A stretch of DNA of 64,000 nt from an uncultured Fodinibius sp. GTDB taxonomy: Bacteria > Bacteroidota > Rhodothermia > Balneolales > Balneolaceae. How positions within the stretch are numbered: the first letter of the stretch is position 1; every line of letters starts with the position of its first letter. The stretch is taken from the NCBI GenBank assembly GCA_913056235.1, contig CAJXMW010000002.1, positions 372,001 to 436,000 of the forward strand, in the 5' to 3' direction. The translations under genes were made by a program, and so were the position numbers. The notes beneath the pieces are model-generated. The model had not been told where the DNA came from. It saw nothing but the letters and a program-made list of their open reading frames with translations, and ran no database searches. Positions 1 to 64,000 of this stretch are shown one piece after another.

Positions 1-1
1 T

Positions 2-91
2 GAATTGGAGCGGTCGCAGGGATTTTTCGCTGTGCCTCAATCGTTTGTAGATCCGTCGCTTTTCGGCAACGCAAGAAGCTCCTATTGGTAA
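2..91 (+). CDS. C-terminal tail of an unidentified protein (cut by window edge)
   Basis: An open frame runs from the window edge to a TAA at 89-91 and encodes about 29 residues ending in Tyr-Trp. The composition (Phe, Ser and Pro rich, with SFVDPSLFGNARSSYW at the end) looks protein-like rather than random, and a terminal aromatic residue is common in outer-membrane barrels. That is only a hint. No family can be named from so short a piece, and a chance open frame is possible. Confidence 0.3.
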   Translation, partial: ELERSQGFFAVPQSFVDPSLFGNARSSYW

Positions 92-151
92 CTCTCATAG
101 AGAACTAAACACTGAAACGCCTTTCGGATACGTCAAATAACAGACAGAAAT

Positions 152-345
152 TTATCAACGTTAGGAAATTCTTACGGGGTTGCCTCAAAATAGTACTTAT
201 TTGGTTCTGAAATGTATTATTCAGGCCCTGCTTAAGCACCCTGAAAAGTTATCAACATTTGTTTATGTGAATAGCGGAAAAACGAGCAAATATCGTGACC
301 GCCGCCTGTTAAAAAATGTGGATAACTTTACCGTTTTGTGGAAAA
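152..345. promoter_or_regulatory. Cluster of DnaA-box-like 9-mers upstream of nrdJ
   Basis: The non-coding stretch 92-474 carries four 9-mers close to the DnaA box TTATCCACA. They are TTATCAACG at 152-160, TTATCAACA at 249-257, TGTGGATAA at 317-325 (a perfect box on the minus strand) and TGTGGAAAA at 337-345 (TTTTCCACA on the minus strand). They lie 130-320 bases before the nrdJ start, and an AT-rich stretch follows. DnaA is known to control the nrdAB promoter in E. coli, so control of nrdJ is plausible. A replication-origin-type site is an alternative. No B12 riboswitch signature was recognised here. Confidence 0.45.
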
Positions 346-474
346 GTAATTGCCCATTTTACTTGCTCCTAAGCACTAGGTCTTTATATTTAATTGATAC
401 GAAATCAACATTGTTGTTGCTTTTTTCAGTAGGCCAATCAAGTAAAAATATTAGTCACCAACCGGAGATTCTAT

Positions 475-3400
475 ATGAAATTTAAACGCTTTTACACACA
501 AGAGGAGTGGGATAGCCCTTTTGGAGATATGAATTTTGAGAGTCGCAAATCGGAGATTAAAAATCCTGATGGCTCGATGGTATTCAAGATGGATAAACTT
601 ATCGTACCAGAGTCATGGTCGCAGGTATCCACCGATGTGATGGCTCAAAAATATTTTCGAAAAGCCGGGGTGCCCAAAATCACTAAAAAGGTAAAAGAAA
701 AAGGCGTTCCCAAGTGGATTCAGCGTTCCGAGGCTGATGAAGAAGCCATGAAGGAAGCGGGATATGATGAAGATGAATTTTACGGTGGAGAGGAAGACAG
801 CCGTCAGGTATTTCACCGTCTGGCAGGATGCTGGACCTATTGGGGATGGAAGCATGACTATTTTGATTCTGAAAAACAGGCGAAGACTTTTTATGATGAG
901 CTCTGCTATATGCTGGCAAACCAGATGGCAGCTCCCAACAGTCCTCAGTGGTTCAACACCGGATTGCACTGGGCGTATGGCATTAACGGCCCCTCACAGG
1001 GACACTATTATGTAGATGGCAAAACTGGTGAATTGACTAAATCTGAGGATGCCTATTCCCATCCGCAACCGCATGCCTGCTTTATCCAGAGTATTGACGA
1101 TAACCTCGTCAACGAAGGTGGTATCATGGATCTCTGGGTTCGTGAAGCGCGTCTGTTTAAATATGGATCTGGTACGGGAAGCAACTTTTCGAAAGTACGT
1201 GGTCAGGGTGAACCCTTAAGTGGCGGCGGTAAATCATCAGGACTGATGAGTTTCTTGAAAATTGGTGACAAGGCCGCAGGCGCCATCAAATCGGGTGGTA
1301 CTACGCGTCGTGCCGCCAAAATGGTGACGCTGGATCTCGACCATCCCGATATTGAAGAGTATGTCAACTGGAAGGTCCGAGAGGAGCAGAAGGTAGCCTC
1401 TATGGTAACCGGCTCCAAGATGCTGGAGAAGCATCTCAAGAAGATTATCAAACTGTGCAACAAGCCAATCGAGGTTGACGGTCGTACGTTCAATGGTGCA
1501 GTAAGTCGCGATCCGACGAAAAACAAAGAACTTGCCAAGGCAATCAAAGAAGCCAAGCAGGATCAGGTACCGCTTAACTATATTGAGCGCGTTGTACAGC
1601 TAGCGGCCCAGGGTTATACGGATCTCGAATTCGAAACCTATGACACCGACTGGGATTCCGAAGCCTACAATACGGTGAGCGGGCAGAACTCCAACAATTC
1701 CGTTCGCATGCCGAACAAATTTATGAAGGCTGTGAAGGAAGATGACGACTGGAGTCTCTACTGGAGAACCGAGAAGCGTAAAGCCAAGGAAGAAGGTCGT
1801 GAGCCGGAACCGTGCAAAACGATGCCGGCGCGAGAACTCTGGGATCAGATTGCCAATGCGGCTTGGTCGTGTGCGGATCCCGGCGCGCAATATCACGATA
1901 CCATTAACGAGTGGCATACATGCCCGAACGACGGACCGATTAATGGTAGTAATCCGTGCTCGGAGTATATGTTCCTCGATAACACGGCATGTAACCTGGC
2001 GTCGTTGAACCTGATGAAGTATTTCAAGACGGATGAGTGCCAGGAATTTGACGTAGAGGCGCTGCGCAATGCTTCGCGAATCTGGACGGTTGTGCTCGAA
2101 ATTTCGGTACTGATGGCACAATTTCCATCCGAAGAAATTGCTGAGCGCTCTTATTTGTATCGTACGCTTGGATTGGGATTTGCCAATCTCGGTGCTGCGC
2201 TGATGGTTCAGGGCGTCCCTTATGACAGTGATGAAGGATGCGCTATTGCCGGTGGACTAATGAGTATTATCCACATGAACGCCTACAAGACCAGCGCGGA
2301 AATGGCCAAAGAACTTGGACCGTTTGATCGGTTTGAGGCCAACAAAGAACCGATGCTGAAAGTGGTGCGCAACCACAAACGAGCGGCTTATAATGTGGAT
2401 CCGGAAGAGTACGAAGATCTTACAGTGAAGCCGATGGGTATTGATGCGAATGAATGTCCCGATAATCTTTTGAAGGCAGCACGCGAAGATTCCGACGAAG
2501 CTGTCAAGATGGGTGAAAAGCATGGCTATCGCAATGCGCAAGTTACTGTGATTGCGCCCACCGGAACTATTGGTCTGGTGATGGACTGCGATACGACCGG
2601 CATTGAGCCCGACTTTGCACTGGTCAAGTTTAAGAAACTGGCCGGTGGAGGACACTTCAAGATCATTAACCAGAGTGTGCCTAAAGCGCTGCAAAATCTG
2701 GGATACAGCCCCAAGGAGCGACAGGAAATCATTAACTATGCAAAAGGCCATGGCTCGTTGGATGGTTGTCCACATATTAATGAAGAAAGCCTGCGCGAAA
2801 AAGGATTTGGCGACAAGCAGATCGAAGCTGTGGAAGAGGCATTGCCCAGCAGCTTTGAGATCAAGTTTGCCTTCAATCAGTGGACGCTGGGCGAAGACTT
2901 CTGCAAAGAAGAGCTCGGCCTTACGGATGAGCAGCTCTCAAATCCGAAATACGACATTCTCAAACATCTTGGCTTCTCAAAAGAAGAGATTAAGGAAGCC
3001 AACGACTACGTTTGCGGTACAATGACGATAGAAGGTGCTCCGCATCTGAAAGATGAACACCTGCCGGTCTTTGACTGCGCAAACCGCTGTGGACGGATTG
3101 GTACACGGTATATTAAACCGAAAGGCCATATCCGCATGATGGCTGCTGCCCAGCCGTTTGTTTCAGGGGCGATCTCCAAGACGATTAACTTGCCCAACGA
3201 AGCAACGGTAGAAGACTTCAAAGAAGCCTACATGGATTCTTGGGAGCTCATGCTCAAAGCTAATGCCTTGTACCGTGACGGTTCGAAATTGAGTCAGCCG
3301 CTAAATAGTCTCAGTGATGTCTTCGAAGAGCTTGATGAAGAAGATCTCGATGAGGAAACCAGAGAAGCACAGGATAAAGTGGTTGAAACGGCTGAAAAGA

Positions 3401-4107
3401 TTGTCCACAAATATGTGGCTGATCGCCAGCGACTGCCGAACCGACGCAATGGTTACACCCAGAAAGTGAAAATTGGTGGCCAGAGCGTTTATCTGCGCAC
3501 CGGTGAATACGAAAACGGCCAGCTCGGTGAAATCTTCCTTGATATGCACCGCGAAGGTGCCGCTTTCCGAAGCCTGACTAACTGCTTTGCTATTGCCATC
3601 TCACTTGGCTTGCAGCACGGCGTACCGCTCGAAGAATTTGTGGATGCGTTCACATTCACCAAGTTCGAGCCCAGCGGAACGGTCAACGGAAGTCCGCATA
3701 TTAAGATGACGACTTCTGTGATTGATTATATTTTCCGCGAGCTTGCCGTGACCTATCTCGGTCGCGATGACCTTGCACATGTTCCTGCAGAGGATATCAT
3801 GTCTCGCAAGATGCAACCCTCTGAGGAAGCAGAACAAGCCCGCCAGAAGGCCAAACGCATAGATCCTGAGCAGTCACCGGATTCTGATGACGACAGCGAA
3901 GCTTCTGCAGAAGCGGTAGCACAGCCAGAATCGACACAACAGGCACAGGCCGCGGATGATGACGACAGCTATCAAAGCGACTACGAAAAGGCCAAAGAGC
4001 TCGGCTACACGGGCGACTCGTGCCCTGAATGCGGTAGTATGACGATGGTCCGTAACGGGACTTGTCAGAAGTGCATTACCTGTGGCTCAACAACTGGTTG
4101 CTCGTAA
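475..4107 (+). CDS. nrdJ: Vitamin B12-dependent (class II) ribonucleotide reductase
   Basis: This enzyme reduces ribonucleotides to deoxyribonucleotides in the cytoplasm, using adenosylcobalamin to make the thiyl radical. The 1210-residue protein shows the family landmarks: [11 protein letters not shown] near residues 153-163, the first redox cysteine at about 202 (PHACFIQS), the catalytic N-x-C-x-E motif at 493-497 (C495 the expected thiyl cysteine), and a partner cysteine at 506. An acidic, low-complexity linker at about 1130-1175 leads to a C-terminal zinc-ribbon ([19 protein letters not shown]). The ATG follows GGAGATTCTAT, a plausible ribosome binding site. The length fits the long Bacteroidota form, and no intein was seen. 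It is transcribed alone and ends at a clear terminator. Confidence 0.97.
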
Positions 4108-4137
4108 ACAAGAGCAATAAAAACATCTTAACGTAGA

Positions 4138-4167
4138 AGCCCGCTGTTAGACGCAGCGGGCTTTTTT
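4138..4167 (+). terminator. Rho-independent terminator of nrdJ
   Basis: A perfect 9-bp stem, AGCCCGCTG (4138-4146) with CAGCGGGCT (4154-4162), encloses a 7-base loop and runs into a T tract. It begins 31 bases after the nrdJ stop codon. Confidence 0.92.
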
Positions 4168-4173
4168 AAAAAA

Positions 4174-4194
4174 ATCATTATTATGAATAATGAT
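4174..4194 (+). promoter_or_regulatory. Inverted repeat centred on the start codon of the orphan gene
   Basis: ATCATTATT (4174-4182) and AATAATGAT (4186-4194) are perfect inverted repeats separated only by the ATG start codon. No Shine-Dalgarno sequence precedes the start. The site could be an operator, could hide the start in a hairpin, or could be chance in AT-rich DNA. Confidence 0.3.
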
Positions 4195-5697
4195 TCTGAC
4201 TTTTTTATTGGAAACACCTTTGATTCAGAAAATTATCTTAATTACTCTGATGAAAACAATAATTGGAGTAGCAGTAATTTTCAATGTGGAAGGGGAATAG
4301 ATGATTCTTCTATAAGAATAGATACAGAAGCTAACTCAATAAGTTTATATGATGATCATTTAACTGGTTCAATATCATCACCGGTTTATTGGGGTTATTC
4401 TAGAGATGATCAACCATATCTAGTCAGTGATTATATATATCCTGATGATCTAAATGGTCAAAAATTAGATCATCTGAATGACATAGGATTAAATTCCTCA
4501 TCTAATTGTGTTGCTGATACCACTTCAACTTTTTTATCTGAAAAAGTGGGAATAACAGAGGGAGTAGGAAATAACGGTTGGGCAATAAACGGGCAAGAGA
4601 GGATTACTACTGGTATAGAAAGCGACAAACTCGACAAACTAGCAAATTTTGGACGTACTGTTAATCAAGAGGCTAACTTAGGTTGTGAATCTTTAATTGG
4701 GTCTTATTTTAATAAGTTTGGGTCAAGTAATCTTGGGAATAGTTGTCTAAGTAAATCAGCGGCACAGGTGGATTTTTGTGACACGGAAGTGGTTGACAAA
4801 CCACAACTCATTGGTGATTGTATAGATTTTGAATTACCAATCGGTCATGGTACCAACTATTTGTCAGATGGAGATATGGATAATTCATTTTCTATATCTG
4901 ATGGGACTACTTCTTCTTTTAGCAATAATGATGGTATCATGATTGGAGATGTAGATTCTAGCCTTTCAATAAAATCAGATATGAATAGTTTGGTAATTTC
5001 TGATATTGAAAATGGTTTATCGAATACAGCTAGTATAGGAATAAATAAAAACTTCAATTCTGGTTTAGAACTAGGTGCTTACAGTTCAAGATTTCCCGAT
5101 TTAGGGGATGAATTCAGTTTGGGAGGTTATCGTAATGATTATGAATATAATCTAACGAATAGTTCTATCTCTAGTAATGACTTGTTTCTCTCAGATTCTA
5201 ATAAGGAATATCAAAGAAATGTTAAGTCATATAATTACGATAAGAACTTTTTAAAAGAACTTTCTAAAATTAACAAAGAACTTGCTGATATATATAAAGG
5301 TGTTGTAGAAGTAAATAAAGAAAAACCTAGTGATTATAAGAGACACGTAGCTAATAGCCTTAGAGAACTCATTTCTAATACTATTAGGTGTTTATTACCT
5401 CAAAATGGGTATTTGGTAGAATGGCTTGTCCAGACAAATAGAAAGCAGTTGTTAATCGATAAGAATGGCAAATTAGTTCCTACTAGAAAAGGCAAGTTAA
5501 TTTACATTTTTCGAGACCGACCAAAGCGAGAAAGAAAATTAGTCGAAGATGAAACCAAATGTATAAATCGGCTTTATAATATTCTTAACGGTCCAACTCA
5601 CAAATTAACAACTAATATCTCGGGGGAATTAATAGATAATTACATCCAAAAAGTTAAGAATAGTCTCAAAATCCTAATTTTATTATATAATAGTTAG
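4183..5697 (+). CDS. Orphan protein: disordered Ser/Asn/Asp/Gly-rich N-terminus plus predicted nuclease-like C-terminal domain
   Basis: The protein has 504 residues. Residues 1 to about 345 are low in complexity, rich in Ser, Asn, Asp and Gly, with no signal peptide or membrane segment, and look disordered. Residues of about 355-504 form a charged, helical domain with RHVANSLREL at 387-396, a basic patch (PTRKGKLIYIFRDRPKRER) and NGPTHKL ending near 475. This layout (R-H-V-x-x-SLREL, then x-P-T-R-x, then G-x-x-HKL) resembles, from memory, the family called predicted pPIWI-associating nuclease, whose function is inferred from gene neighbourhoods. R387 and H473 are candidate catalytic or binding residues. 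The gene is strikingly AT-rich, lies between the nrdJ terminator and the convergent menB, and has no visible partner, which suggests transfer. No search could be run. Confidence 0.6.
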   Translation: MNNDSDFFIGNTFDSENYLNYSDENNNWSSSNFQCGRGIDDSSIRIDTEANSISLYDDHLTGSISSPVYWGYSRDDQPYLVSDYIYPDDLNGQKLDHLNDIGLNSSSNCVADTTSTFLSEKVGITEGVGNNGWAINGQERITTGIESDKLDKLANFGRTVNQEANLGCESLIGSYFNKFGSSNLGNSCLSKSAAQVDFCDTEVVDKPQLIGDCIDFELPIGHGTNYLSDGDMDNSFSISDGTTSSFSNNDGIMIGDVDSSLSIKSDMNSLVISDIENGLSNTASIGINKNFNSGLELGAYSSRFPDLGDEFSLGGYRNDYEYNLTNSSISSNDLFLSDSNKEYQRNVKSYNYDKNFLKELSKINKELADIYKGVVEVNKEKPSDYKRHVANSLRELISNTIRCLLPQNGYLVEWLVQTNRKQLLIDKNGKLVPTRKGKLIYIFRDRPKRERKLVEDETKCINRLYNILNGPTHKLTTNISGELIDNYIQKVKNSLKILILLYNS

Positions 5698-5700
5698 TTT

Positions 5701-6534
5701 CTATCCAATCCACGGATAGTCATCCCAGTTGGGCTTGCGCTTTTCGAGGAAAGCATCTCGTCCTTCTTCGGCTTCGTCCGTCATATAAGCCAATCTGGTA
5801 GCTTCGCCAGAGAAAACCTGCTGACCGACCATGCCATCGTCCACGAGGTTGAAAGCGTACTTGATCATGCGAATAGCAGTGGGACTTTTCTCCAGTATTT
5901 CTTGGCCCCACTGGTAGGCCGTTTCTTCGAGCTCTTCGTGGGGAACAACTTCGTTGACCATTCCCATATCGTAGGCCTCCTGAGCAGAATAATCGCGGCC
6001 GAGAAAGAAGATTTCACGCGCTTTTTTCTGTCCCACCTGACGTGCAAGTAATGCAGAGCCAAAGCCGCCGTCAAAGCTGGCGACGTCGGCATCCGTTTGT
6101 TTGAAAATCGCGTGTTCTTTGCTAGCAATCGTGAGGTCGCAAACCACGTGCAGGCTGTGTCCACCGCCGACCGCCCAGCCGGGCACTACAGCAATGACTA
6201 CCTTACCCATGAAGCGGATCATGCGCTGCAGGTCAAGTACATTTAGACGGGGCGTACCTTTGTCATCTTTATAACCAGCCTTGCCGCGCACGTTTTGATC
6301 GCCGCCAGAGCAAAATGCCCACTTGCCATCTTTGGGAGAAGGGCCTTCTCCGGTCAGGAGCACTACACCGATATTAGAATCTTCGCGCACATCCAGGAAG
6401 GCATCCTGCAGTTCAAACAGCGTTTTGGGGCGAAAGGCATTGCGAATTTCAGGTCGGTTGATTGCAATACGCGCTACGCCATTGGATTTTTTAAAGGTTA
6501 TATCTTCGTATTCGTCGACGGTTGTCCAGTTCAT
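5701..6534 (-). CDS. menB: 1,4-dihydroxy-2-naphthoyl-CoA synthase
   Basis: This crotonase-fold enzyme closes the second ring of menaquinone from o-succinylbenzoyl-CoA. The 277-residue protein has the usual length and MenB landmarks: [10 protein letters not shown] near the start, the FCSGGDQ acyl-CoA loop at about residue 93, [21 protein letters not shown] in the oxyanion region, the [12 protein letters not shown] segment, and the C-terminal [11 protein letters not shown] typical of MenB. It is the last gene of the men operon; its ATG overlaps the menH stop as ATGA (6531-6534). It converges on the orphan gene with only a few bases between the two stops. Confidence 0.96.
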
Positions 6535-7355
6535 AAAAAGGTGTTTATGTCAATAAAATGTTTTAGTTCTGATAGAAAAGCTGATGGATTATCCAGGTGT
6601 GTACGATGTCCTGCTTCAATGGATGAAAAGGTAGCATTGGGAAATTGATCTACCAAATACTCATTTATCTGCTGGTATTTTTCGTCGGCCGAACCGGCCA
6701 GCAGTAAAACGGGTAGCCCAAACTGCTTTAGCTCATCACAAACCGGTGTCATAGATCCCGTGCCAAATCCGTGCAGTGATGCTGCCAGAGCATCGGGGTG
6801 TTGCTCCGCCTGGATTTGCTGATAGTTCTTTAAAAGGGATTCATCAGTAGCCACAGGAGATTGAAAGAGGTCGAGTTGCTTCCATTGTGATAGAAAATCT
6901 TCAAAATCTTCTTTTATTTCCCGGGCCCACTTAGCATCTAGTTTCCGTCGTTTTTTTCGCTGTTGAGGATCAGTGATCCCACAGGTGGTACTTTCGAGTA
7001 TAACACCCTTCAGATATGCCGGTGCTTCAATGGCTGTTTGCAGCGCTAGCCGTCCGCCCATGCTGTAGCCAAAGAGGAAGAGGGAATCAATCTCCAATTT
7101 TTCAACAATAGCATTAATATCATTGATTTGCCGGTCTTCTCCATAGCGATTTGGGTCGCTGGGTTTCGATGATTTACCATAGCCCAGCAGATCGATGGTT
7201 ATGGGATTACAGAAATTGCAAAGTTCATCAGTAAGGTGGTCGAAAATGCGATGGTCACCCATAAACCCATGCAGCATTAGCAGGTAGGGCAGGTCTTCGT
7301 CTTGCTGATGAATTCCGCAAGCATATGTTACGTCTTCGAATTGCAGCAATTCCAT
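6531..7355 (-). CDS. menH: MenH: 2-succinyl-6-hydroxy-2,4-cyclohexadiene-1-carboxylate synthase
   Basis: This is an alpha/beta hydrolase-fold protein of 274 residues that eliminates pyruvate from the MenD product. It shows the [13 protein letters not shown] segment near residue 27, the nucleophile elbow GYSMGG at about residue 95-100, and a late GHRTH carrying the catalytic histidine. The acid is expected in the [11 protein letters not shown] strand. The stop overlaps the menB start and the start lies one base after the menD stop (TGATATG), so the genes are probably translationally coupled. The neighbourhood decides MenH over other small hydrolases. Confidence 0.9.
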
Positions 7356-7356
7356 A

Positions 7357-9048
7357 TCAAAAATCCCAGAGCTTTTTTCGGAGTTTCATCGAAGCATCCG
7401 GATCCGTTTTGCACTCAATGATTGACAATCCGGGATGTTGACCCATCCAGTTGCCCAGTTGAATATCCCGAAGCTCTTTTAGGGTTTTTATGCCTTGGTG
7501 GGGAATGTCGTAGGATCGGACCAGTTGTTGAATATTTGCTGATTGTGGCGTTTCGAAGTAATTGCTGAAGTACTCCTCGTGTTGCTCAATGGGTAACATT
7601 CTGAATATGGAGCCGCCCGAATTGTTGATCACGATTATTACCAGCGGATTGCATACTTTTTTTGCGTTGAGCAGGGCATTGGTATCGTGCAGAAAAGCCA
7701 AGTCTCCCGTAAACAGAACGCCCGGCTTGTCAAGGGCCAGCGAGAGCCCAATGGCGGTTGAGGTAACGCCGTCGATGCCGCTCACGCCGCGATTTAGATA
7801 TAATGGGATATTAGCGTCGTGCCTGCCAAACAGGTTGATGTCTCGAGCGGGGAACGAGTTGGAGACCACCATAAACTGCTCGGTTGTTATTTGTGGGGTA
7901 AGATGATCATAGACAGCTCCATCGGTCAATTGAGAAGCTTTGTGGATTGTATCCTCGTAGTGATTTGCAAAGGAGTCTTCGGCCGATTTCCACTGGCCGA
8001 TCCAGATTTTGTTTGTTGATGTATTGAAATCATCCCACCTGATTTTTTGACCCATCCACGGAATACGCTGGGCACCGGAGTAGGTGGCATCCTGCCATTC
8101 TTGGGTGCTGGCAAAGTGATAGTGGTTCTCGGAATTCCATTCTTTCAATCCCAACTCCAGGCTTTTGCTGGTGGGCTGAAAGCCAAAGCGAAGAATAAGG
8201 TCGGGTTCGAGGTCAATTCTCAATTCTTCATTCCTCAGGAAACCCGCAAATCCAGAGATGACATTTTGATGATCAATGCCAGACTCTGTTGCAATAGGAC
8301 TGTCCAAGGCATCTGCCAGTTTTGCTATGGAATCAGTATCATCATTTGGAGCCAGGGGTCCGACGATGATCAGTGGTTTTTCTGCTTTAGAAATCTTCTG
8401 CTTCAGAGAATCCGAAAGTTGGAGAACAGTGTTGGCTCCCTGCTTGCTAAAGTGAGTTTTCGGCTTAGCATTTGTTGAAATATCCTGCAGAACATCCTGC
8501 TCAGGTTCCAGCGGTTTTCGAAATGGAAAATTTAGGTGTACGGGGCCGCGTTTTTCTCGAGACAGCCCGACCGCCTGTTGTCCCAGCAAGCGCAGACGAT
8601 CAAGATCTTCTGATTCCAAACTTGGTTCGCCCACTTCGTGAAAAAAGACCGGGTAATCACCGAATATTTTGAGCTGATCGATCGCTTGATTGGCACCGGT
8701 AGCTCGAAGGTGCGGAGGGCGATCTGCCGTAGCCAGAATCATTGGTATGCCCGACTGCCGTGCTTCAATTACGGCCGGATAGTAGTTGGCCAGGGCCGTA
8801 CCTGAGGTACAGATAAGGACAGCAGGAATGTTGGTGGCTTTGCCGATGCCGAGTGCTGTGAAGCCGGCTGATCGTTCATCTAATATGACGTGCTTTTGGA
8901 AGTGATCGTTTGAAGCGGCAGCCAACGTTAACGGTGTAGAACGCGAACCCGGAGAAATAATGATATGACGCACGCCGTGAGCTTGAAGTGCGTCCAAAAA
9001 AGTGCGGGTCCACCGAAAAGAAATGTTGCCGGCATGAGAATCAGTCAT
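7357..9048 (-). CDS. menD: MenD: SEPHCHC synthase, thiamine-diphosphate enzyme
   Basis: MenD joins isochorismate and 2-oxoglutarate, with loss of CO2, to start the menaquinone branch. The 563-residue protein opens with RWTRTFLDALQAHGVRHIIISPGSRSTPLT, whose early SPGSRSTP is diagnostic. It carries the catalytic-glutamate region DERSAGFTALGIGKAT, and late the thiamine diphosphate/Mg motif GDLAFLHDTNALL followed by VIINNSGGSIF. Length is standard. It overlaps the end of menF by 8 bases and is followed at once by menH. Confidence 0.96.
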   Translation of the reverse strand: MTDSHAGNISFRWTRTFLDALQAHGVRHIIISPGSRSTPLTLAAASNDHFQKHVILDERSAGFTALGIGKATNIPAVLICTSGTALANYYPAVIEARQSGIPMILATADRPPHLRATGANQAIDQLKIFGDYPVFFHEVGEPSLESEDLDRLRLLGQQAVGLSREKRGPVHLNFPFRKPLEPEQDVLQDISTNAKPKTHFSKQGANTVLQLSDSLKQKISKAEKPLIIVGPLAPNDDTDSIAKLADALDSPIATESGIDHQNVISGFAGFLRNEELRIDLEPDLILRFGFQPTSKSLELGLKEWNSENHYHFASTQEWQDATYSGAQRIPWMGQKIRWDDFNTSTNKIWIGQWKSAEDSFANHYEDTIHKASQLTDGAVYDHLTPQITTEQFMVVSNSFPARDINLFGRHDANIPLYLNRGVSGIDGVTSTAIGLSLALDKPGVLFTGDLAFLHDTNALLNAKKVCNPLVIIVINNSGGSIFRMLPIEQHEEYFSNYFETPQSANIQQLVRSYDIPHQGIKTLKELRDIQLGNWMGQHPGLSIIECKTDPDASMKLRKKLWDF

Positions 9049-10498
9049 ATCGAAGGGCAGACAGCATTGGCTTTAATTTTAGATTTGTTTCTTCCCATTC
9101 AGCTTCCGGATCAGAATCGGCTACAATGCCGCATCCCGCAAAAAAGTGAGCCTGGGATTCGGTAAACAGTCCACTGCGTATACCGACGGCAAATTCGCCG
9201 TTGCCTTTGCTGTTAAACCATCCTACAGGACCGGCATACCAACCGCGTTCAAATTGCTCCAGTTTGTCGATGTATTCGGATGCATCCTGCCACGGATAGC
9301 CGCCCACCGCCGGGGTCGGGTGGAGTTTTCCAATCACATCGAGCATGCTGATGTCGTCGTTTAGTTGCACACGGATGGGCGTATAGAGATGCTGGACGTT
9401 GGAAAGTTTCTTGATCTCCGGCTGCTCGTTGCGTTTGAAAGTCTTGGCGTAGGGAGTAAGCCGTTCTTTGATATCGCGAATGACAAAGTTGTGCTCATCC
9501 CGATCTTTTTTACTGTGGGCCAGGTGTTTTTCATAAAAAGCATCCTCCGTTGCCGTACTGCCGCGCTGAATACTGCCGGCCAGTGCATCGGTAAGCAGTA
9601 ACTGATTTCGAAACGCCCCGAGCCGCTCAGGTGTAGATCCCAAGAAAGTTTTGCCGGACGGCTGATGGATCAAAAAGTTGTAACAGTTGGTGTATTGCTG
9701 CCGCAGGTTATTAAGTACTTTGGTTGGAGTAGTTCCAGTATCTTTGTTTACGGTAAGATGACGCGCAAGCACAATTTTTTCAAAAGTTTCTCGGTTGATT
9801 TCCTCTTTGGCTTGCTTTACTGACGAGATCCATTCCGCGTGTGCTGATCCGGTCTCAAGGGGATGGTTGTTAAGGCTAAGCTGGCCGTTTTCATTAACTT
9901 TTGCAGACGTATTTTGACTTACAGTTTCAGTGATATCCTGTAATTTTTGCTGCAGATAATGTTGTAGGTCAGCGGCTGAATCAAAATTTTCGACCTCGAC
10001 TGAGAGGCTGGCGACATTAAATTTTCCATCCCTTATAATCATCCATTTAGGTACCGTAAACGAAGCAGGGGAAAAGGAGTCCCACATCTGACCGTTGACT
10101 TCATCAAAGAATGAAAATCCACCTAAAAAAATCATTCCAGCATGGGGATGTGAGATCGTCGTAAATTCAGTTGTCAATTCACGAGCGGAATTATATTTCC
10201 GGCTGATTTCTTCAAATCGATCAGGGCCGGAAGCTGAGATGTTGAAAAGTTCATCTCCGGCGGCAATAGCAAATTCGTCTGAGGGTTTTTCCCAGTAATA
10301 CTGATAGGTTTGCTTATTCCAGCACATTTCGAGATATGCCAGGGGATCAATAGCATCAATCTGAAAGCTGAACGTAGCGAATGTGGGAAGTGATCCGTTA
10401 TAAAGATCTTCCAGAAAATATTCCAGCTGTTCCCAGCTTTCAGTATCGGCGTGAATATCTTGGTACTGCTGGATATTTGATAACGAATTGTCGGCCAT
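9041..10498 (-). CDS. menF: Isochorismate synthase
   Basis: The 485-residue chorismate-utilising enzyme converts chorismate to isochorismate. The conserved C-terminal half contains FEKIVLARHL, FLGSTPERL, the TDALAGSIQRG loop, DEHNFVIRDI, LHPTPAVGGYP and EWEETNLKLKPML, which are typical of MenF/EntC/DhbC; the context decides MenF. The N-terminal 200 residues are more divergent, as usual. It is the first gene of a menF-menD-menH-menB unit; menC, menE and menA are not in this window. The 214-base gap to the divergent acetyltransferase should hold both promoters, but no clear boxes were recognised. Confidence 0.93.
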   Translation of the reverse strand: MADNSLSNIQQYQDIHADTESWEQLEYFLEDLYNGSLPTFATFSFQIDAIDPLAYLEMCWNKQTYQYYWEKPSDEFAIAAGDELFNISASGPDRFEEISRKYNSARELTTEFTTISHPHAGMIFLGGFSFFDEVNGQMWDSFSPASFTVPKWMIIRDGKFNVASLSVEVENFDSAADLQHYLQQKLQDITETVSQNTSAKVNENGQLSLNNHPLETGSAHAEWISSVKQAKEEINRETFEKIVLARHLTVNKDTGTTPTKVLNNLRQQYTNCYNFLIHQPSGKTFLGSTPERLGAFRNQLLLTDALAGSIQRGSTATEDAFYEKHLAHSKKDRDEHNFVIRDIKERLTPYAKTFKRNEQPEIKKLSNVQHLYTPIRVQLNDDISMLDVIGKLHPTPAVGGYPWQDASEYIDKLEQFERGWYAGPVGWFNSKGNGEFAVGIRSGLFTESQAHFFAGCGIVADSDPEAEWEETNLKLKPMLSALRYD

Positions 10499-10712
10499 GA
10501 ACTGTGGTGATTAGCTTTTGTCCATTTTCATAACTTTCAATATAAATTGAAAATTCATTTTTCCATAATTTTGAAAGCATTTTTTTGGTCATCTACAGAA
10601 GGAGAATGGCAATGTAAAGTCAGTGGAAATTGATTTGCATATTTTCGATAAGATTAAGACAATTCAGGAAATAAATTTCAGCATAGTTTAATATCATTTA
10701 TATACGACGACC

Positions 10713-11264
10713 ATGGTAGAAATCAAGGAATTTGACCTCCAAAATGTATCAGTACACTACAAATGGAATAATGATAAGGAGTTAAATTACTACGATTCGG
10801 ACTACCCTCATCAACACGAGGATTTTGAAACCTTCCTGAAGCGAATAAAGTCGGTGCTTGATGAACGCAACAAGACCAATGATCTTTTCGAAATTCATCT
10901 GGAAAAGAACGATAAGCTCATTGGCATTGTGGATGTACATGCTATCGACAAATTCAATAACCGTTGCTTTGTGAAGTGTACCATTGGAGATCGGGATTAT
11001 GCTGGCCAGGGATATGATATCGAAGCCCTTAAAATTGTCCTGGCCCATTGTTTTAATGAGAAGAATATGCACAAAGTGGCAACTACAGCTTTCGACTTCA
11101 ATACATCATGGATTGAGGGAGTGAAGAAGCTGGGATTTGAACAGGAGGGACAGCTGCGTGAGCACGTCATCAAGAATGATGAATATTGCGACAAGCTGAT
11201 ATTTAGTCTCCTCAAAAGAAATTACCAGTCGAAAGACAAAGAAGCCCCGGTGGTTGCGGAATAG
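10713..11264 (+). CDS. GNAT-family acetyltransferase (RimJ/RimL type)
   Basis: The 183-residue protein has the layout of a GCN5-related N-acetyltransferase: KLIGIVDVHAID (strand beta4), then CTIGDRDYAGQGYDIEALKIVLAHCF in the acetyl-CoA-binding region (the R/Q-x-x-G-x-G/A motif is represented by YAGQGYD), and NTSWIEGVKKLGFEQEGQLREHV. The last segment is typical of the RimJ/RimL subgroup that acetylates protein N-termini or small substrates. The substrate cannot be told. It is transcribed divergently from menF and ends next to the convergent 91-residue gene. Confidence 0.82.
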   Translation: MVEIKEFDLQNVSVHYKWNNDKELNYYDSDYPHQHEDFETFLKRIKSVLDERNKTNDLFEIHLEKNDKLIGIVDVHAIDKFNNRCFVKCTIGDRDYAGQGYDIEALKIVLAHCFNEKNMHKVATTAFDFNTSWIEGVKKLGFEQEGQLREHVIKNDEYCDKLIFSLLKRNYQSKDKEAPVVAE

Positions 11265-11272
11265 TAAAAGTA

Positions 11273-11548
11273 CTATTGTGCCTGGTCTTGTTCTCCCGAG
11301 TCGAAAGGATTGTGTATCCCATACTCTGTGGGATCGTATTCGGCTAGCTCAAAAAAGTGATCCCAGGCCGCTTTGCTGTTGCCGTTATCATCAACCCAGT
11401 TAGGGTGGCTCTGTTTAATAAGTCCAACGGCACGCTTGGCATATTCTATGCGTTCGTCTTCATCTTTGATGCGCGGCAGGGAAGAAATCATCCGATCTAG
11501 ATTATAGCCGCAGTCGAAATCTTTGGGTTTTTCTTGCTTTACAAACAT
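11273..11548 (-). CDS. Small DUF4290-like protein
   Basis: The 91-residue acidic protein has no signal peptide or membrane span. The segment DCGYNLDRMISSLPRIKDEDER followed by IKQSHPNW and KAAWDHFFELAEYD resembles the Bacteroidota DUF4290 family, which reads Y-N-x-x-R-x-x-x-LPEYGR, then a conserved acidic repeat and K-x-W-D-H. The usual longer C-terminus is missing, so this may be a short version. Function is unknown. It lies alone on the minus strand between an acetyltransferase and the cbs-like gene. Confidence 0.6.
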   Translation of the reverse strand: MFVKQEKPKDFDCGYNLDRMISSLPRIKDEDERIEYAKRAVGLIKQSHPNWVDDNGNSKAAWDHFFELAEYDPTEYGIHNPFDSGEQDQAQ

Positions 11549-11740
11549 GATTGGGTATTACTGAATTTTTTCGTTGTCGGAAGATAACAGAGTTGGCTTA
11601 CCGAATAAAGCTTATTTGAGGGATTATATCAATATTCAATACCCATTTTGATCTTTTTTCGGGTAGAAATTCAAAATCCATATATTCCGTTTCTCAAATA
11701 ACATAAATTTCTATCCTAAAATAACGGAATACAATCTAAG

Positions 11741-12733
11741 ATGTACTACAATTCTATTCTGGAAACGATTGGTAATACTCCGCTGGTAAAACTTAATGAT
11801 GTGGCTGAGGAGTTTGCCGGCACAATCCTGGTGAAAGTTGAATATTTTAATCCCGGTCAGAGTGTGAAAGATCGTATCGGCCTTAAGATGATTGAGGATG
11901 CCGAGGAGAAGGGATTGATTGAGCCGGGCGGCACCATAATTGAAGGAACATCCGGCAATACCGGGATGGGGTTGGCGCTGGCTGCAACTATTAAGGGATA
12001 TGATTGTATTTTTACCACGACCGACAAGCAGAGTAAATCCAAGATTGATCTGCTGCGTGCCCTGGGAGCTGAAGTAAAAGTTTGTCCCACTGATGTGGAA
12101 CCCGATGATCCGCGCAGCTACTATTCGGTAGCCAAGCGATTGAGTGAAGAAATTCCCAACTCGTACTATCCCAATCAATACGACAATCCCAGCAATACGA
12201 AGGCCCACTACGAGACGACCGGCCCGGAAATCTGGGAGCAGACCGAAGGTAACGTTACTCACTATGTAGCAGGCATGGGCACCGGTGGCACAGTCTCCGG
12301 CACATCCAAGTACCTAAAAGAGCAGAATGAAAATATCAAGACTATTGGTGTTGATAGTGTGGGATCGGTATACAAGCATTATTTCGAGACCGGTGAATTT
12401 GATAAGGATGAGATTCATCCGTATTTGACTGAGGGGATCGGGGAGGATATCATTCCCGATAATATGGACTTTGATCTGTTGGATGAAGTCATGCAGGTTA
12501 ATGATAAGGACGCTTTTCAGATGACGCGACGGCTGGCCAAAGAAGAAGGCCTTTTTGTAGGTGGATCGTGTGGAGCAGCTGTGTACGGTGCCTTGGAGTA
12601 CGCCCGTAACAACGACTTTGGCGAAGATGATTTGATGGTTATCATACTGCCCGACAGCGGCACGCGATATGTATCAAAGATATTTAATGATGAATGGATG
12701 GAGGAACACGGCTTCTTGGATTCCGAACAATAA
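11741..12733 (+). CDS. PLP-dependent cystathionine beta-synthase / cysteine synthase family enzyme
   Basis: The 330-residue fold-type-II PLP enzyme condenses serine (or O-acetylserine) with a thiol. IGNTPLVKLN and FNPGQSVKDRIG, with the PLP lysine in SVKDR, are near the start; EGTSGNTG at about 68-75 binds substrate and GMGTGGT binds the phosphate. Two features favour the cystathionine beta-synthase subgroup over CysK: IPNSYYPNQYDNPSNTKAHYETT in the middle and the EGIGEDIIP loop. The C-terminal CBS regulatory pair of animal enzymes is absent. It begins a closely spaced run of genes leading into the ATP synthase operon. Confidence 0.88.
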   Translation: MYYNSILETIGNTPLVKLNDVAEEFAGTILVKVEYFNPGQSVKDRIGLKMIEDAEEKGLIEPGGTIIEGTSGNTGMGLALAATIKGYDCIFTTTDKQSKSKIDLLRALGAEVKVCPTDVEPDDPRSYYSVAKRLSEEIPNSYYPNQYDNPSNTKAHYETTGPEIWEQTEGNVTHYVAGMGTGGTVSGTSKYLKEQNENIKTIGVDSVGSVYKHYFETGEFDKDEIHPYLTEGIGEDIIPDNMDFDLLDEVMQVNDKDAFQMTRRLAKEEGLFVGGSCGAAVYGALEYARNNDFGEDDLMVIILPDSGTRYVSKIFNDEWMEEHGFLDSEQ

Positions 12734-12766
12734 GAGAATAGAAATTACAAGTTAGAACACATTATT

Positions 12767-13087
12767 ATGGCTGATCAAACACAAGATTTTAATCAGGGAC
12801 AAATTCAAATTGAGCTTCCGGAAGATGAGGCGACGGGTACCTATTCGAATTTGGTGATGATTTCCCATTCGCCTTCGGAGTTTATCCTCGATTTTATATC
12901 GGTGATGCCCGGGGCGCCCAAGGCTAAAGTGGTTAAGCGGATGGTACTGAGTCCCGATCACGCTAAGCGTCTGGTGAGTGCCCTTTCGGAAAATATAGAG
13001 CGGTACGAAAATGAAAACGGTTCTATTTCGGACAGTGATGAAATTGATGTTCCCTTTAATTATCGTGGTCCCACGCCGGAAGCATAA
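12767..13087 (+). CDS. DUF3467 family protein
   Basis: The 106-residue protein matches DUF3467, a small family common in Bacteroidota. The hallmarks are YSNLVMISHSPSEFILDFISVMPG in the middle and KRMVLSPDHAKRLVSALSENIERYE afterwards. No transmembrane segment is present. Function is unknown. It lies 33 bases after the cbs-like gene and 15 bases before the M23 gene, so it probably shares their transcript. Confidence 0.9.
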   Translation: MADQTQDFNQGQIQIELPEDEATGTYSNLVMISHSPSEFILDFISVMPGAPKAKVVKRMVLSPDHAKRLVSALSENIERYENENGSISDSDEIDVPFNYRGPTPEA

Positions 13088-13102
13088 GTCCAACACTTTT
13101 GT

Positions 13103-13954
13103 ATGCTAGACTTTTTAAAACGGCTTTTTAGCAACCAGGATCAGGATCTGACATTTGTTGTTTTTGATGAGGATCCCGAATCTTCGACCTCTTACCATTT
13201 TAGGCCGTCGAAGCTCTGGAATTTGCTTTATGGTTCGCTGGTTGCCGTCATAATCATAACACTGCTGCTGGTGATGTTTACGCCAATCGGGGCATTGATG
13301 TACAATAGTGAAGATGCTCAGCTTCGGCAACGTGTTATTGATGTGTCTAAAAAAGTACAGGCTCTGAAAGACTCTTTGGATGCCCGTGACTCCCAGCTCT
13401 CCGAGATGCAGCAGGTTATTGTTGGAAGTAAAGATACAACTTTTTCCGTTGACAATGACTTTGCGACCCAAACCGAAACTGATCAAAAAAGCTCGGAACT
13501 TGACTTCTCTTCTGAAGTAAGTACTAGTGGAATGTTGTCTCAAAATGAGATTATATTCTCGAAAATTTTTGATCAGGTACCCGATTTCCCAACTGATTAT
13601 CCCATTGACGGAACCTTTACCAGGGGATACAATCCCGAAAATGGACATTATGGTATTGATATTGCCACTAAAGAAGGGACATCTTTTAAAGCAATTGCAG
13701 ATGGAGCGGTCGTCAATCAGGATTGGACGATCAACTATGGTTTTGTGCTGCACATACAGCACAGTAATGGTATAATTACGGTGTACAAACATGCCTCGAG
13801 CCTTTCAAAATCCATCGGTGATATTGTTTTAAAGGGTGATATATTGGGTACTGCTGGGGATGTGGGTGTTATGAGCTCGGGTCCTCATTTGCACTTGGAA
13901 ATCTGGAAAAATGGCGTACCCCAAAATCCTAATACGTATTTAATCAAATCTTAA
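13103..13954 (+). CDS. M23 family zinc endopeptidase, membrane anchored
   Basis: The 283-residue protein has one membrane segment at about 35-58, a short coiled coil (about 75-105), and a LytM/M23 domain at about 165-280. The zinc site is intact: HYGID holds the first His and Asp, and HLHLEIW supplies the other histidines. The protein should face the periplasm and cut peptidoglycan cross-bridges. The bactofilin gene starts 6 bases downstream. An M23 peptidase next to a bactofilin is a recurring pair linked to cell shape, so the two probably act together. Confidence 0.93.
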   Translation: MLDFLKRLFSNQDQDLTFVVFDEDPESSTSYHFRPSKLWNLLYGSLVAVIIITLLLVMFTPIGALMYNSEDAQLRQRVIDVSKKVQALKDSLDARDSQLSEMQQVIVGSKDTTFSVDNDFATQTETDQKSSELDFSSEVSTSGMLSQNEIIFSKIFDQVPDFPTDYPIDGTFTRGYNPENGHYGIDIATKEGTSFKAIADGAVVNQDWTINYGFVLHIQHSNGIITVYKHASSLSKSIGDIVLKGDILGTAGDVGVMSSGPHLHLEIWKNGVPQNPNTYLIKS

Positions 13955-13959
13955 GCTCT

Positions 13960-14469
13960 ATGTTTAACAATAACAAGAAGAAAAAGACGGACTCTATGAA
14001 TTCCAACAAATCCGGGAAAAATTTGCCCTCCGTAAACATGATAAGCGAAGGAACTCACTTGAACGGAACCCTGAAGACGAAGAACGATGTACGCATAGCC
14101 GGCACGCTCGATGGCGAAGCCAACGCCGAAGGTAAAGTCATCGTTTCCTCATCCGGCAAAGTGGATGGAAACATTGAAGCAGTTGATGCCGATATCGCCG
14201 GCAAAATTGAAGGTGAAGTGAGAGTAACCAACAAGCTGGTGCTCCGAAAATCAGCCATCGTTGAAGGCGACATTTATACTAAAACCATTCTGGCTGAGGA
14301 AGGGGCACAAATTAACGGCTCGTTCCACATGAGTGAAAACATTGAAAGCGAGATGAAGAAAAACGGCCGAACTAGCGGATCAAAGAAATCTAGCAGCACG
14401 AGCAGTAACTCATCTTCCGCAAAAAGCACCAGCAAAGGCGAAGATAAGAAGAAGGTTAAGAAAGGTTGA
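13960..14469 (+). CDS. Bactofilin (DUF583) cytoskeletal protein
   Basis: The 169-residue protein has the bactofilin layout: a polar N-terminus, a central beta-helix of about 90 residues with Gly-spaced repeats (LNGTLKTKNDVRIAGTLDGEA, KVDGNIEAVDADIAGKIEGEV, AIVEGDIYTKTILAEEGAQINGSF), and a Ser/Lys-rich tail. Bactofilins polymerise into filaments at the inner membrane and often recruit M23 peptidases, here encoded directly upstream. Its TGA stop overlaps the TTG start of atpZ, which suggests co-translation. Confidence 0.95.
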   Translation: MFNNNKKKKTDSMNSNKSGKNLPSVNMISEGTHLNGTLKTKNDVRIAGTLDGEANAEGKVIVSSSGKVDGNIEAVDADIAGKIEGEVRVTNKLVLRKSAIVEGDIYTKTILAEEGAQINGSFHMSENIESEMKKNGRTSGSKKSSSTSSNSSSAKSTSKGEDKKKVKKG

Positions 14470-14678
14470 ACGATCGTAAAAAGCCGACAGACTATATAGA
14501 GTTTCTATCACTCGGGGGGGAAATTGCAGCTGGGATTCTTGTACCCATTTTTATCGGGTACGGGCTGGATAACTGGGTTGAGACAAGTCCTTGGTTGCTG
14601 TTGGTCGGCTGTGTAGTAGGGATCGTTAATATCTTTATTCTTATTTTTCAATTAAACGACCGCTTGAATAAAGAGTAG
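14466..14678 (+). CDS. atpZ: AtpZ/AtpI-like F0 accessory protein
   Basis: The 70-residue membrane protein has two transmembrane segments with SLGGEIAAGILVPIFIGYGLDNW and WLLLVGCVVGIVNIFILIFQLN, the pattern of the small AtpZ/AtpI family. These proteins help assemble the F0 c-ring or supply Mg2+. The start is TTG, overlapping the bactofilin stop as TTGA; no ATG lies at a better position. It heads the ATP synthase block. Confidence 0.85.
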   Translation: MNDRKKPTDYIEFLSLGGEIAAGILVPIFIGYGLDNWVETSPWLLLVGCVVGIVNIFILIFQLNDRLNKE

Positions 14679-14685
14679 GGCAGGG

Positions 14686-15069
14686 GTGCGACGACAAATT
14701 CAGGGTGTATTGTACAACTTTTTGGGGCTTTCGATAGGCGCTTTTTTGGTACTGCTGGGAGTAGTCTATCTGACCATTGGGATGTATCTTTTTGCTGCTA
14801 CCATTGCATATTTGCTGAGCTTTGTTTTTGTAAGTAGTAACTTCTTCGTGATACGCAACATACACAGGACGGAGGAGACGAAATTTTACCGGAAATTTTT
14901 TATTTTGCTGGCCGTCCGATTTATCCTTGTTTTGGTGGGCTTGGTGCTTATTCTTAAGGGTACAAAAATTCATCAAATTTACTTTACAGTTAGCTTTATA
15001 ATTTCTTATATTTTCCATTCTGTAATTGAGATCATATCAATCAACAAAATACTAGAAACTGATAATTAG
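14686..15069 (+). CDS. atpI: ATP synthase subunit I-like membrane protein
   Basis: The 127-residue protein has four predicted transmembrane segments and no catalytic motif. Position between atpZ and atpB, size and topology fit AtpI-like proteins (AtpR/subunit I), which assist F0 assembly. Sequence conservation in this family is low, so the call rests mainly on context. The start is GTG, seven bases after the atpZ stop. Confidence 0.75.
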   Translation: MRRQIQGVLYNFLGLSIGAFLVLLGVVYLTIGMYLFAATIAYLLSFVFVSSNFFVIRNIHRTEETKFYRKFFILLAVRFILVLVGLVLILKGTKIHQIYFTVSFIISYIFHSVIEIISINKILETDN

Positions 15070-15075
15070 AATTTG

Positions 15076-16110
15076 ATGCTAAGGGCCTGTCGCCGACTTT
15101 TCGTAACTTTTTTATTAGTTCTCTTTTTTACCCCATTTACTCAAGCTTCAGAAAAATCCGCACAAGATTCTGAAGGCGCTCCTATTGATGTTGTAGGAAA
15201 AGTAGCCGACCATCACGAGCTGGCTGTATTGGGATATCATATTCCATTGCCGCGCATCATGTTAGTTGATGGTGAGTGGTATTTTTATGGAAGTACCGAA
15301 GGTGCTGTAGAATCAGGCGAATTTGTTGAAGAAGATGGGGCGCTGGTACCAGCAAGTGGTGCGCACATCACGTTAGATATGTCAGTCACTTCACACTTAA
15401 TGTATGTGTGGTTTGGTCTGATCTTGACGCTCTGGATAACGATTGCGATGGCCCGTAAATATAAAAGGGGTACGGGGCGAAAAACGGAGCCGAAAGGTTG
15501 GTTCCAGAATATGTTTGAGATTGTGTTTGTTTTTATTCGGGATGATGTGGCGAAGACCAATATTCCCGACGGCAAGTATCGCAAATTTGTCCCTTACCTG
15601 TTTACCGTTTTCATTGGTATTACCTTTATGAATCTTTTTGGCTTGTTGCCCTGGGGCGCAACAGCTACGGCTGATATTACCGTAACGGCGGTTCTGGCAG
15701 CATTCACCTTTATTATTACGCAGTGGAATGGCTCCAAAGATCACTGGGAGCACGTCTTTTGGTTCCCCGGTGTTCCCGGCTGGATGCGTATTATTTTGAC
15801 GCCTATTGAAATTATTGGATTGTTTACCAAGCCTTTTGCGCTTGCCGTTCGTTTGTTTGCAAACATGCTGTCCGGCAAAATCATGATCATTTGCATACTG
15901 GGTCTTATATTCATCTTTGCTGAAATATTCGGCAATATTGCTGGTATCGGGATGAGTTTGTTTGCCGTTCCATTGACAGTAGGTCTGTACGTATTAAAGG
16001 CTTTTGTTGGTATTTTACAGGCTTACATTTTTACGCTCCTTTCTGCAGTATTTATTGGAATGGCTGCTGAAGAGCATAGCCACGAAGAAGGAGTGGAAGC
16101 ACACGCATAA
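15076..16110 (+). CDS. atpB: ATP synthase F0 subunit a
   Basis: Subunit a forms the half-channels that carry protons to and from the c-ring. This 344-residue protein has an N-terminal signal-like segment (LFVTFLLVLFFTPFTQAS), a periplasmic insert, and membrane helices including FALAVRLFANMLSGKIM, which carries the essential arginine. The extended N-terminus is usual in Bacteroidota. ATG at 15076 is chosen over an overlapping in-frame TTG at 15073. Confidence 0.96.
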   Translation: MLRACRRLFVTFLLVLFFTPFTQASEKSAQDSEGAPIDVVGKVADHHELAVLGYHIPLPRIMLVDGEWYFYGSTEGAVESGEFVEEDGALVPASGAHITLDMSVTSHLMYVWFGLILTLWITIAMARKYKRGTGRKTEPKGWFQNMFEIVFVFIRDDVAKTNIPDGKYRKFVPYLFTVFIGITFMNLFGLLPWGATATADITVTAVLAAFTFIITQWNGSKDHWEHVFWFPGVPGWMRIILTPIEIIGLFTKPFALAVRLFANMLSGKIMIICILGLIFIFAEIFGNIAGIGMSLFAVPLTVGLYVLKAFVGILQAYIFTLLSAVFIGMAAEEHSHEEGVEAHA

Positions 16111-16157
16111 GAGTTTTCGTTACATTTATTAATTAATCATCATAACCCTAAACTTAA

Positions 16158-16400
<243 letters not shown>

Positions 16401-16418
16401 TAACATTCAATATAATTC

Positions 16419-16934
16419 ATGATGCTATTATTAGCAGGCGGAGGCGGCATACTCTCCTTTAACGGAGGTTTCGCCCTCTGGGTAGCCTTAACACTTGTTA
16501 TCTTTCTTGCCATTATGAGCAAGTACGCGGTACCCCTTATTATGGACGCGCTCCAAGAGCGCGAAACCAGGATCAAGGAATCGCTCGAATCAGCTGAGCA
16601 AGCTCTCGAGCGCGCCGAAAAGATTTCGAAAGATAATGAGAAAGCTTTGCGCGAAGCTGAAAAGAAAGCTCAGCAGATTCGCAAGGAAGCTATCGAAGAG
16701 GCTGAAATGTTGCGTGCCGAACGCATCGAGAAATCCAAGGAAGAGGCACAAAAAATTATCGAAGATGCCCGGGAAACAATTGAGCAGGAAAAGAAGCGTG
16801 CTATGCAGGAGCTTCGCGACGAAGTAGTACGTCTGGCCGTTGAGTCGGCTTCCAAAATCATTGATTCCGAATTGGATGAGCAGAAGAATAACAAGCTGGT
16901 AGATAGCTTTATTCAAGATATCTCAAAAAACTAA
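16419..16934 (+). CDS. atpF: ATP synthase F0 subunit b
   Basis: Subunit b is the peripheral stalk that holds F1 against the stator. The 171-residue protein has one N-terminal membrane helix (FALWVALTLVIFLAIM), then a long charged coiled coil rich in Glu, Lys and Ala, ending in a short amphipathic helix (SASKIIDSEL). Length and layout are standard. A second ATG three bases after the first makes the exact start uncertain by one residue. Confidence 0.95.
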   Translation: MMLLLAGGGGILSFNGGFALWVALTLVIFLAIMSKYAVPLIMDALQERETRIKESLESAEQALERAEKISKDNEKALREAEKKAQQIRKEAIEEAEMLRAERIEKSKEEAQKIIEDARETIEQEKKRAMQELRDEVVRLAVESASKIIDSELDEQKNNKLVDSFIQDISKN

Positions 16935-16939
16935 GGTAG

Positions 16940-17488
16940 ATGCCTACACTAAAAGCAGCTAAACGTTATGCGACCGCCCTCCTCGAGCTCGCTAAGGAGC
17001 GGGATGAAGTCGATGATATTTTAGATGATATCGAATTCATCCATAATACGCTGGGTGATTCCCGGGAGCTAGTGGTATTTCTTAAGAGTCCGATCATTAA
17101 TTTTGATGACAAGATTGGAGCACTCGAGAAACTCTTTTTCGATGAGATAAGCGAACCCACTCAGCTTTTTCTAAAGCTGTTATCCCGTAAGGATCGCATT
17201 AATCTGTTGCACCAGATTACTGAGGCATTTATTGAGAAGTATAAAGAGTATGCCGGCATCATTACTGTGAATGTGTACATTGCTCGAGAATTGAACGACG
17301 AACAGCGCGAATTGCTGCACCAAAATCTCGAGGAAAAAACACGGAAAAAAGTGGATATGAATATCACCGTGGACGAAAGCTTGAAGGGTGGTATGGCAAT
17401 CCGCATTGATGACACAGTAATCGACGGAACGGTGAAGCATAAGCTCGAAGAGCTCGAAGAATCGTTACTGTCCACAACTGTAGAATAG
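16940..17488 (+). CDS. atpH: ATP synthase F1 subunit delta
   Basis: The 182-residue protein connects the b stalk to alpha. Family features are AKRYATALLELAKERDEVDDI at the start, a central helical domain, and the conserved C-terminal stretch KVDMNITVDESLKGGMAIRIDDTVIDGTVKHKLEEL. It starts six bases after atpF. Confidence 0.96.
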   Translation: MPTLKAAKRYATALLELAKERDEVDDILDDIEFIHNTLGDSRELVVFLKSPIINFDDKIGALEKLFFDEISEPTQLFLKLLSRKDRINLLHQITEAFIEKYKEYAGIITVNVYIARELNDEQRELLHQNLEEKTRKKVDMNITVDESLKGGMAIRIDDTVIDGTVKHKLEELEESLLSTTVE

Positions 17489-17521
17489 AAATTAAGACGT
17501 TTTTAAATCACATTTGAACCA

Positions 17522-19144
17522 ATGAGTCAAGTTAGACCAGACGAAGTTTCAGCAATATTACGAAAGCAGCTATCCGGCTTTGACAGTGAAGCGGATACCT
17601 ACGATGTGGGAACGGTCCTCGAGGTAGGGGATGGTATTGCCCGCGTTTATGGTTTGTCCAAAGTGCAGGCCGGAGAACTTGTCGATCTTCCCGATTCTAA
17701 AGACGAAGATGGCAACTCTATTCGTGGTATGGTTCTTAACCTCGAAGAAGACAATGTTGGGGTTGTACTATTCGGCGGTACAAGTGCTGTTGAGGAAGGC
17801 GATACTGTTAAACGAACCAAAGATATTGCCTCAATAAATGTAGGTGATGGGCTGCTTGGTCGAGTTATCGATCCGCTGGGTCGTCCGCTGGATGGCAAGG
17901 GACCGATTTCGGGAGAGACTATTCGTATTCCGCTGGAACGAAAGGCTCCCGGTGTTATTTATCGAGAACCGGTTACCGAGCCGCTTCAAACAGGAATTAA
18001 GGCTATTGACTCTCTGATTCCGATTGGACGAGGTCAGCGTGAGCTGATTATTGGTGACCGTCAGACGGGTAAGACATCCGTTGCGGTTGATACGATTATT
18101 AACCAGAAAGAGACGCAAGAGACTGACAAGCCGGTTCACTGCATTTATGTAGCCGTTGGTCAAAAAGGTTCTACCGTTGCTGGAATTGCGAAAGCACTTG
18201 AAGACAACGATGCAATCGATTATTCGACCATCGTTTCTGCACCAGCAAGTGTGTCTGCGCCCATGCGTTTTATTGCTCCATTTGCCGGTGCTGCAATTGG
18301 TGAGTATTTCCGTGATACTGGACGGCATGCGTTGGTAATTTATGATGACCTTTCCAAGCAGGCCGTGGCCTATCGCGAGCTCTCACTCTTGCTTAAACGT
18401 CCTCCAGGACGAGAAGCTTATCCTGGTGATGTCTTTTATCTGCACAGTCGCCTGCTGGAACGTGCCGCTAAGATTATTGATGACGATGACATTGCGCAGC
18501 AGATGAATAACGTGCCGAAACAGCTCAAGCCTAAATTGAAGGGTGGAGGTTCTTTGACGGCTCTGCCAATTATTGAAACGCAGGCCGGTGACGTTTCCGC
18601 TTACATTCCGACAAACGTAATTTCGATTACGGATGGACAGATTTTCCTCGATACGGATCTATTCAACTCGGGTGTGCGACCGGCTATCGACGTAGGTACT
18701 TCAGTATCTCGTGTCGGTGGGTCCGCTCAGGTTAAATCCATGAAGAAGCTGTCGGGTACCATGAAGCTTGACCTGGCACAGTATCGTGAGCTCGAAGCTT
18801 TTGCTAAGTTTGGATCCGACTTGGATGCATCTACGCAGCGACAGTTGAAGCGTGGTGAGCGTACAGTTGAACTGCTCAAGCAGGACATCTACGAACCGCG
18901 TCCGGTGCAAGATCAGATTGCACTACTCAAAGTGAACGACGAAGGGTTGCTAGAAGACCTCGAAGTAGATCAGATCCAAGAGTTTGAAGAAAACTATCTT
19001 GAAACGATCAACGTCAAGTTTGATGAGGAAATGAAAGCGTTGGGGAACAGCGGTAAGCTTGATGATGAGCTCGGTGAAAAACTTCTTGATGTTGCTAGAA
19101 GCACCATCGATCAAATTACAGTAATTGAAGAAGAGGAAGCATAA
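17522..19144 (+). CDS. atpA: ATP synthase F1 subunit alpha
   Basis: The 540-residue non-catalytic nucleotide-binding subunit alternates with beta in F1. The P-loop [10 protein letters not shown] lies near 180; other landmarks are [37 protein letters not shown], and [18 protein letters not shown] with the arginine finger in the last. Length is slightly above average. The genes for beta and epsilon do not follow gamma here and must lie elsewhere. Confidence 0.98.
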
Positions 19145-19147
19145 TTT

Positions 19148-20038
19148 ATGGCTAATCTTCGTGACATACGAAACCGGATAGAATCCATAAAAAATACGCA
19201 GCAGATTACGCGGGCCATGAAGATGGTTGCTGCTGCAAAGCTGCGCAAGGCTCAGGATCGCATTATAGAGACCCGCCCTTATGCTTCAAAGATGAAAGAA
19301 GTTGTTGGGCGTTTAGTTAAGAATTCCGCCGGTGAAAATGTACTTCTTGAAGAGCCGGAATCCACCGACAAGGTGCTATTTATTATTGTGGGTTCAGATC
19401 GGGGCCTTTGCGGTGCGTTTAACAACAACCTCTTCAAAAAGGCTGAAAAGACGATCAATGAAGAGTACAGCGAGTATCAGGAACATGGTAATTTATCGCT
19501 GATTTGTATTGGCCGACAGGCTACTAAGCATTTCGGTAAGCGCGATTATAAGGTTGAGGCAAAATATCCTGGTTTCTGGGATGAGATCGAGTTCTATAAA
19601 GCGACTGAAATCATGAAAATGGTTATCGAAGATTTCAAATCTGGAACCTTTGATGAAATAAAGCTGGTCTACAACGAATTTAAGTCAGTGATCTCACAAA
19701 ATAGGCTCGTTGAATCGGTACTGCCGATCGATCCTGTTTCGTTGATAGGAGAGGATACCGATATTTCGGCTGACACTGAATATATTTATGAGCCGGATGC
19801 CGATAGTATCCTGGAAAAATTGTTGCCTTTGCACTTGAATTTGCAACTTTGGAAGGCTATTCTGGAGTCGAATGCTGCAGAGCAAGGGGCGCGTATGACA
19901 GCCATGGATAATGCTACTGAAAACGCGCAGGAGATGAAGGAAGATTTGCAGCTTGAGTATAACCGAGCACGACAAAGTGCTATTACAACTGAGATTTCAG
20001 AAATTATCTCGGGTGCTCAGGCACTGGAAGAAGCATAA
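19148..20038 (+). CDS. atpG: ATP synthase F1 subunit gamma
   Basis: Gamma is the central rotor shaft. The 296-residue protein has conserved ends: DIRNRIESIKNTQQITRAMKMVAAAKLRKAQ at the start and MDNATENAQEMKEDLQLEYNRARQSAITTEISEIISGAQAL at the end, with SDRGLCGAFNNN in the middle. It closes the operon 15 bases before a tRNA gene; no strong terminator was seen between them. Confidence 0.98.
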   Translation: MANLRDIRNRIESIKNTQQITRAMKMVAAAKLRKAQDRIIETRPYASKMKEVVGRLVKNSAGENVLLEEPESTDKVLFIIVGSDRGLCGAFNNNLFKKAEKTINEEYSEYQEHGNLSLICIGRQATKHFGKRDYKVEAKYPGFWDEIEFYKATEIMKMVIEDFKSGTFDEIKLVYNEFKSVISQNRLVESVLPIDPVSLIGEDTDISADTEYIYEPDADSILEKLLPLHLNLQLWKAILESNAAEQGARMTAMDNATENAQEMKEDLQLEYNRARQSAITTEISEIISGAQALEEA

Positions 20039-20053
20039 TTTTATTTACTGACT

Positions 20054-20140
20054 GGAGGGATGGCAGAGCGGTTGAATGCACCGGTCTTGAAAACCGGCAG
20101 GCCCTTATGGGTCTCGGGGGTTCGAATCCCTCTCCCTCCG
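20054..20140 (+). tRNA. tRNA-Ser (anticodon TGA)
   Basis: The acceptor arm GGAGGGA (20054-20060) pairs with TCCCTCC (20133-20139). An anticodon arm CCGGT-CTTGAAA-ACCGG gives TGA, a long class II variable arm lies around GGCCCTTATGGGTCT, and the T-arm has GGTTCGAATCC. CCA is not encoded. It lies directly after atpG. Confidence 0.97.
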
Positions 20141-20276
20141 CACAAATGTTAAAGTGATAATGCTTTAGCAGCAACGAATTGATAGCCCCTTCCATCACGG
20201 GAGGGGCTATTTGTTTAAATAATTACCAATAGTAAACGTTGGTAGATCTAATGACTCTTGTAGGAAAACAGTGACT

Positions 20277-21665
20277 ATGAAAAAGATTTCGGTTACAGTT
20301 GCCGCTTTTTTGTTTGTACTTCCCCTCTTAGCGATGGGACAGGATACGGTGCAGGTATCACTACAAAACTTTATTGAGAGGGGGATGGAAAATTCCGGGC
20401 AGATTTCTTACGAAAAACAGAATGTAAATCTGGCCAATAATCGTGTGCAACAAGCACGATCAAATCGGTTTCTTCCCAAGTTTGAGCTAAGTACCCAGCA
20501 CGGGGTTGTTCCAGGTGTGGTTAGTCAGCGTGATGACTTGAAAAAAGATGAATACTATTTGGATCCAAACCTTGAAAATGATTGGGAAAACTGGGCCGTT
20601 TTTACAAGGGCCGAGGTCTCTGCGGTGCAGCCTATTTTTTCTTGGGGAGCACTCAAGAATGCTGTTAGGGCTGCTCAGTCAGCTGCTACAGCTGCACAGG
20701 AGCAGTTTGAGAAGAAAAAAACAGATTTACGCCTTCGCCTTTTTGAATTATATCAGAGCTATCTTTTGACCAGTGAAATACTGACGTTACTAGATGAAGC
20801 TCAGGCTAAGATCAACGATATTGAGAAAAAGATTGAAAACAAACAGAAAGAGGGCGATTCCGATTTTGACGACTCTGATCTGTATAAGTTCAAGGTTTTT
20901 AAGTCTGAGTTTGGGATTCGGTCTGCCGAGATTCGAGAAGAAGCGGCAATGACTCAGCGCATTTGGAATTATGTGCTTCAGGCAGATGATAGTACAGTTT
21001 ATAAGCCTGAAACGAATTTCCTTGATCCAGTGTCAAAGGAAATTAAGGATCTTGCGTTTTATCGCTCGAATGCCTTGTCCGAACGATCTGAACTTGCCGC
21101 GGTGGAGGCAGGTATCAATGCAGCAGAATACGGGATGAAAGCCCAACGGCAACAATATTATCCAACGTTATTTGTGGGGTTAAGTGCCAGCTATGCTAAC
21201 ACACCTAACAGGCCGCGCCAAGATAACCCGTTTATCATAAATAATTCTAACTATGCATCGGCCAGTTTTGGCTTTGGAATTCGACAAAACCTCGACTTTT
21301 TAAGTGCACGTGCCGATTTGGAAAAAGGACAAATTCAGTATCGGCAAGCAAAATTTTTGAAGGAAGCAGCCGTTGAAGGAATTGTGCTTGAAATCAATAA
21401 GGCATATAAAGAGGCTTCACTTTCTAATGTTAAAGTTAAAAAAACAGATGAAGCTCTTGTAACCAGTAAAAAATGGTTACGGCAGGAACAACTGGATTAC
21501 GATTTCGGTATGGGTGACACTAAGGATTTAATAGATGCCATGCAGAAGGAACTCGAATTGCGCGTGCAACTGAAGCGCAGAGTCTTTGAGTTTAACAAAG
21601 ATATGGCTGACCTCTATCGAAAGTCGGGGCTGCCGATAATGCAAATTATGAACACCAATAATTGA
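20277..21665 (+). CDS. TolC-type outer-membrane efflux protein
   Basis: The 462-residue protein has a signal peptide (VAAFLFVLPLLAMGQ) and the layout of outer-membrane efflux proteins: long coiled-coil helices with NNRVQQARSNRFLPKFELSTQHG early and AEYGMKAQRQQYYPTLFVGLSASYAN for the second strand set. These trimers form a channel across the periplasm and outer membrane for an inner-membrane pump. ATG 20277 with AGGAAAA upstream is preferred to GTG 20271. An mlaC-like gene follows after one base, and no adaptor protein is encoded nearby. The MMPL exporter at 28480 is a possible partner. Confidence 0.9.
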   Translation: MKKISVTVAAFLFVLPLLAMGQDTVQVSLQNFIERGMENSGQISYEKQNVNLANNRVQQARSNRFLPKFELSTQHGVVPGVVSQRDDLKKDEYYLDPNLENDWENWAVFTRAEVSAVQPIFSWGALKNAVRAAQSAATAAQEQFEKKKTDLRLRLFELYQSYLLTSEILTLLDEAQAKINDIEKKIENKQKEGDSDFDDSDLYKFKVFKSEFGIRSAEIREEAAMTQRIWNYVLQADDSTVYKPETNFLDPVSKEIKDLAFYRSNALSERSELAAVEAGINAAEYGMKAQRQQYYPTLFVGLSASYANTPNRPRQDNPFIINNSNYASASFGFGIRQNLDFLSARADLEKGQIQYRQAKFLKEAAVEGIVLEINKAYKEASLSNVKVKKTDEALVTSKKWLRQEQLDYDFGMGDTKDLIDAMQKELELRVQLKRRVFEFNKDMADLYRKSGLPIMQIMNTNN

Positions 21666-21666
21666 T

Positions 21667-22287
21667 ATGATAAACGTAAAAAAAGCTACTTTTACATTAT
21701 TTCTTTTATTGTTTGGGGCTTCTTTGCTGTTGCCGATGACAGGATGGGCGCAGATGGACAGTGCCACGGTCCGTGAACTGCTGGAAGACCGTGATGATGA
21801 GATCAAACAACTAATGGGGCCCAAAGGTACAGAATATACCCAAGAGCAGCGGGATAAGCTCAAGGATATTATTAACGGCATTATCGACTACCGGGCTATG
21901 GCTGAAAAGGCCCTCCAGAGAACTTACGATACACTATCTACGGATGAGCGCGCAGAATTTGTGGACCTTTTTTCTACCATTATTCGCGATCAGTCGCTCA
22001 ATAAGCTGGATATCTACCGTGCAGAAGTGAAATATGAAAATATCACCGTAGAGGGTGACTCTGCTGTGGTAAAAACAATAGCGCAGTTAGAAAAGGTACG
22101 AACCCCTGTTACTTATCAGATGAAATATGAGAAACAAAATAAGCAGTGGGTAGTTACCGATATGATTATTGATGATGTTTCTACGGCCGGTTCTTATCAG
22201 CGCCAGTTTCAGAATATCATCAGAAAGAAGGGATACGATTCACTTGTGGAAACATTGCGAAAACGTGCTAGTAAGGCGGGTAGATAA
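21667..22287 (+). CDS. MlaC/HpnM (Ttg2D)-family periplasmic lipid carrier
   Basis: The 206-residue exported protein has a signal peptide (LFLLLFGASLLLPMTGWAQ). The Tol_Tol_Ttg2 pattern is visible: IDYRAMAEKALQRTYDTLSTDERAEFVDLFSTIIRD, then VTYQMKYEKQNKQWVVTDMIIDDVSTAGSYQRQFQNIIRKKGYDSLVETLRKR. Members carry phospholipid or hopanoid between membranes. The other mla genes are not adjacent; instead it follows a TolC-type channel, and an MMPL exporter lies 6 kb downstream, as for hpnM/hpnN. Confidence 0.92.
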   Translation: MINVKKATFTLFLLLFGASLLLPMTGWAQMDSATVRELLEDRDDEIKQLMGPKGTEYTQEQRDKLKDIINGIIDYRAMAEKALQRTYDTLSTDERAEFVDLFSTIIRDQSLNKLDIYRAEVKYENITVEGDSAVVKTIAQLEKVRTPVTYQMKYEKQNKQWVVTDMIIDDVSTAGSYQRQFQNIIRKKGYDSLVETLRKRASKAGR

Positions 22288-22340
22288 GGTTTAATAAAGA
22301 ACCATTATCCTTGTATATTAGCTCAAAATAAATAATTTGT

Positions 22341-23369
22341 ATGCTTAAATCGGTTCAACAAAAGAGGCTTGCGCCTGAGGGATATGTCTATACTACCTAT
22401 GGTCATCCCAAGTATTTAAAGCACGCTATTGCATCGGTTGTTTCACTGCGTCGATATGATGATGACCGGCCCGTAGCGCTGGCCTGCGAAGAAAAGCATA
22501 AAAAGATTCTTGAAAACAAGGATCTTACCCATCTCTTTGATCATATACACGTGCTATCCTCCGAGCATACTTCTATTGTGGGATTCAAGCACCATATCCA
22601 CAAGTTTATGTTTTTTGAGAAAAATATTTTTCTCGACAGCGATATCATCTGGTGCAAGGATCCCGATTCCCTTTGGCAATCGTTTGAGCCCTACCCCTTT
22701 ACGATAACGGGTACTCAGGTGTCGGACAACTTTTTCGGCGGACCCAAAAACATTGGTATTTTAGCTGATATCCTACTTCGGCGCCGACAGCGAACTCTTA
22801 AACATTTTGGCCTCACATACCTAAGCCGCGTACAGACGGGCATGATCTACGCTCAGGATTACAACCTGACCAAAAAAGTTTGTGAGTTTTCCCAGAAAAT
22901 GTTGGACCGAAAAGATGAGACACACTTTCGAAGTCGCACGCTGGAGCAGGGCCGCAGCGAAGAGTCCTGCGAATGGAGTATGGCGATGGCAATGTCGAAG
23001 CTCGACCTGCCTGTTTACCCGTGGCTGCAGGGCCATACGAGTCCACAACTGGATTATATCGCTGATCTTACCTCACATGACCCCGATTTTGAGTACGTGG
23101 TATGCACATACTATAGCGATCAGTTTGTATATAATTTCCGAGGACTTAAGAGCAAATGGATACGCAAATTACTTATTAAATTATTTTCCCTGATTCCAGG
23201 CAAGGGAGACTATCTGAAGACGACTCCATATTGCCTGCATTTTGGGTGGTATCATCAGAAACAGCCTTTCTTTGAATTTGCTGAACGGACATGGAATGAA
23301 CTAAAATCTGGTACCAGTTTAAGCCAGCTTAGTGTAAAAAACAGTAAGCGATCAAACGAATACTCATAG
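22341..23369 (+). CDS. GT-A fold glycosyltransferase-like protein
   Basis: The 342-residue protein opens with YVYTTYGHPKYLKHAIASVVSLRRYD, a typical sugar-nucleotide start, and has FLDSDIIW near residue 97, the D-x-D metal motif. Later FFGGPKNIGIL, SRVQTGMIY and HFGWYHQKQPF fit an inverting or retaining GT-A enzyme of the GT8-like kind. No signal peptide. Donor and acceptor cannot be told. It lies 53 bases after the mlaC-like gene and probably belongs to the envelope cluster. Confidence 0.72.
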   Translation: MLKSVQQKRLAPEGYVYTTYGHPKYLKHAIASVVSLRRYDDDRPVALACEEKHKKILENKDLTHLFDHIHVLSSEHTSIVGFKHHIHKFMFFEKNIFLDSDIIWCKDPDSLWQSFEPYPFTITGTQVSDNFFGGPKNIGILADILLRRRQRTLKHFGLTYLSRVQTGMIYAQDYNLTKKVCEFSQKMLDRKDETHFRSRTLEQGRSEESCEWSMAMAMSKLDLPVYPWLQGHTSPQLDYIADLTSHDPDFEYVVCTYYSDQFVYNFRGLKSKWIRKLLIKLFSLIPGKGDYLKTTPYCLHFGWYHQKQPFFEFAERTWNELKSGTSLSQLSVKNSKRSNEYS

Positions 23370-23389
23370 GGTTACATAAATCTGTTCTA

Positions 23390-23876
23390 ATGCAATCAAC
23401 ATTTTGTATCAAGTTTCGCTTTCTAGCACTAATTGCTGCTATTTTTTTTCTTACCAATAGTGGATATTCCCAATCTCCCGAATGGACGTTAGATATTAAT
23501 AATCATAATGCCTATGCATCCCAAAGTGAACTGCCTTTTTGGTTCCATTCCAACAAATTCGGCATTTTTGACCAAAATAGTTCGGGAATTAGTTTAGGAT
23601 TAAATGCTCAAAAAGAAATTCAAGAGGACAGGAACCTAGACTACGGTAGTTGGCATTGAACCCATTGGAGGGATACCAAATTGCAGCAATGATTTTTGTG
23701 CAGAAGAGACTGATAACCCATTGAGAACCTCACGAATGGATCAATACTACACTAAGATTCAAATGGGATATAATGTTTCCCAAAAAGTTTCTGTATTGAA
23801 TGCTATTGGGGCTGATTTTGGAGAATTGACTAACAATTTTGGTCTGTTTTTAGGATTTTCCTACTCTTTGTTTTGA
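23390..23876 (+). pseudogene. Decayed outer-membrane barrel gene (capsule assembly Wzi-like)
   Basis: The first 89 codons encode a signal peptide and a mature start, YASQSELPFWFHSNKFGIFD, resembling the N-terminus of Bacteroidota Wzi-type capsule assembly barrels, then stop at 23657-23659. A second frame, open from 23640 to the TGA at 23874-23876, ends in FLGFSYSLF, a typical barrel C-terminus. The intact family has some 450 residues or more, so most of the middle is gone and the ends are out of frame. The C-terminal piece could come from a different barrel. Confidence 0.65.
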
Positions 23877-23942
23877 ATAACTGTTATCCTTCAGAGATTT
23901 TTAGAAAGATATTAGAATAAAAATTTACAGTCTTAATAACTC

Positions 23943-24905
23943 TTGGATTTTTTTGATTTTAAGAAAAGGTGGATAGCTTTTTGGAGAACTGATTTTGGGA
24001 AGAAGTTAGCAAAAGTTTTCCAATATCTGTTTATAGCCGGGATCCTTGCATATCTGATTTACCAACTAACTGAAATTGGATGGCAACGGGTTTGGGAATC
24101 CTTGCCGGTAACCCCATGGTTCTACATCTTATTTCTGTTTTTATATTTCGCCTTACCGATATCAGAACAGTTTATATACGGAACTTCACTGAAGTTTTCA
24201 TTTTGGAAAGGATTACCCGTATTCATTCAGAAGAAAATATACAATGCTGATGTATTGGGCTATTCGGGGGAAGCGTATTTTTTTGTATGGGCTAAAAAAA
24301 ACCTCGAGGAAAGTGCGGGATACATTTTTGGAGTAATTAAGGATAATAACATTATATCCTCAATAACCTCCACGCTGGTAGCTGCTATATTACTTTCCAT
24401 ATTCTTGTATGTAAGCCAAATTAATTTACAAGAGGTTCTCGATATTAATCGCCGGTATTTTTATTACGGGGCAGGTATCGTAGTCCTTATTTTAATCTCA
24501 TTGGTTTTTTTCCGGAATTATATTATTACGATGCCGATGGAAACAGCAGGCAAGATTTTCGGGATTCATTTGGCAAGATTGTTTTTTGTGTATAGCGTTG
24601 AGATTATTCAGTGGATGATAGTAATGCCTGAAGTTCCTTTATATATTTGGTTTACTTATATGGGAATTAAGATCATCTCAACCCGTATACCATTTCTTCC
24701 AAGCAGAGATCTGTTATTTATTGGAGCAAGCCTCGAAATCTCTAAATTTCTGGATGTTTCCGGTGCTGGAATTGCCGGAATATTACTGGCAAGTAATGTA
24801 TTGACGAAATTAGTGAACCTCGGACTTTATTCAGTTTTAGCCTTTCGTGGAAAACTGATTAAAAAAGAAGACAAGGGAGCTAAAGGGGTTGTAAGTGATA
24901 CCTGA
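23943..24905 (+). CDS. Integral membrane protein, lysylphosphatidylglycerol-synthase/flippase-like
   Basis: The 320-residue protein has about seven or eight membrane helices and the general layout of the LPG_synthase_TM/UPF0104 group (flippase part of MprF and dolichol-like proteins): a positively charged N-terminus, long helices, and FLPSRDLLFIGASLEISKFLDVSGAGIAGILLASNVLTKLVNLGLYS near the end. Similarity is of topology more than sequence. The start is TTG at 23943, as no upstream ATG is in frame. Its position between glycosyltransferase genes suggests moving a lipid-linked sugar. Confidence 0.6.
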   Translation: MDFFDFKKRWIAFWRTDFGKKLAKVFQYLFIAGILAYLIYQLTEIGWQRVWESLPVTPWFYILFLFLYFALPISEQFIYGTSLKFSFWKGLPVFIQKKIYNADVLGYSGEAYFFVWAKKNLEESAGYIFGVIKDNNIISSITSTLVAAILLSIFLYVSQINLQEVLDINRRYFYYGAGIVVLILISLVFFRNYIITMPMETAGKIFGIHLARLFFVYSVEIIQWMIVMPEVPLYIWFTYMGIKIISTRIPFLPSRDLLFIGASLEISKFLDVSGAGIAGILLASNVLTKLVNLGLYSVLAFRGKLIKKEDKGAKGVVSDT

Positions 24906-24952
24906 TTATTATCTATCTTAAGTGTATTTAATATACCTAGAACAACTTTCGC

Positions 24953-25861
24953 TTAGGCAAATTTAACACTCCAATCATATGTTTTTGCCAATATCGGATT
25001 TTTATCTAAATCCAAATACTGGTCTATGAGCCTTGCCCATGGATAGCCTATAATCAAAAGCTCATAAATATACACGTCAAACATAATGTTCATTGTGAAA
25101 TAGACCCCGAAATGCATAGCAATTAGGGCTGTTGCAATATATGGACGAGTTTTATCAAACCAGAAAAGAAACCCGAAAAACTCAGCTATGAGCCCGAAAG
25201 CTAATGATAGGGTCCCTAAGAATTTGTATTCGAGAACCCACTCTTGTATCGCATTAGGAGTAAATGAGCCCGTAGAAGAAGAAACATCGACGCTGCGTTC
25301 GGCAATCCAGAGCCAGAGATGTTCACCGGAAGGCCATGTCAGACCAGTTCCGATTAATTTGCTTACAGCCGCTGAAGTATATCCTAATCCGAAAAAGAAA
25401 AAGATAAAGCCCATGGTGAACCGTTGCCTACGAACCGGATCATCATTAAAAAAGAAGAGGGCCAGGGCTAAAGCAAGCAAACTCGTTCCGATAAAATTGG
25501 ATCCATGAGAAATTTCCCCAAGCGAAAATCGGGAGACATAATGCAGGTGAAATAAGCCGAGAGTGATCAGATATGAATATTTGGGTAAAACTCTAAAGAA
25601 ACCGAACAGTGCAAAGATAGAGATTAATCCTGCATTGATAAGCGAAATATTATGTTCAAACATGAACGAGACATCAACATATTGGGCAATCCCCAACGGT
25701 AGTACAACTTCACCAATCTGTTGAATGTAAGGTCCCCATTGCCATGCATATTTTAATACAAAGATAACTACAAAAAGCTCGAATATCTTAAAATGAAGAG
25801 CTTCTCCTTTGGTAGGGTTCTTATCGGTCTCAAATAACGACTTCCAAAAATTCACGATCAC
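24953..25861 (-). CDS. HTTM-domain membrane protein
   Basis: The 302-residue protein has about seven membrane helices. TWPSGEHLWLWIAERS and the SKLIGTGL stretch preceding it are typical of the HTTM domain, which is related to vitamin-K-dependent gamma-carboxylase membrane parts. Bacterial HTTM proteins are mostly of unknown function. The start overlaps the stop of the small upstream gene by four bases, so the two are likely co-translated. The pair is on the opposite strand to the lipid/glycan genes around it. Confidence 0.78.
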   Translation of the reverse strand: MIVNFWKSLFETDKNPTKGEALHFKIFELFVVIFVLKYAWQWGPYIQQIGEVVLPLGIAQYVDVSFMFEHNISLINAGLISIFALFGFFRVLPKYSYLITLGLFHLHYVSRFSLGEISHGSNFIGTSLLALALALFFFNDDPVRRQRFTMGFIFFFFGLGYTSAAVSKLIGTGLTWPSGEHLWLWIAERSVDVSSSTGSFTPNAIQEWVLEYKFLGTLSLAFGLIAEFFGFLFWFDKTRPYIATALIAMHFGVYFTMNIMFDVYIYELLIIGYPWARLIDQYLDLDKNPILAKTYDWSVKFA

Positions 25862-26343
25862 TCAGTTCTTAAATCTGGATTTGAAATTGTAGTATCGGCT
25901 GAGAAATAAAAGTATGGCACAAATTCTAGTTTAGGTTCGTCATTATCACTTAGCGATCCTCTAGCTTGATAAACTAATAAATTGCTTTGTTTTAATAACT
26001 TTTTCTGGAGTAGTTTACGTACTCCAGACTGTTTTTTGGGAGTCCAAACCTCTGTTTTGGAAAGGTAATTGGCAATGTCATTTGTATTCACGTTAAGCTC
26101 ATTAAGAGCTACGGTTTTGCCTGGCAGTCCATTTTTATCAGTTGTTTTCCAGAGTGAATCTATCTCTGCCCGATTAATTTCCTGTACAATAGCTCTCTTC
26201 CATGGATTTCCGGCTTGAGAAAACATCGGATAAATACTAAAAGGCCAAAATTCCCCAAGGTGTGTCGCAACAAGTAACCCGTAAATGATTAAAGTGACAA
26301 GGGTGATCTTAATTGATTTAGTGAGTGAATTTCGTCTCTCCAC
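25858..26343 (-). CDS. Single-pass membrane protein, partner of the HTTM protein
   Basis: The 161-residue protein has one N-terminal membrane segment (KITLVTLIIYGLLVATHLGEF) followed by FWPFSIYPMFSQAG and a periplasmic domain with no recognised motif. The W-P-F-x-x-YPMF pattern occurs in proteins encoded beside HTTM genes, so a functional pair is likely. The start lies 85 bases from the divergent glycosyltransferase gene. Confidence 0.7.
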   Translation of the reverse strand: MERRNSLTKSIKITLVTLIIYGLLVATHLGEFWPFSIYPMFSQAGNPWKRAIVQEINRAEIDSLWKTTDKNGLPGKTVALNELNVNTNDIANYLSKTEVWTPKKQSGVRKLLQKKLLKQSNLLVYQARGSLSDNDEPKLEFVPYFYFSADTTISNPDLRTE

Positions 26344-26428
26344 GAGTAACTTTTGAGTGATTAAAATTTCAGGCTAAATATATGTACTTTTGCCATACTA
26401 AAAAACAAACTGTGGCATATTAATTCTG

Positions 26429-27568
26429 ATGAATTTACTGCTTGTAACCCAAGACTTTCCCCCAAAAACAGGAGGAATTGAAACTTATTCTTATGAACTG
26501 GCAAAACGTTTTCAAAATGGTGTTGAAGATTTTGCTGTAATAGCTCCCTCCCATCCACAGGCATCTGTTTTAGATAGCAATATGCCATTTAAGGTTCTTC
26601 GCATACCTGTCAAAGATAGTTTACTGCCAGTTTTTGCTCCCTTAGCTATGCTTGACCTAATAGGAAATAGTCGTTTTGATGTTGTGCTACATGCCCAGTG
26701 GCAGACTGCTATCGCTTCGGTTTTAACAAAAAAGTTAATCGGTTATCCGAAGAAAATTTACGTGTCTGCTCATGCCAGAGAACTATTAATAGAACCTTTT
26801 GAGGGTAAGGGAGGACGAATTTCTAAGCAGTTAAACTTCATGAGGAAAAAATTGTTATCAGCGGTAGATGGATTTTTTCCAGTCAGTCGGTATACTGCTG
26901 ATTTACTTGAAAAAGAGGGAGTTTCACAGAAAAAAATTGAGGTAGTTAAAAATGGTACTGACCCGCAATTTTTTACTCCAAAAGGAACTAAAGCATTGGC
27001 TGAAAAGCTTAAAGTAGAAGATAAGAAAGTTATTCTTTCTATCTGTCGATTGGTCCCACGAAAAGGAATGGATTTAGTTCTTCATGCGTTGGAAAAAATT
27101 GTTCGCAAAAACCCTAATGTGATCTACCTTGTGGGAGGGAGCGGGCCCGATAGTTTTCGTCTCAAAGAGCTATGCGATAAATTAGACTTGAAAGAGCATG
27201 TAAAATTTTTGGGACGTATCCCCGAAGTAGAATTGCCCTACTATTATAGTCTGGCTAATGTATTTGTGATGCCTGCTAAGAGTGATCCCCCTGATGTTGA
27301 AGGTTTTGGAATCGTATTTTTAGAGGCCAATGCCTGCAAAACTCCAGTTATAGGAACCCAAACAGGGGGAATACCGGATGCTATTGTTAATGGGGAAACG
27401 GGTTTGTTGGTTGAAGAGGATAATATCGAAGAATTAACAGCGGCTATATGGAAGTTAATTAATAATTCTAATCTGGCTAGGCGAATGGGAGAAAATGGAA
27501 GGAAACGAATTGTGTCAGAAATTAATTGGGATACCTCTGCCCAAAAGATCTTATCAAAGATGAAGTAA
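26429..27568 (+). CDS. GT4-family glycosyltransferase
   Basis: The 379-residue GT-B enzyme has the N-terminal GGIETYSYELAKRF loop, KNGTDPQFFTP in the linker, LSICRLVPRKGMDLVLHAL for the donor domain, and the GT4 E-x7-E motif within EGFGIVFLEANACKTPVIGTQTGGIPDAI. GT4 enzymes are retaining and use a nucleotide sugar to extend lipids or polysaccharides. The acceptor is unknown. Its base composition is AT-richer than the ATP synthase genes. Confidence 0.93.
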   Translation: MNLLLVTQDFPPKTGGIETYSYELAKRFQNGVEDFAVIAPSHPQASVLDSNMPFKVLRIPVKDSLLPVFAPLAMLDLIGNSRFDVVLHAQWQTAIASVLTKKLIGYPKKIYVSAHARELLIEPFEGKGGRISKQLNFMRKKLLSAVDGFFPVSRYTADLLEKEGVSQKKIEVVKNGTDPQFFTPKGTKALAEKLKVEDKKVILSICRLVPRKGMDLVLHALEKIVRKNPNVIYLVGGSGPDSFRLKELCDKLDLKEHVKFLGRIPEVELPYYYSLANVFVMPAKSDPPDVEGFGIVFLEANACKTPVIGTQTGGIPDAIVNGETGLLVEEDNIEELTAAIWKLINNSNLARRMGENGRKRIVSEINWDTSAQKILSKMK

Positions 27569-27637
27569 TATATAAAGGGTTTTAGAGTTTATTTAATATC
27601 ACATACGGTTATAATTTAAGCATTTTAATCGATTTTA

Positions 27638-28423
27638 ATGAGGAACATTATTTACTTGAGAATTCTATTATTGAGTTTATTCATCACAACGACCTGTTCA
27701 TTGAGTTTTGGACAATCAGATGTCAAAAAATTGGGGGATGGGTCAATTCTACTAGAAGATTTTGAAGATAACCGAGTTGGTGAATTACCGGGGAATTGGT
27801 ATGATCGGGATGGAAATAAACCATTAAATAGACATAGTGTTGAGGAACAGCAGACTTATAAATATAAGATCCAAATAGAAGGGGGGGATAAATTCCTTCA
27901 TTATGAAGGGACGCGAGCTAAGCATATTAGTTTTCCGTTAATTAATGAAAAAGAAGAAAATCTCTACAATATTAATATTTATGAGACACCTATATTGTCA
28001 TGGAAGGTGCGTGCTCATCAATTGCCAGAGGGGGGCAATGAGAAATCCAGTAATCGTAACGATTCGGTAGCCAGCATCTATGTAGTATTTGATATGGGGC
28101 GGGTGGCATTGGTAAAAAAAGTGCCCAAAACGATCCGTTATACATGGAGTACAACTTTGCCTGAAGGCGAAACCGGCTCGAAGCTCTTCGGTAATCAGCA
28201 AATTATCGTCGTTGAATCCGGTGAACAGGAAACTGGAAAATGGGTTACTTTTGAGCGGAATTTAGTTGAAGATTATCGACGAATGTTTGGAGATGAACCG
28301 CCCAAGAATCCACTGGCTATTCTTATCCTTAGCGATGGCGACAGCACCGGAAGCTATGTGAAAGCGGACTATGATGATATAATGCTCAGGCAGGAGAAGT
28401 CAATCCCGGGAATCGTTGAATAA
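27638..28423 (+). CDS. DUF3047 family exported protein
   Basis: The 261-residue protein has a signal peptide (LLLSLFITTTCSLSFGQ) and the DUF3047 pattern: EDFEDNRVGELPGNWYDRDG, LSWKVRAHQLPEGGNE, ASIYVVFDMG, and KNPLAILILSDGDSTGSYVKADYDDIML at the end. It resembles a carbohydrate-binding jelly roll and probably acts in the periplasm or at the outer membrane. The MMPL exporter follows 56 bases later and is probably co-transcribed. Confidence 0.88.
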   Translation: MRNIIYLRILLLSLFITTTCSLSFGQSDVKKLGDGSILLEDFEDNRVGELPGNWYDRDGNKPLNRHSVEEQQTYKYKIQIEGGDKFLHYEGTRAKHISFPLINEKEENLYNINIYETPILSWKVRAHQLPEGGNEKSSNRNDSVASIYVVFDMGRVALVKKVPKTIRYTWSTTLPEGETGSKLFGNQQIIVVESGEQETGKWVTFERNLVEDYRRMFGDEPPKNPLAILILSDGDSTGSYVKADYDDIMLRQEKSIPGIVE

Positions 28424-28479
28424 GTTTTCACAAAATGATTAAATTCCCCGCTGCTTAATAAAATGATTTTTCTCTTTTA

Positions 28480-30990
28480 ATGGATAGAATCCTTCGCCTA
28501 TTTCGTCCCATTTTAAAAATTAATTCTTCGCACCCCTTTTGGGTGTTAGGGATTACCATTCTGAGTGCTGTCATGCTTGGCAACTTCGCACTGCAGCTGA
28601 AAATTGACACCAACCTTGCCAACCTGCTTCCAGAGCAAAATCCACATGTGCTAGCACTTGAGGACTTGCAGAATACAGTGGGGGGAGAAACAACAATGGA
28701 GGTGGCGGTACAGTCGCCCAGCTTTGAGGATAACAAGCGGTTTATTCAAGATCTGATCCGCAAAAGTCTGAAGTTGTACGACCACGAGTCAGAAAACTAT
28801 TTCTTCGATCGCGCAGAATTTCGCAAGGAAGTCGATTTTTTGCAAGACAATGCGCTCTATTTTGCCACCAATAGCGAACTGATCGATATTAAAGAGTATC
28901 TAAAGGATGAGATAAAGACAGCCAAAGAAGATGCCAACCCCTTTTTGGTCAATTTCGATGATGACGAAGAAGAGGGCACGGAAGATGGCAAAATGAGTGA
29001 TTTCGAAGAGAGCTACGATGCACTAATCCCATCCGAGTATCCCATCAGCAAGGATAGTACGGTCGCGGTTGTGCAACTTTATCCCACAGGATCCAAGAGC
29101 AATTTAAGTTATTTGCGGCGTACTTTCTCGACCTATGATTCGCTGCTTACGGCGATGAATCCGAAGTCGTATAATAAACAGATGCGCGTAGAGTATGGCG
29201 GCCGCCTGAAACGTCATCTTGCGGAGATTGACTCGATTATGAATGATGTGTTTAGCAGTTTTGCCTCGGGTATTTCGAGTGTTTTACTGCTGGTGATGCT
29301 ATACTTTTCGTTCAAAAAGTATTTCAATTATCGGAAAGGGGATGCCGAAGATAAAGATCGAAGTTTTTGGGAGCATCTAATTCGCATGCCGGTGCCTATT
29401 TTGGTGATTGGCATTCCGCTGTTGATTAGCCTGTCCTGGACCTTTGGTGTCACCTACTTTGTACTCGGCACACTCAACACCATGACCTCGGTTTTGTTTG
29501 TGATTCTCTTTGGCATGGGCATCGATTACGGTATACACTTTTATGCCCGCTATATTGAGTTTCGGGCCCAGGGTAAGCCCATCCAGCAAGCACTGCTGGA
29601 TACCTATGATAATACTGGCTCTGCCATCTTGGTAAGCGGATTGACGACCGCCTTCTCGCTCTTTGTATTGATTTTAGCTCAATTTCGCGGCTTTTCAGAG
29701 TTTGGCTTTATTGCCGGTTCGGGTATCATCCTGGCACTCCTTTGCATGCTTTTTATTATGCCGGCACTGCTGGTTGTGTTCGAACGTATGAACTGGATTA
29801 TCTTCAATGAGCGTGAGCAGGTTGCAGAGAAAGATTCCAGCTCACTTTTTCATCGTTTTCCATTTGCACGGTCTATTGTAGTGTTGGGATTGTTGGTTTC
29901 TATTGGGATAGGTTTCAATTTCCAGAGCCTGAATTTTCAATATGACTTTGGAGATTTAGAGCCGGAATTCCCGGAATATGAACAGTTTAATGAACTCCAG
30001 AACCAAGTTTCTAGATCCAGCAAAAGAAATCCGGCATATATTCTTGCTGATAACCAAGAGCAGGTAATTGAAATTTTGGGCAAGTTGCGTCATCGTATGA
30101 AGACTGATACGACGAGTCCTACCATCCAAGACGTGGAAGCGCTACCCGAGCGATTTCCGCCATCGGATACGGCGGTCCAATCCAAATTACAGGATATTGC
30201 CGAGGTGCGGGATTTGCTCAACGATCCGTTTATCAAAGAGCAGGATGATCCTCAACTCGATAAGCTGCGGCGTGCGGCACAGACGCGAACGAGGCTAAAT
30301 GTAAACCAGATTCCGGATTATTTTAAAAGCCAGTTTATGAATAAAAATGGTGAAATTGGCAATTTTGTGATCGTCTATCCCAGCGTTGGGCTTGCCGACG
30401 GACGTAACTCCATCGCCTTTAAAAATGATGTTGGCAAGATAGAGCTGGAAAGTGGAGAAACTTTCTATGCGGCAAGTACTTCCATCATCGCTGCCGAAAT
30501 GTTGGAGCTAATGCGGAGCGAAAGTCCCTGGATGGTTGGAGCTACCTTTCTGATGGTTTTCATCCTGATGCTGGTGTCATTTCGATCGCTTCGCTGGGCC
30601 ATTATTGCCATGTTGCCATTGTTGGTAGGGCTGCTTTGGCTGTTTGGAATTATGATGCTTACCGGCATGATGTTCAACTTTTATAACCTGGTGGTGTTGC
30701 CGGCTATCCTTGGTATCGGAGAAGATAATGGAGTACACCTGGCGCATCGCTACCGGGAGGAGGGTAAAAACAGTATGTGGGATGTGTTGTCCAGCACCGG
30801 CCAGCATATCACTATCGGCTCGCTGACTACTATGTTGGGCTTCTCGGGGCTTTTGTTCACCAATCATCCGGGCTTACAGTCGCTGGGCGAAATGGCTGTA
30901 ATCGGTATTGGGATGACGCTTGTTGCCGCGCTGACCTTCTTGCCGGCCCTCATCCAATGGCTTGAAGACGCCGATTGGATTAAGTTCTAG
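28480..30990 (+). CDS. MMPL/RND-family lipid exporter (HpnN-like)
   Basis: The 836-residue inner-membrane transporter has the RND layout: a first helix, a large periplasmic loop (about 40-240), a block of membrane helices with GMGIDYGIHFYARYIEFR, a second periplasmic loop, and a final block with GIGEDNGVHLAHRYREEG. The acidic residues in the two G-I-x-x-D segments are the expected proton relay. The two-block architecture fits MMPL and HpnN. HpnN moves hopanoids to the outer membrane and pairs with HpnM, a MlaC-family protein; a MlaC-like gene and a TolC-type channel lie upstream here. Confidence 0.9.
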   Translation: MDRILRLFRPILKINSSHPFWVLGITILSAVMLGNFALQLKIDTNLANLLPEQNPHVLALEDLQNTVGGETTMEVAVQSPSFEDNKRFIQDLIRKSLKLYDHESENYFFDRAEFRKEVDFLQDNALYFATNSELIDIKEYLKDEIKTAKEDANPFLVNFDDDEEEGTEDGKMSDFEESYDALIPSEYPISKDSTVAVVQLYPTGSKSNLSYLRRTFSTYDSLLTAMNPKSYNKQMRVEYGGRLKRHLAEIDSIMNDVFSSFASGISSVLLLVMLYFSFKKYFNYRKGDAEDKDRSFWEHLIRMPVPILVIGIPLLISLSWTFGVTYFVLGTLNTMTSVLFVILFGMGIDYGIHFYARYIEFRAQGKPIQQALLDTYDNTGSAILVSGLTTAFSLFVLILAQFRGFSEFGFIAGSGIILALLCMLFIMPALLVVFERMNWIIFNEREQVAEKDSSSLFHRFPFARSIVVLGLLVSIGIGFNFQSLNFQYDFGDLEPEFPEYEQFNELQNQVSRSSKRNPAYILADNQEQVIEILGKLRHRMKTDTTSPTIQDVEALPERFPPSDTAVQSKLQDIAEVRDLLNDPFIKEQDDPQLDKLRRAAQTRTRLNVNQIPDYFKSQFMNKNGEIGNFVIVYPSVGLADGRNSIAFKNDVGKIELESGETFYAASTSIIAAEMLELMRSESPWMVGATFLMVFILMLVSFRSLRWAIIAMLPLLVGLLWLFGIMMLTGMMFNFYNLVVLPAILGIGEDNGVHLAHRYREEGKNSMWDVLSSTGQHITIGSLTTMLGFSGLLFTNHPGLQSLGEMAVIGIGMTLVAALTFLPALIQWLEDADWIKF

Positions 30991-31109
30991 AGCCCTCATC
31001 TGGATTCTAAATTTGAAGCCTGATTCATGGTAGGCCTAGCTCAGAAACAGTTTCTAGGCAGCTGGGATTTCCAACTCAATACTCCTTATTCAAATCTCAA
31101 GACTAATCA

Positions 31110-31250
31110 CTACTTTTTCAGAAGGGTGGGCGTAAAAATCAGCAGAACAGTAAATATTTCTAGGCGGCCAATCCTCATTATGATGACACCCACTTGCCAT
31201 AGGTGAAGATCTGCGCAAAGTTTTCGGTAGATTCAAATTCGTCCCATCTC
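31110..31250 (-). pseudogene. Remnant of trkH (potassium uptake protein), C-terminal end
   Basis: On the minus strand, a frame ending at the stop 31110-31112 reads GRLEIFTVLLIFTPTLLKK, the TrkH C-terminus (normally GRLEIFTVLVLFTPxFW). A second frame just upstream reads STENFAQIFTYGKW, matching the preceding TrkH segment (NFAEISDFGKWV). A further segment near 31240 reads GNIRPRW, like the GNIGPG loop. At least one frameshift separates the pieces. The rest of the gene is absent, so this is a decayed end rather than an active transporter. Confidence 0.75.
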
Positions 31251-31338
31251 GGTCTAATATTGCCAGGCAGGCAATACTTTCAATGGTCACTTCGGCGTTT
31301 GAAGAACTGTCATCTGAGTATGATCTGACCTATTTCTG

Positions 31339-31600
31339 AATCCTACTGACGGAGGATCGGTTGACCAATCTGATGAGAGTTATACCGAAGGAACCGAGGT
31401 GACGGTTGGAGCTATGCCTAACGACGGTTGAAAGTAACTCAGTGACACTAAACTGGGATTTCAGCTCATCTAATCATGCAGGCAGCTTAACGCTGGTTGA
31501 CGATATCGATAATCCATCGATTGAAGTTGATATGAGTGCTCAAAACAGTTATCAGGTAACCGACGATTCGGTTGATGAACTCTATATCATTCAAGAGTAA
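31339..31600 (+). pseudogene. Remnant of a bacterial-repeat lipoprotein (paralogue of 59759-61348)
   Basis: One frame (31339 to about 31430) reads NPTDGGSVDQSDESYTEG, then VTVGAMPNDG, matching the repeat unit of the lipoprotein at 59759. A second frame (from about 31428 to the TAA ending at 31600) reads VTLNWDFSSSNHAGSLTLVD, then IEVDMSAQNSYQVTD, matching its C-terminal end. The middle is deleted and the frames differ, so this is a decayed paralogue. A terminator follows. Confidence 0.8.
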
Positions 31601-31623
31601 CGCGTTCCACTAACCCACTGCGG

Positions 31624-31658
31624 GCCACCGGCAAGAATTGCTTGTCGGTGGCTTTTTT
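31624..31658 (+). terminator. Rho-independent terminator
   Basis: GCCACCGGCAAG (31624-31635) pairs with CTTGTCGGTGGC (31641-31652) with one G-U pair, over a 5-base loop, followed by six T. It originally ended the decayed lipoprotein gene and now separates the graveyard from the AtuA-like gene. Confidence 0.9.
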
Positions 31659-31732
31659 ATTGTTCTTACTTTTGTTAGTGTGGGTCGATATCTTATCTTT
31701 CGCAAAGAAATTCGAATTAAATAAGTAGCTAC

Positions 31733-33094
31733 GTGAAAGAACAGATCAGGATTGCATCAGGACAGGGTTTTTGGGGCGACCTGCCAAAAGCTCCCATCGA
31801 TCAGGTTAAACGAGGCCCCATCGATTATTTGGTGATGGATTACCTTGCCGAGGTTACCATGTCAATCATGCAGAAACAGAAACTGCGCAATCCCGATTAT
31901 GGTTATGCCCGGGATTTTGTGGACGTGGTAAGTGAGGTTTTGCCTGAAATTGCAGAGCAGGGAGTAAAGGTGATCTCCAATGCTGGTGGCGTAAATCCAG
32001 AGGCCTGCAAAGAAAAAATTCTCGAAGCTATTGATGAGCAGGGCTATGAAGATATCACCGTGGCAGTGGTGGATGGTGACAACATCCTGGATGATCTTGA
32101 TAAACTGATTGCCAATGGGCACGAATTGGCAAATATGGAGACCGGCCAGCCTATCGCTTCTGTAAAGGATGAGCTACTTAGCGCAAACGTTTATTTCGGA
32201 TCCAAACCCATTGTGGAAGCCCTCGATAAAGGAGCTGATATTGTCGTTACCGGTCGTGTTACAGATACCGGCCTGACACTGGCCCCGATGATCCATGAGT
32301 TTGGATGGTCGTTCGATGATTATGATAAGATGTCGGCCGGTACAATCGCTGGACACATTATTGAATGTGGCGCGCAGGTATCCGGCGGCAATTTTACCGA
32401 TTGGGAAACAATCGACAATTTTGTGGATATCGGATTTCCGATCATAGAAGCTCAGCCCGATGGAAGTTTTTATGTCACCAAACATGAGGGCACCGGAGGA
32501 AAGGTCAGCGAGCAAACGGTCAAAGAGCAGTTGTTGTACGAAATTGGAGATCCCACCGAATATATTACTCCGGATTGCATTGCCGACTTTACTTCCATTC
32601 AGCTTGAAGGTGCCGGCGACGATAAAGTATATGTGCATGGCATTGAAGGACGTCCCGAAACGGATACCTACAAAATATCGGCCAGCTATAACGACGGATA
32701 TAAGCTGTCGTCCACGCTGGTCTATTCATGGCCAGGGGCTTTGAAGAAGGCCAAGAAGGCGGGAGAAATTTTGCAGGGACGTACCGATGATTTGGATCTG
32801 GATTATGATGATTTCCGCGTTGAATTTGTGGGCGTAAATGGATGTAGCGAGCAACCTCTTACTGATGAAATAGTAGAAGCTGAACACGAGGAGGTACAAA
32901 TGCGCGTATCACTTTCAGGTTATAACCGGGATGATCTAAATCGATTTGGGAAAGAAGTTGCACCGCTCATTCTCACTGGTCCAAGTGGCGTTACCGGTTT
33001 TGCCGGCGGACGTCCCAAAGCCAGTGGTATTATTGCCTACTGGCCGGCCCTGTTGGATAAGAATGCAGTGTCCCCTCGAATTCGCATATTTTAA
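31733..33094 (+). CDS. AtuA-like protein (DUF1446, acyclic terpene utilisation family)
   Basis: The 453-residue protein matches the AtuA N-terminal family: IRIASGQGFWGDLPKAPIDQV at the start, DYLVMDYLAEVTMSIMQKQ, VISNAGGVNPEAC, and DIVVTGRVTDTGLTLAPMIHEFGW in the middle. The AtuA name comes from terpene degradation in Pseudomonas, but the family is wide and the true reaction is unknown. The start is GTG at 31733. It leads a row of same-strand genes ending with the second ABC exporter. Confidence 0.9.
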   Translation: MKEQIRIASGQGFWGDLPKAPIDQVKRGPIDYLVMDYLAEVTMSIMQKQKLRNPDYGYARDFVDVVSEVLPEIAEQGVKVISNAGGVNPEACKEKILEAIDEQGYEDITVAVVDGDNILDDLDKLIANGHELANMETGQPIASVKDELLSANVYFGSKPIVEALDKGADIVVTGRVTDTGLTLAPMIHEFGWSFDDYDKMSAGTIAGHIIECGAQVSGGNFTDWETIDNFVDIGFPIIEAQPDGSFYVTKHEGTGGKVSEQTVKEQLLYEIGDPTEYITPDCIADFTSIQLEGAGDDKVYVHGIEGRPETDTYKISASYNDGYKLSSTLVYSWPGALKKAKKAGEILQGRTDDLDLDYDDFRVEFVGVNGCSEQPLTDEIVEAEHEEVQMRVSLSGYNRDDLNRFGKEVAPLILTGPSGVTGFAGGRPKASGIIAYWPALLDKNAVSPRIRIF

Positions 33095-33183
33095 CATACT
33101 CGGGGAAATTAACTTAGAATTTTGGCTGAATATTTCGGATTTTACAAGTCTGCAATTTTGAACGAAAATGAATTTCCTGCTAA

Positions 33184-34215
33184 ATGGTTATTGGTATAAT
33201 TGGTGCAAGTATTTCGGGACTTATTGCCGGCAAACGATTAGCTGATGCTGGTCACGATGTGACGATCATTGAAAAGAGTCGCTCGATCGGTGGACGGCTT
33301 TCTACAGTTAATATGGATGAGTTGAATCTGGATTTTGGACTTACCCATTTTGAGGCAGACACGGAGACTTTCAGTGCGTTTGTCGATGAATATCAGACGG
33401 AAGGCATATTGAAAGAATGGACGGATGAGTTTGCTCTTTACGATGGGACGGAGATGTATGATATCGATCCCAATGATGATCCGCAGCCGAAATATGTGGG
33501 CACAAATGGTATCCAGGATATCCCTCGAAATTTAGGCCGCTGGGTGGATATAAAATCTCAGGAGCAGGCAGGGGGATTAACCTATATTGGTCCGGACCGC
33601 ACTAAAAAACGTGCCTGGATGATCAACCTCACGGATATCAGCGTATTTGAATGTGATGCCGTAATACTTGCAACACCAGCGGTTGAAGCTTATGGCATTT
33701 TACAGACGGTCCAAAATAAAACGGCTACCCGTCGTATTATTCGCTACATCGACGAGGTACTGTATGACAGCAGTATTTCGCTGGCGGCCACTTACGATCA
33801 CGAGGTTCCGGGATGGGACGGCATTGAATGCGAGCACAGTTCGGTTCGCTGGATAAGTAACGAATCTACAAAACAAGAAGCCGAAAAAGCGGGCCTTGTC
33901 ATCCAATCAACGCACGAGTTTTTCCGCAAGCACGCACGCACGGATGATGAAAAAGCAAAAGAATTATTGCTCGAAGAAGTTTCTGATATCGTTGGGCCAT
34001 GGGTACATCAGACAAAATCAACTTATCTGCACCGCTGGAAGTATTTTAATGCTAGGAATCCGATCGATGAATATTTTATGGAATTGGAAATGGAAGAGGC
34101 ACCTCTCGCGTTAATAGGGGACTACTTAGGTGGAAACACATTAGAAAACGCCTTTGTATCAGGATATAACCTGGCCGAATATTGGATCAAAAAATTTAGC
34201 GAAGTTACTGTATAA
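33184..34215 (+). CDS. FAD/NAD(P)-dependent amine-oxidase-like oxidoreductase
   Basis: The 343-residue flavoprotein starts with a dinucleotide-binding fold, IGIIGASISGLIAGKRLADAGHDVTIIEKSRSIGGRLST, where G-A-S-x-S-G replaces the usual G-x-G-x-x-G and GGRLST is the second FAD contact. NLDFGLTHFEAD and the C-terminal LIGDYLGGNTLENAFVSGYNLAEYW fit the NAD(P)/FAD renalase-like group. The substrate is unknown. The next gene's upstream frame overlaps its end, but the exporter start chosen here lies 44 bases later. Confidence 0.85.
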   Translation: MVIGIIGASISGLIAGKRLADAGHDVTIIEKSRSIGGRLSTVNMDELNLDFGLTHFEADTETFSAFVDEYQTEGILKEWTDEFALYDGTEMYDIDPNDDPQPKYVGTNGIQDIPRNLGRWVDIKSQEQAGGLTYIGPDRTKKRAWMINLTDISVFECDAVILATPAVEAYGILQTVQNKTATRRIIRYIDEVLYDSSISLAATYDHEVPGWDGIECEHSSVRWISNESTKQEAEKAGLVIQSTHEFFRKHARTDDEKAKELLLEEVSDIVGPWVHQTKSTYLHRWKYFNARNPIDEYFMELEMEEAPLALIGDYLGGNTLENAFVSGYNLAEYWIKKFSEVTV

Positions 34216-34258
34216 AATATCTGAGAGAGATCAGATACAATTCATAAAAAGGTATTCC

Positions 34259-36061
34259 GTGGGATCGCTGCGAAAGCTTAACCGATATTTTAAAAAGTAT
34301 AAGGGCACGATTATACTCGGCTCGTTATTTTTAACGGCGTCGAATTTTTTCCTTATCTGGATTCCAGTATATCTGCGCCGAACAGTGGATGAAGTATCAA
34401 ACATTGAGGTTGAAGGAGCAGAGGAGTCTTTTAACAACATTATTGAAGTGCTCTTTAACAGCAGTGCTAGCTGGCCTCTGGCCAAGAATGCCCTGTTTTT
34501 GGTAGGCGCCGTTATTCTTTCAGGTTTATTGCTTTTTGCTACGCGTCAAACACTTATTGTGGCCTCTCGCAAGATTGAGTTTGATTTACGCAACGACGTT
34601 TTTAATAAGTTACTGGAGCTTCCCCAGCGATTCTACAGCGAATATGAGTCCGGTGAAGTGTATGTAAGAGCTACCGAGGATGTATCGAAGGTGCGCGAAT
34701 ATTTTGGTCCGGCTTATATGTACACTATCAACACGCTTACCAGGGCTGGGTTTATTATCACAATGATGATTATCGTGAGTCCCGAATTGACGATGTGGGC
34801 TCTGCTGCCATTGCCGTTTCTATCCGCTTTTGCCTACTGGGTGAGCGGCTATATCAACGATTATTCGCGCATCATCCAAGAGCAATATTCAACCATTGCG
34901 GGCCGTGCAAAAGAATCGTTCTCGAGCATCCGGCTGATCAAGGCGTACAATCGTGAAGCATACGAGAGGAAGCGATTTGAAAATGAAAGCGAGTCGTATC
35001 GTAAAAAAAAGCTGCGGCTGGATATGGTGGAATCACTGTTTCATCCAACGCTTAATCTGTTGATTGGATTGTCGGTAGTAATTGTTGTTTGGAAAGCGGG
35101 CCAACTGGTTATTGAAGGTCAGCTTACGGTTGGGAACATACTGGAATTTATTGTGTATGTAGCATACTTGACTTGGCCAGTGGCTTCGTTGGGATATACG
35201 GTTAATCGTTTTCAACAGTCGATGGCTTCCTGGAAACGTATAGATGAAGTATTGACGGAAGATGTTGAGATTGCTGACAAGTCACATACCAATCAAGATA
35301 TTGATAATATCGAGGGATCTGTTGAGTTTAGAGATGTTTCGTTCAAGTATCCGGGGGCCGAAGAGTACGCGCTTAAAGATGTAAATCTTAAGGTTGAGGC
35401 GGGACAAAATGCAGCGATCGTTGGACGAACAGGAAGTGGAAAAACAACCCTTGTAGAGCTTGTTCCACGTTTGTTTGATGTGACAGAAGGTGAAATTTTG
35501 GTTGATGGCGTGAACATTAAATCAATACCACTGCGGCTGTTACGTAAGAGTATTGGGTTGGTCCCGCAGGATACTTTTCTATTTTCTGATACCATTGGCG
35601 AAAACATTGCTTTTGGAACTGAAAATGCGGCTCAAGATGAAATTGAAGAAGCCGCTGAGAAGGCTCAGGTTCGTGACAATATTTTGGATTTTGAGAAAAA
35701 ATTTGAGACTATATTGGGTGAACGAGGTATCACCTTGTCGGGCGGACAAAAACAAAGAACCGCTATCGCAAGGGCCTTGATAAGAGATCCCAAGATTATC
35801 ATTCTAGATGATTCGTTAAGTGCGGTTGATACAAAGACCGAAGAGGCAATTCTGCAACATCTCAGAGAAGAACTCAAAGGAAGGACAACTTTGATGATTA
35901 GTCATCGTATATCCACAATTAAGGATGCCGATATTATATACTATCTGGAAGATGGCACAGTTGTAGAACAAGGAACCCACGAAGAATTACTAGAAAAAGA
36001 AGGTCGTTATTCAGTCATGTATAACAAACAACTTATAGAAGAAGAGTTGGCTGAAATTTAA
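34259..36061 (+). CDS. ABC exporter half-transporter 1 (degenerate Walker B)
   Basis: The 600-residue half-transporter has six membrane helices then a nucleotide-binding domain. Walker A is GRTGSGKTTL, the signature is LSGGQ (canonical), and Walker B reads IIILDDSLSAVD, with Asp in place of the catalytic Glu. Asp there marks one half of heterodimeric exporters such as TM287/288 and LmrCD. GTG at 34259, preceded by AAAAAGG, is preferred to a TTG at 34154 that would overlap the FAD gene by 62 bases. The second half lies after the RNase Z-like gene. Confidence 0.92.
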   Translation: MGSLRKLNRYFKKYKGTIILGSLFLTASNFFLIWIPVYLRRTVDEVSNIEVEGAEESFNNIIEVLFNSSASWPLAKNALFLVGAVILSGLLLFATRQTLIVASRKIEFDLRNDVFNKLLELPQRFYSEYESGEVYVRATEDVSKVREYFGPAYMYTINTLTRAGFIITMMIIVSPELTMWALLPLPFLSAFAYWVSGYINDYSRIIQEQYSTIAGRAKESFSSIRLIKAYNREAYERKRFENESESYRKKKLRLDMVESLFHPTLNLLIGLSVVIVVWKAGQLVIEGQLTVGNILEFIVYVAYLTWPVASLGYTVNRFQQSMASWKRIDEVLTEDVEIADKSHTNQDIDNIEGSVEFRDVSFKYPGAEEYALKDVNLKVEAGQNAAIVGRTGSGKTTLVELVPRLFDVTEGEILVDGVNIKSIPLRLLRKSIGLVPQDTFLFSDTIGENIAFGTENAAQDEIEEAAEKAQVRDNILDFEKKFETILGERGITLSGGQKQRTAIARALIRDPKIIILDDSLSAVDTKTEEAILQHLREELKGRTTLMISHRISTIKDADIIYYLEDGTVVEQGTHEELLEKEGRYSVMYNKQLIEEELAEI

Positions 36062-36144
36062 CGGTAAAAGTAAACATTCAACTTAACACAACAAGATTGA
36101 TTGTTTGACCGCAATCTAATCCTAAAAACACAGAGGAGTATCAC

Positions 36145-37443
36145 ATGATTATCGTACCATTAGGAGTTGGTTCAGCAACTCCAACGGCAACACGTCACCT
36201 ATCATCGGTGGCCGTATGGAGAGAGGGAAGCGTTTATTTGTTTGACTGTGGTGAGAACGCGCAAATGCGAATGCTGCAGGGTGGACTTAAACGCTCGCAA
36301 ATAGACTGTATATTTATCTCGCACTTCGACACCGATCACTACTCAGGATTAATCGGGCTGCTGTCAACGTTACAGCTACAGCGCCGAGACCGTAAGTTAA
36401 CGCTGGTTGGTCCTGAAGGCTTGAAGGAATTTGTAGAATGGAATTTTGAGTTTGCCAACATCGACCTCAATTATCCCATTGAGTATGTGGAGGTCGAAGA
36501 AGGGATCGAAGAAAAACGTGTGGTTGATGAAGATGAGTTTTATGTAGAAGCACGCCCGTTGAACCACACAAAGTTCTGCTTGGGTTACCGGTTCCAGGAA
36601 AAAGATAAACCGGGCAAAGTGGATGCCGAGAAGGCCCAGGAGATGGGTATCAGTGAAGACTGGCAATACAAAGAACTGAAAGCCGGCAATGATGTTGAAT
36701 TGGATGACGGTACGGTTGTTAAGTCGATGGATATTGTCGGCCACCCACGTCCCGGAGACAGTTTTGCCTACATTACGGATACCAAGTATTGTCCAAACTC
36801 GGTAAAACTGGGGATGAATACGAATGTCCTTTTCCATGAAGCTACCTTCAGTGACAGCTTGTCCGAAAAAGCCGAGGAAACGGGTCATTCAACGGCCAAA
36901 GACGCTGCACGGGTAGCAAACGAAGCGAAGACCAAGCTGCTTGTTATTACCCATTTCTCAGCGCGTTATACCAATGAATATGTACTATTGCGCGAAGCCC
37001 GCGATGATTTCTTCCCTACATGGGTAGCAACGGAACTGCGACCTATTTTTACGGATCCGGCCCACGAAAAAGGCATTATCCAGCCAAAGGTCTACCTCAA
37101 AGAAATCAACCAAAATAAAGGTGGCAATGGCGGAGGTAATGACAACAACAATAATGGAGGCTCTTCCGGTAAGAAAAAGCGAGGAAGCAAAGGCAAGAAA
37201 AAACGTTTCCGCAAACGTAAGAACTATTCTGGCGATAAATCCCGGAAGAAGTACAAAAAGAGCCGAAGCAGCAGTAGCGGAAGTAGCAGCAATGACTCGA
37301 GAAAAAGGAGAAAACGCAGTAAGAAAGACGACAATAATGACTACAACAATAAAAACAAAAGCAGCGGTGGAAGTAGCGACGACCAACGTCAGCCTAAACA
37401 AATAACACCGCGAACTCCTTTTGACGATTTCGACCGGTTCTAA
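36145..37443 (+). CDS. RNase Z-like metallo-beta-lactamase protein with altered metal motif and basic tail
   Basis: The 432-residue protein has the RNase Z layout: PLGVGSATPT, FDCGENAQ, LNHTKFCLGYRF, YITDTKYCPN, ETGHSTAKDAARVA and ITHFSARY. RNase Z cuts tRNA 3' trailers in the cytoplasm. The main metal motif, normally H-x-H-x-D-H, reads HFDTDH at 60-65, so the second His is Asp62; metal binding could be changed. Residues of about 325-432 are a disordered Lys/Arg/Ser/Asn/Gly-rich tail that could bind RNA. A good Shine-Dalgarno (GAGGAG) precedes ATG 36145. The ABC half-transporters flank it on both sides. Confidence 0.86.
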   Translation: MIIVPLGVGSATPTATRHLSSVAVWREGSVYLFDCGENAQMRMLQGGLKRSQIDCIFISHFDTDHYSGLIGLLSTLQLQRRDRKLTLVGPEGLKEFVEWNFEFANIDLNYPIEYVEVEEGIEEKRVVDEDEFYVEARPLNHTKFCLGYRFQEKDKPGKVDAEKAQEMGISEDWQYKELKAGNDVELDDGTVVKSMDIVGHPRPGDSFAYITDTKYCPNSVKLGMNTNVLFHEATFSDSLSEKAEETGHSTAKDAARVANEAKTKLLVITHFSARYTNEYVLLREARDDFFPTWVATELRPIFTDPAHEKGIIQPKVYLKEINQNKGGNGGGNDNNNNGGSSGKKKRGSKGKKKRFRKRKNYSGDKSRKKYKKSRSSSSGSSSNDSRKRRKRSKKDDNNDYNNKNKSSGGSSDDQRQPKQITPRTPFDDFDRF

Positions 37444-37455
37444 AACCCTTAATGC

Positions 37456-39240
37456 GTGAGTAACTCAACAACTGATAAAGCCGTCGACTCGGATTTATTA
37501 CGGCGGCTTTATCAATTTATTAAACCCTATCGATGGTACGTCGTTTTAGGCATTGCACTAACCCTTAGTGCGGCCTTTCTGGGTACGGTACGCCCTAAAT
37601 TGACGCAAATTGCCGTTGATGAATACATCCGCAATAAAAATTTTGAGGGCCTCCTCTGGATTATCATGTTGCTTGTGGGAGCCTTGGTGGGGGAGTTTGT
37701 ACTTCTGGTTGCCAATACCTACCTAACTCGTTGGTTTGGGCAAGGCACGCTCTTCAATCTGCGGAATGCTGTATTTCAAAAAATTCAGTCGCTGCATGTT
37801 CAGTTCTTCGACAAAAATCCCATTGGCAGGTTAATTACCCGAACCACCAGCGACATTGAAGCGCTGAGCGATCTGCTGAGCGATGGGGTTGTGAATATCA
37901 TCGGGGATATGTTCCGCATATTCTTTATCCTGTATTTCATGTTCAGCATGAGCTGGGAGCTCTCGCTAGTGGCCATTTCGGTGCTGCCACTACTGTTTTA
38001 TGCTACCTTCGTGTTCAAAGCCAAGGTGCGGGATACTTTCCTGAAGGTGCGTGATCAAATTGCAAAGCTGAATTCCTTCGTGCAGGAGCATATCAATGGC
38101 ATGGCCATTGTACAGCTTTTTAATAAGGAAGACAGGCAACGCAAAAAATTTAAAGAGATCAACGCCGGTCACCGTGAGGCGTACGTGGAAACCATTTTCT
38201 ATTTCGCCATCTTTTGGCCGTTGGTAGAAATTATTGCCAGCCTGGCGATGGCGCTGGTTATCTGGTATGGCGGCGGTCGAGCGCTAATGGGTAAGGTGAC
38301 ATTCGGTATCCTTCTGGCATTTGTGCAGTATGTACGCGACTTTTTTCGCCCAATCCAGGGACTTTCGGAGAAGTTCAACACGCTGCAATCAGCTCTTGCT
38401 TCCTCGGAGCGCATTTTCAATGTGCTGGACACTGAAAATAAGGTTGCCGATCCCGAAAATGCTGAAACGATTTCCGAACCGCGCGGAGAGATAAATTTTT
38501 CGAACGTATGGTTTGGATACAACGATGAGGAGACAGTACTAAAAGATGTCTCTTTCCACGCTAAGCCCGGCGAAACGATTGCTATCGTTGGAGCTACTGG
38601 TGCAGGTAAGTCAACCATCATCAACCTACTGATGCGGTTTTATGACATTAATGAAGGTTCGATTAAACTAGATGGCAAGGATATCCGGAATTTAAAACTG
38701 GATGAACTACGCTCGAACTTTGCGCTTGTGTTACAGGATAACGCTCTTTTTTCCGGTACTATCATGGAAAATATCACGTTGGGAAATCCTGAGATTTCTG
38801 AGGATGAAGTTATCAAAACGGCGCATAAAGTGGGGGCAGATCAATTTATCAACAAGTTGCCCAACGGGTTTTACTATGAGTTGAGCGAGCGCGGCCAATC
38901 GATCTCCATGGGACAGCGCCAGCTTATTTGCTTTATCCGTGCTATGGTATACAACCCAAATATTCTAATTCTGGATGAGGCAACCTCCAGCGTGGATTCT
39001 GAAACCGAGGACACCGTCAACAAGGCCTGTGAGAAACTGATGGAGAGTCGTACCTCAATCGTGATTGCGCACCGGCTGTCTACCATTCAGGGAGCTGACC
39101 GGATTCTTGTGATGCATAAGGGAGAGATCAGGGAAACCGGAACTCACCAGCAGCTTCTGGAGAAGGAGGAAGGTATCTATCGCAAGCTGTATGAGTTGCA
39201 GTATAAAGATGAAGTGTTGCCCGCCTCGAAGTCGGCTTAG
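37456..39240 (+). CDS. ABC exporter half-transporter 2 (degenerate signature)
   Basis: The 594-residue half-transporter has six membrane helices and a nucleotide-binding domain. Walker A is GATGAGKSTI and Walker B ILILDEATSSVD is canonical with Glu, but the signature reads ISMGQ instead of LSGGQ. This is the complement of half-transporter 1, whose Walker B is degenerate and signature normal. Together they predict a heterodimer with one consensus and one degenerate ATP site, as in TM287/288. The start is GTG at 37456, 13 bases after the RNase Z-like gene. The substrate is unknown. Confidence 0.92.
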   Translation: MSNSTTDKAVDSDLLRRLYQFIKPYRWYVVLGIALTLSAAFLGTVRPKLTQIAVDEYIRNKNFEGLLWIIMLLVGALVGEFVLLVANTYLTRWFGQGTLFNLRNAVFQKIQSLHVQFFDKNPIGRLITRTTSDIEALSDLLSDGVVNIIGDMFRIFFILYFMFSMSWELSLVAISVLPLLFYATFVFKAKVRDTFLKVRDQIAKLNSFVQEHINGMAIVQLFNKEDRQRKKFKEINAGHREAYVETIFYFAIFWPLVEIIASLAMALVIWYGGGRALMGKVTFGILLAFVQYVRDFFRPIQGLSEKFNTLQSALASSERIFNVLDTENKVADPENAETISEPRGEINFSNVWFGYNDEETVLKDVSFHAKPGETIAIVGATGAGKSTIINLLMRFYDINEGSIKLDGKDIRNLKLDELRSNFALVLQDNALFSGTIMENITLGNPEISEDEVIKTAHKVGADQFINKLPNGFYYELSERGQSISMGQRQLICFIRAMVYNPNILILDEATSSVDSETEDTVNKACEKLMESRTSIVIAHRLSTIQGADRILVMHKGEIRETGTHQQLLEKEEGIYRKLYELQYKDEVLPASKSA

Positions 39241-39336
39241 ACTTCTGTGATCCCAATGCATAATTGCTCAGCAATGAGTTACTGAGCTAAGTAGTATAAG
39301 CTGACTGAAGGAGAGTAAATCTAACCTTGTCAGCAG

Positions 39337-40503
39337 TTATATCGATTCAAGCACAGTAACTAACTCTTCAATCTCTTGTTCGGTGTTGTAGTAATGCACC
39401 GATGCCCGAACAACCTGTTCAAGGTTACGATCCTGCATATCCAGTAACGTGCTGCTTTTTGCTGAGGTGTTAACGTTTATATCCTGCTCGGACAGGTGTT
39501 GTTGGATGTCAACCGGCGACAGCGATGTATGTGTGAAAGTCACAATGCCACATTGTGTACTTCCAATATCATGGACAGTGATATTGGGAAGGGTATTGAG
39601 CTTCACGCGCAAAGTATCGGCCAGTTCCGTAACTCGATTCCAAATATTGTTAATTCCCAGTTGACTGGCATATTCTACCGCTTGTTTTAGTCCCAAGACA
39701 CCCGCATAGTTGGTTTCCCAGTTTTCAAACTGACGCGCATCATTTCGGATTTTATATTCGTCTTCGGCAATCCACTCAGCGGCATGTAAATCCAAAAAGG
39801 GAGGGGATAGCTTAGGAAGTGCGTCACTATCTACGTAAAGGAAGCCAGTACCACGTGGTCCCCGCAGGTATTTACGACTTGTAGCCGAGAGCATGTCACA
39901 GCTAATTTTCTGCACGTCAACAGGATAGTGTCCCACCGACTGACAAGCATCAACCAGGTACAGACAATTATATTTATCAGCTATCTCACCAATTGCTTCA
40001 ACCGGATTAACGAGTCCGCTGTTGGTTGGTATGTGCGTGATACTGATCAGTTTTACGTTTTTATCCATCATCTTTTCCAGAGCAGCCACCGAAACCTGAC
40101 CGTGTTCATCATTGGGAATGACCTCGACCTGCAGATCGATTTTCTCTTTTATCTTCAAATAGTTGATATAATTGCTGGCGTATTCTGCCTTGGAGGTGAG
40201 AATGCGATCGCCCTCCTGAAAATTGACAGCAAAAAAAGCCATATTCCAGGCTGCCGTTGCATTCTCAAGAATGGCTATTTCATCGGCGTCGGCATTAATG
40301 AAGTTGGCTATGGTGGGATATACTTTTTCTAATTCATTGCTCCGCTTTCGGGCTGTTTCATATCCGCCATAAGAAGTTTCTTCCTGGAGGTAGTTTATTA
40401 TCGCATCCGAGACGGGTTCTGGCATCAGCGACGCCCCGGCATTGTTGAAGTGGATTACATTCTTTGTCCCCGGAGTTTCTGCACGAATTTGGTCAATATT
40501 CAT
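39337..40503 (-). CDS. Class V aminotransferase (cysteine desulfurase-like)
   Basis: The 388-residue PLP enzyme has the class V pattern: VIHFNNAGASLMPEPV at the start, ITHIPTNSGLVNPVEAIG, LVDACQSVGHYPVDV with the PLP-interacting Asp, and SATSRKYLRGPRGTGFLY with the Schiff-base lysine. No conserved cysteine loop of IscS/SufS type was recognised, so it may act on a non-cysteine substrate. It lies alone on the minus strand, convergent with ABC half-transporter 2. Confidence 0.86.
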   Translation of the reverse strand: MNIDQIRAETPGTKNVIHFNNAGASLMPEPVSDAIINYLQEETSYGGYETARKRSNELEKVYPTIANFINADADEIAILENATAAWNMAFFAVNFQEGDRILTSKAEYASNYINYLKIKEKIDLQVEVIPNDEHGQVSVAALEKMMDKNVKLISITHIPTNSGLVNPVEAIGEIADKYNCLYLVDACQSVGHYPVDVQKISCDMLSATSRKYLRGPRGTGFLYVDSDALPKLSPPFLDLHAAEWIAEDEYKIRNDARQFENWETNYAGVLGLKQAVEYASQLGINNIWNRVTELADTLRVKLNTLPNITVHDIGSTQCGIVTFTHTSLSPVDIQQHLSEQDINVNTSAKSSTLLDMQDRNLEQVVRASVHYYNTEQEIEELVTVLESI

Positions 40504-40619
40504 AAAGTTATCTTTGATTTGGAGGATTTCTGACGTGAGTCATTAAAATAATAGCATTGGTCACAATCAATGCTTTGTAGTATGCCTAGTAGAATAGGTG
40601 CCTAACCAATGGGAAATCA

Positions 40620-40925
40620 ATGCGCACTTTTCGAACAATCATTGTAGATGAAGATTCTTCAGCACGGAAAAGAATTGTTGAAGTCCTACAGGAATGGAGC
40701 GAAATTGAGATAATCGGAGAGTTCAATAATGGGGAAGAAGCGACCAAAGTTATCAATACAGACAAGCCAGATCTGGTATTCATGGAGATTGAGATGCCGG
40801 ATTTGAATGGTCTTTAAGTTATTGAAAATATTGATGAGGAACATAACCCACTGGTTATCTTCGTCTCTTCATATCAAGATTTCGCTGTGCAGGCATTTGA
40901 GCTCGAAGTGCTTAAGAATTTTTAG
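40620..40925 (+). pseudogene. Decayed LytTR-type response regulator
   Basis: The receiver part reads MRTFRTIIVDEDSSARKRIV and the phospho-acceptor position is Glu (LVFMEIEMPDLNGL), then a TAA stop interrupts at 40815-40817. The same frame continues with VIENIDEEHNPLVIFVSSYQ and AFELEVLKNF to a TAG at 40923-40925. In LytTR regulators this region reads AFEVxALDYLLKPF. So the gene has a nonsense codon, lacks the DNA-binding domain and is no longer functional. Confidence 0.8.
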
Positions 40926-40948
40926 CAACAAACGAACTCTAATAAAAA

Positions 40949-40977
40949 AGCCCGATCGATTGACCGGGCTTTGTTTT
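40949..40977. terminator. Bidirectional rho-independent terminator
   Basis: AAGCCCGATC pairs with GACCGGGCTT around a short loop, with one mismatch, flanked by A-rich and T-rich tracts. It can end the minus-strand TPR gene (stop at 41001) and the dead response regulator. Confidence 0.8.
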
Positions 40978-41000
40978 TTAAAAGGTTGGGGAATTTGCGG

Positions 41001-42476
41001 TTATTCTACAACCATTTCCATTTCTGATGCAGTTCTGGCCTTATTGCGAACCAGGGCGTATTCAATCGAACTTTCGTTCCACTGGGCAACCTTGGAAAAG
41101 AGCTTGTGAGCTTCCTCGTTCATATCCGCTTTTTGATAGCTCATGGCCAGATAGTATTGAGTATAGGGGCTGTTTTTATCACCCTGCTCGAGTTCTCGAA
41201 CAGCATTGGCATAATCTCCTTTTTCCAGCGCAACAATTCCGGCAACCATGTGATAATTCTGCATCTCGTTTGGATTCATGCTCTCTTCGGCCCACGCGCG
41301 CAGCTTGTCTGCTTTTTCTGTAGCTTTATCAAAGTTGCCCTTTCTGGCGGCTTTGATTGCATGGTTTTTTGTCGCCATTAGTTTGAGATTGTGCTGCCGG
41401 TTCTCGGTTAGCGTATTAGTATTTTTCATGATCTCATCGCATGCCGTAAGTGCCTGGTCGGCTTTATCAAAACGTTCCTGCTCAATATCCATGAGTGCTC
41501 TTATTTGATATAGGGTGGCGGCATTTTCGGGCAGTGACGCCTGTTCTGCCAACTCAATAGCGGCCATATTTTCGGCTGAGGCTTTTTGGTAGTTATTTTC
41601 ATACAGATACGAATTTGCCAGTCCCTGATGCAGGAAAATTTTATTGGTTTCTGAAGGGGCAATATCCATCGCCGCACGGTAAGCTTGTCGCCCATCTTCA
41701 TATTGGCCTTTAAAAATAAGATTATCCCCAATCTTTTGCTGTGAGAAGTAGAAGTTGGGGTTCAGCTCCAGGGCCTTTTCATAATGTGTAATGGCCAGAT
41801 CGTGGCTACCTATTTTAGTGTACAGATCGGCAATTGAATCATGCGGATTCGCCTCATCAGGAAGTAATCTTATATAATTCTTGAAAGCCTCTTCAGCCAA
41901 GGCATATTTTTCATCATCCCGATAGAGGTACCCCAGGTTGTTGTAGGGAGGTTCAAAGTCGGAGTCGATTTGTGTGGCTTTCTTATATGCCTGCTCGGCC
42001 TTTTTATTTTTATCGATTCCCTGGTAAGCGATGCCCAACATGTGGTGCAGGCGTTTGTCTTCGGGGTACTCCTGCAGGGCTTCCTTGAGGTATTCTATCG
42101 CCTCGGTGGGTTTGTTATCTGCATTGGCTTTGACCGATTCTATAAATAAACGTTCGCCGTCCGACACCTCGCTCTTCGTACTTGTAGCTTTTGATAAGTG
42201 ACGAATATAATCACTATCGGTGGTTGAAGAGAGGGCACGGTAAACATTGGCCAACGCAAATTGCGGATCTTTTTGTAGCGCTTCATCAAAAACGCTGCGG
42301 GCTTCGTCTAAACGTATATTGTCGAACAAATTCCGTCCTTCTACAAATAGTGTTTTTGCTTCCTCACTTTGTGTGGTGATAGGAATATCCTGAGCATAAA
42401 GTGGGGTCGTTATCCCAAACACAACGCATACTATGAGGGATTTTTGTAGCAAGTAATACAAACGACGTGTATTCAT
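41001..42476 (-). CDS. Exported tetratricopeptide-repeat protein
   Basis: The 491-residue protein has a signal peptide (CVVFGITTPLYAQD) and TPR units through most of its length: DEALQKDPQFALANVYRAL, AIEYLKEALQEYPEDKRLHH, AEQAYKKATQIDSDFEPPYN, AITHYEKALELNPNF and others. TPR proteins scaffold complexes; the partner is unknown. It is transcribed alone, and the terminator at 40949-40977 serves it. Confidence 0.9.
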   Translation of the reverse strand: MNTRRLYYLLQKSLIVCVVFGITTPLYAQDIPITTQSEEAKTLFVEGRNLFDNIRLDEARSVFDEALQKDPQFALANVYRALSSTTDSDYIRHLSKATSTKSEVSDGERLFIESVKANADNKPTEAIEYLKEALQEYPEDKRLHHMLGIAYQGIDKNKKAEQAYKKATQIDSDFEPPYNNLGYLYRDDEKYALAEEAFKNYIRLLPDEANPHDSIADLYTKIGSHDLAITHYEKALELNPNFYFSQQKIGDNLIFKGQYEDGRQAYRAAMDIAPSETNKIFLHQGLANSYLYENNYQKASAENMAAIELAEQASLPENAATLYQIRALMDIEQERFDKADQALTACDEIMKNTNTLTENRQHNLKLMATKNHAIKAARKGNFDKATEKADKLRAWAEESMNPNEMQNYHMVAGIVALEKGDYANAVRELEQGDKNSPYTQYYLAMSYQKADMNEEAHKLFSKVAQWNESSIEYALVRNKARTASEMEMVVE

Positions 42477-42814
42477 GGTTTCTCCATATTAATTGATTGC
42501 TGTTTTGCTGCACATTTTTGCCAGCAGTTGATATAGACGTTAACTCCACAAAAGATAATAGGTTTCCACAAATTTAATATAAACAGGAACTTAACCTATG
42601 TATTTTGAGTTATAATCGCAGTTTGGGTCAATAAAACGCTGCGTAGAGCTACTGGTACTATTCAGCGTATTAAAATCCATTTAATTAGTAAATATTAAAC
42701 GACTCGAAGTGTACCATTGCTTACTTTAATTCAACATAAATCTGTCAGAAGTCTGGCTTAGCGATCAGCACAACCGAGTTTTTCTACTTGATTGTACTAT
42801 ATAAAATATAGAGA
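42477..42814. other. Non-coding stretch, nothing recognised
   Basis: This is AT-rich intergenic DNA between two divergent genes. It should hold the promoters of both; no clear promoter boxes, repeats or RNA genes were recognised. Confidence 0.6.
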
Positions 42815-43195
42815 ATGCAAGATCACGAAATATATATTATCGACGATTCTCAAGTACAGCTTATCCTGCTTGAAAAAGTATTGATGAATCAAGGTTTTTC
42901 GATCCAATCGTTTACCGAGGGCTGGAAGCTTATAGAAGCCATGGAGCGTAGCAAACCCAGTTTGATCATATCAGATATTGATATGCCTATTCTTGACGGT
43001 TTTGAACTCTTGCAGGAAATTAAAATCCGGTTTGATTACAACCGGGTCCCCTTCTTTTTTATGTCATCGAAAAGTGATCCGTCAACCGAAAAACGGGCAC
43101 GCTTAGAGGGTGCTCATGCGTTGATCCAAAAGCCATTCCAGTATTCAAGTTTGTTTGCAGCGATCAATGAAATGCTGGGTTTGGCAAAGGTATAA
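42815..43195 (+). CDS. Stand-alone response regulator receiver (CheY-like)
   Basis: The 126-residue protein is a receiver domain with no output domain: EIYIIDDSQVQLILL (acidic pair), LIISDIDMPILDGFELL (phospho-acceptor Asp), FFFMSSKSDP (switch Thr/Ser) and ALIQKPF (Lys). It probably passes a phosphate or binds a partner protein. No kinase gene is near; the Hpt protein at 63405 is too distant to infer a pair. Confidence 0.92.
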   Translation: MQDHEIYIIDDSQVQLILLEKVLMNQGFSIQSFTEGWKLIEAMERSKPSLIISDIDMPILDGFELLQEIKIRFDYNRVPFFFMSSKSDPSTEKRARLEGAHALIQKPFQYSSLFAAINEMLGLAKV

Positions 43196-43422
43196 CTACA
43201 CATATCTTATAGCTACTGTAAATATTCGAAAAGTTGGTTGTGTTAGTAAGGTCCAAATATGGGCTATCAACGCTTACCAATAGTATCTCCCTTAATAGTT
43301 GGCATTGGTCCTTTCGCTCGCCTTAGGGCCAATCGATAGTTTCCACGTGGCCGATGTTGTTTCTACTCGCAAGTTTATTTATATAGCAGGCACATTTTCT
43401 TCAATGCAAATAATCTGTTCAT

Positions 43423-43911
43423 ATGGACCAATCATATTCTTTTTGGGAAACGGTGATTTGTGGTTTCATTGCCACATTCGCCATGTCGATGGTTTCTTTT
43501 CTGTTGGGAAGCATTGGGCTTCCCGTTATTGATGTCGGATATATTCTTAAGGAAATATTTAATCATGTTCATGAGCACCAGCTATATACCATTGTCTGGG
43601 GAAATGCCGCCTATTACCTCGGAGGAATTTTATTAGCACTGTTGTGGGTTGTTTTTCTCCAGTTCCGCATGCCAGGCAACTGGTTCGTTAAGGGAGTTAT
43701 CTATGGTATCATCATTTCTGTTGTCGCTGGGCTGATTATTTCTCCCATTGTGTCGATGGCTGGTGGTGAATCATTCGGCATCTTTTATAGTGGCACGTGG
43801 TACCCCGTGCTTATCACACTCGGGGGGTTGATCATGCATTTGGCTTATGGTATTTCTTTGCTCCTATGTTTAGAATACGCCGAGGTGTTCCGCGCAAAGC
43901 AATCGGTGTAA
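43423..43911 (+). CDS. Uncharacterised small membrane protein
   Basis: The 162-residue protein has four hydrophobic helices (near 10-30, 58-82, 93-113 and 135-155) and a His/Glu-rich loop HVHEHQ. I do not recognise the family. ATG at 43423 begins the first hydrophobic block directly; it is intact and well formed. It marks the edge of the decayed region that follows. Confidence 0.65.
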   Translation: MDQSYSFWETVICGFIATFAMSMVSFLLGSIGLPVIDVGYILKEIFNHVHEHQLYTIVWGNAAYYLGGILLALLWVVFLQFRMPGNWFVKGVIYGIIISVVAGLIISPIVSMAGGESFGIFYSGTWYPVLITLGGLIMHLAYGISLLLCLEYAEVFRAKQSV

Positions 43912-43993
43912 GCCAACGTTTATTATTGAAGCGGCCGTGACTTAGTTGCTATAGCGTTCAATATAAACGCTCACACGCTGCACGAAAAAAGTC

Positions 43994-44168
43994 GTAGGCT
44001 GGATGGGTGACCCATGAAAGTCGACATACACACGTCGATGCTTGGCCACAGCTGCCAACGGATGTACCGAGAGCGGGGAAAGATATGATAGCATTCGTTG
44101 TTATGTTAGTGATGTGACCTGCCAGGTCCGGAGCAGCATATAATGGACGGGGTAGTCATTCAGCCTAC
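43994..44168 (+). ncRNA. Candidate structured RNA, four hairpins closed by a long-range stem
   Basis: GTAGGCTGGAT (43994-44004) pairs with ATTCAGCCTAC (44158-44168), 11 pairs with one G-U, enclosing about 150 bases. Inside are short hairpins: ATGGG-TGA-CCCAT (44003-44015, competing with the inner end of the closing stem), TCGAC/GTCGA (44021-44038), TTGGC/GCCAA (44042-44058) and GACCT-GCC-AGGTC (44116-44128). All frames are interrupted by stops. The multi-stem plan is that of an ordered RNA, possibly part of a group II intron or another mobile-element RNA; neither a reverse transcriptase nor an intron domain V is present. The strand is not proven. Confidence 0.45.
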
Positions 44169-44194
44169 AACATTGTGATCAGCTAGCCAACGTC

Positions 44195-44644
44195 ATGGAA
44201 AAGAAGGGCATTAAAAGAAAAGTCATATCCGCCTACAAGGATGCTAAACGGTATCCGGACTTCATGCCCGATTCAAGGCAAATTTGCAAGACGTCATTGA
44301 TTCTGAAGTCCCGGAGCAGGATTCTTCGAGCAGCATACCCTGAACCAGGACATCAACCTGGAAGGAAGAAGCCTACGAATAAAGTGCACTACTATTTTAC
44401 GCAAAAGAGCAACGACGTATTTGGGTTTGCGGGGCTATATGACCAATGGGAGGATATCGAATCAGGGCAAACCGTAGGCACGTTTTCGATTATCACAACC
44501 GAAGCTAATCCCTTGCTTGCCAATATCCACAACCAGAAAGAGCGCATGCCGACAATCCTGCGCCAGGAGGATTACGATTTCTGGTTACTTCCCCTAATTT
44601 TGAGTCATTATGAAAATCACAGCTTTTACGGAGCAATCTCTTGA
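44195..44644 (+). pseudogene. Fragment of an HMCES/YedK (SOS-associated peptidase, SRAP) protein
   Basis: From about residue 62 the frame reads KVHYYFTQKSNDVFGFAGLY, then TFSIITTEANPLLANIHNQ, and RMPTILRQEDYDFWL. This is the second half of the SRAP fold, which shields abasic sites in single-stranded DNA; the histidine of the catalytic region (ANIH) remains. The catalytic Cys2 and the MCGRY start are missing, and the first 60 residues look unrelated. So this is a truncated remnant fused to foreign sequence. Confidence 0.8.
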
Positions 44645-44658
44645 TAGTTAACTCTTTA

Positions 44659-44766
44659 TTACTCGATTTGTACGTTTCCATAAATAAAAATCTCAGCTTT
44701 TTCTTCCATTAGTTCTCTAACAAATTGGTTGAAATAAAAGAGGTCTGGCTTCTGATCTTCAGACAT
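44659..44766 (-). CDS. Possible small protein of 35 residues
   Basis: A short open frame on the minus strand starts with MSEDQKPDLFYFNQFVRELM and ends with FIYGNVQIE. Its codon use is protein-like and it begins with an ATG, but it is short and lies in a decayed region. It may be a real small gene or the start of a lost one. The rest of 44767-45036 shows no gene. Confidence 0.25.
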   Translation of the reverse strand: MSEDQKPDLFYFNQFVRELMEEKAEIFIYGNVQIE

Positions 44767-45036
44767 AATTAATTTTTTGTGATTCGAAAATGTTGCCCTT
44801 AATGATATAAAAAAAGACAAAATACGTTGTAGAAGTAATTCTTAATGTCTTATATTAGCATCTGCTAAAAACAGATAACAATAATCATTGCTGAGAGGTC
44901 AATATCGGTCTTTTTTAGACACTATATAGACACCCGATTTGAAGACTTTTTTGAAAAAAAAACTACGATATGAGTGAAAAGCTAGTGTTAGTGATAATTA
45001 CTCTAACATACTGTTGTTCAACAGCTTAGCATAAAT

Positions 45037-45121
45037 GCCCGAGTGGCGGAATTGGTAGACGCGCCGGATTCAAAATCCGGTGGCCATTGCGGTCGTGTCG
45101 GTTCGAGTCCGACCTCGGGTA
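45037..45121 (+). tRNA. tRNA-Leu (anticodon CAA)
   Basis: Acceptor GCCCGAG (45037-45043) pairs with CTCGGGT (45114-45120) with a closing G-U. The anticodon arm CCGGA-TTCAAAA-TCCGG gives CAA, a long variable arm follows, and the T-arm has GGTTCGAGTCC. CCA is not encoded. Decayed genes flank both sides, consistent with use as an integration site. Confidence 0.97.
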
Positions 45122-45305
45122 CTTTATAAACCGTTGTTTCCCATATATTTACGCCAAAAGTTATATTTTTATACCTTCCTTAATTTTTGGCACTTTCTTT
45201 AAAAATTATCTCGGGACAACATATATTTTAGCTCTCCTAGTATATTTATCTATTTTTTAATTCTTAATCTAAAAAAGCAGGACCGTGAGGCTCTGCATTA
45301 TATCC

Positions 45306-45761
45306 TCACCGATCCACGGCGCGTGTATATTCGCCGGAGGGTTTGTACTGGATCCCATCTTCGGGCGGTAAAATGCTCTCAATGGCAATGTAGCCGTCGC
45401 GATCTTCGAGGTACAGCATGTACGACTTGCTAACCACCTTGGAGAGATCAAAGCCGCGTCGGAGGTCTTACTCGTCAAAGGGCGCGCCGCGCCACTGCTG
45501 CAGGTCTTTTCGCAGGTTGGACTGCGGGTGCAGTGACTTGTTGTATTTTTTAGTGAGGATAAAATGATCTCCTTTGGCATTGGTCGCTTGAAGCTCGAAG
45601 GCCACGGTTAGCACGCTGAGGGCGAAATCGTAATGGTTAACAAGAGTGTACGTGTTGGTTTGCTGAGGCTCCGGGAACTCCTCGAGGGAGCAACGGGTGG
45701 AACCACAACTCGTAAGACGTGTTGATTGGGTAGACATAAGAATAGGAGATTTCATGAACAT
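45306..45761 (-). pseudogene. Remnant of a phage-type replication/recombination-associated protein
   Basis: On the minus strand the frame reads NHYDFALSVLTVAFELQATN, then WRGAPFDE, a stop at about 45470, and the same frame continues with DLRRGFDLSKVVSKSYMLYL and GYIAIESILPPEDG to a TGA at 45306-45308. The pattern W-R-G-x-x-F-x-x-x-x-L-x-x-F-D-L resembles a small phage family linked to ssDNA handling. The nonsense codon and absence of other phage genes show decay. The exact family is not certain. Confidence 0.55.
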
Positions 45762-46057
45762 TCTTGCTCATTGTTCTTATGCCATTTTTCCAACATTATT
45801 TGGGTGGGAGGAAAGGCTGGTAGGCTTAGCTCAGGAGAATTGGCCTATGCGAACCCTTCCAAAAATTGAAAAAATAAATATATAGAACCCGAAATTACTG
45901 CAAGTCCTACTGGGAGGCTATAGAGGAGGGATATACATAGGGAACTGAAACTGGGAAACTCTGAGAGCGGTCGATGTGGTGCTAATTTACGGAGGTAATT
46001 TACATTCCCTTAGATATCCTTATAGATCGGATTTGAAATTTTAATTAAAAAAGCTTC
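45762..46057. other. Non-coding stretch in the decayed region
   Basis: No gene was recognised. At 45818-45834 a 17-base sequence, TGGTAGGCTTAGCTCAG, matches 31028-31044 with one mismatch; both copies lie in gene graveyards. Confidence 0.4.
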
Positions 46058-46539
46058 TTACCGTAATCTAGCTTTTATTTTGGCCATAAAAGTGAATATA
46101 GTTTGATAGCTTTTAGCATATTCGTCATGATTCTCAACATAATTAGAAACATCGACATTAATGAGTTTGTCATTAGTATAGTTTAACCCATTTAATCCGA
46201 TGGCATCATATCTACCTAATTGTGTTGCTTTATATAGCTTTTTCAGAACATCATCATTTTAGATTGATAGTTAAATAAATACTTATTAATCCCATCAGAT
46301 ATCCGCTAATAATTTTCTTTTTGCAAATTATTAGCAGCGGTACCAAGTAGATGCACTTCGTGTAATTGGGAGTTGTTTTTAGTTGTCAATATTTCTGAAA
46401 TTTCTAACGCAATGCGTCCACCAAGTGAATGGCCAAAGAGAATACAATCCTCCTCTTCAAGCCGGCTTATAATTTTGATTAAGTTTTCGGGCTTGCCCTT
46501 CAACTTCCTATTTAAGGGCGATTGGAAACAGCAAAACAA
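46058..46539 (-). pseudogene. Decayed DUF726-like alpha/beta hydrolase
   Basis: The frame from 46539 reads EEDCILFGHSLGGRIALEIS, with a typical nucleophile elbow G-H-S-L-G-G, then HEVHLLGTAANN and a stop at 46306-46308. After a further nonsense codon and a frameshift, another frame reads DVLKKLYKATQLGRYDAIGL, then VDVSNYVENHDEYAKSY and ends at 46058-46060. The order (GHSLG, HLLG, VLxxLY, IGLNG, DVS, HxEY) fits the DUF726/TMCO4 family. The N-terminal half is missing. Confidence 0.6.
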
Positions 46540-46549
46540 ACGCCATTAG

Positions 46550-46858
46550 TACTTCCTCGACAACCTGTTGGAACCCGATTTAAAACGAATATTGATACCT
46601 GTTGTCGAAACCACGGTGCTGGATTCTATCTCGGAGGAGGTATTATGATCACTCAGGCTCTCCATACCAGATGAGCGGGAATGTTTTGAGATGCTTCTTG
46701 AAGGCAATGACCAGCGGATAAAGGTAGCCGTTTTCCGCTTGATAGCCGAGCTTGACAATGAAAAGTATATTCCCGTGGTAAAACCTTATTCAAAAAGCGA
46801 TAAAATAACGTTCCGCAAGAGTACCGCCGTAATGCTGGATAAAGTTCCAGAGAAATGA
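46550..46858 (+). pseudogene. Remnant of a HEAT-repeat protein (C-terminal end)
   Basis: One frame reads YFLDNLLEPDLKRILIPVVE, then SISEEVL, a TGA at about 46646, and continues in the same frame with PDERECFEMLLEGNDQRIKV, IAELDNEKYIPVV and KSDKITFRKSTAVMLDKV to a TGA at 46856-46858. The spacing fits HEAT repeats such as those that follow a nucleotide transporter domain in this phylum. The upstream part is absent, so it is a broken remnant. Confidence 0.55.
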
Positions 46859-46892
46859 AACCGTTTTTAAAAAACCTTTGCGAATATCGCTA

Positions 46893-47174
46893 TCAGTTAT
46901 TGCCTTCTCCGACTTCTTTATTTTTTTGATCTACATAATGAATATTACTCAGGAAGGCGATTGGGGAAATGCCGCCAGCTATGATCGCAGCTACTACAAT
47001 CAATGATCCGGAAAGTACGAGAAAGTCAGCACTTGGTTGGATACCGGCAAAAGCAGAACCAGCAGAAACTACCAGCATAATAATGTAAAATGAAAGGATA
47101 GCTAATACTATCATGACAATAAAAGAAACAATACTGACTAATAGATTTCCGAAAAAAGAACCTAATTTTTTCAT
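46893..47174 (-). CDS. Small membrane protein of unknown function
   Basis: The 93-residue protein has two membrane segments (ILAILSFYIIMLVV and LIVVAAIIAGGISPIAF) and a charged tail. It has a plausible ATG and is intact. The family is not recognised. It is divergent from the lpoB-like gene and lies at the border of the decayed region. Confidence 0.55.
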   Translation of the reverse strand: MKKLGSFFGNLLVSIVSFIVMIVLAILSFYIIMLVVSAGSAFAGIQPSADFLVLSGSLIVVAAIIAGGISPIAFLSNIHYVDQKNKEVGEGNN

Positions 47175-47389
47175 AATAAATCTCTTTAATCAAAAGTTAT
47201 TAAACTTATTTAACAGGCTTTTTTAAATAAACTTTTTGGCACTTATAAACAAACAAAAACTATTACAAAAAGGTTAGTAAAGGCAGTATACTTTTATATC
47301 TTAGGAATCGTATTAATCTGACCCGTTATCGTATAATATGCGATGGTACAGTGGATTAAACTAAATCGTCAATATGGTAAAATAAAAAT

Positions 47390-47971
47390 ATGAAAAAGAT
47401 AGCTGTTATATTTCTTCTTGGAATTTTGGGGCTCTGGAGCTGTAGTAACACTAAAAAGGTAGCACGAGTTGATAGCAGTCAACAGATTGATTTGAGTGGA
47501 CGGTGGAATGACACAGATTCAAGATTGGTGTCTGACCAAATGATTAAAGATGCTCTTTCAAGAAATTGGTTGCAAAACTATGTTAAGGAACATGATCGCA
47601 AACCGACCATTATCGTGGGTACTGTAAAAAATAAAACCAGTGAGCATATAAGTGCAGAGACATTTATCAAGAATATTGAACGTGAGATTCTAAATTCAAA
47701 CAGTGCCAGAATTGTTCAAAGTGGTTCTGCCAGAGAAGAATTAAGAAAGGAGCGTGGAGACCAGCAAGATTACGCTTCGCTTTCAACTATAAAAAAATGG
47801 GGACTTGAAAGAGGCGCCGATTTCATTTTGCAGGGCACTATTAACTCTATTACAGATTCAAACAAAAAGCAGAAATTAATTTATTATCAAGTAGATTTGG
47901 AACTTACTGATCTCGAAAGTGGTGAAAAGGTTTGGATAGGAAACAAAGAAATTAAAAAAGTTGTGAAGTAG
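47390..47971 (+). CDS. LpoB-like penicillin-binding protein activator lipoprotein
   Basis: The 193-residue lipoprotein has a lipobox (LGLWSCS, acylated Cys about 18). The mature part fits the LpoB family: LSGRWNDTDSRLVSDQMIKDAL, PTIIVGTVKNKTSEHI, FIKNIEREILNS, and GADFILQGTINSITD. In E. coli, LpoB reaches from the outer membrane to activate PBP1B. Here the next gene is a COG3014-type lipoprotein 15 bases later, an arrangement that recurs in Bacteroidota and Proteobacteria. Confidence 0.9.
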   Translation: MKKIAVIFLLGILGLWSCSNTKKVARVDSSQQIDLSGRWNDTDSRLVSDQMIKDALSRNWLQNYVKEHDRKPTIIVGTVKNKTSEHISAETFIKNIEREILNSNSARIVQSGSAREELRKERGDQQDYASLSTIKKWGLERGADFILQGTINSITDSNKKQKLIYYQVDLELTDLESGEKVWIGNKEIKKVVK

Positions 47972-47986
47972 TCAGACATTTATTAG

Positions 47987-49402
47987 ATGAAATATTTCAG
48001 AAGACTCTTCTTCAGCTTTGGACTGTTAGCTATAACATTTGTTACAGGATGTGCAACGTATTACCAAACAACCTTGGACTTTCAGGAAAACTTCGTCAAA
48101 GGAGAAATTGAAGAAGCCAATAAGGTGCTGGATAAAAATAAAAAAGCAGCGACCAAAGATAAGAATAAGCTGCTTTACAATCTGAAAAAAGGCGTCGTCC
48201 TGCAGATGCTTGGCCAGTATGAGGAAAGTAACAAGTTTCTTGAAGAAGCCTATATCTTTACCCAAGACTATCGGCAAAGCAACCTAAACAAAGTTGCCAG
48301 CCTCGTTACCAATCCAACAACGAAGCCATATACCGGAGAAGACCATGAGCTGGTCCTGATTCACTACTACAAAGCCTTAAACTATCTTCGGATGAACCAA
48401 TATGATGAAGCGTTGGTAGAGTGTCGAAGAATTAACAATAGGCTTAACCAACTGAACGACCGGTACGAAAATCGAAAAAATCGGTATAAACAGGACGCCT
48501 TTGCTATGAACCTGATGGGCATCGTATATGAGGCATCAGGAGATGTCAATAACGCTTTTATTGCCTATAGAAATGCCTATGAAGCCTATACGGAGGACTA
48601 CAAGAAACATTTTAATACTGATGTTCCGACACAACTGAAAGAAGATCTGCTGCGGACAGCCTATTTAAATGGTTTTACCGAGGAGCTGGAGCGATATGAG
48701 AAAAAATTTGCAACGGAATATGAATATCAGGAAAAGGAAGCCGGAGAGCTGGTATTTTTCTGGCATAATGGACTCGGTCCGGTTAAAGATGAATGGAGTC
48801 TTAACTTTTTTATTGTCAAAGGACAAGGTGGTTTTGTCATATTTGCTAACGAAGAGCTTGGGTTAAGTTTTCCTTTCCCCTTGCCTGCCATGGGGGAAGG
48901 AACCGGAGGGCTTGGAGACCTGAAATTTATAAGTGTGGCATTTCCAAAGTATGTGGAGCGAAAACCATATAACCAAAGCGCAGAATTAGTTTCCGGAAAT
49001 AAAACTTACCAGTTGGAATTAGCCGAAAATATCAACAAGATAGCTTTTAGTACACTTGAAGACCGTATGATTCGGGAATTTTCCAATTCACTGCTGCGAC
49101 TTGCCTTAAAACAGACCGCAGAAGAACAAACGCGCAAACTGAACCAGAATCTTGGAGCTCTACTTTCTGTCGTTAATGCAGTATCTGAAAAAGCGGACAC
49201 CAGAAACTGGCAGACCTTACCATATAGTATTTCGTATGCCCGAGTGCCTCTGCATAAAGGAGCTAATAGCATTAAATTAAAAACTCGCACGCCCAGAAAG
49301 AGTGAAAACACTGAAAAGGTTTTTGAGTTTCAAGCCGAGAAAGGAGAGACGATTTTTCATAGTTTTCATAGTCTGGAAAGTGTACCCGTTAGTCTAAACT
49401 GA
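47987..49402 (+). CDS. COG3014-type lipoprotein with TPR-like repeats
   Basis: The 471-residue protein has a lipoprotein signal (ITFVTGCATYY, acylated Cys about 22). The first 230 residues contain TPR-like helices (LLYNLKKGVVLQMLGQYEESN, HELVLIHYYKALNYLRMNQY), then a beta-rich C-terminal domain with SLNFFIVKGQGGFVIFANEEL. This matches COG3014, a family found beside LpoB genes. It is likely to sit on the periplasmic side of the outer membrane and to serve envelope biogenesis. Function is not established. Confidence 0.85.
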   Translation: MKYFRRLFFSFGLLAITFVTGCATYYQTTLDFQENFVKGEIEEANKVLDKNKKAATKDKNKLLYNLKKGVVLQMLGQYEESNKFLEEAYIFTQDYRQSNLNKVASLVTNPTTKPYTGEDHELVLIHYYKALNYLRMNQYDEALVECRRINNRLNQLNDRYENRKNRYKQDAFAMNLMGIVYEASGDVNNAFIAYRNAYEAYTEDYKKHFNTDVPTQLKEDLLRTAYLNGFTEELERYEKKFATEYEYQEKEAGELVFFWHNGLGPVKDEWSLNFFIVKGQGGFVIFANEELGLSFPFPLPAMGEGTGGLGDLKFISVAFPKYVERKPYNQSAELVSGNKTYQLELAENINKIAFSTLEDRMIREFSNSLLRLALKQTAEEQTRKLNQNLGALLSVVNAVSEKADTRNWQTLPYSISYARVPLHKGANSIKLKTRTPRKSENTEKVFEFQAEKGETIFHSFHSLESVPVSLN

Positions 49403-49537
49403 TGGTTAGTGGATTCCGTTTACATTTTAACTGATCCAAGAAATTACTAACAATTCTCCTCCCTCTGGTTTTCTTCATTTTCAATATCCTCTACATTGTA
49501 GATTACTATTAATTTTAAAATCTAACCACTCCCTCAT

Positions 49538-50416
49538 ATGATCGATACTCTTGCTGAAGGATTTATGGCAGAATACTTGGCATTTTTAGAATTCCTGCCA
49601 CAGCTAATAATTGCTCTCTTGATCGTAGTAGTTGTGTACCTTGCCGGATTGGGTGTTGCATCCGGGATTGTCAAAATTCTAAAACGTAGTTCCATGCAGG
49701 AAGCGTACCACAGCTATTTCAAAACGCTAATTAAAGGGATCACCATTTTTATTGCCATCATTATATTTTTAAATATGATTGGCTATAGGGCGCTTTCGGC
49801 AAGTCTTCTTGCCGGTGGCGGCCTTACCGCAGTAATGCTGGGATTTGCCTTCAAAGATATTGGAGAGAATTTCCTGGCGGGATTCCTCTTGGCATTCAGC
49901 CGGCCATTTAATACGGATGATCTCATCGAAACCGGAGGGATAACAGGGAGAGTCAAAAGTATTCATCTGCGACATACGCATATCCGGACCTCGGAAGGGT
50001 GCGATGTTTTTGTGCCGAGTGCGCAACTTTTTACCAAACCCCTCTCCAATTATACCCTTGATGGTTTACGGCGGGGTAGCTTTACGGTAGGAATAGATTA
50101 CACTGATGATGTGGATAAAGCGCTAAGCATCTTGCGAAAGGTTGTGCAGAAAACTTCAGGCGTGATCCAATCTCCGGTAGCAAGTGCATCCATAAAAGGC
50201 TTTACGGACAATTATGTGGAACTTCAGGCATTTTTCTGGACCAATACAAAAGACCAAGAAAGGGGACTGACAAGAATACGAACATCAGCCATGAACAGTT
50301 GCCGGTTGCAGCTTATTGAAGAAGGATTTACGTTAAGTTCAGAGGTATCTTCAGCACTCGCGATGAGCCCGTTAGATGTAAATATTCAAAATGGGAGTGA
50401 TAATAAGGAGAATTAA
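49538..50416 (+). CDS. Small-conductance mechanosensitive channel (MscS family)
   Basis: The 292-residue protein has three membrane helices; the third carries GGGLTAVMLGFAFKDIGENF, the pore-lining pattern. The beta domain reads NTDDLIETGGITGRVKSIHLRHTHIRTSEGCDVFVPS and is followed by a C-terminal alpha/beta domain. It opens on membrane tension and releases solutes in hypo-osmotic shock. Length is typical of MscS. It is intact and transcribed alone. Confidence 0.94.
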   Translation: MIDTLAEGFMAEYLAFLEFLPQLIIALLIVVVVYLAGLGVASGIVKILKRSSMQEAYHSYFKTLIKGITIFIAIIIFLNMIGYRALSASLLAGGGLTAVMLGFAFKDIGENFLAGFLLAFSRPFNTDDLIETGGITGRVKSIHLRHTHIRTSEGCDVFVPSAQLFTKPLSNYTLDGLRRGSFTVGIDYTDDVDKALSILRKVVQKTSGVIQSPVASASIKGFTDNYVELQAFFWTNTKDQERGLTRIRTSAMNSCRLQLIEEGFTLSSEVSSALAMSPLDVNIQNGSDNKEN

Positions 50417-50640
50417 AGTTGAGGCCATTTTATTTTATGCTAAATACTTTCCCTTAATCGCATATGAATCTCTTCCTGACCAAACTAATAGGGAAGTGAT
50501 ATATTTTAAAATTCTGTTGGCCGGACTTTTTTGAAGCACAAAGCTAATTAGAATACTGATTGCTACTATAACGCAAACTCAACAAAAATTATTCATATTT
50601 GGGTTTGCAATGATGCAAGTACTAACTTAATTAAGTTTCC

Positions 50641-52599
50641 ATGAAGAAAGGATTCCGCTTGATCGAACGGTTTAAGTATTTTTTGGAGCGTCAATTTGTA
50701 AAAGGTGCCCACTATCAGCTGCTGATGGTAGCGGCCCTTATCGGTCTCATTTCCATTATTGGCGGAATACTGGTGTTGCCAACCGGCGAACCTCTAAATG
50801 ACCTTGGAGAGTCTGTTTGGTGGGCTTTTCTTCGACTTTCTGATCCGGGTTACCTGGGCGATGATGAGGGCGCGTGGAGACGCATCATCTCAACAATAAT
50901 TACCGTTGCCGGATATGTTGTTTTTCTTGGTGCATTGGTCGCTATTATTACGACCTGGCTTCACGGGAAAATGCGCAACCTTGAGCAAGGGCTAACCCCC
51001 GTTACTGCTGAAAATCACATCTTGGTTCTGGGCTGGACCAATCGAACGATTCCAATTGCCGGCGAATTATTTCAATCTACCACTCGACTCCGTCGTTTTC
51101 TAAGACGGGTCGGTATCAGAAATTTGCAACTTATCATTTTAGCTGACGATGTCACTCCTGACCGATTGCAAGAGCTTAAAGACGATGAGTTAATCGGCAA
51201 ACGAGCTCATGATATCATCCTCCGTTCAGGCACTCCCTTAGACAGCGAACATCTGCAGCGAGTAGACAGCTCCCGGGCCTCGGCCATTATTATACCGAGT
51301 CATTCCACCGGGCCGCAGGATTTGATCAATGCCGATGTCGAAACGATTAAGACATTATTATCCCTGAATGAACATTCTGATGTCGAAAAAGGAGTTCCCT
51401 TGCCGTATGTGGTTGCGGAAATTCAGGACGAACGGAAACGAAGGGCCGCTCACAGAGCTTACTCGGGTCCCATCGAAGTAGTTGCTAGTGACTCCTTAAT
51501 TAGCCGGCTGATTGCTCAAAATGTGCGTCACTCGAAATTATCAGAAGTTTATAATGAACTTCTATCTCGCAATGTAAACAATAATCTATTTGTCAGAGAA
51601 CATGACAGTGCAACAGGCAAAACACTGGGAGAGCTCGACCAGTCCTTCCCCAATGCCATTATCTTGGGGATTATGCGGGAAGAAAAGAATGACTTTGTTC
51701 CTTATTTAAATGTGCAGGCCGATTTTGAAGTCAAACAAGATGATCGATTAGTATTCTTAACCCGTTCTTTTCAAGATACCGAAGTACAAGAACCCATTTC
51801 TGATTTATCGATTGATATCCCTGAAAAAAGAAATTCTATTGACCAGAAGAAAGAAACCACAACCAAGAAAATATTGATTCTGGGTTGGAATCATCGTGTT
51901 CCTGCCTTGATAAATGAACTTGGCACCTATAACGAAGAGACATATGATGTTGATATTGTTTCGGTAATCCCTGCAGATACCCGGAACAAAGCAATGAACT
52001 TATTTGGAGATTTATCATCTACCGTTACCTGCAATCAGATTGAAAGTGATTTTGTAAATGAAACTGAATTGCGTCGAGTCAATCCGGCCAATTACGACAA
52101 CATAATTCTAATTAACAGTGAAAGGCTGGAAAATGAAGAAGCCGATGCCCGTTCTATAGTAGACTATATACTACTGGAGGAAATTCTACAAGAAGAAGAA
52201 AGCAATCCCTCTATCTTGCTTGAACTATCAGATCCCAATAACCAAAACCTCATGGCACGTTACGATAATGAAGTGATCATCAGTCCAATGATTTTAAGCC
52301 ACCTTCTTGCCCAGGTGGCACTACGTCGGGAACTGCATACGATTTATAATGAATTGTTTACCGTTGGGGGTGCTGAAATTATTTTTCGGGATCCAGAAGA
52401 GTATGAGATAGAATCTGGCCCTCTCACATTTGCTAATCTTAAAAAAATTGCCGCGAGTCACGGCGAAACTGCGCTAGGAATATATTCTGCTAACAGTATG
52501 CAAGAGAATGACACCTCACTAAAATTGAACCCTGATCGCAATCAGCAACTTAATATCAAGTCACAGAATACCAGGCTAGTAGTATTGACAACGTACTGA
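50641..52599 (+). CDS. CASTOR/POLLUX-type ion channel with RCK-like domains
   Basis: The 652-residue protein has two membrane helices (about 25-48 and 85-110), a short pore loop RLSDPGYLGDDEG between them, and two RCK-type Rossmann domains, the first opening with ENHILVLGWTNRTIPIAGEL and the second with TKKILILGWNHRVPALINEL. This layout and the LGW-x-x-R pattern match the CASTOR/POLLUX family, which conducts cations and is gated by Ca2+ in plants. Bacterial roles are unclear. It lies 225 bases after MscS, so the two may both serve ion balance. Confidence 0.9.
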   Translation: MKKGFRLIERFKYFLERQFVKGAHYQLLMVAALIGLISIIGGILVLPTGEPLNDLGESVWWAFLRLSDPGYLGDDEGAWRRIISTIITVAGYVVFLGALVAIITTWLHGKMRNLEQGLTPVTAENHILVLGWTNRTIPIAGELFQSTTRLRRFLRRVGIRNLQLIILADDVTPDRLQELKDDELIGKRAHDIILRSGTPLDSEHLQRVDSSRASAIIIPSHSTGPQDLINADVETIKTLLSLNEHSDVEKGVPLPYVVAEIQDERKRRAAHRAYSGPIEVVASDSLISRLIAQNVRHSKLSEVYNELLSRNVNNNLFVREHDSATGKTLGELDQSFPNAIILGIMREEKNDFVPYLNVQADFEVKQDDRLVFLTRSFQDTEVQEPISDLSIDIPEKRNSIDQKKETTTKKILILGWNHRVPALINELGTYNEETYDVDIVSVIPADTRNKAMNLFGDLSSTVTCNQIESDFVNETELRRVNPANYDNIILINSERLENEEADARSIVDYILLEEILQEEESNPSILLELSDPNNQNLMARYDNEVIISPMILSHLLAQVALRRELHTIYNELFTVGGAEIIFRDPEEYEIESGPLTFANLKKIAASHGETALGIYSANSMQENDTSLKLNPDRNQQLNIKSQNTRLVVLTTY

Positions 52600-52972
52600 G
52601 TGCATACACTGACCAGCTGCATGCAATGGCTCTATCCATTGAAAAATAGAATAAACCTATCCCATTTTATATCCCTCAAAATCTATTTTGGTGTTACTTC
52701 TCTATTAGTTCCATGGAGGCCATTTTAGAGTAACTTTCTTTTGGACATTCAGTTAGTTTATAATTTTAATAATACTGACTTCATTCAGTTATAGAGCCTC
52801 TGAGAGCTAGGCTTCACTTTCCGGGTTGAAGTTAAATATCCTTACCCTTGATTAAACGTCAGGGATTTCTCTCAATCAGGATATTCCATTTATAAAAACC
52901 ATAACTTCAGCGAGCTCCAAAAGGCTACCTGAAGCTTCTGGAGCTACAGGATGTTAATAATTACAGTTTACT
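52600..52972. other. Non-coding stretch
   Basis: No gene was recognised. A weak inverted repeat, AGCTCCA/TGGAGCT, lies near 52914-52945, just before the dead transposase; it could be a worn IS end, but this is not shown. Confidence 0.4.
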
Positions 52973-53352
52973 GTGCCAGACCCTAATTACCCAATCGACA
53001 GCGCTGAATTGACCGGCCTGAGTCGTCTTCGACAACTACTATCTTTGGGCGCTTACGTCGGAGGATTGCCCAATGGTGCCAGCAGCAGGCTCTGGTTGCT
53101 GGCACAATCGAAGTGGATGAATCCTACTTCGGTCCCCGACGAATACCCGGCAAGCGTGGCCGGGGAGCTTCGGGTAAGACGATTGGGTTTGGTATCTTTA
53201 AGCGCTAGGGGCAAGTGTATACTGAGATCGTACCAGATGCCCGCAAAAAGACACTCCAGCGTGTTATACGCGGGAAAGTGGATCCCGAAAGCGTGATTCA
53301 CAGCGACGGCTGGCGTGGCTATGACAAACATTACCGGGTCCAACATGGCTAG
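52973..53352 (+). mobile_element. Dead IS1595-type transposase
   Basis: The second half of this stretch, in the frame ending at the TAG 53350-53352, encodes GTIEVDESYFGPRRIPGKRG, then SGKTIGFGIFKR, a stop near 53208, and GQVYTEIVPDARKKTLQRVI, VIHSDGWRGYDKHYRVQHG. These are the DDE-type motifs of the ISXO2-like transposase domain (EVDESYFG and HSDGWRGY carry acidic residues). The nonsense codon, missing N- and C-termini and absent flanking repeats show an old remnant. Confidence 0.85.
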
Positions 53353-53402
53353 GGGTCTGCAAGTTATTTAAGTCCAGACGCTTTTAAAATTGGTCGCCAG
53401 GA

Positions 53403-53540
53403 TATTTGAATAGCTTGGAAGTAACGCCTTTGGATCTTAGCGATTTGACAAATTTGAAAAAGGATTTTGGTGAGCTGTATCAAAATTTGCCAAACCGACA
53501 TCAAATACAAAATTATAAGAAATGCATTAAGGATTGGTAA
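53403..53540 (+). pseudogene. Short C-terminal remnant of an unidentified gene
   Basis: A frame ending at TAA 53538-53540 encodes YLNSLEVTPLDLSDLTNL, then KKDFGELYQNLPNR and KKCIKDW. It has no start. The leucine spacing resembles a leucine-rich or toxin-like protein, but no family is assigned. It follows the dead transposase directly. Confidence 0.2.
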
Positions 53541-53624
53541 TATAGCTCAACAATGAGTTTCGGCCTTCCTCACCAGTTTGATGAGGATACAGGCTATTAG
53601 TGATAACCAGATAAGCAATAAAAT

Positions 53625-53786
53625 CTAGAACACCAGCCACCAGATGACCAGGATAATCATCAGTACAGCCATAACTTTTACGCTCAGTGGCTGCTTTGGA
53701 AATTCATACCCACAGATGGGGCAGACATCCGCATTGGCATCGATGGGAACGGCACAGCCGGGACATTCCTTTTTGTTTGAGTCCAT
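53625..53786 (-). CDS. Small zinc-ribbon membrane protein
   Basis: The 53-residue protein starts MDSNKKECPGCAVPIDAN and has CPICG 11 residues after the first C-x-x-C, a zinc-ribbon pattern. A single membrane helix near the end (VMAVLMIILVIWWLVF) anchors it. It may be a small membrane protein seen across this group. A clear ATG and complete domain make it likely real. It lies opposite to the DUF411 gene. Confidence 0.65.
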   Translation of the reverse strand: MDSNKKECPGCAVPIDANADVCPICGYEFPKQPLSVKVMAVLMIILVIWWLVF

Positions 53787-53954
53787 AGTGAATTTCGCTA
53801 CCTAATTATCAGACAAATATATGATAAGACATGCCAGGGAAGAGGACAACAGAGATTGCTGTGGGAATAATCAGGATATAAGAATCGTTAGCCTTCTCCC
53901 GAAAATAGTGGTAAATTTAGGGCTTCAAGCAGATATAGTAACTGACCAGTTTTT

Positions 53955-54437
53955 ATGAAACCCCGAAAATTTTTTGTCTACGCTTCGTTAATTATTCTAG
54001 TGGCCGGTGGTGCCATCTGGTATATCGTTAGTGATTATTACGCCCGCCAGGGATCATCACCAGCGACTAAGGCTGATATTGTAATGTACAAGAATTCCGG
54101 ATGTCAATGCTGTGACAAATGGGCTCAATATATGGAAGGTAGCGGCTACTCAGTAGAAACTGTGGCTGCTCAAAACTTATATTCTGTCAAGTCGGAGGAG
54201 GGTATCCCTGAGAATATGGGGGCGTGTCATACGGCTCTTGTAGGTGATTATGTTGTTGAGGGGCACGTGCCGGCCGAAGATGTGATGCGCCTGCTTCGCG
54301 AACAACCCGATGCCAAAGGTTTGGTGGTTCCCGGTATGCCGGCCAGTTCGCCCGGAATGAACACGGCTCTTAATGAACCGTACAAGGTTTACCTGCTTAA
54401 CAATGATGGCAGTACTGAAGTCTATGCGCAACACTAA
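53955..54437 (+). CDS. DUF411 metal-binding protein
   Basis: The 160-residue protein has an N-terminal membrane anchor (LIILVAGGAIWYIV) and the DUF411 domain: MYKNSGCQCCDKWAQYM with the C-x-C-C cluster, IPENMGACHTALVGDYVVEGHVPAEDV, and GLVVPGMPASSPGM. The family is tied to copper or other metal handling in the periplasm. Its end overlaps the start of the TlpA-like gene by 14 bases, so the two are probably coupled and act together on metal and thiols. Confidence 0.92.
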   Translation: MKPRKFFVYASLIILVAGGAIWYIVSDYYARQGSSPATKADIVMYKNSGCQCCDKWAQYMEGSGYSVETVAAQNLYSVKSEEGIPENMGACHTALVGDYVVEGHVPAEDVMRLLREQPDAKGLVVPGMPASSPGMNTALNEPYKVYLLNNDGSTEVYAQH

Positions 54438-55008
54438 GAATCTCTTCATAATACGTTGCTCTCTGCTACTTGTCATATGTACACTAATGGTTATAGGCTG
54501 TTCTTCGGAGCGAAATAATAGTTCGGCAAAGAAAACAAAGCCGCTTGAGCAGCTCGATCCCTATTCAGCGCGGTTGTATCCTGCCCAGCAAGAGGCCAAA
54601 TCGCGTGATTTTACCGTTACGCAAGTCAACGGAGAAACTTTTTCGCTGTCTGCACACAATGGAAAAGTGGTCATGCTCAATATTTGGGCTACCTGGTGCG
54701 CGCCTTGCGCTGAGGAGGTACCCGACTTTGTGGATCTTTATGAAAAGTACAAAGATCAGGGCTTGGTGGTTTTGGGAGTTTCCATCGACAAGCAGGGCGA
54801 ATCGGTGGTTAAGCCCTTTATGGAAAAACATGGTGTAACTTATCCCGTGGTTATTGATCGGGGGACGATTATGGATAAATACGGACCTACCATGGGTATC
54901 CCCACTACATACATCATTGGACGAGAGGGGAACCTGCAGTATTTTGCGGTGGGTGCTCTTACCAAAAAAGAGCTGGAACCCCGATTAAAAAAGTTGTTAA
55001 ATCTTTAG
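54424..55008 (+). CDS. TlpA-like thioredoxin-fold lipoprotein
   Basis: The 194-residue protein has a lipobox (LMVIGCSS) and a thioredoxin domain with WATWCAPCAEEVPDF (C-x-x-C active site) and the cis-Pro segment MGIPTTYIIGREG. Such proteins reduce disulfides in the periplasm, for example in cytochrome c or copper-centre assembly. ATG 54424 is used because the upstream in-frame start at 54373 would place unrelated sequence before the signal peptide. It overlaps the DUF411 gene. Confidence 0.93.
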   Translation: MRNTKNLFIIRCSLLLVICTLMVIGCSSERNNSSAKKTKPLEQLDPYSARLYPAQQEAKSRDFTVTQVNGETFSLSAHNGKVVMLNIWATWCAPCAEEVPDFVDLYEKYKDQGLVVLGVSIDKQGESVVKPFMEKHGVTYPVVIDRGTIMDKYGPTMGIPTTYIIGREGNLQYFAVGALTKKELEPRLKKLLNL

Positions 55009-55269
55009 AAGATAGTATTATTCACTTATCCTTTGATTTTTAGCTGTTATATCTCAATAATAGAAACAGCATGAAAAACAGGGTTAGGAGGCATTTCAAA
55101 TGGTGATATGAAGTGTCTTCTACGTTGGTATTAAAGGGTATGAAAGTTGGGTACAATAATTCTCCTGTTAGTTCTGATTTATTTTTGGAGCTGAAAAATG
55201 TTCATCAGTAACTGATGCCAGCACTTGCCTTTAAAAAATAAATAACTGATAGGATTTAGGAGATTAAGT

Positions 55270-58200
55270 ATGAAGGTAATAGATAGCGATTGCTTCGGGA
55301 AAGCATTTCTACTGACTCTTTTCATTTTTTTTGCAATGGGTGCCTCAACCTTGGTATTGGGCCAACAGAATGAAAAGACGATTGAAGACCGATTAGATGC
55401 TATTGAGGGGAGGCAGGAAATACGACCGGAAATAAAATCTCAACACGATACAACAAATTCTCCCAATCCAGTTGGGTCGGGAGTAGATCTGAGTTCTTTA
55501 AACGACAACTATACCTTATTTGAGTTTGATCAAAGTTGGAGCTCAAGTCCCAATCCAAATCCTGAGCTTAACTTTAATTTACCCCAACAAGGTCGCCGAG
55601 CCGGGAACGTAAATGGTGATAGCCTAAACGGTAATCCGGTAAATGATTACTTTGTTACCAGTAAAGCACGAGATGAAGCCACTTCTGATTTAAGTGACCA
55701 AACCTGGAAGACCGCTGTTTTCTATGGCGGTAATACTTCCGGTTTACCTGATCAGATTATTGACCGAAAGTTGGTTCCAGTTGGTGATTTAAACGGCGAC
55801 GGTTATGCTGATGCATTTGCTGTTTCGCCATATATCGAAAATCCGTCTTCTTCTGACGATTCCAGATATTTTTATAAGGGAAGTGAAAATGGATATGTAA
55901 AAACAAATAGTACGGCAGGTTTATATGCAGAAGATGATATAATAGGATTCTTTGATTTTAATTCAGATGGCTATGGTGATTTCCTATCATATAATTCCTT
56001 TTCTGGAGACGTAACGGTAGTACAAGGTGCTAAACAGTTTTCTAACATCAATGCAACAACGCAAACAAGCGTGGTTTCAAGTAATTCCCCGAGAGCGGTG
56101 GTAGATGATGTTGACCAGGATAGTGTACAGGAAATCGTTGAGTTTAGCGGTAATAACGGAGATGGATTTATAACGATATCTAATATTGACACAACGTATT
56201 CATATATAAGCCAGCAACAAAGCTTTTCATTTACTTCTTTTTCAGGAGCGGCAAGTGATCATGAACTTCATGTTATTAATACCGATAGTACACAGTACAA
56301 AGAGATACTAATTACAGTTAAAGAGGACACAGCCTCCTACCTATTTCAGTACGATGGCCAGCAGTTTAATAATACTGCTACTACGTTCAACAATATTTTA
56401 ATTCCTGCCGGGGATCTAAATGGTGATGGCATACATGACTTTGTGGAAGGAGCTACCAACGAAGATCCCCAAATATTTTACGGGACAAAAGATTTGCAAA
56501 ATTTTCCTAATCAAAACCAACCCACCTTAAGCAGTAAATCTTCAGGTGCACAGTGGACTTGGGGAATGCAGTATAATCCTTACAGCAAATTTGGAGACCT
56601 AACGGGTAATGGTGTAGACGATGTCCTGATGAATCACTTGGAAATAATTAACAATTCGTTTTCTGAGGGGCGTAGAGTAGTAGAACCTGATACCACGACT
56701 TCACCAACAACATTGAATTCCAACTTTCAGCTTTACCCACGTGAAAATCGTCTTACCAGAATTTTTGAGACGCAGGAGTTGGGGGATGTAAACGCAGATG
56801 GAGTCGAAGATTTTGCTTTTGTATATGGGTTCCAAAGTAAAGTTGAAATATATTTTGGTGGAGAAAGTATCTCTTCCTCTCCTGATAAAACAATTTCGTT
56901 ATCATTTGGTCCCGACGGAATAGCATCAGGTGATTACAATGGAGATGGGATATCTGATTTTGCCATATCAGATGGTTCTGGTGAGAACTTGGCAATATTT
57001 TATGGTGGTTCTACAATCAGCAGCAATCCGGATTATTCTACAACTGCATCCAGCTTTCAGTCGGATGGCGGTCCTGGGTTTTATCATGTGCAAAGCATTG
57101 GAGATGTCAATGGCGATGGATCCGATGATTTAATATTGTCTTCGTTAAGTGAGTTTAACGGAATAAAAAATTCAGCAGTTAACGAAGCTTATATATTCTT
57201 TGGAGGAAGTTCGATTGCCACTAATCCTGATAAAACCGTAAATCTTACCTCTCAGGAAAATCAGATTCAGAGTGGTACAGCAATGGCGGGACTGGGTGAT
57301 GTTAATGGAGATGATATTGATGATTTTGCGATCAGTTCTGCGGTAGATACTGATGGAGAAGGCACTGGGGGTGTCGTTTATGTATATTTTGGCGGGGCAA
57401 GCAAGAGCTTTGATTCTCCTGATTTAGTTTTGGAATCTGCCGATAATGGGTATGCGTATTTATTTGGAAGCAGCATCGCAGGTGGTGATTTTACGGGCAA
57501 TGGAATAAATGATATTGCTGTAAGTGCTAACCAATTTTCATCTGACAGAGCAGTCCAGATTTTTCATGGGGGAGCTAATATTGATAACACTGTAGACAGT
57601 TTATATAGCAGACCTGAGTTAGGCGGCTACGAGAATTATAATGCAGGAAGTAATTATGGCCATCTGGAAGTAGTTCCCGACTTTAATAATGATGGGAAAG
57701 ATGAGCTTTTGCTGAGTAGTTTTCTTTATGATAGCTATTCAAATGCCGCATTATTTACCTTTAATAACAATGAAAGAAAGCCAACAGCATATCTTAAAGC
57801 TCCAAACCAAGGGGCAGGATTAGGGGGACAGCATAATAGCGCTGTTGGCGATTTTACCGGTGATGGTCAGGTGGAGGTCGTTTATACACAGGCAAATGAT
57901 AATAATGATGCATACCAATCAAGCCGCGTTTATCGCTATAACTTACCCAGGCCGATAACTATTACCAAGGTTGAGGATGTGCCTGACGACCAAGGCCGCC
58001 GAATCCGGATCCATACAGGTGGATATTTGATGGATGCTATGGACAAAAGTATCTATGGCGTGGATAACTGGAGTGTATGGCGTATGACAGAGGATAGCTC
58101 ATGGACAAACTTGGCAACAATTTCTCCAACAAATAACGGTGCCGGCTATGTTGACGTAACCGTTAATAATACGCAACCTACCGGTATTGACACCGTCGAT

Positions 58201-59730
58201 TACACCTACACCTTTAGATTAGAGGCCTTTAGCAGTGATCAGGGAGTATTGGCCCGCAGCGATACCGCTAAGGGTAGGGCATATGATAATATTGCACCTC
58301 CGCAGGTGCAGAGCATGGAAATTAATGAACAGAACGGCGATCAGCTCGTGAGCTGGCAGTCGAGTGAGGCCAATGATGTGGGCAAGTATCTTGTCTATAA
58401 TGCCAAGGATGGGAATCTTTCGGATTCACTGGTTGGGACTAGCAACAGCACGAACTTTACATTACCAGAAAGCTTTAGCGGCGTGCAGAATTTTGCCGTC
58501 AAAGCGCGGGATGTTAACAATAATACCGGGACTGCTTCGCCACTGGCCAGTGCCATCTATCCCCAAAAGGTACAATATGATATGCAATCGGGATGGAACC
58601 TGATTGGCTTGCCCGTGAATGCCAGTGCCGATTCTATCCAGAAAGCGTTGGGCAGTGCCAGCTATATCTATAAATACAGCGGCGGCTATACCAAGGTAGA
58701 CCAACTTAAAGCGGGCGTCGGCTACTGGGCAAAATTCAGCCAAACGGACCTCTGTGAACTGCAGGGTACACCGGTCACCGAACTTTCGTTGGAGTTAAAT
58801 GAAGGTTGGAACCTCATCAGCGGTGTGGGCGGAGAATTGCCACTGACCTTGGTTCAAGATCCGAATGAAATTATTGTGCAGAATACACTCTACAATTTTA
58901 GTCAGGCCTACATTGAATCAGATACGCTGCGTCCCAGCAGTGGTTACTGGCTAAAAACATCGGCGGCCGGCACTGTTACCTTCACGCATCCCAAATTGGT
59001 CTCAGATCAGCAGCAGTCGGGCAATAAGGTTAATACATTAGCTAAGCAGACCGACGATGTGACGAAGAACTTTAACACAGTTACGATATCAGATGGTGAG
59101 CACAGCAGAGAGCTTTATTTTGGCAGTTCATTGCCCAAACAAGTTAACACCCAACAGTTCAGCTTACCACCACTGCCACCGGGGAATATTTTTGATGCCC
59201 GTTTTGCTACCGATACCAAGCTCATCGAAAAAGCCGAGGCGAAGATTCAGCTGAGCAGAATCAAGGATACTGACCTCACCATAGAGGTGAATCCCCAGAA
59301 TATGGCTGAACAGAGCCGCTTCTTGATTCGAGAACTTGCTGACGGTAAGGAATTGGCAGAGTATAAAGTTGATGCTGGTAAGAAAATCACGCTCAAGCAT
59401 AGTGAGACAAATGCGGTCTTTATGTCCGCAGTTGGCAATTCACCGCTCAGTGATAACAATGTGCCCGATGAGTTCAAGCTGGAGCAGAATTATCCCAACC
59501 CATTTAATCCGACTACCCAAATCGAGTATTCGGTGACAGAGGCTTCCAAGGTGACACTCAAAGTTTATAATATCCTTGGTAAGCGAGTAACGACGCTTGT
59601 AAGCAAAGAGCAGCAACCGGGTAACTACGAGGTTACTTTTGATGGGACAAACCTTGCCAGTGGCGTTTATCTTTATCGCTTGCAGGCTGGATCCCACGTA
59701 TCAACCAAAAAACTCATTTTAGCTAAGTAG
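55270..59730 (+). CDS. Large FG-GAP repeat protein with type IX secretion tag
   Basis: The 1486-residue protein has a signal peptide (LLTLFIFFAMGASTLVLGQ) and many FG-GAP/VCBS units with calcium-loop motifs (GDLNGDGYADAF, GDVNGDGSDDLI, GDVNGDDIDDFAI, GDFTGDGQVEVV) through about residue 890. A fibronectin-like part follows near 1000-1100, then a stretch with a WNLIGLP/WNLISG pair. The C-terminal 90 residues match the T9SS type A sorting domain (NYPNPFNPTTQIEYSV, LKVYNILGKRVTTLV, ASGVYLYRL). It should be exported and held at the cell surface. The region TVTISDGEHSRELYFGSS is shared with the next gene. Confidence 0.95.
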   Translation: MKVIDSDCFGKAFLLTLFIFFAMGASTLVLGQQNEKTIEDRLDAIEGRQEIRPEIKSQHDTTNSPNPVGSGVDLSSLNDNYTLFEFDQSWSSSPNPNPELNFNLPQQGRRAGNVNGDSLNGNPVNDYFVTSKARDEATSDLSDQTWKTAVFYGGNTSGLPDQIIDRKLVPVGDLNGDGYADAFAVSPYIENPSSSDDSRYFYKGSENGYVKTNSTAGLYAEDDIIGFFDFNSDGYGDFLSYNSFSGDVTVVQGAKQFSNINATTQTSVVSSNSPRAVVDDVDQDSVQEIVEFSGNNGDGFITISNIDTTYSYISQQQSFSFTSFSGAASDHELHVINTDSTQYKEILITVKEDTASYLFQYDGQQFNNTATTFNNILIPAGDLNGDGIHDFVEGATNEDPQIFYGTKDLQNFPNQNQPTLSSKSSGAQWTWGMQYNPYSKFGDLTGNGVDDVLMNHLEIINNSFSEGRRVVEPDTTTSPTTLNSNFQLYPRENRLTRIFETQELGDVNADGVEDFAFVYGFQSKVEIYFGGESISSSPDKTISLSFGPDGIASGDYNGDGISDFAISDGSGENLAIFYGGSTISSNPDYSTTASSFQSDGGPGFYHVQSIGDVNGDGSDDLILSSLSEFNGIKNSAVNEAYIFFGGSSIATNPDKTVNLTSQENQIQSGTAMAGLGDVNGDDIDDFAISSAVDTDGEGTGGVVYVYFGGASKSFDSPDLVLESADNGYAYLFGSSIAGGDFTGNGINDIAVSANQFSSDRAVQIFHGGANIDNTVDSLYSRPELGGYENYNAGSNYGHLEVVPDFNNDGKDELLLSSFLYDSYSNAALFTFNNNERKPTAYLKAPNQGAGLGGQHNSAVGDFTGDGQVEVVYTQANDNNDAYQSSRVYRYNLPRPITITKVEDVPDDQGRRIRIHTGGYLMDAMDKSIYGVDNWSVWRMTEDSSWTNLATISPTNNGAGYVDVTVNNTQPTGIDTVDYTYTFRLEAFSSDQGVLARSDTAKGRAYDNIAPPQVQSMEINEQNGDQLVSWQSSEANDVGKYLVYNAKDGNLSDSLVGTSNSTNFTLPESFSGVQNFAVKARDVNNNTGTASPLASAIYPQKVQYDMQSGWNLIGLPVNASADSIQKALGSASYIYKYSGGYTKVDQLKAGVGYWAKFSQTDLCELQGTPVTELSLELNEGWNLISGVGGELPLTLVQDPNEIIVQNTLYNFSQAYIESDTLRPSSGYWLKTSAAGTVTFTHPKLVSDQQQSGNKVNTLAKQTDDVTKNFNTVTISDGEHSRELYFGSSLPKQVNTQQFSLPPLPPGNIFDARFATDTKLIEKAEAKIQLSRIKDTDLTIEVNPQNMAEQSRFLIRELADGKELAEYKVDAGKKITLKHSETNAVFMSAVGNSPLSDNNVPDEFKLEQNYPNPFNPTTQIEYSVTEASKVTLKVYNILGKRVTTLVSKEQQPGNYEVTFDGTNLASGVYLYRLQAGSHVSTKKLILAK

Positions 59731-59758
59731 TAATTATCTAACGTAAAAGGATAGGCCC

Positions 59759-61348
59759 ATGAGACTGGTACTTATTTCTATACTACTTAGCTTCCTGTTT
59801 ACCAATTGTCCTACAGAGGGGAACACTGACTTGGTAAATATGAATGCTTCCGTAAATCCCGAGCAGGCGGGCACGGTAAATCCTCCCGAGGGTACCTATA
59901 CCAGCGGAAAACAGATTACTGTGGTTACAGACGCTTCGGACGAACGCTGGCAATTTACCGGCTGGAGTGGAGATACTACAGCGTCGGTAGATTCGCTGAC
60001 TTTCGACATCACGCAAGACATGGAGCTGGTGGCCAATTACGAAATTCCATCGGATGAACAGTCAATCTTAGTGGCTACGGCAGATCCTGCTGAGGGTGGA
60101 ACGGTTGTACCGGATAGTGGCTCGTTTAATTTTGGCAGTACCGTAGATGTAGAAGCAATACCGGCACAGGGATGGGAGTTCGCAGAATGGAGTGGTGATA
60201 CGACCGCGACGAGCAATCCGCTTTCTCTGACCATGGACAGCGATTACAATTTGACAGCCGTCTTTGAGCAAACGCCGCCCGACGAATATACTTTGACAAC
60301 AAATGTGCAACCTTCTGATGGAGGTACGGTTGATCCTTCAGGGGGATCATTTGAGCCGGGAGCTAACATTACGGTATCAGCAACGCCGGTTGAGGGGTGG
60401 CAATTTAGCAGCTGGAGCGGAGATACCACCGTGACTGCCAACCCCATAGAGATTACGATGGACAAAAATTACAGCCTGACAGCTAATTTTGAAGAGCTGC
60501 CTGACAAACAACTTACCACCTCCGCTCAGCCGTCAGAGGGTGGGAACATACAGCCGGCCGACGGTACCTTTAACCATGGGGCTTCGGTGCAGGTAGAAGC
60601 GATGGCAGCACGCGGCTGGAATTTCGTAGACTGGAGCGGAGATACGTCAGCCACGGCTAATCCTTTGGATCTGATTATGAACAAAGATTACAATCTGGTA
60701 GCTAACTTTGAGAAAGAAATGTACACGTTGGCTACTGATGTTAGTCCATCTTCTGGAGGAACTGTAAGTCCTTCAAGCCAACAGTATGAATTTGGCACTT
60801 CAGTGAATGTTGAAGCTACAGCCTCGAGCGGCTGGGAGTTTACCAGCTGGAGTGGGGACACGACCGTTTCGGCAAATCCAATAACGGTAACGGTGGATAA
60901 GGATTACAGCCTTACGGCGAACTTCCGAGAATTGTCCCAGGCTTTTACAAACCGCATTACGGTAACCGACGGAGCGAGCAGTAAGGATGTTGTTTTCGGG
61001 ATGAAATCGAATGCCACTGCCGGTTTTGATAATGGTATTGATGTTGAGTTGCCGCCGCGTCCGCCCAGCGGGAACTTTTATCGCCGCTTTAATATTCCGG
61101 ATTACGGGCTCAAAGAAGATTACCGTGCGATACGTGAGCAAGAGACTGTTTGGGAACTGGAGGTGGCACCGGAAGCAGGTAGAACCATCACTTTAAATTG
61201 GGATTTTTCCGGTACGAATCACGTAGGCACCCTGACGCTCACGGATGATCCGGATAATCCATCTTTTGAAATAGATATGAAATCGCAGACCTCTTATAAC
61301 CTTTCCAATGAGTCTGCCACTACACTCTATATTATCAGCCAAAACTAA
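59759..61348 (+). CDS. Lipoprotein with bacterial-repeat (InlB B-type) units
   Basis: The 529-residue protein has a lipobox-like start (LSFLFTNCPTEG). Five tandem repeats of about 75 residues follow, each with the pattern GGTV-x-P, a short linker, V-x-A, GW-x-F, then WSGDT-x-x-x-NP and a D-x-x-Y-x-L-x-ANF end. The C-terminal 130 residues (ITVTDGASSKDVVFG, PPRPPSGNFYRRF, ITLNWDFSGTNHVGTLTL) match the module near the end of the previous protein. It lies 28 bases after it, so the two are probably an operon. A decayed copy of its end lies at 31339. Confidence 0.92.
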   Translation: MRLVLISILLSFLFTNCPTEGNTDLVNMNASVNPEQAGTVNPPEGTYTSGKQITVVTDASDERWQFTGWSGDTTASVDSLTFDITQDMELVANYEIPSDEQSILVATADPAEGGTVVPDSGSFNFGSTVDVEAIPAQGWEFAEWSGDTTATSNPLSLTMDSDYNLTAVFEQTPPDEYTLTTNVQPSDGGTVDPSGGSFEPGANITVSATPVEGWQFSSWSGDTTVTANPIEITMDKNYSLTANFEELPDKQLTTSAQPSEGGNIQPADGTFNHGASVQVEAMAARGWNFVDWSGDTSATANPLDLIMNKDYNLVANFEKEMYTLATDVSPSSGGTVSPSSQQYEFGTSVNVEATASSGWEFTSWSGDTTVSANPITVTVDKDYSLTANFRELSQAFTNRITVTDGASSKDVVFGMKSNATAGFDNGIDVELPPRPPSGNFYRRFNIPDYGLKEDYRAIREQETVWELEVAPEAGRTITLNWDFSGTNHVGTLTLTDDPDNPSFEIDMKSQTSYNLSNESATTLYIISQN

Positions 61349-61372
61349 TTGGACTATTCGATTTGTTATTAA

Positions 61373-61401
61373 AGCCCATGCTTTAATGGCATGGCTTTTT
61401 T
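61373..61401 (+). terminator. Rho-independent terminator
   Basis: AGCCCATGC (61373-61381) pairs with GCATGGCT (61389-61396) with one bulged C, followed by a T run. It ends the lipoprotein gene and also shows that an in-frame ATG at 61391 is not the start of the next gene. Confidence 0.85.
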
Positions 61402-61432
61402 ATCTTGGGATAAATTCAACCAAAAAACTCCT

Positions 61433-62194
61433 ATGAGAAAGCTAAGCTTATTTTTCTGTGGTCTCTTCTTGCTATTTGCGACTAACCTCTTTGCCCAGAC
61501 TTCGACTACTGTTGTCGTTCGGGCTATAGCCAAGGATGCCAAATTCATCGGCAGTTCTATGGGCGGGGCTCATGTCACGATCACAGAGGTAAAAACTGGA
61601 AAGATTTTGGCAGAGGGTAAAACAGAAGGTTCTACCGGTGATACCCAAAAGTTGGTTCAACAAGACCATCAGCGGTATAAGCAACTTAGCACGCCTGGAG
61701 CTGCAAAGTTTGAGGCCAACATCCCACTTAAGAAGCCTGTGTTTGTAGAAGTGGCTGCCACAGCTCCTATGGCACAAAAGCAATCGCGAGTAACCTCCAG
61801 CACTCAGCTTTGGCTTATTCCCGGCAAGGACATCACTGGAGATGGCCTTGTGCTGGAAGTGCCGGGATTTGCCATTGATATACTACAGCCCCAAGCTCAT
61901 GAGGTGAATGGGAATGAGAAGATCTCGATTACAGCCAATGCCGTGATGATGTGCGGTTGTCCTACCAGTCCCGATGGCCTATGGGATAGCAGCGAGATGG
62001 AATTTGTAGCAATCGTTACCAGTGGAGATACCGAAGTGGCCCGTAAAGAGATGACTTTTACCGGCAAGACCAGTACCTATGAAACCAGCTTCCGGCCAGA
62101 GCAGGCTGGGGCATACGAGATTACGGTCTATGGCTTTGATCCCCGAACGGGCAATACGGGGGTAGACAGGACGACAGTTATCAGTAACCAGTGA
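61433..62194 (+). CDS. Uncharacterised exported protein
   Basis: The 253-residue protein has a signal peptide (LSLFFCGLFLLFATNLFAQ). The mature part is beta-rich with TTVVVRAIAKDAKFIGSSM, GKDITGDGLVLEVPGFAID and MMCGCPTSPDGLWDSSEMEF, followed by a fibronectin-like end. Two cysteines at M-M-C-G-C are unusual for an exported protein in this group and could bind metal. I do not recognise the family. ATG 61433 is the start; the earlier ATG lies in a terminator stem. Confidence 0.75.
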   Translation: MRKLSLFFCGLFLLFATNLFAQTSTTVVVRAIAKDAKFIGSSMGGAHVTITEVKTGKILAEGKTEGSTGDTQKLVQQDHQRYKQLSTPGAAKFEANIPLKKPVFVEVAATAPMAQKQSRVTSSTQLWLIPGKDITGDGLVLEVPGFAIDILQPQAHEVNGNEKISITANAVMMCGCPTSPDGLWDSSEMEFVAIVTSGDTEVARKEMTFTGKTSTYETSFRPEQAGAYEITVYGFDPRTGNTGVDRTTVISNQ

Positions 62195-62318
62195 TCAGTT
62201 GTTTCATTATTTAAGTTTTCAGGTTACTCGAAACCAGAATGTGTCATCCTGAACTTGGTTCAGGATCTCTGTGTATTTTGTAATAAGATAAGATCACCTA
62301 ACTGTAAACTGATCACTG
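62189..62318. repeat. Inverted-repeat element with internal palindrome
   Basis: CAGTGATCAGTT (62189-62200) and AACTGATCACTG (62307-62318) are perfect inverted repeats of 12 bases around about 105 bases. Inside, ATCCTGAAC-TTG-GTTCAGGAT (62246-62266) is a perfect 9-bp palindrome of a kind dispersed in many bacterial genomes. The left arm overlaps the stop codon of the preceding gene. It looks like a miniature mobile or REP-type element and lies between convergent genes. Confidence 0.6.
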
Positions 62319-62333
62319 CATACTGCCAACCGA

Positions 62334-63341
62334 CTAATAGCCTTCGGGATTTTGGGACTGCCAGCGCCAGGCATCTTTGCACATATCCACAATATCGCGT
62401 TCGGCCTTCCACCCGAGCTCCTCTTCAGCCTTGCTGGGATCTGCATAACAGCTGGCAATATCGCCGGGACGTCGATCCGTAATTTTATATGGCACATCTT
62501 GCCCGGAGGCCTCTTCAAAAGCCTTGACCATGTCCAGAACGCTGTATCCTTGACCGGTTCCCAAATTATAAGTGACCACACCGGGGTTTGATTTCAGCTT
62601 TTCCAATGCTTTAAGGTGGCCCACGGCAAGATCGACCACGTGGATGTAATCGCGCACTCCCGTACCGTCATGGGTAGGATAATCATCACCAAAGACCGAC
62701 AACTCATCGAGCTTGCCAACTGCTACCTGCGTGATGTAGGGCATCAGGTTGTTGGGTATGTCATTGGGATCTTCGCCAATGCGTCCACTTTCGTGAGCAC
62801 CGACTGGATTGAAATAGCGGAGCAGAGCCACATTCCAGCTGTTATTGGAGACATGCAGATCTCGTAGAATTTCTTCGATAAACAGCTTGGTTCTGCCATA
62901 GGGATTGGTGGCCGAAAGAGGAAAATTCTCTTTAATAGGCACTTTGTGGGGATCCCCATATACCGTAGCCGAGGAGCTGAACACGATATCAGTAACACCA
63001 TGCTTTTTCATGACTTCGCAGAGATAGATCGTACCGGTAATATTGTTGTGATAATAGGAGAGAGGCTTGCTGACGGACTCACCCACTGCTTTAAATCCCG
63101 CAAAATGAACTACGGAATCGATATCGTGCTTTTCGAAAATAGTATCGAGTTCATCCTTGTCCAGTAGATCCGTTTCGTAAAAGGTGAGCGTCTTGCCTGT
63201 TATATCCTCAACGCGGTCCAGCGCCTCACGCTTGCTGTTGCTGAGGTTATCCACTACAATAACATTTTCGTCCTGCTCAAGCAGCTCAACAACCGTATGG
63301 CTACCAATATAACCTGCGCCTCCGGTGACTAAAATATTCAT
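62334..63341 (-). CDS. galE: UDP-glucose 4-epimerase
   Basis: The 335-residue short-chain-dehydrogenase-type enzyme has the NAD fold [33 protein letters not shown] with the catalytic Ser, and the YGRTK motif (Y-x-x-x-K) at about 147-151. [22 protein letters not shown] and [29 protein letters not shown] are typical of GalE. It interconverts UDP-glucose and UDP-galactose for surface glycans. It lies alone on the minus strand. Confidence 0.96.
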
Positions 63342-63404
63342 TCAAATAGATTTTATTTAGAATTTATTCTCAAAATGAAACTGACATCACTTAATGCCAA
63401 GTGA

Positions 63405-63758
63405 TTAATTGGGGTTTTGGGCCAGTTCGCTAAGTTCTTTTTTAATGGTGGAACACATGTTCTTCATCTTGTCAGCTGATTTTATCAGTTCATCTTTTTC
63501 CACTTCCTGCTCTAGTAGTGTTTTGGCATGTTCATATTCGTCAATAACATCATCAGCCCCCATCATCTGAGCACCTGGTTTTATCTTGTGACCCGCCCTT
63601 TGCAGGTCCTCCATATTTCGGTTTAGCAGATGAGTTTGGAAATCGTCCATGAACTCTTCGAACGAAGAAACCCCGGCCTCACAAAACTCTGCAACGTACT
63701 CTTCGTCGTTAAAGAGCAGGTCAGAAATTTTTTGAGGATTGATAAATTGATATTTCAT
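63405..63758 (-). CDS. Hpt-domain phosphotransfer protein
   Basis: The 117-residue helical protein has AGHKIKPGAQMMGADDV, with the phosphorylatable His57 in the H-K-x-K-P/S-G pattern. It has no other domain. It would carry a phosphate between a hybrid kinase and a response regulator; its partner is not in this window. It is downstream of, and probably on the same strand as, the thioesterase at the edge. Confidence 0.85.
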   Translation of the reverse strand: MKYQFINPQKISDLLFNDEEYVAEFCEAGVSSFEEFMDDFQTHLLNRNMEDLQRAGHKIKPGAQMMGADDVIDEYEHAKTLLEQEVEKDELIKSADKMKNMCSTIKKELSELAQNPN

Positions 63759-63846
63759 ATTTCACCTGTAATAATTGTTTGCATAAATAGTCGATAAGGT
63801 AAGGAATACGAAGTGTTTCTGAAATATCAAACACGTGTAATGTTGA

Positions 63847-64000
63847 TCAATTTTGAGCTTCAGTAATGCCATGGGGAGTGGGTTTACCAGTTTCATCAAG
63901 ATGCACAAATACGATTTCATCAATCTTGATAATCGTATCCTTGGAAAACTTGTTTCGTACCTCGCATCGGACGGTAATGGATGTTTTTCCAAATTTTACT
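63847..64000 (-). CDS. C-terminal part of a hotdog acyl-CoA thioesterase (cut by window edge)
   Basis: The frame on the minus strand reads FGKTSITVRCEVRNKF, then IIKIDEIVFVHLDETGKPTPHG and ends at 63847-63849. The strand pattern and the F-V-x-x-D-x-x-GKPTP segment match YciA/BACH-type acyl-CoA hydrolases. The N-terminal part with the catalytic Asp/Asn lies beyond the window. Confidence 0.8.
   Translation of the reverse strand, partial: VKFGKTSITVRCEVRNKFSKDTIIKIDEIVFVHLDETGKPTPHGITEAQN

Follow-up and report, generated by a model that had tools for sequence, protein, structure and literature searches.

RESULTS

The RNase Z of Balneolales, an order of mostly salt-loving bacteria, is an order-wide variant of single origin that combines a paired change in the active site with a C-terminal tail ending in a conserved tip. 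This observation is larger than the sequence-only reading of one such gene, which had reported HFDTDH in place of the metal-binding motif HxHxDH, together with a basic tail; that reading did not include the motif I residue Asn38 or the conserved tip of 13 residues. We propose, with about an even chance of being right, that the protein is a tRNase Z that is active, has a first metal site with an oxygen ligand that would prefer Mn2+ or Fe2+, and has a tail that would bear a docking tip.

A variant RNase Z with Asp in motif II

The gene was read in a window of 64,000 nucleotides (the whole stretch of DNA analyzed, to which all positions refer) from an uncultured Fodinibius sp. A single open frame at 36145-37443 (+ strand) translates to a 432-residue RNase Z, with an ATG start at 36145, a stop codon at 37441-37443, and GAGGAG a few bases 5' of the ATG. 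A promoter and terminator scan of 35900-37600 returned one site of each kind, fewer than the shuffle means. The features discussed here are as follows.

34154..36061, + strand: upstream ABC exporter gene (open reading frame; start codon not settled), a conserved neighbor
36145..37443, + strand: rnz, 432-residue RNase Z with an HxDxDH motif and a C-terminal tail (translation, TIGR02651, Foldseek)
36256..36258, + strand: Asn38, which makes motif I DCGEN; relatives outside Balneolales have Gly
36322..36339, + strand: motif II HFDTDH, residues 60-65 (H60-F61-D62-T63-D64-H65; translation, alignment)
36328..36330, + strand: Asp62 (gac), replacing the second His, at the position of B. subtilis His65 (translation, alignment)
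36601..36741, + strand: flexible-arm region, approximately residues 153-199, without GxPxGP (alignments; limits approximate, by homology)
37012..37077, + strand: last part of the folded core (residues 290-311), where W293, I301, T303, E308, and I311 are order-specific (alignment; pLDDT <50 from residue 312)
37078..37440, + strand: basic tail, predicted disordered, residues 312-432 (121 residues), net charge +25 (pLDDT block means 38-47)
37207..37218, + strand: FRKR basic patch, F355-R358, motif [FY][KR]x[RK]; R358 nearly invariant
37402..37440, + strand: conserved C-terminal tip ITPRTPFDDFDRF, residues 420-432 (conservation across the order)
37456..39240, + strand: downstream ABC exporter gene, a conserved neighbor

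The NCBIfam RNase Z equivalog TIGR02651 matched residues 4-297 with 317 bits, exceeding its cutoff of 292.95. By sequence, the closest solved relatives are the RNase Z proteins of B. subtilis and E. coli, and the top Foldseek matches of the predicted fold were 4gcw and 2fk6, both RNase Z/tRNA complexes. Near relatives from Fodinibius/Aliifodinibius are 94 to 95% identical to the protein across residues 1-310. Alignment with RNase Z of B. subtilis (1y44, 2fk6) and E. coli (2cbn) placed HFDTDH where the two-metal motif HxHxDH is expected, with Asp62 at the second His as first described. There was no gap across HFDTDH, and therefore motif II is not placed elsewhere; the earlier caveat that the true motif might align at another position is contradicted. 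The remaining motif residues checked, D34, H60, D64, H65, H141, D212, H231-E232, H248, and H270, are intact, as had also been claimed. A HEAT motif (residues 231-234) and an HST motif (residues 248-250) are present, both of which are named as features of RNase Z (PMC3161902).

Bacterial-type RNase Z (tRNase ZS; 1y44, 2fk6, 4gcw, 2cbn) thus has in common with the window protein the fold, the residues of motifs I and III to V, HEAT, HST, and the arm region. Unlike tRNase ZS, the window protein has HxDxDH, Asn38 for Gly or Ala, and a 121-residue tail with a tip. Two further tRNase ZS features differ as well. The flexible arm reads GISEDWQY where GxPxGP is expected, and GxPxGP is likewise missing in the sister proteins (L143/L144; see below). 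The PxKxRN loop, a CCA anti-determinant, is replaced with PTATRH at residues 13-18; A15 occurs in 95 of 100 HxDxDH proteins, and this position is variable within the class too. By descent and profile the protein is an RNase Z, yet it lacks HxHxDH and is for that reason filed as a variant rather than as a typical member.

Asp62 and Asn38 are fixed across Balneolales

RNase Z proteins were read from named-genome loci, from further genomes at the levels of family, order, class, and phylum, and from picked regions. When sorted by kinship, the residue at position 62 was Asp in 75/75 loci of Balneolales (74 unique proteins) and His in 50/50 loci outside the order (47 unique proteins, 36 from other orders of the class and 11 from the rest of the phylum). 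To the earlier question of whether Asp62 is fixed among RNase Z proteins of the phylum, the answer is yes for the order, with His in the loci read outside it. Asp was also found in 68/68 named loci, but these were located by similarity to the rnz protein, so this count is no independent test.

The comparison sets, split by the motif itself, comprised 100 unique proteins with HxDxDH and 47 with HxHxDH, each at least 250 residues long; a 155-residue protein (L080) was left out. Position 38 was Asn in 100/100 HxDxDH proteins and Gly (46/47) or Ala (1/47) in HxHxDH proteins. D34, H60, D64, H65, H141, D212, and H270, checked for motifs I, III, IV, and V, were present in all 100 HxDxDH proteins. The core was screened for sites with a conservation of 85% or more among HxHxDH proteins that HxDxDH proteins have lost; within the folded enzyme, this returned Asp62, Asn38 (DCGEG to DCGEN), and a third, milder site, I268. 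A looser screen against the class returned 20 differing sites, of which 41, 172, and 242 are common to the sister and several lie at the core end. Positions 61 and 63 of motif II were variable, unlike the fixed Asp62. Motif I adjoins motif II in the MBL fold. In the proteins compared, Asp62 is order-wide, and Asn38 separates the two sets equally cleanly.

A phylum-wide search for the pattern DCGE, 66 bases, HxDxDH, which is blind to RNase Z with another motif I, matched 52 of 394 genomes, comprising 52/52 from the order and 0/342 others; a reversed control pattern had no match in the phylum genomes. Among the same-class genomes of other orders, 21 of 60 had no full-length TIGR02651 match, and the comparison covers RNase Z of the others; the families concerned are f8, f10, f15, f18, and f19. 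There was no match over the cutoff in 6/92 family genomes and 5/59 order genomes. Because each of these 11 genomes is only 51 to 89% complete, the missing matches may be sequence gaps. Two RNase Z genes (L130 and L200), both ending in DDIDRL, were found in one genome, G126, which has 7% contamination; the extra gene is possibly from a contaminant contig.

The altered gene was inherited vertically

A maximum-likelihood tree was built from 93 rows, with the program flagging long branches among the outgroup rows. A branch supported at 100/100 separates the HxDxDH proteins from all others. Their sister is L143/L144 (support 98/86), which has HxHxDH and no tail. By this tree, the His-to-Asp change arose once.

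The gene neighborhood was examined as well. An ABC exporter lies on the upstream side of rnz in 67/67 testable named Balneolales loci and on the downstream side in 64/64, and the order ABC-rnz-ABC (34154-39240 here), counted by position, was found in all 63 of the named loci in which both flanks could be tested. Outside Balneolales, 14 of 22 HxHxDH loci share this order, 1 of 22 has the downstream exporter only, and 7 of 22 have neither exporter; the eight without the full order are a counterpoint. Because the ABC-rnz-ABC neighbors are shared with 14 of 22 HxHxDH loci, the altered gene is, on the evidence of its locus, a vertically inherited orthologue of ordinary rnz. A phage origin of the variant was considered and rejected, since the DCGE and HxDxDH pattern had 0 matches in viral contigs.

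A single RNase Z and CCA-less tRNA genes

The genome is 98.4% complete, and rnz is its only gene over the TIGR02651 cutoff; the search for a second rnz that had been recommended found no canonical RNase Z above that cutoff in the whole genome. Seven other MBL genes all fell below the RNase Z cutoffs in a gene-by-gene NCBIfam scan, outside which lie four weaker Lactamase_B_2 matches. tRNA genes were read from 30 loci (L254-L283, G000) of 45 Rfam matches; 27 were readable, and three near contig ends were dropped. CCA was encoded in 2/27 genes by the Rfam ends, 25/27 being without it, and in 3/33 by ARAGORN. With CCA encoded this rarely, nearly all tRNAs are expected to require 3' trimming and then the addition of CCA. 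Orthology, the single copy, and the CCA-less tRNA genes suggest that the enzyme is the genome's working tRNase Z, which would trim the 3' trailers of tRNA precursors before CCA addition. The alternative that it acts on another RNA finds no support here, this being the sole RNase Z over the cutoff in a genome in which nearly all tRNA genes lack CCA.

That tRNase Z activity has been lost altogether, with tRNA ends made by exonucleases and the protein serving another role such as protein deAMPylation, is very unlikely. Residual RNase activity has been mentioned for B. subtilis H65A, and E. coli RNase Z deAMPylates proteins (PMC12663964); however, deAMPylation likewise requires the HxHxDH motif according to the same paper. 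Against a loss of activity, the other catalytic residues are invariant, the arm region persists throughout the order, no second RNase Z exceeds the cutoff, and the tRNA genes that encode CCA are few.

Position 74 is C in each of the 27 tRNA genes for which the Rfam end could be used, and such partial CCA has been discussed for chloroplast tRNAs (PMC3161902). A tie between RNase Z cleavage after C74 and Asp62 was rejected, as HxHxDH outgroup genomes have the same C (G130, 13/13; G144, 13/13; G231, 11/11, as counted with ARAGORN and a stem-pairing script, which may favor such ends and misplaced a few discriminators).

Asp62 as a putative ligand of the first metal

We envisage two joint replacements on the Balneolales stem, Asp for the second His of motif II and Asn for Gly38 of motif I. 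It is most likely that Asp62 now serves as a first-metal ligand, with H60, H141, and D212, and Asn38, in the adjoining motif I loop, probably holds the Asp62 carboxylate. Such an oxygen-richer first site would prefer Mn2+ (or Fe2+) over Zn2+.

The C-terminal MBL domain of ComEC has HxDxDH in motif II, as does the window protein. It lacks the RNase Z arm, and ComEC is unlike the window protein in that it is not an RNase Z, has a DNA substrate, and has Asn for the motif III His. No ComEC model was among the NCBIfam/Pfam matches of the rnz protein up to E = 1, and the likeness is confined to motif II. ComEC in which Asp replaces one of the motif II His residues is reported to bind Mn2+ and to act as an Mn2+ nuclease (PMC8579336), and a ComEC motif given as H598-D600-D602-H603 is Mn2+-dependent (PMC12455585). 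The ComEC of the Fodinibius genome itself (L006, G000:C1 near 925496-925861) has HPHADH and keeps the His that RNase Z lost, whereas the ComEC proteins of PMC8579336 have Asp at this position.

Mutants of the same residue have been described. In PNGM-1, His93, the equivalent second His, is a ligand of the first zinc, and H93A shows weak Zn1 density (PMC7404133). H93A regained RNase activity with Mn2+, inefficiently; Mn2+ rescue also applied to PNGM-1 H91A and H96A and was first seen with T. maritima tRNase Z (PMC6882493). Because ComEC is an Mn2+ nuclease and Mn2+ rescue of mutants has been published, a preference of the first site of RNase Z for Mn2+ is suggested by analogy. Two counterpoints bear on this analogy. 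Asp may not be the sole source of the Mn2+ preference of ComEC, in which Asn also replaces the motif III His, and the published rescue concerns Ala, not Asp, and other residues too (H91A, H96A). The proposal of the sequence-only reading that the protein may bind metal differently is well motivated, because Asp62 is fixed in the order together with Asn38 and because HxDxDH ComEC is reported to be Mn2+-dependent.

The enzyme may instead be an ordinary zinc RNase Z, in which Asp62 is a tolerated swap offset by Asn38, metal and chemistry are unchanged, and the tail is a lineage ornament. Asp is able to bind Zn2+, the remaining catalytic residues are kept, and the changes fall on one stem only, which leaves a single event to explain. 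A merely tolerated swap sits poorly with Asp62 and Asn38 being fixed in 100/100 proteins while positions 61 and 63 vary, and an ornament sits poorly with the purifying selection on the tip (see below). We regard this explanation as unlikely.

A further caveat had been that Asp might be an established variant, active in many homologues. It applies only in part: many homologues do carry Asp, all those found being from one order, and no assay report was found. A search for HxDxDH in open-licence literature gave a sole match, which mentions a lactonase with this motif (PMC6146095), and none on RNase Z; among the matches listed for RNase Z work in Balneolales, no paper was found in that literature. 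Ala mutants at the second motif II His are poorly active (PMC6882493, PMC12663964), and in Balneolales this His is permanently replaced in the sole over-cutoff copy of a usually essential enzyme. If the first site does prefer Mn2+ or Fe2+, the order would represent a natural experiment in how an MBL nuclease changes its metal, with Asn38 as the likely compensating residue.

A basic tail of variable length ends in a conserved tip

The basic tail that had been noted is real, occupying residues 312-432. HxHxDH proteins in the comparison were 301 to 332 residues long, and no tailless protein was found among the complete HxDxDH proteins. The 94 HxDxDH tails measured (those of L200 and L139 being omitted) had 87 to 237 residues, with a median of 107, and net charges of +9 to +39. 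The motif [FY][KR]x[RK] occurred within the first 90 residues in 86/94 tails, and at least 3 RGG, GGY, or GGR occurrences were found in 20/94.

Conservation of the tip was assessed in 96 full-length unique proteins, among which kin copies are not independent; HxDxDH proteins cut by contig ends (L051, L065, L078, L113, L115, and L194) were left out. The tip is composed of three Asp, two Arg, and a Phe end. Arg was found at both -10 and -2 in 96/96 proteins, Asp at -3 in 93/96 (Asn in 3/96), and Phe at -1 in 94/96 (Leu in 2/96). The mean share of the top residue was 0.87 over the 13 tip positions, versus 0.33 directly before the tip and 0.26 further up the tail. Both invariant Arg positions use all six Arg codons across the 96 proteins, indicating that the tip is kept at the level of protein sequence. 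Judged from these comparisons, the tip is under purifying selection, and the order-wide tail is a basic linker of variable length, predicted to be disordered, followed by a strongly conserved 13-residue tip. The tip looks like a candidate docking peptide.

A tail that is mainly an unspecific holder of RNA or polyanions, or a driver of condensation (RGG-like in some families), with a tip that merely caps it, is somewhat unlikely. The charge of the 94 tails, the frequency of the basic patch, and the RGG-type repeats all fit such a role, but the linker varies freely while the tip is nearly fixed, and the tip has more Asp than Arg. RNA holding, as suggested in the sequence-only reading, is possible for the basic linker and does not explain the conserved tip.

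AlphaFold2 models of the rnz protein and of its orthologue L057 had confident cores, with pLDDT block means of 36 to 47 for tail and tip. The two monomer models showed no confident contact of the tip with its own monomer, and docking of the tip on the monomer was rejected as a prediction with no confidence in either. An autoregulatory or metal-shielding role, in which the tip would contact RNase Z itself, perhaps the second subunit of a dimer near the altered metal site, is doubtful. In its favor, none of the proteins read has the tail or the altered site without the other, both had arisen by the same stem, Asp and Arg are conserved in the tip, and in the model of the rnz protein residues 355-358 and 424-428 are just outside the stretches of pLDDT <50, which is a very weak hint. 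In the L057 model, however, the entire tip but one residue is at pLDDT <50, and neither monomer model docks the tip with confidence.

The reading we favor is that of a docking tip. The tail, gained by the same stem as the active-site changes, would be a disordered basic linker able to touch RNA, and the 13-residue tip, to judge from its conservation, would bind a partner surface and tether RNase Z to another protein. Asp62, Asn38, and the tail all fall on one stem, and their connection may be no more than historical. A fuller version, in which the order has a natural Mn or Fe RNase Z with coupled Gly38Asn and His62Asp changes, tethered by tail and tip to a tRNA- or RNA-processing complex not yet described, is rather unlikely. 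A docking peptide tethered in this way is not known to us from any bacterial RNase Z. A search of open-licence literature for RNase Z with a disordered C-terminal tail had as its only match an archaeal RecJ-RNase J complex.

Two known systems resemble this arrangement by description. In human mitochondrial ELAC2 with TRMT10C-SDR5C1, a C-terminal helix touches a partner in the tRNA-processing complex (PMC11996679); ELAC2 differs in being a long form with HxHxDH and a helical extension, and it is likened by description, not by sequence. E. coli SSB has a folded core, a disordered linker, and a short conserved tip ending in Phe (PMC7145534). No common sequence was seen between the SSB and RNase Z tips (the SSB of the Fodinibius genome ends in DEDFDDIDDDLPF) and the RNase Z linker is strongly basic, so that the parallel is an analogy only.

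In its own genome, the tip was found at one site only, at rnz, allowing up to 3 mismatches. A docking motif shared with other proteins was rejected: a looser pattern, which misses some rnz tips (for example, G034 [L110, Asn at -3] was unmatched), occurred at 15 places in 14 family genomes, 12 of them at rnz, including the rnz tail at a contig end (L219). The 3 other places end stretches of 8, 17, and 27 residues and look like chance. As a bait, the tip could serve for finding RNase Z partners in Balneolales.

The tail filler differs by group, with Lys, Ser, and Asn in Fodinibius and Arg-Gly-Gly or Tyr-Asp-Asn repeats in some others, and the Balneola group has a weaker form of the tip, RSRSSYRDQDRF.
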